From: a virus
DNA: 33,760 bases
IMG/VR virus record: IMGVR_UViG_3300035181_000266
Coordinates: 1-33,760 of that record
Strand: one strand, 5' to 3'
Part shown: in pieces, positions 1 through 33,760 of the stretch
Layout of the letters: the number at the start of each line of letters is the position of its first letter
Numbering within the stretch: position 1 is the stretch's first letter
Program-made: the position numbers and the translations under genes
The notes under the pieces: model-generated
Database searches by the model: none
What the model saw: the letters and a program-made list of their open reading frames with translations, nothing else
Told to the model about the DNA's origin: nothing

Positions 1-1837
1 GCTTGATCTGGAGATCAGCCTGGAGTCTAGATTGCTCGATCTGCGTTTCTGCTTGAGCCTTGAACTGCTCAACCTGTTGCTCGTGCTGAATCTGGGCCTG
101 CTGCTGTTGTTGTGCGGCTTGCGCCTTGATCATCTCCGGATTCGGAGGTTGTTGCTGGGGCTGCGATTTATACTGCTCGGCCGCTTCGTCGATCACGCCT
201 TCCATCGTCTTTCCGACCTTAAAGCCGGCCACCCCGAACTTAAGCAGCTCAATCGCCACCGGAATGATTTGAGGAGCTTGGGATGCGCCCTGGACGATTT
301 TCTCGATAAACTCGGATGTCGCGCTTAGAAAATCCATCCGGTCCTGCTTTTCCTGCTGCTCGTCTGCAAATACCAACGAGTCGGCGGCGACGTCCACGCG
401 GAAATTCCTTGATACATCGTTGCGCAGTAGCTGCATCGCCATCGGCAGCATTTGCTGATCTACAGGAGAAAGTTGGTCAGCCCCAGCCATCCTGAGGATG
501 GTCATATCGTCAAAGTGCTTGCAGATGATTTGAGCCTTCAAGCGTAGAAGGCTCGTTGCGTACTGGCTCACCTCGTCCTGGTATACCTTGAGCCGGAGTG
601 TCGCGTAGTTGTTCTTTATGTTCTGCGCGGTGGCCGTCTCACTGGCCTGCGTCTCGCCCCGCAGGATATCGCTGATGCCGGTGATCTCGTAAATCTGGCT
701 CTTGATCTGCCCAAATGCCGTATAGGCATCGTTCAGGGCCTGAGCAATGGGCGCGATTTCAACTAGCTGGATCGACCCAGATAGTCCATTCTTCTCGGCG
801 AATGCACCCCAGTTTTTTACTGGCAATAGTTCTGTATTCCCGCCTTCCTTGAAAAGCCTGGAAAGCTCCGGGATGGAAGAATCATAGACGCCGAATACTT
901 TGAGCGCCTTAATCAGCCCGTCAATCCGGTCAGAAAGAACGTCTAATTGCGCGGCCTGGTCCTGGTACAACGTAAAGTCCGGAACCGGAACCAGGGAATC
1001 ATTGGTTAGAGTTGCATAAAGCGGGCGTGGGCAAGGGAAGAATCCCTCTAATTCGAGCGGGTCGTCCTTCTCATCGACAAACTTCCCGAGCGATTTTGAG
1101 AGCCAGAACACGCGCCCGGCTTCTTTATCCCATATCTCTATAATCAGAGCGCGCTTGTCAACCCCATCCGGATCGGTGTTCTTGGTATCGGTTGGCGAAG
1201 CATCTAATGGGATACGATCCGCATCGTCACCGAATCTCTCCTGTAGTGCCTGGCGCGTCAGATAGACCTTACGCCAGACAATCGAGACTTCTTCCCACGT
1301 CCGCGCTACAGAATGGCCAAAATCCTTCCAGTGCACGTAATCGGTCGGAGCGGCCTCAAAATCCAGTTGCTCAGAGATGGGATTCTCGGCCTCAACATCT
1401 TCCGTGATCTCGGCTTCAATGTCCGATTGAATGAAGGTTGGCTCATAGCGTACCCACGCAATACCCCTACCACCTAGAAAACGGTCATAGACCGACTGGC
1501 GGAGGGTCTGCCTGTAGTCCGAGTAGTGCTCAATTTCGAACTCCAGCGCGCGTTCAAGAATCAGGCACGCTACCCGCCCAACTGGATCATTGTCTCGGTG
1601 CAATCTCGAAACATCTGGCTGCGGAATCCTTGAGAAGGTTGACGCCTTTAGGGTCTGGACATTCGACCAAAGCACGTTAAAGCGTGAGCCATCCGAATCA
1701 CGAATATTCCTGGACTCGTCCTTGTACCGGTCCACGATCTTCTTTACGCGCCCCTCCCATTTTTTGAACTCGCGCTCGTACTGGGAGATGTGGTTGAGGT
1801 AATACTCAACCGACTGGGGCATTACGACGTCGGTCAT
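1..1837 (-). CDS. Portal protein, N-terminal 612 residues (gene cut by the window edge)
   Basis: This is the dodecameric head-tail connector, the channel through which DNA is packaged and ejected. The frame opens at ATG 1835-1837 and stays open to base 2. It joins in frame to 33585-33760, giving a 670-residue protein, close to the size of P22-type podovirus portals. The N-terminus begins MTDVVMPQSVEYYLNH; the body has the alternating Trp/Arg/Asp-rich portal pattern and a long helical segment near residue 400. The C-terminal part is a Gln-rich coiled coil, typical of the barrel of P22-like portals. Start and upstream stop share a base (TAATG), so translation is probably coupled to the 91-residue gene. 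It follows terminase directly, the usual order. Family assignment rests on reading the protein and on context. Confidence 0.85.
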   Translation of the reverse strand, partial: MTDVVMPQSVEYYLNHISQYEREFKKWEGRVKKIVDRYKDESRNIRDSDGSRFNVLWSNVQTLKASTFSRIPQPDVSRLHRDNDPVGRVACLILERALEFEIEHYSDYRQTLRQSVYDRFLGGRGIAWVRYEPTFIQSDIEAEITEDVEAENPISEQLDFEAAPTDYVHWKDFGHSVARTWEEVSIVWRKVYLTRQALQERFGDDADRIPLDASPTDTKNTDPDGVDKRALIIEIWDKEAGRVFWLSKSLGKFVDEKDDPLELEGFFPCPRPLYATLTNDSLVPVPDFTLYQDQAAQLDVLSDRIDGLIKALKVFGVYDSSIPELSRLFKEGGNTELLPVKNWGAFAEKNGLSGSIQLVEIAPIAQALNDAYTAFGQIKSQIYEITGISDILRGETQASETATAQNIKNNYATLRLKVYQDEVSQYATSLLRLKAQIICKHFDDMTILRMAGADQLSPVDQQMLPMAMQLLRNDVSRNFRVDVAADSLVFADEQQEKQDRMDFLSATSEFIEKIVQGASQAPQIIPVAIELLKFGVAGFKVGKTMEGVIDEAAEQYKSQPQQQPPNPEMIKAQAAQQQQQAQIQHEQQVEQFKAQAETQIEQSRLQADLQIK

Positions 1838-2112
1838 TAGGCGGTAAATACAGTCACGTTGGCCGTACCGCCAATCACAACGTAGCAGCCATAACCAAGC
1901 CCGGCCGGAATCGAATAGAACTGTCCCGCGGTCAGCGCAATGGTTCCGCTAACAGGCAGAGTTGTTGTGGTTGTGGCCGAGTCATAAATAGCAATCGTGC
2001 CGCTCGATGAGGCAGAACATAAAACGCCGGCCAGAGTACACGGAACGCTCGAAACGTTCGCACTCGCCGCGAGATAGTGGTAGCTGTAGCCGTTTTGTAC
2101 GATGCCTGGCAT
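1837..2112 (-). CDS. Small Ser/Thr/Gly-rich virion protein, decoration-like
   Basis: This 91-residue protein is rich in Ser, Thr, Ala and Gly and has alternating hydrophobic residues, suggesting an all-beta fold. No catalytic motif or membrane segment is seen. Start ATG 2110-2112 has a good ribosome site (AAGGAT, about 6 bases upstream). It sits between the large terminase and the portal and overlaps the portal start by one base. The composition and the ending (repeated small-residue strands, then TVFTA) resemble the other small head proteins of this genome at 29867, 27513 and 33190. A capsid decoration or neck role is an inference from composition and position only. Confidence 0.55.
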   Translation of the reverse strand: MPGIVQNGYSYHYLAASANVSSVPCTLAGVLCSASSSGTIAIYDSATTTTTLPVSGTIALTAGQFYSIPAGLGYGCYVVIGGTANVTVFTA

Positions 2113-2113
2113 A

Positions 2114-3448
2114 TCAAATCCTTGTGTTCGTTATCCGCCGTTGGGAGGCGTACAGTTCATCAAGTGTCACGGTGTTGGCCCCTACGACGATGCCGCGTAT
2201 TGGGTCGTCTGGCGCTTTAGGCTTTTGTTCTTCTCGCCACGCCACTGCAAGATATCTAAAGGCATCTGAGGCGTGCGAGGTCCAATCGTGGCGAGGCTTA
2301 TCCTTGAACGCCTTTTTGTCCTCGTCCCATTCGCGCTGGTATTGCTTGATGGCCTCTATGCCGTCCCTGCAGTTTGCAGAGTCAATCCAGATACGAGGAA
2401 ACGCCGCGCGGGCCGCCTGGATTCCGTCAAGCATGTCAAGATGCGGTGTGATCGACAGGTGCTTATGGCCCAGGAAGTTCGAGAGTTGTTCAATGATCGA
2501 CTTTCCACCGGAGGCGAGGGTCTTAGCTCTCGCGTCATGCGGCAGGTAGTGCGTGCCGTATTTGTATGGCTTCCCGGCGACTACGTTGCCATAGTGCTCT
2601 ATGTCCCGCCCCGACGCGGCGTAATAATCGATTATGTGTATTTCCCCGCCGATCACCTGGTAGAACCATATCGCAGTATCGTCAGAGTATCCCAAGTCCC
2701 ACGCGGTATGCACTGGGAACGGCTTTTGCCATTCAACCTTTGTAATCCTACCAGCGACTTCAGCCTGGTATATTTCGCGCCCCCAGACCGCTCCAGGAAT
2801 AGCGGCATCAAAGTCGCACTCCATTTCCTGCCGCCAAGCGTCTTCGTCCAGTTCGGCTTTAAGTGCGTCGTATTCAGACTGAGGAAGAATTCCGCTGGCC
2901 GATGCCGTGATCTTGAGGGCAAGCCATTCGGGATCATTCTCAGCGCGGCTGTATGTTTCCCAGAATAGGTTTCTGCCTTTGGGCGTTCCGATGATGATTG
3001 CCTTACCCTGCCGATCCGCCAACGCGGGCCTTATAACGTAGCTCCAGACGCTTGGCCGCCAGTCTCCATATTCATCGGCGATCAAGAAATCGAAGAACAG
3101 GCCACGCAGCGCATCGGCATTGTCCGCTCCGTAAAGCTGGATTCTCGCCCCGTTCGGGTAATCAATCCGAAGTTCGGATTCGTTCATCGATACATTCGGC
3201 ACCACTGACGAGTATCGCTTGAGATAATCCCATGCAACGCTTTTGGCCTGGCGGTAGAACGGGGCCAGATATGCGCCACGGAAATCTGTCTTAGGGGTCG
3301 TTAATGCTTCGCGGAGCAGGTGATTGATACACGCAACAGTTTTTCCTGCTCGGCGGTGGGCTACGATACAGGCCCATCTTTTTTTTGTGTTGTGGAGCGG
3401 CTTAAAAGCGTCTCTGGGCTTGTACGGAATTTGTATCAGCTTTGCCAC
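2114..3448 (-). CDS. terL: Terminase large subunit (ATPase-nuclease)
   Basis: This is the motor that pumps DNA into the prohead and cuts the concatemer. The 444 residues show a Walker A motif HRRAGKT (31-37), a Walker B strand ending FDFLIADE (119-126), a coupling motif IIGTPKG (152-158), and the start of the RNase-H-like nuclease domain at AWDLGYSDDTAIW (249-261) with the first catalytic Asp at 251. The length is normal for the family. The start is GTG at 3446-3448, inside the end of the small terminase gene (13-base overlap); no ATG fits better and the N-terminus MAKLIQIPY is reasonable. The portal follows after one small gene, so this is the normal packaging module. Confidence 0.95.
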   Translation of the reverse strand: MAKLIQIPYKPRDAFKPLHNTKKRWACIVAHRRAGKTVACINHLLREALTTPKTDFRGAYLAPFYRQAKSVAWDYLKRYSSVVPNVSMNESELRIDYPNGARIQLYGADNADALRGLFFDFLIADEYGDWRPSVWSYVIRPALADRQGKAIIIGTPKGRNLFWETYSRAENDPEWLALKITASASGILPQSEYDALKAELDEDAWRQEMECDFDAAIPGAVWGREIYQAEVAGRITKVEWQKPFPVHTAWDLGYSDDTAIWFYQVIGGEIHIIDYYAASGRDIEHYGNVVAGKPYKYGTHYLPHDARAKTLASGGKSIIEQLSNFLGHKHLSITPHLDMLDGIQAARAAFPRIWIDSANCRDGIEAIKQYQREWDEDKKAFKDKPRHDWTSHASDAFRYLAVAWREEQKPKAPDDPIRGIVVGANTVTLDELYASQRRITNTRI

Positions 3449-3669
3449 GAGAACACATGGACCAATGGCTGATCCTCGTTACCGCGTACTTCAACGGACT
3501 TTAGATCGGGCACTTCTTTGCCAATAACGATTCTCGCCGCGTTGACTTGGGCTTGGGTCATTTCTATTTCACCGTTTGCAAATTGATTCAAACGGTTAAG
3601 CAACTGAGTAGCCCTTATCAGGCGTTTTGTTTTTTCGTCGTGATATATCTTGTTTTTTCGTGCGGCCAT
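3436..3669 (-). CDS. Probable terminase small subunit (short type)
   Basis: This 77-residue basic protein begins MAARKNKIYHDEKTK, followed by a helical segment and ends with a short acidic tail. It lies immediately before and overlaps the large terminase, where the DNA-recognition subunit is expected. Short proteins of this type (charged N-terminus, then a Q-V-x-A-A-R-I-V-I-G-K-x-x-P-D-L stretch) are common upstream of TerL in podovirus and siphovirus genomes. No classic Shine-Dalgarno precedes ATG 3667-3669; a 6-bp hairpin sits there instead (3677-3692). The assignment is by position and resemblance. The genome also carries a P27-type TerS-like gene at 13498 on the other strand. Confidence 0.6.
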   Translation of the reverse strand: MAARKNKIYHDEKTKRLIRATQLLNRLNQFANGEIEMTQAQVNAARIVIGKEVPDLKSVEVRGNEDQPLVHVFSWQS

Positions 3670-3676
3670 TTTTAAT

Positions 3677-3692
3677 CGCGGAGTGGTCCGCG
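3677..3692 (-). promoter_or_regulatory. Perfect hairpin at the ribosome-binding position of the small terminase gene
   Basis: CGCGGA, loop GTGG, TCCGCG (plus-strand reading) is a perfect 6-bp stem located 7 bases upstream of the ATG at 3667-3669. No U-run follows on either strand, so it is not an ordinary terminator. It could modulate translation, block read-through from the 50-residue gene, or be a recognition element near the packaging genes. The function is unknown. Confidence 0.4.
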
Positions 3693-3709
3693 CCTAAAAT
3701 GATGATGAT

Positions 3710-3862
3710 TCAGGAAATACCGAAGAAGGCTTTGATCTTGGCCCAGGTATCGGACTCAAGGTTATGCACTTCTACGGGTATGTTGGCGATTTCGGTTTCA
3801 ATCTTGGCAACCTCGGCGCGTGCATCGGCCAGCTTCTGGTTCAAAGCATCGATTACGGTCAT
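3710..3862 (-). CDS. Small coiled-coil protein, 50 residues
   Basis: The protein starts MTVIDALNQKLADARAEV, is almost entirely helical with heptad-like Leu/Ile/Val spacing, and ends AFFGIS. A GTG start 51 bases further upstream gives a longer reading but has no ribosome site; ATG 3860-3862 is preceded by GCGAGG at good spacing, so the short form is chosen. It lies between the Q-like regulator and the terminase, just downstream of the candidate late promoter, so it would be the first late gene. Function is unknown. Confidence 0.6.
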   Translation of the reverse strand: MTVIDALNQKLADARAEVAKIETEIANIPVEVHNLESDTWAKIKAFFGIS

Positions 3863-3923
3863 ATTCAACCTCGCAAGGCGTGATGTATTTTTGGAGCCGG
3901 TGCTGACTGCCACGGTAGCAGAA

Positions 3924-3952
3924 ACAATATCAAAATTATGGCTAAGTGTCGG
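3924..3952 (-). promoter_or_regulatory. Candidate late promoter downstream of the Q-like gene
   Basis: On the minus strand CCGACA, 17-base spacer, TATTGT gives a moderate sigma-70 match (4/6 and 4/6). It lies directly after the stop of the Q-like gene (3956), the place where lambdoid phages put the Q-dependent late promoter. A 15-base palindrome-like sequence CTGCCACGGTAGCAG (3907-3921) follows just downstream and could be an operator or pause element. The prediction is by eye. Confidence 0.35.
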
Positions 3953-3955
3953 GTG

Positions 3956-4372
3956 CTATTTTGTAGGGCATTTTCCTACGCATGGCTTCTCTGCTTCTCG
4001 GCTCGTTTCTTTATTCAATCTGAGTTGCATCCTGACCAGCCCAATGCACTTTGACGCGGCACAATGTGCACGCTCATAAAATGTATCTCGCCCAATTCCC
4101 ATATCTGCGGCGATGGCCTTGATTGGTTTAATCTTAATCCCGCAGTAGATGATAACGAACGGGACAAACTCGCCAACATCGAGGCTTGCCACGGCAAGAT
4201 TAAACGCATTTAGTTCTGCGGACATAGGGCCATCGGGTTCTCTGCCGGTCTTGCTTGGCATGAATTGAGCCAGAATGTTGCGCTGTAAAGGTGGTCCTAG
4301 AAACCTACGGCTATCGAGCCACTGAACCCAGTCCTGGGCCATCTGATAAGCGGCCTCGTTACGATGCGCCAT
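3956..4372 (-). CDS. Q-like late regulator (putative antitermination or HTH protein)
   Basis: The 138-residue form starts MAHRNEAAYQMAQDWVQWL. The C-terminal half contains a helix-turn-helix-like stretch, PIKAIAADMGIGRDTFYER, followed by a basic helix, as in sigma-region-4-like late regulators. The segment W-L-D-S-R-R-F-x-G-P-P resembles antitermination-type proteins found between nin genes and terminase. An in-frame ATG at 4418-4420 would add 16 residues, but ATG 4370-4372 has the better ribosome site (AAAGGGG, 5 bases upstream). It overlaps the Cys-rich gene by 14 bases. Position (after NinB/NinG, before a promoter and terminase) strongly suggests control of late transcription. The molecular mechanism is inferred. 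Confidence 0.6.
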   Translation of the reverse strand: MAHRNEAAYQMAQDWVQWLDSRRFLGPPLQRNILAQFMPSKTGREPDGPMSAELNAFNLAVASLDVGEFVPFVIIYCGIKIKPIKAIAADMGIGRDTFYERAHCAASKCIGLVRMQLRLNKETSREAEKPCVGKCPTK

Positions 4373-4553
4373 TATTTCCCCTTTCAGTCGGATTGTAATA
4401 GCTTTGGCAGCGTCGTTCATGCGCCTTGTTGTCTTTTAGGCAGCATTGCAGTCCCCATAGTCGGGTGAGGTTTATGCATCCTTTACATGTGCGGCTTTCT
4501 TCCATCTCGATGACCTTGGCTGGGTCTCCGTATCGATATGCGCGCTCTGTCAT
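4359..4553 (-). CDS. Small Cys-rich protein, probable zinc binder
   Basis: The 64 residues contain C-x-x-C (TCKGC), a CC pair and one more Cys before a basic tail (about residues 22-49), enough for one zinc site. The start ATG 4551-4553 has GGAGG upstream and overlaps the previous stop as ATGA. It is part of a tightly coupled row with NinB, NinG and the Q-like gene, the position of lambda's small nin proteins, many of which are Cys-rich. I do not recognise a specific family; function is unknown. Confidence 0.65.
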   Translation of the reverse strand: MTERAYRYGDPAKVIEMEESRTCKGCINLTRLWGLQCCLKDNKAHERRCQSYYNPTERGNNGAS

Positions 4554-4741
4554 CGCGCCGCCTCCGTCGTCTTCGCAATCCTATTCTGCCGCTCAATCCG
4601 CTTTTCAATGCACTGCCCGCACAGCCACCGCTGGCGAATTGGGCCGCCGCAGGGTATGTGCTTGCCTCCGTCTATAGGCTGCGTGGTCTGGCAGTTCTGG
4701 CAGTATCTGGTTGAGGTCGGGTTGTATGGGTTGATGGTCAT
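4550..4741 (-). CDS. Small zinc-ribbon-like protein in the nin region
   Basis: The 63 residues carry two C-x-x-C knuckles, YCQNC (residues 13-17) and LCGQC (40-44), about 25 residues apart, then a basic helix (RIERQNRIAK). This is a plausible treble-clef or zinc-ribbon fold. ATG 4739-4741 has a strong ribosome site (AAGGA) and overlaps the ninG stop as ATGA. A nucleic-acid-binding role is inferred from fold and neighbours; the family is not identified. Confidence 0.65.
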   Translation of the reverse strand: MTINPYNPTSTRYCQNCQTTQPIDGGKHIPCGGPIRQRWLCGQCIEKRIERQNRIAKTTEAAR

Positions 4742-5160
4742 TCCATTTCCTTTAGTCTGGCTCCGTAGTATTCGATGGCCTCTTCTACAAGTTTTCGTTT
4801 CTGCGTTGGTGATAACGTCTTCCGCGCCTCTGACTTAAGTTCGTCGATCTTCTCATGCCCGTATAAGTAGATCATGAATCGGGTGTAGTCGATCAGGTGT
4901 CCCTCATCGAACCGATTGCAGGACTGGCACTCGGGATGGACGTTTTCTTCGACGTAGCGAACAGCAGCGCCCCGAGACTTAGGCACGAAATGGCCACAGT
5001 CTGATTCTTTCCAAGGCATAAGCTTTCCGCAGGATACGCACTTTACCATCCCGTTATATGCATACTTTTGGCGGATATAGAGGCTCATTAGCTTGTCGGC
5101 CTTGTCCTGCAAGGTGGAGAGCTTTGGCCGGCGTGGTTTCGTGGATTTCTTTGGAATCAT
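4738..5160 (-). CDS. ninG: NinG/Rap-type recombination endonuclease
   Basis: NinG (Rap) of lambda is a structure-specific nuclease that resolves recombination intermediates and is found next to NinB. The 140-residue form has a basic N-terminus (KKSTKPRRPK), then C41-V-S-C44, a C55-G-H57 motif, and H75-x-x-C78-x-x-C81-N, an HNH-like zinc-bound catalytic core typical of this family, followed by a helical tail. A TTG four codons upstream gives a longer form, but ATG 5158-5160 overlaps the ninB stop as ATGA and is preferred. The length is shorter than lambda NinG, as in many homologues. Confidence 0.88.
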   Translation of the reverse strand: MIPKKSTKPRRPKLSTLQDKADKLMSLYIRQKYAYNGMVKCVSCGKLMPWKESDCGHFVPKSRGAAVRYVEENVHPECQSCNRFDEGHLIDYTRFMIYLYGHEKIDELKSEARKTLSPTQKRKLVEEAIEYYGARLKEME

Positions 5161-5579
5161 CGTTTCGCCCAATCTTCGTATTCATCCGGAACCGGGTCGG
5201 TCAGTTGAATCCTGTTATCAACCGACCATGCAATCACGTATTCAATCACGCTTGATAGTTTCCTAACGCTCATTGTCGTCGTACTTTCCCGGATGTTTAT
5301 AAATTCGCCCTCAAGGCCGGGAACGATCTCCGGCTTTTGTCCGGTGGCTATTTGCCAGCCAGAGACAAACAACCCCTTCCAAAACTCAATCGACCGCTTC
5401 TTTCCCATGTATTGAGCCTGTCGGCTTATATCAGTCAGGATGGCGTGAAATTTCGCTTTTTGAGACAGTTTTCCGGAAGGCTCTTTGATCTCCACCACGT
5501 AACCATCAGGCGCATCCTGCACGGCCTGTATTGCCCCCATACGGGCCGGTTTGTGGGCGAGGATATATTGCTGTCTCAA
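5157..5579 (-). CDS. ninB: NinB-like recombination mediator
   Basis: NinB (Orf) of lambda binds single-stranded DNA and can replace RecFOR. The 140 residues match the family's order: a short N-terminal strand region, A-I-x-A-V-Q near residue 17, the central K-L-S-Q-K-A-K-F-H with I-S-R-Q-A (residues about 37-55), then F-W-K-G-L-F and a conserved E-S-T-T-T-M patch. The likely start is a TTG (5577-5579), because the family needs the residues before Met14 and because the TTG overlaps the upstream stop by three bases. It is coupled to ninG by ATGA overlap, the classic ninB-ninG arrangement. Confidence 0.88.
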   Translation of the reverse strand: MRQQYILAHKPARMGAIQAVQDAPDGYVVEIKEPSGKLSQKAKFHAILTDISRQAQYMGKKRSIEFWKGLFVSGWQIATGQKPEIVPGLEGEFINIRESTTTMSVRKLSSVIEYVIAWSVDNRIQLTDPVPDEYEDWAKR

Positions 5580-5764
5580 TTACGCCCACATTCAGACAGC
5601 ATGGCAATTTTCAACTCCTCTGCCCGTTTCAGAACCATCGGCTTCTTGAGATATTCCGTCCTGAATGCCTTTGGCTGCTTCAGAAGCCATCTCGCCTCAC
5701 AGGTAAGCGCGTGAGACCGTGAGAAAGTGCAGCCGGGCTTCTCGCATGGTCGCTGATTGCACAT
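5576..5764 (-). CDS. Small Cys/basic hypothetical protein
   Basis: This 62-residue protein starts MCNQRPCEKPGCTFSRSH and has five Cys, three of them in the first 12 residues and one at residue 22, plus two His, which suggests a small metal site. The rest is a basic amphipathic helix. ATG 5762-5764 follows the previous TGA without a gap and has a strong purine-rich ribosome site (AGGGGG). It lies in the replication-to-nin transition. I do not assign a function. Confidence 0.65.
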   Translation of the reverse strand: MCNQRPCEKPGCTFSRSHALTCEARWLLKQPKAFRTEYLKKPMVLKRAEELKIAMLSECGRN

Positions 5765-5935
5765 TCACTTACGCCCCCTTTTCTGCAGCTTTTCGACAGC
5801 CTTCAATGCCTGTTCCCGTGCCGACATTTTCGGAAGATTGTGGTATGCCATGCGCTCTGCTTCGGCCCGAGATAGCCCACCGTCATACTCGATGATGGCG
5901 GCGCGTTCCTCGTAGGCTTCCTGGTCATCGGTCAT
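5765..5935 (-). CDS. Small hypothetical protein, 56 residues
   Basis: A short gene reading MTDDQEAYEERAAIIEYDGG, with a predicted helix, a middle R-A-E-A-E-R-M-A segment and a basic end (KLQKRGRK). It begins with ATG 5933-5935 overlapping the P-like gene's stop (ATGA) and ends with TGA directly before the next ATG. The perfect coupling on both sides is strong evidence that it is translated. The pattern (Y-D-G-G-L-S-R-A-E-A-E-R-x-A) is common in small phage and plasmid proteins of unknown function. Function is unknown. Confidence 0.7.
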   Translation of the reverse strand: MTDDQEAYEERAAIIEYDGGLSRAEAERMAYHNLPKMSAREQALKAVEKLQKRGRK

Positions 5936-6609
5936 GCTGCCCGATTTGTAAGCATTGCCTTGAGTGAATTAATCCTGTCCCGCGCCTTTTCACGATCAGC
6001 ATCCGTAGCGGACTTGTCTGTAAGGACGCCATTGCTGGCAACAAGTGCCAGAACGGCATCCCCACGGTCTTGAGAAAGCGGGGGTGGCAAAAGGCCTTTT
6101 GCGTAGCTCTGGCTGATCCGGCCAAGCCGAACGGCCTCTTTGAGCACGATTTCACGACCCTGGTTGTCGTGTCCAAGCGAGGCGAACCAATTCGGCTTGA
6201 TGCCTTGAGATTTGTTGCGCTCAACGATGCGGTTGTAGGCATCACGGAATGCCATGCGCGCCCCGTTCTTATCGTCAACCTCGTTTGCAATACCGAAGGC
6301 TTCGGCCATTTCGTCGGTCATTACCACGCTTGCGGCTTCGTCCCGGTATGGCAGCATGGCCCATGCTTCATCTGCTCCAGGCCTGCCGTCTGGGTTCATC
6401 TTGTCGATGAGGATGCGGATATGCGCCGGGGTAATGGTCTGCCCGTTCTCAGACAGGTGGCGCTCGAATGCTGCGCGGACTTCGTTGAAGCTGTAGTTCT
6501 TCAGCAGTCCCCACCATAGGCGCTTGGTTTCCACGCTGGCCTCGATACGGTAGATCGGCATTGCTGCATCCAGAAGATTGCTGAACAGGCGCTTCTCGTT
6601 TTCAAGCAT
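5932..6609 (-). CDS. P-like replication protein (putative helicase-loader partner)
   Basis: The 225-residue form starts MLENEKRLFSNLLDAAM. Longer readings from TTG 6660 or ATG 6654 lack a ribosome site, whereas ATG 6607-6609 has GGAG at good spacing and overlaps the O-like stop by 8 bases. The N-terminal half is helical with a W-W-G-L-L-K-N-Y-S-F motif and a F-x-R-H-L segment resembling helicase-loader N-domains. The middle has a G-R-P-G-A-D-E-A-W-A-M motif found in many phage proteins next to O-like initiators. No Walker motif is present, so it is not a DnaC-type ATPase. Role is inferred from position immediately after the initiator. Confidence 0.55.
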   Translation of the reverse strand: MLENEKRLFSNLLDAAMPIYRIEASVETKRLWWGLLKNYSFNEVRAAFERHLSENGQTITPAHIRILIDKMNPDGRPGADEAWAMLPYRDEAASVVMTDEMAEAFGIANEVDDKNGARMAFRDAYNRIVERNKSQGIKPNWFASLGHDNQGREIVLKEAVRLGRISQSYAKGLLPPPLSQDRGDAVLALVASNGVLTDKSATDADREKARDRINSLKAMLTNRAA

Positions 6610-7447
6610 GGCGGCACTCTCCGTTGATGGTGTTGGAGAATTGGTCAATGTCATCGCCAAGGAACTCGGCGGTTGACCTGCGGTTGTTTTCGTCTCGACG
6701 CTGTTGTGCCGTCATGATTTTGGATGCTCCGGACTTGCCACCCCACTTCGCAGCATTGCGAATCCACTTGCTCAGCGCTGCGTCCCAACTTGCCATAACC
6801 GAACCATTTGCAACGTGATGATCGCAGAAATGCGGAAACTCGTCAAGAAGGTTGACTGACAGGCTTGCAGCGAGTTCGCGGTGCTTGGGTTTTGGCTCAA
6901 AGTTTTCCGGCAGCGATTGCTTGCGTTTTGCTTTGGGCAATCGCGCAGCGGTTGCGGGCGCTGCGCGCCCCGAATCAATGAATCCGGAATCAGGAATCAG
7001 TGAATCAGGAATCAATAAATCAGAGCGTGTTGGCACCGTTTTTTCACCGTTGCATGACGGTGTTAGTACCTCCTTACCTTGCGCGCCTTTGTCTTCCTTG
7101 CTTTGGTCTGGGTCTGCCTTGCTTTGGTCTGGATACCCCCTTGCCTTTTCGGTGTGGTGTGGGGTCTGGTGTTTTACGAAGTTTTTGATCTGGATGTACC
7201 CCACACCACCCACTTTGTATCGGGTCAAAAATGCATCCCGTTCAAGCACCGTTAAATAACCGTTAACATCCAAACCCTCACGGTATGGAAACAGTTCTGC
7301 CTTTATTCGTAGCGGCCTGTCTTCCAAGATTCCGTCTTTGTCGGCAAGACACCACAGCCCAGCGAACAGCAAACTTATGATCGGGTCATAGGTTCCAAGT
7401 AGTTCATTGGTGAAAAAACCTGGTTTGATGTTTCGTGCTCTAGCCAT
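6602..7447 (-). CDS. O-like replication initiator
   Basis: The 281 residues have a winged-helix-like N-terminal domain (about 1-100, starting MARARNIKPGFFTNELL, with L-x-G-L-W-C-L-A-D-x-x-G), as in phage replisome-organiser proteins. A low-complexity linker (about 105-170) has repeated PDQSK and IPDS units. The C-terminal segment carries F-x-x-H-H-V-A-N-G-S and W-D-A-A-L-S-K-W-I-R-N, a pattern shared with DnaT-like and phage primosomal proteins. ATG 7445-7447 has an AGGGA site. It precedes the P-like gene. The DNA encoding the linker contains two sets of direct repeats, as in lambda O, where the origin lies inside the gene. Confidence 0.75.
   Translation of the reverse strand: MARARNIKPGFFTNELLGTYDPIISLLFAGLWCLADKDGILEDRPLRIKAELFPYREGLDVNGYLTVLERDAFLTRYKVGGVGYIQIKNFVKHQTPHHTEKARGYPDQSKADPDQSKEDKGAQGKEVLTPSCNGEKTVPTRSDLLIPDSLIPDSGFIDSGRAAPATAARLPKAKRKQSLPENFEPKPKHRELAASLSVNLLDEFPHFCDHHVANGSVMASWDAALSKWIRNAAKWGGKSGASKIMTAQQRRDENNRRSTAEFLGDDIDQFSNTINGECRHA
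6972..7132. repeat. Iteron-like repeats inside the initiator gene: candidate replication origin
   Basis: Two repeat sets lie in the linker-coding part. Between 6972 and 7022 the hexamer GAATCA or a one-base variant occurs seven times, at 6972, 6980, 6987, 6994, 7002, 7009 and 7017, a regular 7/8-base alternation. Between 7096 and 7132 the 16-mer CCTTGCTTTGGTCTGG occurs twice with a 21-base offset (7096-7111 and 7117-7132). Between them CACCGT occurs twice and its complement ACGGTG once (about 7034-7060). The encoded protein part is a flexible linker, so selection may act on DNA. The analogy is the lambda origin inside O. Confidence 0.5.
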
Positions 7448-7480
7448 GTTACGAGTCCCTTATTCCGAGTGCTTTTCGGA

Positions 7481-7951
7481 TCATACATACCCAAGCGTGG
7501 TGAAGCCCTGAACCGGTCGGTGACTGTGTTTCTGTCCACCTTTTCCGCTGTGCTTCATCGCATATCGGACGTGGCCAGGCGCAATCTCCAGAACTTCAGG
7601 AGCATCCTTTCCGGGTTCGATGTAATACGGCTTTCGCTTGCGCTGGCTGTTCTTCATCGACTCTCGTGTTAGGCCAAGGTGATCGGCCATCTTCTTGATG
7701 CTCGAACGGCTTCGCCTAAGCTTTTTGGCGGTAATTTGCAGTGGGTATTTTGCGTACATCTCGATCAAGGTATTCTGATCCTTCCTGGTCCAAGCCGCAG
7801 GAGTACGCTTGTAAACCTTATGCATCCCAAGGATGTGCTTTACCGAGTTTGGGGAGCAGCCTAGGATTTCCGCAATCTGGTGGCGGTTCTTGGTTTTGTA
7901 GAGTTCGATGGCCTTAGCAACGATTTCAGGTGTCCAGAATTTATTGCTCAT
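7481..7951 (-). CDS. DNA-binding protein with two helix-turn-helix-like units
   Basis: The 156 residues contain two homeodomain/Myb-like units: residues about 3-45 (W-T-P-E-I-V, then R-H-Q-I-A-E-I-L-G-C-S-P-N-S-V-K) and about 54-95 (W-T-R-K-D-Q-N-T, then I-T-A-K-K-L-R-R-S-R-S-S-I-K). The tail is basic. ATG 7949-7951 has AAGGGG at 7 bases and overlaps the Cro-like stop by 11 bases. By position (between Cro and O) it corresponds to the lambda cII slot and may regulate early or lysogenic transcription, but the fold is not CII-like. The target is unknown. Confidence 0.6.
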   Translation of the reverse strand: MSNKFWTPEIVAKAIELYKTKNRHQIAEILGCSPNSVKHILGMHKVYKRTPAAWTRKDQNTLIEMYAKYPLQITAKKLRRSRSSIKKMADHLGLTRESMKNSQRKRKPYYIEPGKDAPEVLEIAPGHVRYAMKHSGKGGQKHSHRPVQGFTTLGYV

Positions 7952-8135
7952 GGCGCGGCCCCTTGACTTCTTTGCATGCGGCAGTCAACGCCTGCATCGT
8001 GTCCCAACTGGGCGATGATTTGCGGTTGATGATCCGCCATATAGTGGCCTGGCTGATTCCGGCCGTCATGGCTAGTGTAGGCCATACGCCTTTTCTGGCC
8101 TCTAGCTCTTCGATTAGTTTATCTAGTTCGTTCAT
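7941..8135 (-). CDS. Cro-like helix-turn-helix repressor
   Basis: The 64-residue form starts MNELDKLIEELEARKGVWPT and contains an HTH: L-A-M-T-A-G-I-S-Q-A-T-I-W-R-I-I-N-R followed by S-P-S-W-D-T-M-Q-A-L, the usual pattern of small Cro/CI-type phage repressors. The frame is open 64 codons further upstream, but that part is AT-rich, unlike a protein, and covers the promoter region; ATG 8133-8135 has AAGGA upstream. It is the first gene of the leftward operon and faces the plus-strand early genes. Its operators are probably in 8136-8412. No divergent CI-type partner is visible. Confidence 0.75.
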   Translation of the reverse strand: MNELDKLIEELEARKGVWPTLAMTAGISQATIWRIINRKSSPSWDTMQALTAACKEVKGPRHEQ

Positions 8136-8170
8136 TGCTATCCATTCCTTGTGTCTACGGTGACGCCAAC

Positions 8171-8199
8171 ACAATACACCCAAATTATTTTCTGTGCAA
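8171..8199 (-). promoter_or_regulatory. Candidate leftward early promoter for the Cro-like operon
   Basis: On the minus strand TTGCAC, 17-base spacer, TATTGT; transcription would start near 8163, about 28 bases before the Cro-like ATG. It lies in an AT-rich control region that also contains two perfect 8-base palindromes, GCATATGC (8214-8221) and GATGCATC (8238-8245), and a TGTGC direct repeat, candidate operator material. The call is by eye. Confidence 0.45.
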
Positions 8200-8324
8200 A
8201 CAAAAATGTGCTTGCATATGCGATATAGATATGTGACGATGCATCTATTTTGTATCTTGTGATGCTTATGGATTTTGAGCCAGTCTGACTGTTTCTGATT
8301 TTGCATTAATCTAATTTTCCCAAT

Positions 8325-8412
8325 CATAAAAACATTCGATGAATAATCTTATTGCGTTACCGGAAACGTTGGGCTATAGTTACGCCATCAACAACGCACC
8401 TGGAGAACAAAA
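8325..8412 (+). repeat. Promoter/leader repeat, copy A
   Basis: This segment of about 88 bases, running up to the ATG at 8413, is repeated at 11631-11717 with roughly ten differences and one length change in the A-run before the ATG. It contains the promoter, a near-palindromic 12-mer, a short leader (CCATCAACAACGCACC) and the ribosome site (TGGAG). The coding sequences after the ATGs are unrelated, so the duplicated unit is the expression signal itself. Confidence 0.9.
8352..8380 (+). promoter_or_regulatory. Rightward early promoter A with operator-like 12-mer in the spacer
   Basis: TTGCGT (8352-8357), 17-base spacer, TATAGT (8375-8380). The near-palindrome GTTACCGGAAAC (8356-8367), symmetric except for one base pair, overlaps the -35 and the spacer, the usual place for a repressor site. 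Conservation of both boxes and this 12-mer in copy B at 11658 supports function. Transcription would begin near 8387, giving a leader of about 26 bases. Confidence 0.65.
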
Positions 8413-8736
8413 ATGAACGAATATGATAACTGGTTAGAACAGCCCTACGCAGATTCTGATAAGCGCCAGGCGGACTTCGATGCTCGCCAAGCGCACATCG
8501 AAGAAGCGCTATGGGATTCGCTGGCGTCTTCTCCGCTGACAGCCCAGAAGATGGCCGGAGATTGGGAGCTGCTGGTAAACATTGAGGGCGAAGTCCTCCA
8601 GCAGGTCGCCTATGCCAAAGCGCACCCGGAAGAATGCGCGTGGGCAATGAGCCAGATTATCGGCCTGGTGGATCGCAAGTTGGAACTGGTAGCTACGTAT
8701 AAGGCCGAGCGCACGCAGGCCGAAGATGAATTCTAA
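8413..8736 (+). CDS. Acidic early protein of unknown function
   Basis: The 107 residues are acidic and helical, starting MNEYDNWLEQPYADSD, with no Cys cluster, membrane segment or recognisable HTH. It is the first gene after promoter A with a good ribosome site (TGGAG, 8 bases). It occupies the place where a CI-type repressor is usual in lambdoid phages, but it does not look like one. It is followed after 17 bases by a membrane protein. The family is not recognised. Confidence 0.7.
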   Translation: MNEYDNWLEQPYADSDKRQADFDARQAHIEEALWDSLASSPLTAQKMAGDWELLVNIEGEVLQQVAYAKAHPEECAWAMSQIIGLVDRKLELVATYKAERTQAEDEF

Positions 8737-8753
8737 CACGCACGGAGGATGAC

Positions 8754-9008
8754 ATGACAAACAGCCGATCGATGTTTCGGTATGACAAAAGGCGCCATGC
8801 CGACTCCGACCCGGAGCACGGCGTTATCTACATATTTGCGATGCTCTTGGCCGCGCTGGCCCTGACCGTCGTTATGGTCCGCAACGATGATCCTGCAAGC
8901 TGCCTGCCTAGCACACCCGATCAGATAAGCGTCGGCCGGATGGATAAGCAGGGCCATCTGGTCTGTGTGATCCAGCCGACCCAACCTAAACACATCAGCA
9001 CGGAGTAA
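8754..9008 (+). CDS. Small single-pass membrane protein
   Basis: The 84 residues have a basic N-terminus (about 1-22), one hydrophobic segment (about 24-43, VIYIFAMLLAALALTVVMV) followed by a polar domain with two Cys (about residues 50 and 71), probably periplasmic if the N-terminus is inside. ATG 8754 has GGAGG at good spacing. It lies in the early plus-strand operon between the acidic gene and the recombination pair; superinfection exclusion is a common role for such proteins, but this is only a possibility. Confidence 0.65.
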   Translation: MTNSRSMFRYDKRRHADSDPEHGVIYIFAMLLAALALTVVMVRNDDPASCLPSTPDQISVGRMDKQGHLVCVIQPTQPKHISTE

Positions 9009-9011
9009 TAA

Positions 9012-9860
9012 ATGAGCAACGAGATAGCAGTAGTCAACGAACAACGCGCACTGACAGCCGGAGAAATCCGGTCTCATGTAAACCGTGTTCAGGAAGTCAT
9101 GAAGGCCGTTATGCTGCGCGACACGCACTATGGCATTATACCCGGCAGCAAGAAGCCGAGCCTGTATAAGCCGGGCGCTGAGGTTCTTTGTGTGGCCTTC
9201 CGTGTCGCCCCTAGCTACAAGATAGAAGAACTTTCCACAGATGATTGCGTGCGCTACCGGATTACCTGCGTTGGAACCCATCAATCCACGGGCGTGGTGC
9301 TCGGTGAAGGCGTTGGAGAATGCTCATCAAACGAGGAAAAATACAAGTGGCGGCGGGCAATCTGCCAGGAAGAGTACGATGAAACTCCGGCTGATCGCAA
9401 GCGCATCAAATACGGGAAATACCAGGGAAAAGTCGAGAGGACCCAACAGATTCGCACCGAGCCAGCAGACATTGCCAATACCGTTCTTAAAATGGCTGTC
9501 AAACGCGCCCAAGTAGCAATGACGCTGAATGTCACCGCCGCCTCTGACTGCTTTACCCAGGACATTGAAGACCTTCCGCCCGAGCTGCTGGAGATCGAGC
9601 GCAACCGGGAACAGGCCGGGAAACCTCCCGAAGAAAAGCCGCCCTATCCTGCCGCAGACTTTGAAAAGAATATAGAAGTATGGCGCAAGGCCATCAACGA
9701 AGGACGCGCATCAGCCGAACAAATCATCGCCCGGTCTTCCACCAAGTACATGCTATCCGATGAGCAGAAATCCGCCATCAGAGCACCCATTGAAGAAGCA
9801 CCGGAAGCCGCGCCAACTAATGACGAATGGGTTGCCGAATTTACAGGAGCAGAAAAATGA
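9012..9860 (+). CDS. Putative single-strand annealing protein of the phage recombination pair
   Basis: The 282-residue protein starts MSNEIAVVNEQRALT. The conserved core is residues about 20-190: H-Y-G-I-I-P-G-S-K-K-P-S-L-Y-K-P-G-A-E near 40-57, then Y-R-I-T-C-V-G-T-H, then E-E-K-Y-K-W-R-R and a A-N-T-V-L-K-M-A-V-K-R-A-Q-V segment. This block is shared by many phage proteins encoded next to exonucleases. The acidic Pro-rich tail (190-282) could recruit partners. Its stop overlaps the start of a YqaJ-type exonuclease (ATGA), which supports a Red/RecET-like pair. The annealing activity is inferred from this pairing; the sequence is not plainly RecT or Beta. Confidence 0.6.
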   Translation: MSNEIAVVNEQRALTAGEIRSHVNRVQEVMKAVMLRDTHYGIIPGSKKPSLYKPGAEVLCVAFRVAPSYKIEELSTDDCVRYRITCVGTHQSTGVVLGEGVGECSSNEEKYKWRRAICQEEYDETPADRKRIKYGKYQGKVERTQQIRTEPADIANTVLKMAVKRAQVAMTLNVTAASDCFTQDIEDLPPELLEIERNREQAGKPPEEKPPYPAADFEKNIEVWRKAINEGRASAEQIIARSSTKYMLSDEQKSAIRAPIEEAPEAAPTNDEWVAEFTGAEK

Positions 9861-11368
9861 TCGAAATCAACGAACCACAAGGAAGTGAAGCCTGGCTCGC
9901 ACACCGCGCCAAGTGCCTAAATGCCAGCGACGCACCGGCCATGATGGGAGTCAGCCCGCACAAGAGTCGCGCCGATATTCTCAAGGAGAAGTCTACCGGG
10001 ATTGCGCCCGAGATTGACGCAGCGACCCAGGCAAGGTTCGACCGGGGCCATGAAGTCGAAGAAATGGCCCGGCCCATAGCAGAGCGCATTATTGGCGAAG
10101 AATTGTTCCCAATGGTGGCCACCGATGATACCGGCAAGTATTCCGCAAGCTCGGATGGCGCGACGATGCTCTGTGATATCGGATTCGAACATAAATCATG
10201 GAACGAATCGCTCGCCGCAGCGGTAGAAACCGGCCACGTTCCCGAGTCTCACAAGTGGCAGCTTGTGCATCAGCAGATGGTTTTCGGATTCGAGAAGACG
10301 CTTTTCATGGTGTCCAATGGAACCGAAGAAAAGATGGTTTATTGCTGGTTCAAGGCGACTGATGAAGAAATTAAGCGCCTGCGCGCCGGTTGGGATCAAT
10401 TCGAGGAAGACCTAGAAGCCTACCAACATGTCGAAGCCAAGCCTGAGTCCATAGGCCGCGCACCGGATCAACTGCCATCCCTGCACATCGAAGTGACTGG
10501 CATGGTCACCGCCTCGAACCTGGACGAGTTCAAGGGAACCGCGCTGGCCGTGTTCCGTGGCATAAAAACCGACCTGCAGACCGACCAAGATTTCGCCGAC
10601 GCAGAGAAGGCCATCAAGTTCTGTAAGGATGCCGAAGAACGCCTGGAATCGGCCAAGTCCCATGCGCTGAGTCAGACCGAGAGCATTGATGAGCTTTTCC
10701 GCACCATCGACGCCATCAAGGAAGAGGCCCGGACAGTGCGACTCAAATTGGACAAACTGGTCAAGGTCGAGAAGGAAAACCGAAAGGCCGAGATCGTAAC
10801 GAAGGCCATGGCAGAATACCGCGAGCATATCGACGGCCTAAACAAGCGTATCGGCGGCCGGTGGATGCCGACCGTCGTTCCAGCTTTTGCCGAGTCCATC
10901 AAGGGCCTCAAGAGCCTGGACAGCATGCTCGACAAGATCGGAACCACTCTAGCCAATGCCAAGATAGAGGCGAATGAAACAGCCACGCGCATATCCCACA
11001 ATAAGAGCGCAGTCGGCGAGGATATGGCGCTGTTCCCGGACTGGCCGGATGTCTGCACCAAGTCAGAGGAGGACTTCGCTGCCATACTATCCATGCGCCT
11101 AAACCTGCGTAAAAAGGCGGAAAAAAAACTCCTTGCTGAAAGGCGTGACGTGAAATATACGACGACGGAAGCGATGCCGCGAGACATGCTTCATGTGAGC
11201 GTGAAAACGCCGACACGAGCGATGCAGGAGATTGAACTGTCGCATAAGCCGAACCTGTGGTTTGTGACCGACCCGCAAGGCCGGACGCACAAGGGAACCT
11301 TGGAGCAGATGACTCAGCTCTTGGTGCAACAGCGCCAGATCGAAAACACAGTTATTCAGGAGGATTAA
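9857..11368 (+). CDS. YqaJ-type (lambda-exonuclease fold) recombinase nuclease with long C-terminal extension
   Basis: The 503-residue form starts at ATG 9857, overlapping the upstream stop, with AGGAG at good spacing; an ATG 30 bases earlier lacks support. The N-terminal 170 residues are a YqaJ nuclease: G-S-E-A-W-L-A-H-R near 9-17, G-H-E (64-66), S-S-D-G (98-101) with the metal-binding Asp, E111-x-K113, and H-Q-Q (138-140). Residues about 180-410 are a charged, largely coiled-coil region resembling the DUF1351-type part of some phage recombination proteins, and the last 90 residues a separate globular tail. The fusion is longer than the usual 200-350 residues of single-domain YqaJ nucleases. 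Confidence 0.82.
   Translation: MIEINEPQGSEAWLAHRAKCLNASDAPAMMGVSPHKSRADILKEKSTGIAPEIDAATQARFDRGHEVEEMARPIAERIIGEELFPMVATDDTGKYSASSDGATMLCDIGFEHKSWNESLAAAVETGHVPESHKWQLVHQQMVFGFEKTLFMVSNGTEEKMVYCWFKATDEEIKRLRAGWDQFEEDLEAYQHVEAKPESIGRAPDQLPSLHIEVTGMVTASNLDEFKGTALAVFRGIKTDLQTDQDFADAEKAIKFCKDAEERLESAKSHALSQTESIDELFRTIDAIKEEARTVRLKLDKLVKVEKENRKAEIVTKAMAEYREHIDGLNKRIGGRWMPTVVPAFAESIKGLKSLDSMLDKIGTTLANAKIEANETATRISHNKSAVGEDMALFPDWPDVCTKSEEDFAAILSMRLNLRKKAEKKLLAERRDVKYTTTEAMPRDMLHVSVKTPTRAMQEIELSHKPNLWFVTDPQGRTHKGTLEQMTQLLVQQRQIENTVIQED
11332..11355 (+). repeat. Direct repeat shared with the right half of attC-like site 2, copy 1
   Basis: The 16-mer TCGAAAACACAGTTAT (11340-11355) recurs at 13821-13836. 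The bases before it (GCGCCAGA here, GCGTCCAGC there) are also similar, and each is followed within 13-16 bases by an ATG. Here it is the coding end of the exonuclease gene; there it is the end of the second attC-like site. Confidence 0.8.
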
Positions 11369-11608
11369 ATGGATATTGTTGATCGAATTTATGCTGTACG
11401 TGAAGAAGGGGCAGACCCCGACTTAATCTACGAAGCTGCGGCTGAGATATGCAGGCTGCGCGATGCCATCCGCCAGGCACTGGATGAAAATGGCCATCTT
11501 GCGGACGGCGATGTCTGTTCGCTGATGGCGCTCAAAGTGGCTCTACGCGAATCTGGCGAACCGTGGGATGGAGAGGGTCCGGGAGGCAGTTTTCCCGGTC
11601 CAGCTTGA
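11369..11608 (+). CDS. Small acidic hypothetical protein
   Basis: The 79 residues start MDIVDRIYAVREEGAD; two predicted helices (about 1-45) and a Gly/Pro-rich end (GPGGSFPGPA). ATG follows the exonuclease TAA without a gap and has the strong site CAGGAGG. The helical part with E-A-A-A-E-I-C-R-L-R-D-A-I is a common pattern in small phage proteins. It ends the first plus-strand operon, before the second copy of the promoter. Function is unknown. Confidence 0.65.
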   Translation: MDIVDRIYAVREEGADPDLIYEAAAEICRLRDAIRQALDENGHLADGDVCSLMALKVALRESGEPWDGEGPGGSFPGPA

Positions 11609-11630
11609 GCATAAATTTATCTGTTTCTTC

Positions 11631-11717
11631 CATAAAAACATTTGATGAATAATCTTCTTGTGTTACCGGAAACTGTTGGCTATAGTTACACCATCAACAA
11701 CGCACCTGGAGCACAAA
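11631..11717 (+). repeat. Promoter/leader repeat, copy B
   Basis: Second copy of the segment at 8325-8412, about 90 percent identical by eye, ending at the ATG at 11718. The conserved part begins with CATAAAAACATT and ends with the ribosome site and A-run. It lies in the 109-base gap between the exonuclease operon and the next genes, where nothing else is seen. Confidence 0.9.
11658..11686 (+). promoter_or_regulatory. Rightward early promoter B
   Basis: TTGTGT (11658-11663), 17-base spacer, TATAGT (11681-11686), with the same operator-like GTTACCGGAAAC at 11662-11673 as in copy A. The spacer length is kept although two positions after the 12-mer differ, which supports selection on the promoter. 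It should drive 11718 onward with the same regulation as promoter A. Confidence 0.65.
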
Positions 11718-11915
11718 ATGGACCGCGAATCACTTCTTAAGATAATCGATAAGATTCAATCTTTGAAAGAGATGTGGGCACCTGATTGGGAAGCCCAATT
11801 AAAGAACCGGAAAGCTCAGCTTGCCGCCTTAGATCGTGGCGAAGTAGTAAAAGCCGACCGCCCCATGAATTTCACGGGATTCTCGAAGTACGGCGACCCC
11901 ATGTTTAGGAGATGA
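11718..11915 (+). CDS. Small charged hypothetical protein
   Basis: The 65 residues start MDRESLLKIIDKIQSLKEMW; a helical N-terminal half and a basic end (KYGDPMFRR). An upstream ATG in the same frame lies within the promoter and is rejected; ATG 11718 is set by the repeat-conserved ribosome site TGGAG. It is the first gene after promoter B and is followed by the next gene after 2 bases. No similarity is recognised to the first gene after promoter A. Confidence 0.65.
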   Translation: MDRESLLKIIDKIQSLKEMWAPDWEAQLKNRKAQLAALDRGEVVKADRPMNFTGFSKYGDPMFRR

Positions 11916-11917
11916 AA

Positions 11918-12196
11918 ATGTTTGGCGCAATCGTTCAAGAAACTGGCACTAGGCAGTATGGAATACTCACCACCGACCATTCATCGAGCAGTTATCGGTT
12001 TCCGGTATTCGTGCCTCTGAATTCTGAATACCTCCCAACGGGAGAGGATGCCCGTGGGAGTGGAGAAGTCGGGAACCTCATCACCTGCGGATACGTTGGA
12101 GAACTACCTGTACAGGGAGGGAAGCACGTAGGCTGGACCGAAGAATTCCGGGACCGCGTTCTCGCCGCCGGTTTCAAGTTTGAATACGGTAAATGA
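11918..12196 (+). CDS. Hypothetical protein, 92 residues
   Basis: The protein reads MFGAIVQETGTRQYGILTTD and is predicted mostly beta with a C-terminal helix (T-E-E-F-R-D-R-V-L-A-A-G-F). An ATG at 11912 would overlap the previous stop, but AGGAG then touches the start codon; ATG 11918 has six-base spacing and is chosen. The protein contains one Cys and no known motif. It is part of the promoter-B operon and its stop overlaps the next start by four bases. Function is unknown. Confidence 0.6.
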   Translation: MFGAIVQETGTRQYGILTTDHSSSSYRFPVFVPLNSEYLPTGEDARGSGEVGNLITCGYVGELPVQGGKHVGWTEEFRDRVLAAGFKFEYGK

Positions 12197-12666
12197 AAAC
12201 ATCTAATGAGAGGGTTGCGGCTCTTAGAGAGCGGGCCGCTGCGCGTGGCCTAAAGCGCCGAGAGATTTACGCGCATGAAGATGACTGGCCAGCAATCAAA
12301 GAGCTGGCCGTAAAACTGCAGAAACGCAGAGAGAAGGCCGTGAAGGAGGAATGTGCCACAATGAAAGAGATTGATGAGACAAGAAGATTTTTGACGGTGC
12401 GCAGGTTGCACGCAACATCACAGGAAGGAATGGAGCAGGACGCCGCCCGTTATCGATGGCTGCGCGACCGTATGCAGGTGCATTACGCAGTACCAATGTC
12501 TGGATGGAAACCCCGCGCCGAGCTGATGATGCGCTCCGGTCATGAATTTCTGTATAGCAAAATGCACCCGGCTGCCGGGTGGACGAACCCACGCTATTTC
12601 GACGAATGCCGAGAGAAGGTGGACGCTGCAATTGACGCTGCCATGAAGATGGACGCGGCGCGATGA
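12193..12666 (+). CDS. Two-part hypothetical protein with a DAARYRWLRDRM module
   Basis: The 157 residues look like two modules. Residues 1-55 resemble short repressor-like segments (R-E-I-Y-A-H-E-D-D-W-P-A-I-K-E-L-A-V-K-L). Residues about 80-157 carry DAARYRWLRDRM and F-D-E-C-R-E-K-V-D-A-A-I-D-A-A-M, a small module common in phage and bacterial hypotheticals. An internal ATG at 12361 is preceded by AAGGAGG about 12 bases away, so the second module may also be made alone. The first ATG overlaps the previous stop (ATGA) but has a weak ribosome site. Function is unknown. Confidence 0.6.
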   Translation: MKTSNERVAALRERAAARGLKRREIYAHEDDWPAIKELAVKLQKRREKAVKEECATMKEIDETRRFLTVRRLHATSQEGMEQDAARYRWLRDRMQVHYAVPMSGWKPRAELMMRSGHEFLYSKMHPAAGWTNPRYFDECREKVDAAIDAAMKMDAAR

Positions 12667-12830
12667 AAACGTGCGCGACCTGCAATGCCAGCCAAAACAA
12701 CACGGTCGAGCGCGTGTTGCGCTGCATGCGCTGCGTGGCAAAGCCGAGCGGAAACAGCAACTGGCGACCACTGGGGCATAACGCAGAGACAAGGGGCGCG
12801 AGTAAAAACGCAACAACGAAGTGCGTCTGA
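12663..12830 (+). CDS. Small zinc-ribbon-like protein reading into attC-like site 1
   Basis: A 55-residue gene starting at ATG 12663 (ATGA overlap with the previous stop). It begins MKTCATCNASQNN and has C-x-x-C at residues 4-7 and again at 21-24 (CMRC), a small zinc site. The frame continues into the attC-like site and stops inside it at 12828-12830. The tail after about residue 38 is therefore encoded by the site and may not be ancestral: the gene looks truncated or altered by insertion of the site. Confidence 0.55.
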   Translation: MKTCATCNASQNNTVERVLRCMRCVAKPSGNSNWRPLGHNAETRGASKNATTKCV

Positions 12831-12865
12831 TGTTCGTTCGCCCCGCCTTGAGCGCCTTGTTATGC
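12776..12865. repeat. attC-like site 1 (integron recombination-site architecture)
   Basis: The 90-base element has ends GCATAAC (12776-12782) and GTTATGC (12859-12865), perfect complements. Inside, CAAGGGGCG (12790-12798) pairs with CGCCCCGCCTTG (12839-12850) apart from three extra bases in the right arm; spacers of seven bases separate outer and inner boxes. The centre can form further small stems (ACGCA with TGCGT, AACGAA with TTCGTT). This is the R-L-L-R layout with unpaired bases that defines attC sites. Read on the minus strand the order TAAC, seven bases, TCAAGG closely follows typical attC left halves. The 7-mers deviate at one place from RYYYAAC/GTTRRRY. Confidence 0.55.
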
Positions 12866-12886
12866 GTCTAATTTTAAGGAAAGAAA

Positions 12887-13510
12887 ATGTCCATTTCATC
12901 CATCGCAGCACGCCGTAAACGGGTCCTAGAGAGTTTCAAAACGGCATCCGACTGCATAGGCACGATTGAGCCAGGCGCAGCGATTTTTGCGATAACACGC
13001 GGACAATTTTCCATGATCGACGCGACGCTGGCTTGCCTTGACCAGTGCGGCCCGTCTGATATTTCTGTATGGACCTGGACCGTTGCCGAGTACGAAATAG
13101 AGTGCATGGAGCGGCTGCGCAAGGATGGGCGCGTGAAAAATGCTACGCTTGTAATCGACTATGGCGCGCGCGTAAAAAATTCCGCGCTGATTTCGCGCTG
13201 GAAAGACACCTTCGGTTCGGAGTCGGTTAGGTATGTCGTGAATCACGCCAAAATTGTCACAATTTGCAGCAATAAATTTAAGTTACTGCTGCGCGGTTCC
13301 ATGAATCTGAACTTCAACCCACGGTTTGAGCAATTCGATCTTACGGAGGGCGGCGAGGATTACGATCTCGTCAAAAAAATAGAGGGCGAATTGCCGATAT
13401 TGGGCGACAACGCGAGTGGCATGGAGAGCTACAGAGCCAGCCGTGTGTCAGAGGCGTTCGAACCGGAGCAGTTATCATTTTTTACAGGAGTAAAGGTATG
13501 GGCAAAATGA
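12887..13510 (+). CDS. Single-HKD phospholipase-D-like protein in the cassette
   Basis: The 207 residues have an N-terminal alpha/beta part (1-110) with strands such as A-A-I-F-A-I-T and I-S-V-W-T-W-T, then the PLD-type catalytic signature H120-A-K122 followed by L-L-L-R-G-S138-M-N140-L-N. PLD nucleases (Nuc type) act as dimers with one HxK motif per chain, so a DNA nuclease is plausible; the usual Asp after HxK is not obvious. ATG 12887 lies 21 bases after attC-like site 1 with AAGGA upstream, as expected for the first gene of a cassette. It overlaps the TerS-like gene by 13 bases. Family reading is by motif. Confidence 0.65.
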   Translation: MSISSIAARRKRVLESFKTASDCIGTIEPGAAIFAITRGQFSMIDATLACLDQCGPSDISVWTWTVAEYEIECMERLRKDGRVKNATLVIDYGARVKNSALISRWKDTFGSESVRYVVNHAKIVTICSNKFKLLLRGSMNLNFNPRFEQFDLTEGGEDYDLVKKIEGELPILGDNASGMESYRASRVSEAFEPEQLSFFTGVKVWAK

Positions 13511-13776
13511 TCGATATTGCGGCAGAGCTTCAGCGCGACAACCCGCACGCCAGGCTGGTTGATGTGAAAGTTTTTGCTGATGCCTTGCGCATTTACCATG
13601 AGGCTGCGGCGAATGTTGCGGCGAACGGTGCTATTTGTTCGCATCCACGCACGGGAGCGCCGATTGAAAACCCATATCTTAAAATACAGGCCCAACAAGG
13701 GGTAATACTTGGACGCATGAAAACCATAAAAAGCGACCGGGTGATGGACCTTCTGGAAAAGTCTGGTGGCGCATAA
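13498..13776 (+). CDS. P27-type terminase-small-subunit-like protein in the cassette
   Basis: The 92 residues start MGKMIDIAAELQRDNPHARL. The core F-A-D-A-L-R-I-Y-H-E-A-A-A-N-V-A-A-N-G-A-I, then H-P-R-T-G-A-P-I-E-N-P-Y-L-K-I-Q-A-Q-Q, matches the P27-type TerS pattern (a helical DNA-binding protein that selects DNA for packaging). ATG 13498 has GGAG and overlaps the PLD-like gene by 13 bases, so the two are co-translated. The TAA stop (13774-13776) lies inside GCATAAC of attC-like site 2. It is unrelated in sequence to the short small-terminase candidate at 3436, and no large terminase is beside it. Confidence 0.6.
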   Translation: MGKMIDIAAELQRDNPHARLVDVKVFADALRIYHEAAANVAANGAICSHPRTGAPIENPYLKIQAQQGVILGRMKTIKSDRVMDLLEKSGGA

Positions 13777-13838
13777 CTCCGATTTGAGTGGCGACAGCTG
13801 ATTTATCGATGGCGTCCAGCTCGAAAACACAGTTATGC
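13771..13838. repeat. attC-like site 2, closing the cassette
   Basis: The 68-base element has ends GCATAACT (13771-13778) and AGTTATGC (13831-13838), an 8-base perfect inverted repeat, the same outer boxes as site 1. The inner arms GAGTGGCGAC (about 13786-13795) and GTCCAGCTC (about 13814-13822) pair imperfectly with unpaired bases in both. The upstream gene stops within the left box and the next gene starts 14 bases after the right box, as in integron cassettes. Its right half is repeated at 11332-11355. Confidence 0.5.
13812..13836 (+). repeat. Direct repeat shared with the exonuclease 3' end, copy 2
   Basis: TCGAAAACACAGTTAT (13821-13836) is identical to 11340-11355. In the exonuclease-equivalent frame this copy would encode LENTVMQGR then a stop, against IENTVIQED then a stop at copy 1, so it could be a remnant of a homologous gene end or a recombination scar. 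Confidence 0.75.
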
Positions 13839-13852
13839 AAGGGAGATAGTAA

Positions 13853-14119
13853 ATGATGAAAGACGACGGGAAGCCGTGGGACGTGAAGACTGTGAAGATT
13901 TCGCTCGGTGGAGAGGCTGACGAAAACGGATGGCTTGAGGCAGAGGTATTTGACGACGAGACTTTCCGAATTACGTTCAGGGGCGCAGATATTCGGTGGG
14001 AAACGGAAGATCGAAGCGACTGCACGGCGGAAGAAATGCCGCTTTCTATTGCGCGTAGACTGCGTGACTTCCTCAACTACGCAGTTCCGAACGCAGGATA
14101 TACACCAATCGACCAGTAA
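13853..14119 (+). CDS. Acidic hypothetical protein, last gene of the early block
   Basis: The 88 residues start MMKDDGKPWDVKTVKISLGG; an acidic, largely beta protein (D-E-N-G-W-L-E-A-E-V-F-D-D-E-T-F-R-I) with a C-terminal helix. It has a good ribosome site (GGGAG). It follows attC-like site 2 but no third attC-like site comes after it, so it is not a closed cassette and may be the gene next to the insertion point. It converges with the holin-like gene at 14155; the 35-base gap shows no strong terminator. Function is unknown. Confidence 0.6.
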   Translation: MMKDDGKPWDVKTVKISLGGEADENGWLEAEVFDDETFRITFRGADIRWETEDRSDCTAEEMPLSIARRLRDFLNYAVPNAGYTPIDQ

Positions 14120-14154
14120 CACCTAAAAGAACAGAATATCGGACACCAGGCTGA

Positions 14155-14709
14155 TCATTTTGTCTGAGACAGAATAATCTTGTTCTTGTCGTTAGACCCA
14201 GCCGACGAACCGAAATAGTATGATATTGCTGAAATCCAAGCTGTTCCCAGCGCGCCCAGCATGATGTTTAGGATGTCCCGGCTACCAGTCGGCGGCTGGT
14301 ACTGCAGCAGGAATCCGAGAATGCCGAAGAACCCGAAGGTGATGGCGAAGGACAGCAGGCTCGGCGTCCAGTCCTTGACGATCTCTTCCCGTTTCCTGGC
14401 GGAGTCTCGATCTGCGGCGTCTGTCTGGGCAAGCGCGGCCTCGTGGTCTGCGTTGAGCTTGGCCAGGTCTATGCCTTGCTGGCTGATGATTTCTGCGTGT
14501 TTCTGATCCGCAGCGCGTACCTGCGCGATGATATCCGGGGTCATCCCGCCGCCCTGGATGACTTTTGTTATGTCTTCCTGCGAGGCGGTCGGGCCGAGTC
14601 CGAAGGCCTGCGCCAGTGCTGCCACGGCAGTTCCGGCCAGCGGACCGCCGAGCATTGTGGCCAAGGCCGGGGCGATGGAACCGATGGCCGTCTTGAGGTC
14701 AAAGCTCAT
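14155..14709 (-). CDS. Holin-like membrane protein
   Basis: The 184-residue form starts MSFDLKTAIGSIAPALA. ATG 14709 has GGAG at 7 bases; ATG 14715 is too close to it. There is a weakly hydrophobic segment near 10-37, a long charged coiled region (about 40-110), then two clear membrane segments (about L-L-S-F-A-I-T-F-G-F-F-G-I-L-G-F and I-L-N-I-M-L-G-A-L-G-T-A-W-I-S). This resembles three-segment phage or GTA holins. It is the last gene of the lysis cluster, directly after the endolysin. Holin function is inferred. Confidence 0.6.
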   Translation of the reverse strand: MSFDLKTAIGSIAPALATMLGGPLAGTAVAALAQAFGLGPTASQEDITKVIQGGGMTPDIIAQVRAADQKHAEIISQQGIDLAKLNADHEAALAQTDAADRDSARKREEIVKDWTPSLLSFAITFGFFGILGFLLQYQPPTGSRDILNIMLGALGTAWISAISYYFGSSAGSNDKNKIILSQTK

Positions 14710-14723
14710 GTTCATACTCCGAA

Positions 14724-15194
14724 TTAGGCCGCGCTTGCGACCTTGAATAAACGATTCATCCACCCGCGACCATAATTCGGCCAGGTATTGAGTTTCATGT
14801 AGGCGAACGCACGAAGGGTCATAAAGTTAGCCGCTTGGTCTGGAGTAGCTTGAGCGGCCTTGTGCATCGTCAGCGGCCCGAGTACGCCATCAACCTGCAC
14901 GCCGACAGCACTCTGCAATAATCGCGTTGTGGTGATAGGGCCTTGGTTTACTGCGCCATCGAATACGTACAGACTCAATGGCCAAGGGATTTCGTCGCAC
15001 TGCATACGGTCCCAGTAATCGCGCAAGTAGATTGCCTTGGCGTCGTCCTCAGTAAGATTGGCAATATCCAGATTCGGGTAAGCCTTCTTGCTGATGCCCC
15101 ATTTAGTTTCGCCGCCCGGATCGTTCGGGTCATTGACGTATCCGCCCTCGACCCCAACTACAATTGCAAACGCTCTGTCGAAATCTCCGGTCAT
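14724..15194 (-). CDS. GH108-type endolysin (muramidase)
   Basis: The 156 residues start MTGDFDRAFAIVVGVEGGYV. The N-terminal catalytic signature V-E16-G-G-Y-V-N-D-P-N-D-P-G-G-E-T-K-W-G-I is the glycosyl hydrolase 108 motif with Glu16 as the probable catalytic residue. The C-terminal half (from about residue 80) is the matching peptidoglycan-binding domain with G-V-L-G-P-L-T. No signal peptide is visible, so export needs the holin. Length is normal. It overlaps the upstream stop (ATGA). Cleaves the cell wall glycan at the end of infection. Confidence 0.92.
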   Translation of the reverse strand: MTGDFDRAFAIVVGVEGGYVNDPNDPGGETKWGISKKAYPNLDIANLTEDDAKAIYLRDYWDRMQCDEIPWPLSLYVFDGAVNQGPITTTRLLQSAVGVQVDGVLGPLTMHKAAQATPDQAANFMTLRAFAYMKLNTWPNYGRGWMNRLFKVASAA

Positions 15195-15442
15195 CGGTCT
15201 GCCTTTCCGTCGAGTTTGTCTTCTATCTTGTCCAGCTTGGCGAAAAGAGCATCGGACAGTTTCATAAACTCATTTTTATGGACGTATTGCCCCGCGACGA
15301 GTATTTCCACGGAGGCCAATTTCTCGGCAAGATTCTTGTCGGCGTCCTGCAATGATTTAAGTGAATCCCATGCCGCTTTGAGATAGGCCCCTAGGATAAC
15401 ATTGGCGAGAGCAATTAATACATCAATAGTAGTCTGGTCCAT
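15191..15442 (-). CDS. Small membrane-anchored coiled-coil protein of the lysis cluster
   Basis: The 83 residues have an N-terminal hydrophobic segment (about 6-25, VLIALANVILGAYLKAA) followed by a coiled coil (S-L-K-S-L-Q-D-A-D-K-N-L-A-E-K-L) and V-H-K-N-E-F-M-K-L-S-D-A-L-F-A-K-L-D-K-I-E-D-K, a pattern seen in phage lysis-region proteins of the XhlA/holin-accessory sort. It overlaps the endolysin start. Role as pinholin, holin accessory or spanin-like protein cannot be decided. Confidence 0.55.
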   Translation of the reverse strand: MDQTTIDVLIALANVILGAYLKAAWDSLKSLQDADKNLAEKLASVEILVAGQYVHKNEFMKLSDALFAKLDKIEDKLDGKADR

Positions 15443-15464
15443 GCGTTACCTATTTAATGGAATT

Positions 15465-15520
15465 TTTACAATGATCAAACTGTGCTTTACAATGATTCGA
15501 TAGCATTTTTACAATGATTC
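15465..15520 (-). repeat. Three tandem copies of a 21-22-base unit at a gene end
   Basis: The motif TTTACAATGAT (plus strand) occurs at 15465, 15486 and 15508. The last two share TTTACAATGATTC and all three lie at 21 or 22-base steps. On the minus strand the first copy lies inside the 95-residue gene, the second contains its stop codon (TTGTAA), and the third lies after it. It looks like a local duplication of the gene end. Function, if any, is unknown. Confidence 0.7.
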
Positions 15521-15774
15521 GGTTGAATGTAATCGAGCAACTTGCAGAGCCAGCATCCCCATTTAGCTCCCCGTTGTCTAGCGTATTCTGCCCGAGCAGA
15601 AATGGTCATTGAAGCCTTTCCGCCCCACGGTACGTTCCAGCTTTCATCCTCAGCGATCAGGCATTGCCAACCGCGCTCCCCGCCGGACAGGACGACGAAT
15701 GATGCCCAGAGGTAGCGGATCGGGGCAAGGCACAGTAGAACGATCCATAGCGCCAGCCTGATGAAGTAATTCAT
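15487..15774 (-). CDS. Small membrane protein of the lysis cluster
   Basis: The 95 residues start MNYFIRLALWIVLLCLAPIR: a basic-hydrophobic N-terminus forming one membrane segment (about 5-30), then a soluble part with a Cys pair in W-G-C-W-L-C-K-L-L-D-Y-I-Q-P-N-H-C. Proteins of this type occur in the lysis region of several proteobacterial phages; function is not known to me. ATG 15772-15774 overlaps the preceding stop (ATGA). Two repeat units overlap its 3' end. Confidence 0.6.
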   Translation of the reverse strand: MNYFIRLALWIVLLCLAPIRYLWASFVVLSGGERGWQCLIAEDESWNVPWGGKASMTISARAEYARQRGAKWGCWLCKLLDYIQPNHCKNAIESL

Positions 15775-16175
15775 CCCCTATTCCTCTGGAACTTGAGGCC
15801 GAATGCGCCGCCCAAAGACCGCCAGCCGATATAAACCTTCCACGTCTTCCCGATGTGGCTCAGAAATGGAAGGGGGAGCCATCCGTATACAACGGTGACG
15901 GCCCACAGCCACCCTGATCCGGAAGACGCAAACACGTTCCCCGGTTCACTGCCGTAGGTCATGCTCGGGTGGTCACAAAATCCGATCACGTAGAATGTCA
16001 GATTGTGGAACGGATTACGGAAGAACCAGCATATCGTCGCCCACCATGCCGGGGAAGTTGGCATGTAATCGACCGGACGAATACCGTCATTGGCGTTCCC
16101 CACCCACCACAATGGGTTGATCTTCTTGTACCAAGGGAATGGCGAAATGGTTGGGGTATAACTCAGTTTGTTCAC
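15771..16175 (-). CDS. Trp-rich membrane-associated protein
   Basis: The 134 residues contain many Trp and Phe in short hydrophobic stretches (about W-W-A-T-I-C-W-F-F, F-H-N-L-T-F-Y-V-I-G-F, W-L-W-A-V-T-V-V-Y-G-W-L-P-L-P-F) and the pattern R-N-P-F-H-N-L-T-F-Y-V-I-G that I associate with a phage protein family of unknown function. The start is GTG (16173-16175) with only a weak ribosome site; no ATG is available nearby. It is the first gene of the lysis cluster after the noncoding gap. Function is unknown. Confidence 0.55.
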   Translation of the reverse strand: MNKLSYTPTISPFPWYKKINPLWWVGNANDGIRPVDYMPTSPAWWATICWFFRNPFHNLTFYVIGFCDHPSMTYGSEPGNVFASSGSGWLWAVTVVYGWLPLPFLSHIGKTWKVYIGWRSLGGAFGLKFQRNRG

Positions 16176-16350
16176 GATGATCCCATTTGGTTATTGTTGG
16201 CTACCAGACCGCGACCTATGCCGCGTCTTTTTCTCCAATATACTCCACAGATTTTCTGTGGCCGAGTTTTCCGCCGTTCTGGAAAAGTCGCCTGCTATTT
16301 TTCCCCCGAGTTTTCCAGCCACTCCCATCCCCGCCATCACGCGCTTTTGC

Positions 16351-16379
16351 TTGTGGGCGCGTGAAGGTTCCGGTATGAT
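16351..16379 (+). promoter_or_regulatory. Candidate plus-strand promoter for a short RNA
   Basis: TTGTGG, 17-base spacer, TATGAT (5/6 match to the -10). Transcription would start near 16386 and meet the terminator at 16401-16440, giving an RNA of about 50 bases with no gene. It is opposite to all surrounding genes. Confidence 0.4.
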
Positions 16380-16400
16380 TACGGCTATCGGTAGTCTTTG

Positions 16401-16440
16401 GGGTCGGGTTCTGATTGGGAACCCGGCCCTTTTTGTTTTA
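16401..16440 (+). terminator. Strong intrinsic terminator on the plus strand
   Basis: GGGTCGGGTTC, 7-base loop, GAACCCGGCCC forms an 11-bp stem with one G-U pair, followed by TTTTTGTTTT. On the minus strand no U-run follows, so it works rightward only, although all neighbouring genes are on the minus strand. It would stop a short RNA or antisense transcription. Confidence 0.8.
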
Positions 16441-16457
16441 GATCATGTCGCCTCCCC

Positions 16458-16667
16458 TTATACCGATGCAATCAGGGCGCGAATGTCCTCGACTTTCCAA
16501 AAGGTAGCGCGTCCATTTCCGATTTTCACCGGCTTGGGGAATCGTCCTGATTTGACGCCATCCCACCAGCAGGATTTTTTTACCGGGATGATTGGGGGAA
16601 TGCCCGCCTTGGGGTCGCCAATTATTTGCTGCAATCTAAGAAAGCCGGTTTCGGGAAGTTGGTTCAT
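16458..16667 (-). CDS. AlpA-family regulator
   Basis: The 69 residues match the AlpA pattern: F-L-R-L-x-x-I near the N-terminus, then S-C-W-W-D-G-V-K-S-G-R-F-P-K-P-V-K-I-G and A-T-F-W-K-V-E-D-I-R-A-L-I. AlpA proteins are small MerR-like winged helix regulators, often controlling excision or integrase genes. No integrase is visible here, so the target is unclear; it lies between tail fibre and lysis genes. ATG 16665-16667 has AGGAG. It is preceded by its own promoter with a palindrome, consistent with autoregulation. Confidence 0.8.
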   Translation of the reverse strand: MNQLPETGFLRLQQIIGDPKAGIPPIIPVKKSCWWDGVKSGRFPKPVKIGNGRATFWKVEDIRALIASV

Positions 16668-16709
16668 TGCGTCGTGCTCCTATATGTCTGGCGGATGCCA
16701 TTGGATGGA

Positions 16710-16738
16710 AGTCTACCGGCGCGGATTCTATTTGTCCA
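16710..16738 (-). promoter_or_regulatory. Candidate promoter of the AlpA gene with operator-like palindrome
   Basis: On the minus strand TGGACA (5/6), 17-base spacer, TAGACT (4/6). The -35 overlaps an inverted repeat TGTCC-N7-GGACA (16733-16749), and another TGTCC lies at 16776-16780. The arrangement suggests repressor binding over the promoter. The rest of the 146-base gap 16668-16813 shows nothing else. Confidence 0.45.
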
Positions 16739-16813
16739 CGACACGGACAGAATTGCGTGAAAGTCGCTATTAATCTGTCCAGCTATTGTTTCGTCGGGCG
16801 ATGGTGAACAGGA

Positions 16814-17260
16814 TCAATTCGGCCACTCCAATACCGGAAGCTCGGCTTCGAGTTCTTCCCACGTCGGGGTCTGCCGCGCGCCGGACTGAACTGCGCTCAG
16901 GATTTCATAGCACTTGGCCCACGTAGCGTCGCGCGCTTCAACCGCGTACTGGCCTTCGGCCTTGAACTTCGGCACGGCGCTGGTGGCATAGGTCGTGGAA
17001 CTCAAGATGTCGTCATAGCCGCGAGTACGTGCGAAGGTGTCAAGGCGAGATTGGATTTTTGCAACAAATTCCGCTTCGATCTGCTCTGGCGTCTTTGGCG
17101 GAGGGGGCGGATTGACAAACGTCGTCCCGTCCCACGTCGCGCCAAGTTCCACCGACTCGGGAGCTTCTACAAGTGTATAAAGCTCGCCATAGCAATCCAG
17201 CGAAGGAACTTCCCAAAGATCAACTACTTTACCGTTTTCGATTCTTGCTGCTCGCATCAT
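16814..17260 (-). CDS. Tail fibre assembly protein-like
   Basis: The 148 residues start MMRAARIENGKVVDLWEVPS; a short N-terminal beta domain, a poly-Pro hinge (N-P-P-P-P-P-K-T-P, about 49-57), then a helical domain (E-Q-I-E-A-E-F-V-A-K-I-Q-S-R-L-D-T-F-A-R-T-R-G-Y-D) as in tail fibre chaperones and DUF4376-type proteins. ATG overlaps the stop of the tail fibre gene by four bases. It probably helps fold the fibre encoded just before it, or forms its tip. Confidence 0.7.
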   Translation of the reverse strand: MMRAARIENGKVVDLWEVPSLDCYGELYTLVEAPESVELGATWDGTTFVNPPPPPKTPEQIEAEFVAKIQSRLDTFARTRGYDDILSSTTYATSAVPKFKAEGQYAVEARDATWAKCYEILSAVQSGARQTPTWEELEAELPVLEWPN

Positions 17261-18621
17261 TCAAACTCCCAAATTTCGATGTAACCCGCTCCACCTGCGC
17301 CGCCGGGGGAGGTGCTGCTTCCGCCACCACTTCCTCCCGCGCCGGTGAGGCCGCCGCCGCCTGTGCCGCTGACAACTCCCGCGCCACCGCCGGCGAGTAC
17401 GCAGTTTCCGCCGTCGCCGCTGCCGCTGCTGCTGCCGATGCTGCCGTTGCCGCCACGCGTATTGGTGCCTCCTCCACTCGTCGATCCGCCGAGGCCACCG
17501 GCGACGTTGCCGCTGCCGGTGTTGCCAGTGCCTCCGGCACCGCCACCGGCCGATATTCCGGCAATCGTCGTTGCTCCGCCATTGCCACCATTGCCGCCGG
17601 CACCTGATCCTCCGGCACCGCCGCTGCCAACCGTATAGGCGTAAGACGCTGCGGGTGATGTGATAAATAAATCGCCATATCCTCCGCTGCCGCCGCCACC
17701 ACCGCCTGCGCTGCCGTTGCAACCGCCGCCGCCGCCTCCGGCACCAATCGCCCGGACCAATAGCCGGTTGATATTGGCCGGCTTGGTATATGTCCCGCTG
17801 CCAGCGGCGGTGATGTGCACGATGTTGTATAGCCGCCCGAGAGAGGACACCGCACCAAATGTCCCATTGCCCCGCAATACCTGAGTCACGTCATTTGGCG
17901 GCGTTGGCACAAGCCCGCCAGTCGTGGCCGTCATGGTGGCGATGGTCTGGAACGTCCTATCCCCGCGCAAGAAAGTAGTGTTATCCGCCGTCCCGCTGCC
18001 GAGGGCGGAGGAGGGGATGTTCGAGGTGGAGGTGCCGGTTAGGCTGGTGGCGTTTGTTGCCGTGGTGGCTGACGTTGCACTGTCAGCAGTGGAAGCGTGG
18101 TTTACCGATGTGCCGACCAACTGGAATCGCGTCCCATCATAAACCACCTCAACGACTGCCCCGGAAGGAATATCACCGACAGCAAGAGCGGTTGATCCGT
18201 TCTTGGTGATCGCCTTCGCCCCAATTCCGTTTAGGTTGAGTGTGACAGAGGTTGTGGTGTTCGCCCCGGACGATACAAAGCGGAAGCACTGACCGGCTGC
18301 GTAAGCCCCCATCACAATCGCCGTCGAAGCGGTAATAGTGTCGGTTCCCGAAACCGCAGTCAGCCAGTCGAAGGTGTTATCCTGGCATTGTGCGGCCGAT
18401 GCATATTCGTTACGGCTTTGAGCATTGGCCACATTAGTATGCTTGAAACCGGTCATGGGAAGGTTATTGGTTATCGGTGTCTGGCCATCCTGCGATATCG
18501 ATTGGGTTAGAGCGGTGGCAATGTCGGTGAGTGTGGTATTGGCCCAAGTCGGGTCGATGGTGGTGCCGTTGTTTACCGGGTTGCCGGATGGTAATGAGTA
18601 GGAGCCGGAGCCGTTTCGCAT
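17257..18621 (-). CDS. Tail fibre with glycine-rich tip
   Basis: The 454 residues start MRNGSGSYSLPSGNPVNNGT, a virion-attachment type N-terminus (S-Y-x-L-P-x-G-N-P-V-x-x-G-T-T-I-x-x-x-W-x-N). A repetitive middle (Ser/Thr/Ala) follows, then a Gly-rich domain from about 300 to 440 with runs such as GAGGGGGG and GGNGGNGGATT, ending in Y-I-E-I-W-E-F. Gly-rich sandwiches of this kind form receptor-binding tips. It is the host-range determinant by inference. RBS is AGGA about 10 bases upstream. Gly codons bias all six frames here, which generates several false long frames. Confidence 0.85.
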   Translation of the reverse strand: MRNGSGSYSLPSGNPVNNGTTIDPTWANTTLTDIATALTQSISQDGQTPITNNLPMTGFKHTNVANAQSRNEYASAAQCQDNTFDWLTAVSGTDTITASTAIVMGAYAAGQCFRFVSSGANTTTSVTLNLNGIGAKAITKNGSTALAVGDIPSGAVVEVVYDGTRFQLVGTSVNHASTADSATSATTATNATSLTGTSTSNIPSSALGSGTADNTTFLRGDRTFQTIATMTATTGGLVPTPPNDVTQVLRGNGTFGAVSSLGRLYNIVHITAAGSGTYTKPANINRLLVRAIGAGGGGGGCNGSAGGGGGGSGGYGDLFITSPAASYAYTVGSGGAGGSGAGGNGGNGGATTIAGISAGGGAGGTGNTGSGNVAGGLGGSTSGGGTNTRGGNGSIGSSSGSGDGGNCVLAGGGAGVVSGTGGGGLTGAGGSGGGSSTSPGGAGGAGYIEIWEFE

Positions 18622-18675
18622 AATATGCTATCCTAAGACGATAATTAACCCGCACTTGGCGGGCTGGAGTGTGAA

Positions 18676-18846
18676 ATGGAATACGCTTTGATTGCGTTAA
18701 TACTGAAACCGCTGTTTTCCCTGTTCCTGTTTGGAGGGGTTTCCCTGTCTATCCGATGGGCAATTAATAACTGGATGCCCGAGGGACGAATAAAAACCCT
18801 ACTGCTGAAGCATAGGGGAGGCACTAAGGATTCCCTGTGCCGATAG
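18676..18846 (+). CDS. Small plus-strand membrane protein between minus-strand tail genes
   Basis: A 56-residue gene, ATG 18676 with GGAG at six bases, stop TAG 18844-18846. It reads MEYALIALILKPLFSLFLFG, one hydrophobic segment (about 4-28), then a basic tail M-P-E-G-R-I-K-T-L-L-L-K-H-R. The last 48 bases overlap the 3' end of the minus-strand 504-residue gene. The good ribosome site and the membrane-protein pattern support a real gene; similar K-P-L-x-x-L-hydrophobic-R-x-K-x-L-L proteins occur in other phages. Role unknown; possibly superinfection exclusion. Confidence 0.6.
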   Translation: MEYALIALILKPLFSLFLFGGVSLSIRWAINNWMPEGRIKTLLLKHRGGTKDSLCR

Positions 18847-20313
18847 AGCAGGCAAAGCGCCCTGCGTAACCTTGCTACGCATTAGCGCCTCTGCCAGTTT
18901 CAAGGTTGCCGGTGAAGCCTGCTGTGGAATGTTCGCCATTGCTGCCTGATACGGCTTGGAAAGCAACATTGAGCGCACCGGGCCACTGATTAGTGGCAAT
19001 GCTCCTAGTGCGGCACCCATCGGGTTTCCGGTTGCAATAGCCCCGCCAGAGCCAAGTAACGCTCCAAGTATTGCCTCTGACTTACTAACTCCAGGCGTCG
19101 GAATCTTCGCTCCGTCACGGGCATATTGAGGAAATTCCTGGCTGAATTGGCCGATAGTCTGTAACTCATTCGTGAGCGGCTTGCCCTTCTTTAGTAGAGC
19201 ACCGATCACGTTGGCCGATACATCGCCCGTGGTGTCATTCAAGGCGCGCCCGATGTCGTATGTTTTAGCGATCTGCTGGCGGGCTTGTGTAAGCTGCGGG
19301 ATCAAGTCGGCACGGCCAGCTGATTGCGCCTCATTAGACAACGAATCTTCCAGCATGGAGGAAAGATCCTGCGCATCCCTGGCTTTTGCAAGTGATGCCG
19401 GGTCTGCAGAAACGTTGTAGTGCTTAAAATAGGCGTTCGTGTCGAATCGCGCCTGTTTCAATGCCTCTAAGTCTTGTGCGGCGATGGGGGAAAGCCCCGC
19501 CACTTCTTGATAAGGGCCGCCAGCCGCAGTTCTAATTCCTTGTAGCTCCTGATGGCTGAGAGGGACGTTATCGGGCACACCAACGCCCTTACGTGCGAGC
19601 ATGTTGGTAATGCCCTGATTGTTTACGGAAGCCTCTTGGCTAATCGCCGCCTTGCCCGCAATGCTCTCCAGGCGCTTATTAATCCACGATGGATTGACGG
19701 CGGACGGAGGCACTACATAGCCTGCATCCCGAGCAGCCTGCCATGCGGAAACTTTTGGCTGATTGAGTGCGTTAGCCGTTTCTGCGGAAAGGTTGGACGA
19801 AGACAGTTTAGACGTAAGCATGGACGCCAGCTTATTACCTATGGCTTGCCCACCTGACCCAACTACTCCACCAATTCCGGCATTTATAAGCCTGTCTTTT
19901 ACGTTGTCTGCTGGGTTTATCAGACCAGTAATAGCGCCAATTGCGGAACCTCCGACAATCGTATTTGCGCCCGGAATAAAGGCAGTCGGGGCCAGCATTG
20001 CAAAATTACCGAGAACAGAAGATACAGGGGCCTTTGCAGCCGCCTCCCGGTTCATCTGCAAGACCGCCTTGTCCTCATCGGAAAGCCCGCCGTTTACCAA
20101 TCCCTTGATACCCAGATAGGCGTTGATCGGGCCGGATGCAAGGCCTCCCTTTACCTGATCCCAATACGATTCTGGCTGCGCAGGCTGGGCCTGTTGAGGT
20201 GCCATAGCCAGTTGCGCAGCATCTGCCCTCATCTGATCCGCAAGGCTCATTTTGGGTGCGGCAGCAGGCGCACCGGCAGCATCGGCCCTCATCAGGTCGG
20301 ATAGACTGGCCAT
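18799..20313 (-). CDS. Large ejection/internal virion protein
   Basis: The 504 residues start MASLSDLMRADAAGAPAAAP with a repeated S-L-A-D-Q-M-R-A-D-A-A segment at 23-34. Residues about 100-150 are weakly hydrophobic and Gly-rich (A-P-T-A-F-I-P-G-A-N-T-I-V-G-G-S-A-I-G-A-I-T-G-L), the rest is helical; another Gly/Ala-rich region at about 410-450. Such proteins are carried in podovirus heads and injected with the DNA, forming a trans-envelope channel. It directly follows the 653-residue protein (adjacent stop and start) with GGGAG as ribosome site. Assignment by composition and position. Confidence 0.65.
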   Translation of the reverse strand: MASLSDLMRADAAGAPAAAPKMSLADQMRADAAQLAMAPQQAQPAQPESYWDQVKGGLASGPINAYLGIKGLVNGGLSDEDKAVLQMNREAAAKAPVSSVLGNFAMLAPTAFIPGANTIVGGSAIGAITGLINPADNVKDRLINAGIGGVVGSGGQAIGNKLASMLTSKLSSSNLSAETANALNQPKVSAWQAARDAGYVVPPSAVNPSWINKRLESIAGKAAISQEASVNNQGITNMLARKGVGVPDNVPLSHQELQGIRTAAGGPYQEVAGLSPIAAQDLEALKQARFDTNAYFKHYNVSADPASLAKARDAQDLSSMLEDSLSNEAQSAGRADLIPQLTQARQQIAKTYDIGRALNDTTGDVSANVIGALLKKGKPLTNELQTIGQFSQEFPQYARDGAKIPTPGVSKSEAILGALLGSGGAIATGNPMGAALGALPLISGPVRSMLLSKPYQAAMANIPQQASPATLKLAEALMRSKVTQGALPALSAQGILSASPMLQQ

Positions 20314-22275
20314 TTAGAATGCTCCCAATTTAGATAGCGCATCGGCCTTGTCGATGAAGTGCGGGTCTTGCTTCAGCACGCCTTGCAGGAAGGTACGCGC
20401 AGCCGCTGGATTGGACTCGCGCAGCGCCTTGTATTGCCAGATGCGCGGGTCGGCGTTCTGGTCGAAAGCCATTTCTTTCTGCTGGTATCCGACTGCATCG
20501 CGGTTATTGCCATAAGGCGCCAGGAGCGCGGCCTTGGCCTTAACCATCTCGTTTGCACCGACAAGGTTTCCGACTGCTTCCTTGATGGCATCTGCGGTCA
20601 TGTGCGCACCTGGGTACGCGGATTCCAGGATGGCTCTAGCCGAGTCCGTACCCATGCCGCCCGAACTCAATCGAGTGACTATTTGGCTGCTGTATTTTTT
20701 CAGCAGGTCATTGGCCGTCTGCGCATCCTGTGCCTGAGTTGCCCCTGGAATGAGCGAGATAAGACCGTTGGCAAAAGCCAGTTTGCTCGATGCCGGGCCG
20801 ACGATGGCTTTCTGTGCCAGTTCGTTTATGTTTTGCAGATAAGACGTGGTGGTCTGCGCTTGGCGGTTGGCTTCCTGAAGTTTCGCCCATGCGTCCTGGC
20901 TATTGGTCGCTTGCGTGGTGGCAGCGGCAGAATCACCAAGTCGCGGGCCTGCCGCCATCGGTTTAGGTTGTGCATTATTGAAGATGCGCGAACCCTGCTC
21001 GTGCAGCATGATCCCGGTTCCAACTGCCTGACGGATGGCGGGATTGTTTAAGTCGATAGGCTGATTAGGATCAATTCCCAAACGATGTGAAACATCCTTG
21101 ATATAGGCTTGGGTGTCGTTCTCGATATGATTGTTCACTATATGAGGTGCCCATTTGTTAATCACGCCGGAAAGCGTATTGATTCCCTTCGCTCCGTATG
21201 CTTTCAGGTTGTTGTCGATTGCCGCCAGCCCTTCCTGCGGGGTTGCGAACGATTGGAACCCGCTGGATGCACCTTGCGGACGGATGTTGCCGAAGTTGTT
21301 GCCCGGAACTCCACCGCCTGCCGCTTGAGCCGCGAGCGTTTTCGGAACAAGCTCCATTTGCTGCGCCTGAGGATTATATGCCTGCACCATATCAACCATG
21401 CCGGAACCTGCCGCCGTTCCTGCCGCGTTGCGTTGAAGCGCCTGCGGGTATGTGATCGGCTGACCTTCAAGGGTCTGCAACCCGCTAGGAGCAGTTGCGC
21501 CTTGGTTGTAGGTGGGCATAGTTCCGCCAGGAATCTCAGGCACGAACCCCACCGGCTGCATCGTAATCGGGTTGATGTACATGCCGTTCTTCTCGATCAA
21601 TCCATCCTTGGCGGCTTTCTCAACGGTGTATGGGGCAATCGAGCGCGGGTCGATTCCCTGCGCCTGCCAGTTAATCATTTCCTGCGTCGGTGCCGGTGCC
21701 GTACGCGCCCAAAAAGCCTTGGCTGCTTCCGGGCTGAGACCTTCGAGGATCAGTGACTGGATGACGTTTTGCTGGCTGAATGGATTAGCTTGAGCCGGGT
21801 AGCTGATAGGTGCCGAAGTCTGGCCCGAGTAGGGATTTCCCTGGGGTGTACCTGCCGAATTGGGAGCCGAGGAGGCCCCCGGTGAAAAAGGGACAGACGC
21901 ACCACCGGGCGTCGGCTGAGCTGTAGGCTGGGGCATGGGTTGTTGGCCATACATCGGAATAGAGCCGTCGCCGCCGTATCCTGGAAGTCGAGAGAGCATC
22001 GAGTTCATGTTCCCGATATTCTGCTTCATCAGGTAGGCATTCCCACCGGACGCCATCTTGCTCCCACCAAGCACCTGCGCCAGGCTGGCCAGGTATTGTG
22101 TGGCCGAAGGCGCAACATAATGGCCGCTGATCATCTGCCCTTGGTTCGGTTGCATACCTTGTTGCATCAAAGCCTGACCAAGCTGAATTGCCTGCTGTTG
22201 TCGTGCGTACTCATCGGGATCAAAACCCGGATTTTGGGCCATCCCGATAGTCTGTAGGAGGTTGTTGTCTGCCAT
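20314..22275 (-). CDS. Large internal virion protein with a peptidoglycan-hydrolase-like segment
   Basis: The 653 residues start MADNNLLQTIGMAQNPGFD. The first 220 residues are Gln/Pro/Gly-rich and unstructured. At about 325-420 there is N-N-F-G-N-I-R-P-Q-G, then F-A-T-P-Q-E-G-L-A-A-I-D-N-N-L and I-N-K-W-A-P, the pattern of virion-borne wall-degrading domains in podoviruses. The C-terminal 200 residues are helical. It probably opens the wall during entry. RBS is AGGGAA. It lies between the PAPS-reductase-like gene and the second ejection protein. Confidence 0.7.
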   Translation of the reverse strand: MADNNLLQTIGMAQNPGFDPDEYARQQQAIQLGQALMQQGMQPNQGQMISGHYVAPSATQYLASLAQVLGGSKMASGGNAYLMKQNIGNMNSMLSRLPGYGGDGSIPMYGQQPMPQPTAQPTPGGASVPFSPGASSAPNSAGTPQGNPYSGQTSAPISYPAQANPFSQQNVIQSLILEGLSPEAAKAFWARTAPAPTQEMINWQAQGIDPRSIAPYTVEKAAKDGLIEKNGMYINPITMQPVGFVPEIPGGTMPTYNQGATAPSGLQTLEGQPITYPQALQRNAAGTAAGSGMVDMVQAYNPQAQQMELVPKTLAAQAAGGGVPGNNFGNIRPQGASSGFQSFATPQEGLAAIDNNLKAYGAKGINTLSGVINKWAPHIVNNHIENDTQAYIKDVSHRLGIDPNQPIDLNNPAIRQAVGTGIMLHEQGSRIFNNAQPKPMAAGPRLGDSAAATTQATNSQDAWAKLQEANRQAQTTTSYLQNINELAQKAIVGPASSKLAFANGLISLIPGATQAQDAQTANDLLKKYSSQIVTRLSSGGMGTDSARAILESAYPGAHMTADAIKEAVGNLVGANEMVKAKAALLAPYGNNRDAVGYQQKEMAFDQNADPRIWQYKALRESNPAAARTFLQGVLKQDPHFIDKADALSKLGAF

Positions 22276-22284
22276 GTTTATTCC

Positions 22285-23406
22285 CTAGTTGTTCAGTTCA
22301 CAAATTCCGCACTCAGCAACCAAGTTATTGACCGCGTTTTGTGCTGCTGCCGCCACGATAGAAATTTTCTGCCGATATTCTTCGAACCTATCCGCGTGAT
22401 ACTTTTTAAGATACGCCCCGCGCCCATCGCCCACCCAAGCAGTGCAGACTAGGCAATCCCCGGAATGCGGCATTCCCTCGGCGTAATAGCGTGGTATTTC
22501 CCAGCCGTTCTGTACGATGTACTTGAAAACCTGCTCCGTGCTCCAGTCCTCTATCGGATACAGGAACTCAAAGCCATCTAGCACATCCCCGGAGCGGGCC
22601 GTACCCTTGAATGTTTCCTCAACCCGCTGCCCACGAATAATCAGCGTTATTCCGTCCTTTATCATCCGCTCATGCATGGGCTGCATGACGACACGCGAAC
22701 AGCAGGAGAATCTATCCTGCAATAGAACGGTTTCGGCTACTCTTAGATTGTGGCTTGTCAGGGTGGAAGAATAAGGTATCACATCTGATGGCATCCCGTG
22801 GAGCGAGATAACGGCATCCCGTTTCCCGTCAATCTCTATGAAATTCGGGACGCTACGCCTGACTTTATCAACGACCTCGACCACTTCTGGAAATGGGTCG
22901 CCTGTATTAAGCCAATAGACAGTTATCCTGTCTAAATAGGGGCGCATCATTTCCAGCGTGGCAATTGAATCCTTGCCGCCAGAAAATTGCAGCGCGATCC
23001 GTTCGTGTCTTGCAATGATCGAATCAAACAACTCTGGAAAAAAATCACGAACATCTGCAATTGGCTCATCTGCCGATTCTAAAATCGGCTGCATGAAGGC
23101 CGCAAACTCTGGATGCTGCATGAACGGGTCGTCACCGCCATCGCATACATAGGCTTTGCATCCTGCTGGTCTGGCATCGTAGATACTGCACTGGTTATCA
23201 ATATGGAACGGGCAGCCTGAAGCACGCACTGCATGGCGCAGGGGTTTGTGTATTGCCAGTTTCCTGCCGCTTATCTTTGCAGCTTCCTGCGCTTCGGTGA
23301 GAGTCATAACCACAAGCCGGTCTGTACCGCCCACATTGCAGCACTTGCCGCACCCTGTGCCGCAATGGGACGGTAGTCTTTCGCTTGCGAACTGTTCAGG
23401 TGTCAT
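22285..23406 (-). CDS. YkgJ-type Cys cluster fused to a PAPS-reductase-like (PP-loop) domain
   Basis: The 373 residues start at ATG 23404-23406, which shares a base with the previous stop (TGATG). Residues 15-88 form a YkgJ-type metal-binding cluster: C15, C19, C22, C23, then C65, C73 (with I-Y-D-A-R-P), C83 and C88. Residues about 137-330 are a PP-loop ATPase domain with S-G-G-K-D-S (142-147), the hallmark of PAPS reductases, DndC and tRNA/sulfur transfer enzymes. A CC pair (F-S-C-C-S-R) and a C-x-x-C near residue 325-328 could bind a cluster. It lies among ejection-protein genes, which is unusual. Confidence 0.82.
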   Translation of the reverse strand: MTPEQFASERLPSHCGTGCGKCCNVGGTDRLVVMTLTEAQEAAKISGRKLAIHKPLRHAVRASGCPFHIDNQCSIYDARPAGCKAYVCDGGDDPFMQHPEFAAFMQPILESADEPIADVRDFFPELFDSIIARHERIALQFSGGKDSIATLEMMRPYLDRITVYWLNTGDPFPEVVEVVDKVRRSVPNFIEIDGKRDAVISLHGMPSDVIPYSSTLTSHNLRVAETVLLQDRFSCCSRVVMQPMHERMIKDGITLIIRGQRVEETFKGTARSGDVLDGFEFLYPIEDWSTEQVFKYIVQNGWEIPRYYAEGMPHSGDCLVCTAWVGDGRGAYLKKYHADRFEEYRQKISIVAAAAQNAVNNLVAECGICELNN

Positions 23407-24224
23407 CAATAAATTGCCGCGGCAAGCGCCAGAGAGCCTACGCCCGCTGTCGTCTGCGCAGATTGTGCGTTCTGCGCGTTGACGTTGCCGACTTGGGTGT
23501 TATAGAGGTCATTTGTCGCACCCAACAAATCGGCACCGGCTGTAGTTGCTTGTTGCGCCGGGTTGACATAGTTAGGCGTCTGAACCTGGGAGCCTGTGCG
23601 CAATGCGTTAATCATATTGATGGGCTGCATCTGGTTGTAGGCCTGCTGGTTGAATGCCTGATTATTGGCGTTCAATCCCATGTTCATTCCCGACGTCGTG
23701 GCTTGGGCTAATAGATTGTTGTTATTCTGGTCCTGCTGCTGCCATGCGTTTTTCCACGCCTCGGAACCTTGCGTGACTCCCTGATTAGCCAGTTGTGCAG
23801 TAAGGAAATTATTCGACCGGTCGATCTGAGGTTGCAGTTGGGCCATCATCGCGTCTTGATACGACTGGCCAGGGTTGATTCCCGTCGAAGGGAGCGATGA
23901 CATATCGACACCAGGCCTGCTAAGGACCTGATTTGCATACTGAAGCCCGTTGTTCGCCGTACCCAATAGACCGATGGACAGGTTATTATTCCGATCCAGC
24001 ATTGTCTGTTGTGCCGGAGTAAGGGTTTGCGTCGCCGTCCACCGGGCATTGACGTTCGATGGATCGTTCGGCATGTCGGTCGAATAGGTCAGATTCCCGT
24101 AGGGCGTGATCTGATTTACCCGGTTCGCCTGGGCTGCATATTGAGCCGCCTCTAGATTGCCTGCCGCCGTTGCATTGGCTGCGCCTACATAATCCGGTGG
24201 TGGAGGTGCGGATGATTTACCCAT
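23406..24224 (-). CDS. Gln/Asn-rich internal virion protein
   Basis: The 272 residues start MGKSSAPPPPDYVGAANATA, a short N-terminal motif common to phage internal/tail proteins (P-P-D-Y-x-x-A-A-x-A-T-A-A-G-N). The body is Gln/Asn-rich helical (Q-Q-D-Q-N-N-N-N-L-L, F-N-Q-Q-A-Y-N-Q-M-Q) and ends hydrophobic (LALAAAIY). It is probably one of three ejection proteins, like P22 gp7. No RBS better than GGAAATAAT is seen. Confidence 0.65.
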   Translation of the reverse strand: MGKSSAPPPPDYVGAANATAAGNLEAAQYAAQANRVNQITPYGNLTYSTDMPNDPSNVNARWTATQTLTPAQQTMLDRNNNLSIGLLGTANNGLQYANQVLSRPGVDMSSLPSTGINPGQSYQDAMMAQLQPQIDRSNNFLTAQLANQGVTQGSEAWKNAWQQQDQNNNNLLAQATTSGMNMGLNANNQAFNQQAYNQMQPINMINALRTGSQVQTPNYVNPAQQATTAGADLLGATNDLYNTQVGNVNAQNAQSAQTTAGVGSLALAAAIY

Positions 24225-24225
24225 A

Positions 24226-24624
24226 TTATTTCCAGTTCAAAATACGGCACTTGTCGCGCCATAAAACCATGATGATTATGTCGCCGCCGTCATCAGCCGC
24301 GTTCTTCATCACGCCTTCTATTTCGTACCCGATGTGCTTGTTGAGCCGGATAGCCTTGGTATTGCTGGCGTTCACCATGCCGGTTACGCGCTTTAGGTTA
24401 CATTTATTGAAACAATAGTCAGCCGCCGCGATCCAGAACCCTTTAGGCGCGGGTTCGTCTTGCCGTTGGTGGGCAACGATGTTTACGCCGTTGTATGACT
24501 CAAATGCAAAACCAGCGATTAGTTTTTTGTTCTTGACATAGCCGAGTCCTACGGTATTCGGGCCTATAGCAGACCCAACCGCCTCGTAAACCCATGCAGC
24601 GACTTCCGGACCTTGGACAATCAT
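24226..24624 (-). CDS. GNAT-type acetyltransferase
   Basis: The 132 residues have the GNAT order: beta strands (L-G-Y-V-K-N-K-K-L-I-A-G-F-A-F-E), a helix with F-W-I-A-A-A-D-Y-C-F, L-K-R-V-T-G-M-V as strand, then N-A-S-N-T-K-A-I-R-L-N-K-H-I-G-Y-E-I-E-G, the well conserved C-terminal signature. The acetyl-CoA loop is weak or missing, so activity is uncertain. Start shares a base with the nozzle stop (TAATG). Substrate is unknown; a similar gene occurs at this spot in other podoviruses, suggesting a host- or virion-directed modification. Confidence 0.78.
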   Translation of the reverse strand: MIVQGPEVAAWVYEAVGSAIGPNTVGLGYVKNKKLIAGFAFESYNGVNIVAHQRQDEPAPKGFWIAAADYCFNKCNLKRVTGMVNASNTKAIRLNKHIGYEIEGVMKNAADDGGDIIIMVLWRDKCRILNWK

Positions 24625-26144
24625 TAAAGTACAGCCCCCGGCTCCATGACAATATCCGTCGAAATCCAGTTAACGCTCGTTCCCTTGGCCGCGCACATGA
24701 AACGAGGCGCGGCAGCATAGCCGATGCCATTGATGCCATTCCACGACTTATAAATGGAATTAGAGCCGCCGCCCCATTTTGCAGCGCCCCATATCGACGT
24801 ACCCCACACAGACCCGGATGGTGCCGAGTAGGTGAGAGATGTACTTGGTGCCGTAGTATCAAAATCAACGTTTACATTGGCATAAATGGCCGGCTGGCCA
24901 TTCGACGACACAATCGGGCGCATCATGGTGAATCGTTTTAATTTTCCGCGAAGCCCGAAATAGTTGAATGCCTGCAAGGCATCGCCGTTGATCTGTGCCC
25001 CGGCGTCGTCGGTGCCATACCATGCCTGGCCGACATAGCCATTTCCGCCGAAATAAATCTGATCCAGCGACATTTCCCAAGCATTAGCTGCCCAGCCGGT
25101 GAACCTGCACCACGCTCCGGTCACCGTGTTCTGCACGTACTGTTCCTGTAAACCCGTGGCGACAGGGACATTCAGAAGCAGGGCATTTTGCAGCGGGTAG
25201 GATATCGCCTGCCAACCGAAATTAGAATCATAGAGCGAGGTGGCCGCACTAATTGCCCACTGAATATTGTCGGTGAGCGATCCCTTATTTCCCAATTCAG
25301 CAAAGAACCGGCCCTGGCTCATCGGGGTCAGCCCTTCCTGAGAAATCAGAAGCAAGTCCGACCCGAATTTTGTAAAGCACTTCCGCCCCATTGGTGAGCC
25401 AACATGCCAGATTCCGAGCAGGCTCCAAGCGGCCGAGTTGGAAGGATCAGTCCCGGAGTAAATCAGCATTTCACCCTCGGAGGTGATGAAGGCAACGTAA
25501 TCGGACATACCGAAACCGCCTTCCACCGTCCATTCGGCCATGCTGACCAGATACCCGCCCCGGCGACAAAGCGAGCCGAAATCCAGCGAATTCGCCGCGC
25601 CACCGACCGAGATGACTGGCAAATACCAGGCCCGCAAACTTTGGGTTTCGATGAACCATACCCGCTGTTTGGCCACATAAGGGTGGGTTAGAAGGGTCGT
25701 TGTGACGCCTGTAATAGCAGGAGTCGAGGACCCATCGATGGCCGTCCAGGTGGTTCCGTTGTACAGAAGCGGCTTGTCCACGCCGTTCGCCAAATAGAGG
25801 AAGTTCCCACCCGGCGTGGCGACGTTGGTGTGATACCACTTGTCCGAGGTTGCGGTAGTCCACACCGGAGCGCCCACCGCACCTCCGGAGGTAACATCGT
25901 ATATATTCGCGCCAGAGGCGGCGAACAGCTTCGTATTGGCCCCGGCATTGTAAGACATTACCGCGTTGACCTGGCCACCAAGGCCTGTAGCAAACTTCCG
26001 GTATCCATTGCGCAACATTACATCGGACGGACGCGGGAACCAGTTATTCAGAAAGACCGCATTTTCGGGCGGCATTTCTCCCAAAGAATTCTTGGCGTCC
26101 CATCCGCCAACCGGGGCTGGTAGCGAAAACGGGTTACTGGCCAT
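24624..26144 (-). CDS. Tail nozzle / packaged-DNA stabilisation protein
   Basis: The 506 residues start MASNPFSLPAPVGGWDAKN, and the opening P-x-x-G-G-W-x-x-x-x-S-L-x-x-M-P-x-x-x-A-x-x-L-x-N-W-F-P is typical of podovirus nozzle (gp10-like) proteins. The rest is all beta with many Trp and Gly and repeats of about 70 residues, fitting a propeller. It forms the narrow end of the short tail. The start overlaps the adaptor's end by 11 bases. Confidence 0.8.
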   Translation of the reverse strand: MASNPFSLPAPVGGWDAKNSLGEMPPENAVFLNNWFPRPSDVMLRNGYRKFATGLGGQVNAVMSYNAGANTKLFAASGANIYDVTSGGAVGAPVWTTATSDKWYHTNVATPGGNFLYLANGVDKPLLYNGTTWTAIDGSSTPAITGVTTTLLTHPYVAKQRVWFIETQSLRAWYLPVISVGGAANSLDFGSLCRRGGYLVSMAEWTVEGGFGMSDYVAFITSEGEMLIYSGTDPSNSAAWSLLGIWHVGSPMGRKCFTKFGSDLLLISQEGLTPMSQGRFFAELGNKGSLTDNIQWAISAATSLYDSNFGWQAISYPLQNALLLNVPVATGLQEQYVQNTVTGAWCRFTGWAANAWEMSLDQIYFGGNGYVGQAWYGTDDAGAQINGDALQAFNYFGLRGKLKRFTMMRPIVSSNGQPAIYANVNVDFDTTAPSTSLTYSAPSGSVWGTSIWGAAKWGGGSNSIYKSWNGINGIGYAAAPRFMCAAKGTSVNWISTDIVMEPGAVL

Positions 26145-26835
26145 ATCCAGAATCAGGGATGTTCTCCCAGCCGATTAGGACGCTAGACTGCTTGGGAGCG
26201 AAACTCAGGGTAGAAGCGCCAGCATCGTTCGATTTCGCAACAGACAGATAGCGCATAAATTCGGCCTGGTACTCTTGGGTATTGAAGCCCTTGACCGAGA
26301 AATACCTTAGCTTCAGCCCGGTTATCATCAGTCGATCTGGGAAAATGCAGACATCGGTATCCAGCGTGAACGAACTCTTAGCCGTTGAGTCTGCTGCCGT
26401 AACCCATGCGTTCGAGATGTACTCGAAACCTACTGTTTCACCGGTGTTGGTCGTAGGCCAGACATTCAGCGCGTTGCCCATCAGCCGGTAACGTAGCCGT
26501 GGCCCGACCGAGATATACGCGGAGGTCAGAAACTCCCATTGCTGCGGCGACTCGGGACCGAGCATTTCCCACCGTTTCGACTTATCGTAGTGGGTACGAT
26601 CAATTTGCCGATCATAGTCACTTGGGAGCGGATAAGAGGCCGTTCCGGTCGTGGTGAATGTGTAGGCCTTCTGTAGCGCTTGCCAGTCGAATTCCCTGCT
26701 CAGATCACCGCCAAGGCCATTCAACAGGGCCAGCATCTGCACCGTATCGGAGGCGGTATTGCCAATCACATAGTTAGGCGCATTGAGGCCCATTTCCCCG
26801 CAGGCCTGCTGTACGATCTGAAGCAGTGTTTGCAT
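26134..26835 (-). CDS. Head-tail adaptor protein
   Basis: The 233 residues start MQTLLQIVQQACGEMGLNAP; helical N-terminal part (L-L-N-G-L-G-G-D-L-S-R-E-F-D-W-Q-A-L), then a beta domain (Y-P-L-P-S-D-Y-D-R, L-R-Y-R-L-M-G-N-A-L-N-V-W-P) and a helical tail. This is the pattern of gp4/SU10-type adaptors that sit below the portal. It is directly followed by the nozzle gene, as expected. Confidence 0.75.
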   Translation of the reverse strand: MQTLLQIVQQACGEMGLNAPNYVIGNTASDTVQMLALLNGLGGDLSREFDWQALQKAYTFTTTGTASYPLPSDYDRQIDRTHYDKSKRWEMLGPESPQQWEFLTSAYISVGPRLRYRLMGNALNVWPTTNTGETVGFEYISNAWVTAADSTAKSSFTLDTDVCIFPDRLMITGLKLRYFSVKGFNTQEYQAEFMRYLSVAKSNDAGASTLSFAPKQSSVLIGWENIPDSGYGQ

Positions 26836-27417
26836 TTAGTCGGCTTTCTCGTCTTCTTTGGCCGGTCTTCCGCGCTTCGGCTTCTGTTCTTCTAACGACA
26901 GCGCCAGGCGTTCGACCTGTGCTTTAAGGTCGGCGATCTCTTGTTCGCGCTTGCGCAGCTCCTCGGTCTGTGACTGTACCAGTGCTGAATCCTTGGCATT
27001 TTCAAGATAGGCCGTGGCCTTATCACGCAACGCATAAGGAGCCATACCGGCGGCCATGCCGATTGACATGATCTGGCTGTCGGATGCATTGGCGATCTGC
27101 TCGACAGTATAAAACTTGAAGTGGCGAAGTTCAGTGGCCTGAGCGGCAGTCAGCAACGGCCATTCTCGAATAAGCGTGCCTTGCGTCTCGATTGAATCGC
27201 TTTCAGTCTTCTCGTTGAGGTATTGCGCCCACTCAATCGGGAAGCGGGTTTTGTGGCCTTCGTTCACGAACGTATCAATGATCGAGGTCGAATTTCCGGG
27301 AATTTCGATCCGCACAAAGTCAGCCATGTAATGAATGGGTCTGCCTTCGCGCGATGAAAGGAATTCATTCTGCATTGGCTTGGAATAGAAACGTACAGCA
27401 AGGGATTCGGTCTGCAT
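26836..27417 (-). CDS. Head protein with coiled coil and AT-hook-like end
   Basis: The 193 residues have an N-terminal beta-like part (about 1-50, F-V-R-I-E-I-P-G-N-S-T-S-I), a helical middle (R-H-F-K-F-Y-T-V-E-Q-I-A-N-A-S-D), a coiled coil (Q-T-E-E-L-R-K-R-E-Q-E-I-A-D-L-K) and end KPKRGRPAKEDEK, which contains the AT-hook core R-G-R-P. A DNA-contacting structural protein is possible. ATG 27415-27417 has GAGG. Position between capsid and adaptor genes suggests a head or neck part; the family is known in podoviruses but has no function I can name. Confidence 0.6.
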   Translation of the reverse strand: MQTESLAVRFYSKPMQNEFLSSREGRPIHYMADFVRIEIPGNSTSIIDTFVNEGHKTRFPIEWAQYLNEKTESDSIETQGTLIREWPLLTAAQATELRHFKFYTVEQIANASDSQIMSIGMAAGMAPYALRDKATAYLENAKDSALVQSQTEELRKREQEIADLKAQVERLALSLEEQKPKRGRPAKEDEKAD

Positions 27418-27470
27418 TTATGTACCTCAAGTGGTTGAGTTTTGTTATGGGCTCTATGTGGAAAACCCAT

Positions 27471-27494
27471 AAAAAAAGGGGCCGAAGCCCCTTT
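27471..27494 (-). terminator. Strong terminator after the small head gene
   Basis: Read on the minus strand, an 8-bp stem AAAGGGGC / GCCCCTTT with a TTCG tetraloop is followed by a run of seven T (complement of 27471-27477). It lies 18 bases after the stop at 27513. Downstream genes 26836 onward would need read-through or another promoter. Confidence 0.88.
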
Positions 27495-27512
27495 CCACTC
27501 GTTGAGCGAGGA

Positions 27513-27806
27513 TTAAACAGATGCCTTGCTGAACCAGCCATAATCGCCCGTAGACATTGCGGTCGCCGGGGACGTGTACGAACCGCCAGAACTGGTGGCA
27601 GAGAAGGTGCCAGCATTGACGGTACATACAGTGGTGGAAGCGGTGATCGCGCCACCAGCCTTGGCGAACACGTAGATCTTGCCGTCCGAGCCAAAAACTT
27701 CCGTGCCAACGGCATGGGGAACCACCCGAGCGCCGGACGAGATATCAGAGGCCAGTACGGTATTCACCAAATCGATGCCATGAATATTTACGATAGGATA
27801 TGCCAT
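27513..27806 (-). CDS. Small beta head protein, decoration-like
   Basis: The 97 residues start MAYPIVNIHGIDLVNTVLAS, with strand-rich Gly/Ser/Thr sequence (V-G-T-E-V-F-G-S-D-G-K-I-Y-V-F-A-K, T-A-S-T-T-V-C-T-V-N). It follows the major capsid protein after 12 bases and has the strong site AGGAGG. A trimeric decoration protein is the simplest reading. Confidence 0.65.
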   Translation of the reverse strand: MAYPIVNIHGIDLVNTVLASDISSGARVVPHAVGTEVFGSDGKIYVFAKAGGAITASTTVCTVNAGTFSATSSGGSYTSPATAMSTGDYGWFSKASV

Positions 27807-27818
27807 GTGATCCTCCTA

Positions 27819-28814
27819 TTAGGCGATCAACGCGCCGCAGAATTGCGGACCGTTGGAGGTGAGATTGCCAGCCCAGCCGATGAGCTTGGTAATCGCATCT
27901 TGATTGACGGATTGCCGTTCGCCACCAATGGGAACGAAGTTGCGGTCCTTGTGCGGGCGAAGGAACAAATAGTCCGTATTCAGGAACCACATGTGGTTGG
28001 CTGTAGCGTGAGCACCGATACCACCGCCCAGGACAACATCAGCCGCCGTGCCGCCGCCATAGAACTTCAGCGCAGCGAAACCTGCGCCGGCCATCTCGGG
28101 GTCAGCGACCTTCTGAATGGCTTGCAGTGAATTTACATACAGGCTGTAATAGTTATTGTCGGCAACGATCAGGTCGGCCTTATTGTTCCCCCGGATCAGT
28201 TTTACGGCCAGTTGGGTCATGTACTGCTGGATGTTGGCGGCCGAAACCGGAGCGCCGCCGTTGGTCGTGCCGGAGTAAACCTGGTTCTGCCAGAAAGTCC
28301 AGGTGGAGCGGGAGATGCCACCGTAAGTCGTACCGGACGGCGCATCCGCAACTGCCAGAGCCAAACCGGTCAAGTTCTTACCGTTGTTGCCCGTGCCATC
28401 ACCGTAAAGGTCGGCATCAATCCGGTTCATCAACTGGGCCTCGGCGACCTTCACACGGCCTTCGAGCAGGTCGATGATTTGTTCCTTGCCGCTGTTCTGC
28501 AGCATTTCCAGGCCGGAGATTGTTACCGCAGCGGCATACTGAGCAATGGAAAACTGCGCCGAGCTGATCGGGCTGTTCGGGGTAACGTTCAGCACTTCGT
28601 ATCCGGAGTAGCTGTTCACGTTCGCCGTAGTGGTGTCGTTGTACATAATCTCCTGCAGGATCACGTTACCAGCGGAGAAGGGGCGAATATTCCCTTTCTG
28701 CTTCAAACGCAGGAGGAGTGGGTTATTTGCGGTGACGTTATCAGCCAGTTCGCCGGAGCGATTTTGAATGGTTGTGGCGATAATGTCGGAAATTTGGCTG
28801 TTCGCAAAGGCCAT
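27819..28814 (-). CDS. Major capsid protein
   Basis: The 331 residues start MAFANSQISDIIATTIQNRS, with the pattern of HK97-fold coat proteins: helical N-arm, A-V-T-I-S-G-L-E-M-L-Q-N-S-G near 95-108, then a long helix with A-E-A-Q-L-M-N-R-I-D-A-D-L-Y-G-D-G, and the late strands A-D-L-I-V-A-D-N-N-Y-Y and H-M-W-F-L-N-T-D-Y-L-F-L-R-P. No internal protease is visible; it is preceded by a scaffold-like gene, as in P22-type heads. RBS AAGGA. Confidence 0.88.
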   Translation of the reverse strand: MAFANSQISDIIATTIQNRSGELADNVTANNPLLLRLKQKGNIRPFSAGNVILQEIMYNDTTTANVNSYSGYEVLNVTPNSPISSAQFSIAQYAAAVTISGLEMLQNSGKEQIIDLLEGRVKVAEAQLMNRIDADLYGDGTGNNGKNLTGLALAVADAPSGTTYGGISRSTWTFWQNQVYSGTTNGGAPVSAANIQQYMTQLAVKLIRGNNKADLIVADNNYYSLYVNSLQAIQKVADPEMAGAGFAALKFYGGGTAADVVLGGGIGAHATANHMWFLNTDYLFLRPHKDRNFVPIGGERQSVNQDAITKLIGWAGNLTSNGPQFCGALIA

Positions 28815-28835
28815 AATGGTTTCCTTTTTCCGAGA

Positions 28836-29813
28836 TTAAATATGTCCACCAAGGGACGCTTCGACCGACTCGGCCAACTGTTCCCTGAGTGATTTTTTGC
28901 CAGTTCCACTATTCATCGCGCCTGTAGGGCTTGCTGACTTCGGGGAGACTGCTTTTGCCTTCTTGGCCTGGACTTCTTTCATGCGCTCGGCCTCAACAGC
29001 TTTGGAGTGTTCCTCCTGCTGCTTCTGCCAAACATCATCATGGAGTCTGATGGCCTTTTCGTAGGCTGTTTTCAGGTCGGTAGCCATGCCACTCTGTAGG
29101 AGGTTGGCCATCGTGTCCCTGACGGCTTCAAAGTGCGGAGCCGTTGCTGCAAATTCCTGTATTTCATTATTCAGCTTGGCATATTCCTGCTGTTGCTGAA
29201 GGGTCTGTAGTTGGGTGAACTGGTTCTTAATCTGGCTCAGCTCTTGCGCTAACATCCCGAACTGCGGGTTGTACTGCTGGCCGGCAAGACTTTCCAGATT
29301 GATCCCGTACTCCGTCGCCAGTCGAGCGAACATCTGCAACTTCTCGTCTGGAGTTCCGAGCGCCAGGGTACGATGCGCGTTACCGAGGTTCTGAATCCAC
29401 TGCGACGGGTTGATGTTGTGCTGCTGAAGTTCCGGAAGGAACGGAGCCATGGCCTCGTAGATCGGCGCGACAGAATCCCATTGGTTCTTGTAGGTGGAAA
29501 CTCCCTTGGCGTACTGTCCCTCGCGCTCCAGGATGTATTCCCTGATATTACCGGGCAGCGTTTCCCAGTCGTTCTCGTAGTCCTTTTTCCAGCTCGTAGG
29601 ACGAGGGATGACCCGTTTCGTCTCTTCGGTTGCCTGTTCAGCGACGACCTGTTCTTCGGCCTTGATTTCCTCTTGGATTTCTTTTTCCTGTGCCTTGAAT
29701 CGTCCTTGTTCATCCCGGTTCCGTTCCGCCGATTCGGACTCGGTTTCATTACCAAGGCTTTGATATTCTTCTACTGCTGCAGCAAGAGTATCGCGTAGAG
29801 TAGTCTCGCTCAT
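28836..29813 (-). CDS. Scaffolding protein
   Basis: The 325-residue form starts MSETTLRDTLAAAVEEYQSL at ATG 29811-29813 (GGAG, five bases). An ATG 21 bases earlier is less likely because it overlaps the terminator. It is Glu/Gln/Lys-rich, nearly all helix, with a long acidic N-terminal part and a basic C-terminal end (K-K-S-L-R-E-Q-L-A-E-S) that would bind coat. Located directly before the capsid gene, the classical scaffold place. Confidence 0.8.
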   Translation of the reverse strand: MSETTLRDTLAAAVEEYQSLGNETESESAERNRDEQGRFKAQEKEIQEEIKAEEQVVAEQATEETKRVIPRPTSWKKDYENDWETLPGNIREYILEREGQYAKGVSTYKNQWDSVAPIYEAMAPFLPELQQHNINPSQWIQNLGNAHRTLALGTPDEKLQMFARLATEYGINLESLAGQQYNPQFGMLAQELSQIKNQFTQLQTLQQQQEYAKLNNEIQEFAATAPHFEAVRDTMANLLQSGMATDLKTAYEKAIRLHDDVWQKQQEEHSKAVEAERMKEVQAKKAKAVSPKSASPTGAMNSGTGKKSLREQLAESVEASLGGHI

Positions 29814-29822
29814 CTCAACTCC

Positions 29823-29846
29823 AAAAAAAAGCACCCGAAGGTGCCT
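29823..29846 (-). terminator. Terminator abutting the scaffold ribosome site
   Basis: Minus-strand stem GCACC / GGTGC with TTCG loop followed by eight T. The T run is directly followed by GGAG, the Shine-Dalgarno of the scaffold gene. It lies just after the 118-residue gene and before scaffold/capsid, so it may reduce expression unless antitermination acts. Confidence 0.78.
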
Positions 29847-29866
29847 TGTTGATTAATGGTTGGGTA

Positions 29867-30223
29867 TTAAATCGCCAGCCAGATGGCCGCCGAGAAACAC
29901 TTGAATTGGTGCACCGTCTGCGCGGTATGGCTGTAAGCGGCATTCGTAGCTGCAGCGTTGATTGCGGCCCCCACGGGCGGGTAAACCAGTAGGGCATTCG
30001 TGGCTGCGGAGGAATAGATTGTAACTGTGTCTCCAGGCATCCCAGCGGGCAGAATCACGCCGTTCGTTCCGCTGGCTCCGGTCACGTTCACAACAGACGA
30101 GCCGATCAATGCGGCGGTTCCCTGGGTGGTTCCCGCCGCTGCAATGGTGGACGGAACTCCGCCGATCATAGAGGCGGTTACAGGCGGCAGGTGAGCATTC
30201 ACAAGCTCGACAGCTAAAGTCAT
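29867..30223 (-). CDS. Small beta virion protein, decoration- or fibre-like
   Basis: The 118 residues start MTLAVELVNAHLPPVTASMI and are Ala/Thr/Gly-rich with strand periodicity (L-P-A-G-M-P-G-D-T-V-T-I-Y-S-S-A-A-T-N-A-L-L-V-Y-P-P), ending F-K-C-F-S-A-A-I-W-L-A-I, similar in style to the 91-residue protein before the portal. AAGGA ribosome site. Probable capsid decoration; no enzyme motif. Confidence 0.6.
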   Translation of the reverse strand: MTLAVELVNAHLPPVTASMIGGVPSTIAAAGTTQGTAALIGSSVVNVTGASGTNGVILPAGMPGDTVTIYSSAATNALLVYPPVGAAINAAATNAAYSHTAQTVHQFKCFSAAIWLAI

Positions 30224-30234
30224 GATTTTTCCTT

Positions 30235-30510
30235 TCAGTAACGCAATTTAGAGTAGACCTGACGGGCAATTTGTTCCTTGAGCCGGTCAGGTCGTGCGGC
30301 TTGCGGAGTGATCTTTTCGTTTCCGATTTCGATTACGTTGTGGCGCTTAAGGTGTTCCCGATGGGCTTTCCTGCCTTCGATCATCTCTCCGGTAACTTGG
30401 GACTGGTAAGGCGCGAAGTCACCCAGTACGGCTGGGGATTTTGCCTCATAGCTATCTACGATTGGCTCAAGAACCCATTTCCCGTCAACTTTGATCTGTT
30501 TGTATCGCAT
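30235..30510 (-). CDS. Small charged head-region protein
   Basis: The 91 residues start MRYKQIKVDGKWVLEPIVD and contain A-P-Y-Q-S-Q-V-T-G-E-M-I-E-G-R-K-A-H-R-E-H-L-K-R-H-N-V-I-E-I-G-N-E, a motif seen in a hypothetical protein of many podovirus head operons, and a basic tail. The start follows the previous TAA by two bases without a clear Shine-Dalgarno, so it is probably translated by coupling. Function is unknown. Confidence 0.65.
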   Translation of the reverse strand: MRYKQIKVDGKWVLEPIVDSYEAKSPAVLGDFAPYQSQVTGEMIEGRKAHREHLKRHNVIEIGNEKITPQAARPDRLKEQIARQVYSKLRY

Positions 30511-30512
30511 AT

Positions 30513-31481
30513 TTAGAGAAGCATTAAAAGGGCTTCTTCCTCCTCCTCTTCGTCATTTTTGGCTTTGGCTATGTCGAACAGTTTCTGAACCTTGCCCATG
30601 TCGGCATAGAACGCTTCCCAGTCGATCTTGGGTGCCTGAATCGCGCCCCGAATCTCGGCCGCGATGACCGGAGGAACAATCTCTCGTATCTCGGGCTGCT
30701 CTATCAGTTCCTTGATTATCTGGCGCGCGCGTTTCTTTTTGTTCCAGGTTCGTTCATATTTCCAATCTTCTCCCGCGTCGCCGTGATTCGATGACGGGAC
30801 AATTACGTACGAAACCAGGATGTCCGAAGATTCCTGGAGCGCCCCGGAGAACGCGACCGGCGACGTTGAAACCGATGCAGCGAGCACATCAGGAGCATCC
30901 GTCGTGGCCCCGCTGGCCCCGATTACAGGTGATACTTGCGCGTTTAGGCTATCTGGAGAATCCGTCGTAGCGCCTGACGCATCAATCGAAGGCGAAACAG
31001 ACGCGGCCAATATATCGGGCGCGTCAATCGTAATGCTAGATACCGAAATCGTGCCGCCTATTGACACGTTGGCCACAAGCGCATCACCGGAGTCCGTCGT
31101 GGCTCCGCTGACTCCGATGGAGGGCGAAACCTGCGCGTTTAGGCTGTCAGAGCCATCCGAGTTCGAGCTTGATGCAGCAATCGTAGGCGAAACAGATGCG
31201 GCCAATATATCGGGCGCATCAATCGTGGCGCTAGATACCGAAATCGTGCCGCCTATTGCAACGTTGGCCACGAGAACATCACCGGCATCCGTCGTGCCCG
31301 ATGTAATACCGACAACCGGGCCAACATTTGAAATCAGTGCGTCAGAACTGTCCGTTACCGCCGAATGGCCATCAACAATTACGCCGATATTCGATGCCAG
31401 GGCATCTGTTGCATCCGTGGTGGCCGACGAGACGCTTATTCCGGACCCACTCGCAGCAAAAAATAGTCTGCGTACAGGCAT
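30513..31481 (-). CDS. Repeat-rich virion protein (about ten TTDxxDxLxAxVxPxIxxSGA units)
   Basis: The 322 residues start MPVRRLFFAASGSGISVSSA. Residues about 20-215 are about nine or ten tandem units of 21-23 residues with the pattern T-T-D-x-x-D-x-L-x-A-x-V-x-P-x-I-x-x-S-G-A, likely a solenoid or beta-strand fibre. Residues 225-322 are a charged helical domain (W-N-K-K-K-R-A-R-Q-I-I-K-E-L-I) with an acidic stretch (NDEEEEEEALLML). Acidic Asp in every repeat could bind Ca. The family is not recognised. At DNA level two blocks of 112 bases with 195-base offset are nearly identical. Confidence 0.7.
   Translation of the reverse strand: MPVRRLFFAASGSGISVSSATTDATDALASNIGVIVDGHSAVTDSSDALISNVGPVVGITSGTTDAGDVLVANVAIGGTISVSSATIDAPDILAASVSPTIAASSSNSDGSDSLNAQVSPSIGVSGATTDSGDALVANVSIGGTISVSSITIDAPDILAASVSPSIDASGATTDSPDSLNAQVSPVIGASGATTDAPDVLAASVSTSPVAFSGALQESSDILVSYVIVPSSNHGDAGEDWKYERTWNKKKRARQIIKELIEQPEIREIVPPVIAAEIRGAIQAPKIDWEAFYADMGKVQKLFDIAKAKNDEEEEEEALLMLL
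30991..31297 (-). repeat. 195-base internal duplication in the repeat protein gene
   Basis: 30991-31102 and 31186-31297 agree at about 90 percent of positions by eye (for example both contain GCTAGATACCGAAATCGTGC). The 195-base offset equals 65 codons, three protein repeat units, so a three-unit block was recently duplicated, with a 9-bp identical seam still visible. Confidence 0.85.
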
Positions 31482-31484
31482 GGA

Positions 31485-32177
31485 TCAGGGTGAAAAAATT
31501 AGGTTCGGCTGGGCCGAAAGGGCCATCATCTCGGCATCTGAAGGCGAATAGGGCAATGCAAAGGCCATTGATGCCCACCCATTCAGAGCGCTGTAATAAC
31601 TGTTACCATTGATTATGTAATTTCCGATCAAGAATATATCCGGGGGATAGGCGGGCAGCCGAACAGTCGAATCGGTCGCAACTGGCGATCCATTAACCGA
31701 TAGAGACCGCCCATTTCCTGCTGCTTTGAACCTGGCCACCACTCTCATAATTCCAGACGGCTGCGTGACCGATGCATATGTAAATCCGGAATTATTTGCA
31801 AACGACTTTGCGGAGGCCCCGGTTGTCGAGATTGGAATGTAATGCCCATCGGCATGCGCTGATGCAAATAATCCACACAACGTACCTTCGCCGCTTATCA
31901 CGCCGGATGCCTGCCCGACCGCGATGATCATGACATCCTGGGTGGCGGGGTTGTACCCAGACACCGGTATAGAGATGCCGGCGGTATTATTTGATGCAGT
32001 CGGCGTCCCGACTACGCCGAATCCAGCCGGGGTTGCGCTTTGCGCGTAATAGCCAAGAAAAGTGGGTTGTGAAGTAAAATCGTCCCCGTAGAACCCGGCG
32101 AACGGAATCCCATATCGCGGGTTGATCAGCACCCCACAGGGAGGCTGGCAACTCCAGGGCACTTTACGCGAGAGCAT
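31485..32177 (-). CDS. LamG/concanavalin-like virion protein
   Basis: The 230 residues start MLSRKVPWSCQPPCGVLINP. The layout follows LamG/ConA-like phage proteins: short N-terminal W-x-x-Q-P-P-x-G-x-x-I-N-P, a jelly-roll body with G-x-S-L-S-V-N-G-S-P-V, and the end Y-S-P-S-D-A-E-M-M-A-L-S-A-Q-P-N. Such proteins bind glycans on capsid or tail. The ATG shares a base with the previous stop (TGATG). It precedes the repeat protein after three bases; they may act together. Confidence 0.75.
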   Translation of the reverse strand: MLSRKVPWSCQPPCGVLINPRYGIPFAGFYGDDFTSQPTFLGYYAQSATPAGFGVVGTPTASNNTAGISIPVSGYNPATQDVMIIAVGQASGVISGEGTLCGLFASAHADGHYIPISTTGASAKSFANNSGFTYASVTQPSGIMRVVARFKAAGNGRSLSVNGSPVATDSTVRLPAYPPDIFLIGNYIINGNSYYSALNGWASMAFALPYSPSDAEMMALSAQPNLIFSP

Positions 32178-32587
32178 CAGTTTCCTACTACGTTTGTAAT
32201 CTCACTTAGATATGCCTCACAGGTCACGGCCTGGCCAGTATTGCCGGTGATCTGTACTTCAATGTGCATGATGGCCTGGTCGATTGGGATCGAAAATTCG
32301 GACACGGCATTGGCTACGGTGCCCCCACCCAATGGCCCAACATGGGTTTTCCAATCCGTACCGGCCACGGCGGCGGCTGGTGTCGCACCGGAGTTGTGCG
32401 CAATCAGGACAGTCGCTGTCGCCTGTGCCGTTGGTCCAGTCGCCCCGTTGGTGATTTTGATGGTCAACTGGCCACCATTTGCCACACGCTGATCAAGTGT
32501 CCCAAACGTGGTGGCTCCTGCTGCATTGCTGGTTCCAATGGCAATCAGGGTCCGTGGCGTTTTCGTGGTGGTGAATGTGGTTGTCAT
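32177..32587 (-). CDS. Small beta virion protein of unknown function
   Basis: The 136-residue form starts at ATG 32585-32587 (MTTTFTTTKTPRTLIAIGTS), overlapping the preceding stop (ATGA). Thr/Ala/Gly-rich all-beta, with Q-L-T-I-K-I-T-N-G-A-T-G-P-T-A-Q-A-T-A-T-V-L-I-A, and a I-E-V-Q-I-T-G-N-T-G-Q strand. It resembles a domain used in phage spikes and decorations. Probably virion surface; function unknown. Confidence 0.6.
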   Translation of the reverse strand: MTTTFTTTKTPRTLIAIGTSNAAGATTFGTLDQRVANGGQLTIKITNGATGPTAQATATVLIAHNSGATPAAAVAGTDWKTHVGPLGGGTVANAVSEFSIPIDQAIMHIEVQITGNTGQAVTCEAYLSEITNVVGN

Positions 32588-33015
32588 ACCTGCCAGACTC
32601 CGTTCTCCGACCAGCACAGCGCATTGATCTGGTCAACGCTGACAGAGGACGGTTTGACAGCCAGTCCCAAAAGCGCATCACGTTCGGGCACGGTAAACAG
32701 GCCCGGAGTCATCGAAGCTATCCAACCACGTAATGCACTCTCGCCAAAATTGATCCCGGTCGGGTCGTTGTAGAGCCTATTCGTGATTGCCTTGACCGAG
32801 CGCGAGGCGGTTGCGGCCTGATCGAGTTTGGTTAAGATCGAATCCGACATCTCCGTCGATCCGGTCGATGCCACCAAATCAGCCACCAGCCCTCGATCCG
32901 TAAGCCAGTAGTCGGAAACAGCGGTCCTGCCCACGTTTAGGGCGGCAGCGATCTGTGCGGTATCTTCGGCCGCCAGCATCTCCGTAGGCAATGCCCTTAT
33001 CTCATCAATCAGCAT
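32584..33015 (-). CDS. Hypothetical head-region protein
   Basis: The 143 residues start MLIDEIRALPTEMLAAEDTA. A helical N-terminal half contains D-T-A-Q-I-A-A-A-L-N-V-G-R-T-A-V-S-D-Y-W-L-T-D-R-G, partly resembling an HTH, then a stretch with V-P-E-R-D-A-L-L-G-L-A and W-S-E-N-G-V-W. Proteins with this sequence style are common in phage head operons. Start overlaps the TM protein by 11 bases. Function unknown. Confidence 0.6.
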   Translation of the reverse strand: MLIDEIRALPTEMLAAEDTAQIAAALNVGRTAVSDYWLTDRGLVADLVASTGSTEMSDSILTKLDQAATASRSVKAITNRLYNDPTGINFGESALRGWIASMTPGLFTVPERDALLGLAVKPSSVSVDQINALCWSENGVWQV

Positions 33016-33190
33016 TTCTATCCTCGGGTTTCGATGTCTCGCGCCAGGCCAGATACTCGGGTATCGAAATCAGCACAATATAGGCCACGATGGCAACGGA
33101 CCAGCTTAGCCATACCAAGATCGCACCGGCCAGGACGAGGGTTATCATTCCCCACTCGCGCTTGTACCTGTCGAGCTGATGGCGGTGCAT
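33005..33190 (-). CDS. Small two-part membrane protein
   Basis: The 61 residues have a basic N-terminus (MHRHQLDRYKREWG), a long hydrophobic stretch (about 15-43, probably one or two membrane segments) and an acidic-charged end. The start shares a base with the previous stop (TAATG). A membrane protein in the head operon is unusual; it may be a minor virion or superinfection protein. Confidence 0.6.
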   Translation of the reverse strand: MHRHQLDRYKREWGMITLVLAGAILVWLSWSVAIVAYIVLISIPEYLAWRETSKPEDRNAD

Positions 33191-33585
33191 TACGCACCAG
33201 AAGCCGTCACCGTCAGACTGGTAAAGGTGCAGGCCTGGCCGGAATTGATAGCCGTATTGGTGAGGATCATGTCAGTGCCAGACGTTCCGCAAGTGCCCTG
33301 GACTACAGCGGTGCCGCCGGATGTATTGATCCGGAAATAGCCTGCTGTTCCTGTCGCAGCGGCGTTTACCCCAGCCACCGAAGAGGCCGTAAGAACCCCA
33401 CTGGATACCGTGCCGAACTGTGTGGCATTCCCAGTGAATTGAACCAGCAGCGTCCCGGTCACCGATGCGGCGACGTTAGCAGGAGCCGCGCCGCTATAGA
33501 TGATTATCTGCGCGCTCGTCCCGATATCGGTATTGAGTTGCGTCATCGCGTTGGTGCGATGTGTCGTTGAATACTGGATGGCCAT
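33190..33585 (-). CDS. Small beta head protein after the portal
   Basis: The 131 residues start MAIQYSTTHRTNAMTQLNTD, then Gly/Ser/Thr/Ala-rich strands with G-T-A-G-Y-F-R-I-N-T-S-G-G-T-A-V-V-Q-G. Proteins with this beginning (Y-S-x-x-x-R-N-A-x-x-x) are common small head proteins in podovirus and siphovirus genomes. The ATG (33583-33585) shares a base with the portal stop across the circle junction. Decoration or stabilisation is the likely role. Confidence 0.7.
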   Translation of the reverse strand: MAIQYSTTHRTNAMTQLNTDIGTSAQIIIYSGAAPANVAASVTGTLLVQFTGNATQFGTVSSGVLTASSVAGVNAAATGTAGYFRINTSGGTAVVQGTCGTSGTDMILTNTAINSGQACTFTSLTVTASGA

Positions 33586-33760
33586 TATTGAACTCCTATT
33601 ATTTTCGCATCAGGGCCGCGCATGATTGGCCGCCCATTGATTGATCTGGCTTTACCGTCCGGTCCGCGCTCGATGATTTTGGGTTGGGTTGTGATTTCCA
33701 GCAACTGCTCCAGCTTTTCCAATACCGCGGGGATGGCGCTGCTCTCGTATTGCTCTGGCG
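33585..33760 (-). CDS. Portal protein, C-terminal 57 residues plus stop (continues at base 1837-1)
   Basis: Read on the minus strand from 33758 to 33585 the frame continuing from base 1 gives P-E-Q-Y-E-S-S-A-I-P-A-V-L-E-K-L-E-Q-L-L and ends G-V-Q before TAA at 33585-33587. The codon across the junction (base 1 plus 33760 and 33759) is CCG. Joined with 1-1837 the gene has 2013 bases, an exact multiple of three, and the stop overlaps the next ATG. This is the main evidence that the two window ends are contiguous. Confidence 0.85.
   Translation of the reverse strand, partial: PEQYESSAIPAVLEKLEQLLEITTQPKIIERGPDGKARSINGRPIMRGPDAKIIGVQ

Follow-up and report, generated by a model that had tools for sequence, protein, structure and literature searches.

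An intI-less array of apparent inverted integron cassettes in a tailed phage

The window, as we call the whole stretch of 33,760 bases analysed here, is an IMG/VR record with terminase, major head, tail, endolysin, NinB/NinG and RecE-like phage genes. Judging from sequence comparisons, we consider it highly probable that the window holds part of a phage array of genuine, inverted integron cassettes that would be moved by IntI in trans. This reading is carried by attC identity, attC polarity, cassette ends, exchange between phages and a phage-encoded IntI, each of which is documented in the sequences. We see the array of the window as an apparent intI-less case within a class of phage integrons; this inverted layout is found again in dozens of other phages, in many cases together with an integrase gene of its own. 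All of the evidence is computational. The first-pass annotation of this DNA had proposed an integron-type cassette in a phage. The covariance model score, an exchange seen in one relative and the circular complementarity of the boxes strengthen that proposal, but the layout and the limits that it gave to the cassette have to be changed.

Two attC-type sites in the window

Two inverted repeats with identical 7-base boxes had been placed at 12776-12865 and 13771-13838, and both are found exactly there, with exact GCATAAC/GTTATGC boxes at 12776-12782 and 12859-12865 in site 1 and at 13771-13777 and 13832-13838 in site 2. As also claimed, the endonuclease gene starts 21 bases past site 1 (ATG at 12887), and the left box of site 2 contains the TAA (13774-13776) of the second, P27-like gene. 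The one-base deviation of the boxes from RYYYAAC that had been pointed out is no defect; GCATAAC boxes occur also in chromosomal attC sites beside intI (L169, L182).

Scoring of both sites with an attC covariance model (CM), a check proposed with the annotation, gave matches on the minus strand only, modest in the case of site 2 (E 0.15; Table 1). The model was built from 16 of 28 chromosomal sites, which were collected by a strand-neutral rule (1 site in shuffled sequence) from arrays adjoining intI in gammaproteobacterial genomes. It was run with default filters (with the filters off long sites were lost, probably through a hit-length limit), and its E-values are rough. In 41 intI-adjacent control loci the model gave 172 matches at E<=1, and 169 of the 172 lay on the strand that intI predicts; the 3 wrong-strand matches were weaker mirror matches of the same sites. 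As a control, 1.22 Mb drawn from other phage loci yielded 5 matches with E<1, and the majority of these look real. The corresponding locus in the relatives L060, L041/L053 and L058 yielded 12 more sites, each of them antisense to the genes. The sites of the relatives score 9.9 to 30.8 bits, and close relatives have 3 to 5 sites each against 2 in the window. Both window sites have the R''/R' and L''/L' boxes, an extra base in one arm and an attC model score. By these features the window repeats are confirmed as attC-type sites with a polarity opposite to the phage genes. Two attC within a few kb and no integrase correspond to the CALIN arrangement (at least two such sites).

Folding had been suggested as a further check. 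Each site folds slightly better than shuffled sequences, but it does so on either strand (z -1.5 to -2.7), and folding energies by themselves are too weak as evidence for attC identity. The annotation had also named transcription terminators as an alternative. There is no T-run after either hairpin, the 3' sequences being GTCTAATTTTAAGG and AAGGGAGATAG, and the sites thus do not have the form of intrinsic terminators. An Rfam search of the window returned no family, and a search of 50,697 phage records returned no DNA similarity to the window.

Table 1. Features of the window locus
Feature	Position	Strand	Remarks
attC site 1, 90 nt	12776..12865	-	CM R1 26.6 bits, E 2e-4, minus strand only; inverted relative to genes
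attC site 2, 68 nt	13771..13838	-	CM R1 16.0 bits, E 0.15, minus strand only; inverted relative to genes
Predicted movable unit: attC1 hairpin, endonuclease and P27-like small terminase	12782..13776	+	cuts 12781/12782 and 13776/13777
Endonuclease, phrog_16945	12887..13510	+	phrog_16945 E 5e-34; 39 viral relatives
P27-like phage small terminase	13498..13776	+	PF05119 E 9e-4, below curated cut-off
Small CxxC zinc-ribbon gene, end of preceding cassette, runs into attC1	12663..12830	+	
phrog_4029-like gene	12193..12666	+	apparent fusion of two genes 1.2 kb apart in L058
Third cassette: attC2 and gene 13853-14119	13777..14091	+	array-end box TCCGAAC at 14086-14092
Left backbone: phrog_10048 gene and RecE-like/YqaJ exonuclease	9012..11368	+	87-88% identical in relatives
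Right backbone: convergent phrog_1544 gene and GH108 endolysin	14155..15194	-	90-91% identical in relatives

Genes of the locus

The endonuclease has conserved H120, K122 and N140, which we read as a putative single HxK...N motif as in PLD-type nucleases; no fold or PDB relative was matched by sequence. In most of the relatives inspected, the P27-like gene comes after the endonuclease. Most of these relatives are other phages in which no hairpins were noticed around the pair, so that both genes are ordinary phage genes. The pair occurs in diverse phages, sometimes directly before an apparent large terminase (L038). The two parts of the 12193-12666 open reading frame are split in L058 by 1.2 kb of cassettes, and the fused frame is probably a deletion scar; breaks within it lie at 12330/12342. 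At the other end, the array directly meets the convergent lysis genes, and the flank past the cut of the third cassette (GCAGGATATACACC) is common to the window, L060 and L053, while the sequence before the cut differs. No intI or other tyrosine recombinase was found in the window or in the close relatives L060, L058 and L041, and the window is thus not a complete integron with intI and attI in cis. RecT-like relatives were found in gammaproteobacterial and other genomes. A PAPS-reductase-like gene (phrog_424) lies at 22285-23409 inside the tail/late module of the window.

Cassette limits and exchange among related phages

Three relatives that are 85-95% alike carry other cassettes at the locus; counted with the window, the four phages have common flanks of 83-92% identity and different genes between them. 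Third-position substitutions among the homologous genes follow the plus frame, which places the genes on the plus strand. With plus-strand genes and minus-strand attC, the sites are inverted relative to the genes, and the predicted IntI cut is in the left box, at GCATAA^C. Of 57 homology boundaries, 19 are found no more than 10 nt from this cut and none at the conventional right-box cut; about 1.0 boundary near the cut is expected at random (maximum 6 in 5000 draws), although the breakpoints are not independent of each other and left boxes coincide with gene ends. Counted by site, homology breaks at the inverted-polarity cut in 13 of 14, as expected of a cassette that ends at the R' cut. Some boundaries lie elsewhere, at start codons and at a homing endonuclease.

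The unit can be followed in single relatives. A block of 995 bp (12779-13772 of the window) is homologous in L060 at 91%, and the predicted cassette length is 995 bp; in L041 the homologous block covers 12779 to 13777/13780 and its flanks are unrelated. L058 has the zinc-ribbon gene too, ending at the corresponding box, after which come another hairpin and a DUF551 gene. The hairpin travels together with its downstream gene in the relatives. These comparisons support an inverted attC and a cassette of 12782-13776 whose ends are set by the left-box cut, GCATAA^C.

A conventional cassette, with the attC 3' of its gene, a G^TT cut in the right box and a host integron as the source, is very unlikely here. 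Such a cassette would account for the two-gene unit, the stop codon in the left box and the next start soon past the right box, and standard polarity is indeed seen in phage TJE1 and in the integrons of Vibrio and Shewanella phages. Against it stand the opposite polarity of the model matches, the absence of boundaries at the right-box cut and the hairpin that moves with the downstream gene; in the window and its relatives alike, the genes are not in sense with an attC at their 3' side. The conventional unit of 12866-13833 given by the first-pass annotation therefore gives way to the left-box unit, in view of the minus-strand matches and the boundary counts. The comparison with relatives that it called for did reveal exchange, with another cassette in L058, but the breaks fall at the left-box cut and not at a G/TT junction.

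Several further insertions and sites were seen in these phages. An HNH endonuclease-type gene at about 8225-8835 of L041 lies within a gene that is intact in L060, with the flanking repeat CAATGGCGGAACAGT, and looks like a homing insertion. A single attC of 19.8 bits, antisense to the genes and near the large terminase, is present at 4965-5029 of L058 (150-214 of L042) and at 4291-4355 of L059; the homology with the window begins just past it (L058 5036 corresponds to window 4011). Inverted attC arrays occur also in more distant phages (59% RecE-like, 54% RecT-like), at 8260-8934 of L044 and 5971-6340 of L067, the latter holding an ASCH-like gene.

Circular complementarity of the boxes and a shared cassette pool

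In an integron, the neighbouring cassette supplies the final bases of the R box. The best match between boxes is therefore expected in the circular form of a cassette. Pairing of the right box with the next left box, as in a circle, matches 3.46 of 4 variable bases on average in 13 cassettes, compared with 2.08 in the linear hairpin; the 13 cassettes are not independent events, and L060 and L041 have cassettes in common. The circular match was better in 10 cassettes, worse in 1 and tied in 2, and none of 20,000 shuffles was as high.

Cassette sequences recur in unrelated phages and are broken at the same point. The zinc-ribbon cassette has 137 nt at 87.6% identity in the intI-bearing phage L292, where the match ends at window position 12784, 3 nt off the cut. 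The attC2 hairpin has a 73-nt copy, 89% identical, in the array of another phage (L217), which also holds an 88.8% copy of the last L060 cassette with a match ending at the array-end box.

Lambdoid nin regions have boundary sequences at which homologous recombination swaps modules. The hairpins could likewise be linkers (mRNA structures or weak terminators) for module swaps by phage homologous recombination with no integron integrase, a possibility that we regard as improbable. The phage encodes a RecE-like exonuclease and NinB/NinG, a short TAACGC is common to the junctions, and the cut coincides with the gene end, all of which would suit linkers. However, linkers would not explain a sequence-specific attC model match of consistent polarity, box complementarity that is circular and not linear, hairpins that lack a T-run, or the IntI that adjoins identically built arrays in homologous phages.

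Gene polarity in chromosomal and phage arrays

Gene orientation between attC sites was assigned by a codon model; ORF length alone is ambiguous in GC-rich phages. Querying IMG/VR with two attC patterns, which favour one L-box type, gave 36 more contigs, nearly all with arrays. Intervals between attC sites in chromosomal intI-bearing arrays were 67 sense, 3 antisense and 12 unclear, compared with 0 sense, 81 antisense and 8 unclear in viral arrays (about 30 contigs, which are fragments and include the window family). Viral contigs that encode IntI had 12 sense, 82 antisense and 7 unclear intervals. L338 and L308 account for ten of these 12 sense intervals, and L338, which has an isolate-genome source, may be a host integron beside a prophage. 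The stronger statement that all phage arrays are inverted is ruled out by TJE1, Vibrio p16 and Shewanella M16-3, which have standard polarity. L007 also has standard polarity by eye, but gave a single model match.

Two artefacts, inverted repeats arising by chance and a host integron misassembled into viral contigs, are together extremely unlikely. The contigs are metagenomic and the folding z-scores are modest, yet several contigs, assembled from different samples, have the same locus and array, gene polarity in host arrays is the reverse, and the arrays are flanked by phage genes for head, tail, replication and lysis.

IntI encoded by phages

With an IntI profile, 503 viral stretches encoding IntI relatives were retrieved, and 80 loci were kept. 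In the kept loci the attC sites lie on the 5' side of intI and point away from it, as in any integron, and the genes run toward intI. The usual neighbours of intI are the phage integrase and the convergent lysis/tail genes. The order in L291, L327 and L337 is early genes, inverted cassettes, intI, phage tyrosine integrase and convergent lysis/tail genes; L275, which is cut short, has cassettes, intI and integrase. Among the viral contigs of the pattern survey, one (L222, IMGVR_UViG_3300046004_001812) encodes an IntI above the family cut-off. Its region 3575-7181 holds a phage integrase, the IntI (468 bits) and an inverted cassette with a Dcm-like methyltransferase, and the array adjoins tail and GH108 endolysin genes.

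The IntI catalytic residues are invariant across the alignment. In a quick tree with narrow chromosomal sampling and moderate support, one branch (SH-aLRT 94) splits 72 of the 80 viral IntI from 36 chromosomal rows, and 31 of the 33 viral IntI with inverted arrays fall on the same side of it. Phage IntI do not fully form one clade; L297, L307 and a small number of contigs derived from isolates fall with the chromosomal IntI. Named phage records contain only 9 IntI. In Virus Rctr41k (KX853513, 2317-5678), codirectional small genes lie ahead of an IntI-like 'xerD' and run toward it; this phage gave no attC match with this model, and possibly has a different attC type.

Proposed mechanism and implications

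In the direction of the genes, a cassette would consist of an attC hairpin, one or more genes and a stop codon that falls at the very start of the next R box. Because attC and genes have opposite polarity, the recombinogenic attC bottom strand would be the coding strand. IntI would bind the folded strand and cut GCATAA^C, and circular cassettes such as 12782-13776 would be excised and inserted. Expression of the cassettes would come from read-through of the phage operon, with no integron Pc promoter. Since the window phage has no intI, IntI would have to act in trans, the source presumably being the host, a prophage or another phage that encodes intI. In related phages intI appears at the array end beside the phage integrase; the window has the gene polarity and the adjacency to lysis genes of the proposed inverted phage integron and lacks intI and int. 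The inversion may be kept because only inverted cassettes would be expressed in the phage operon. More speculatively, the inversion could mean that the recombinogenic strand is the one left more exposed by replication or transcription.

Integrons have been regarded as bacterial platforms with cassettes read from Pc, and the origin of cassettes is an old open question. It is likely that tailed phages own an integron lineage, with IntI encoded just ahead of the phage integrase where an early operon ends, that the inverted pool is largely separate from the Pc-driven pool of the host, and that the window, itself without intI, trades cassettes with phages that have it. If this is true, phages are owners of integrons and not occasional carriers, and the mosaicism of phage accessory regions gains a concrete mechanism. 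It would also mean a second cassette pool, whose genes would be silent behind Pc once in a host array.

Comparison with known systems

The first-pass annotation called cassettes in tailed phages seldom described, which is fair, but they are not new in themselves. Integron parts were reported in 21 phages, 5 of 6 tested phage attC sites were active with IntI1, and the temperate cases were treated as captured host integrons (Qi et al. 2023, PMC9892861). Those phages (TJE1, P12002L, PH101, Vibrio p16, Shewanella M16-3) resemble the present class in being tailed phages with attC arrays and with methyltransferases among the cassette genes, and several of their sites were active with IntI1. The present class differs from them in its inverted cassettes, its phage-lineage IntI and its constant position next to the phage integrase; of the earlier phages, TJE1, Vibrio p16 and Shewanella M16-3 were tested with our model and have standard polarity, unlike the inverted class of the window. 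The first 50 kb of PH101 gave no model matches. Text searches of open-access journal papers returned no description of inverted cassettes in phages. Phage attC sites are thus already known, and the inverted phage integron appears to be undescribed.

Gammaproteobacterial chromosomal integrons are alike in attC architecture, R-box rules, attC sites pointing away from intI and the IntI family TIGR02249. Their genes, however, are in sense with attC (67:3) and divergent from intI, whereas those of the phages are antisense (0:81, 12:82) and run toward intI. The reverse integron of Treponema denticola (PMC4909258, PMC7691350) resembles the phage class in that intI and the cassette genes are transcribed in one direction. 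In Treponema, however, intI itself is turned, the genes lie downstream of intI, the stop codon is in R'' and the attC polarity is standard, and the phage arrays are therefore not reverse integrons of that type. In the phage class the attC sites lie on the 5' side of intI, the relation of intI to attC is the usual one, and the genes inside the cassettes are turned.
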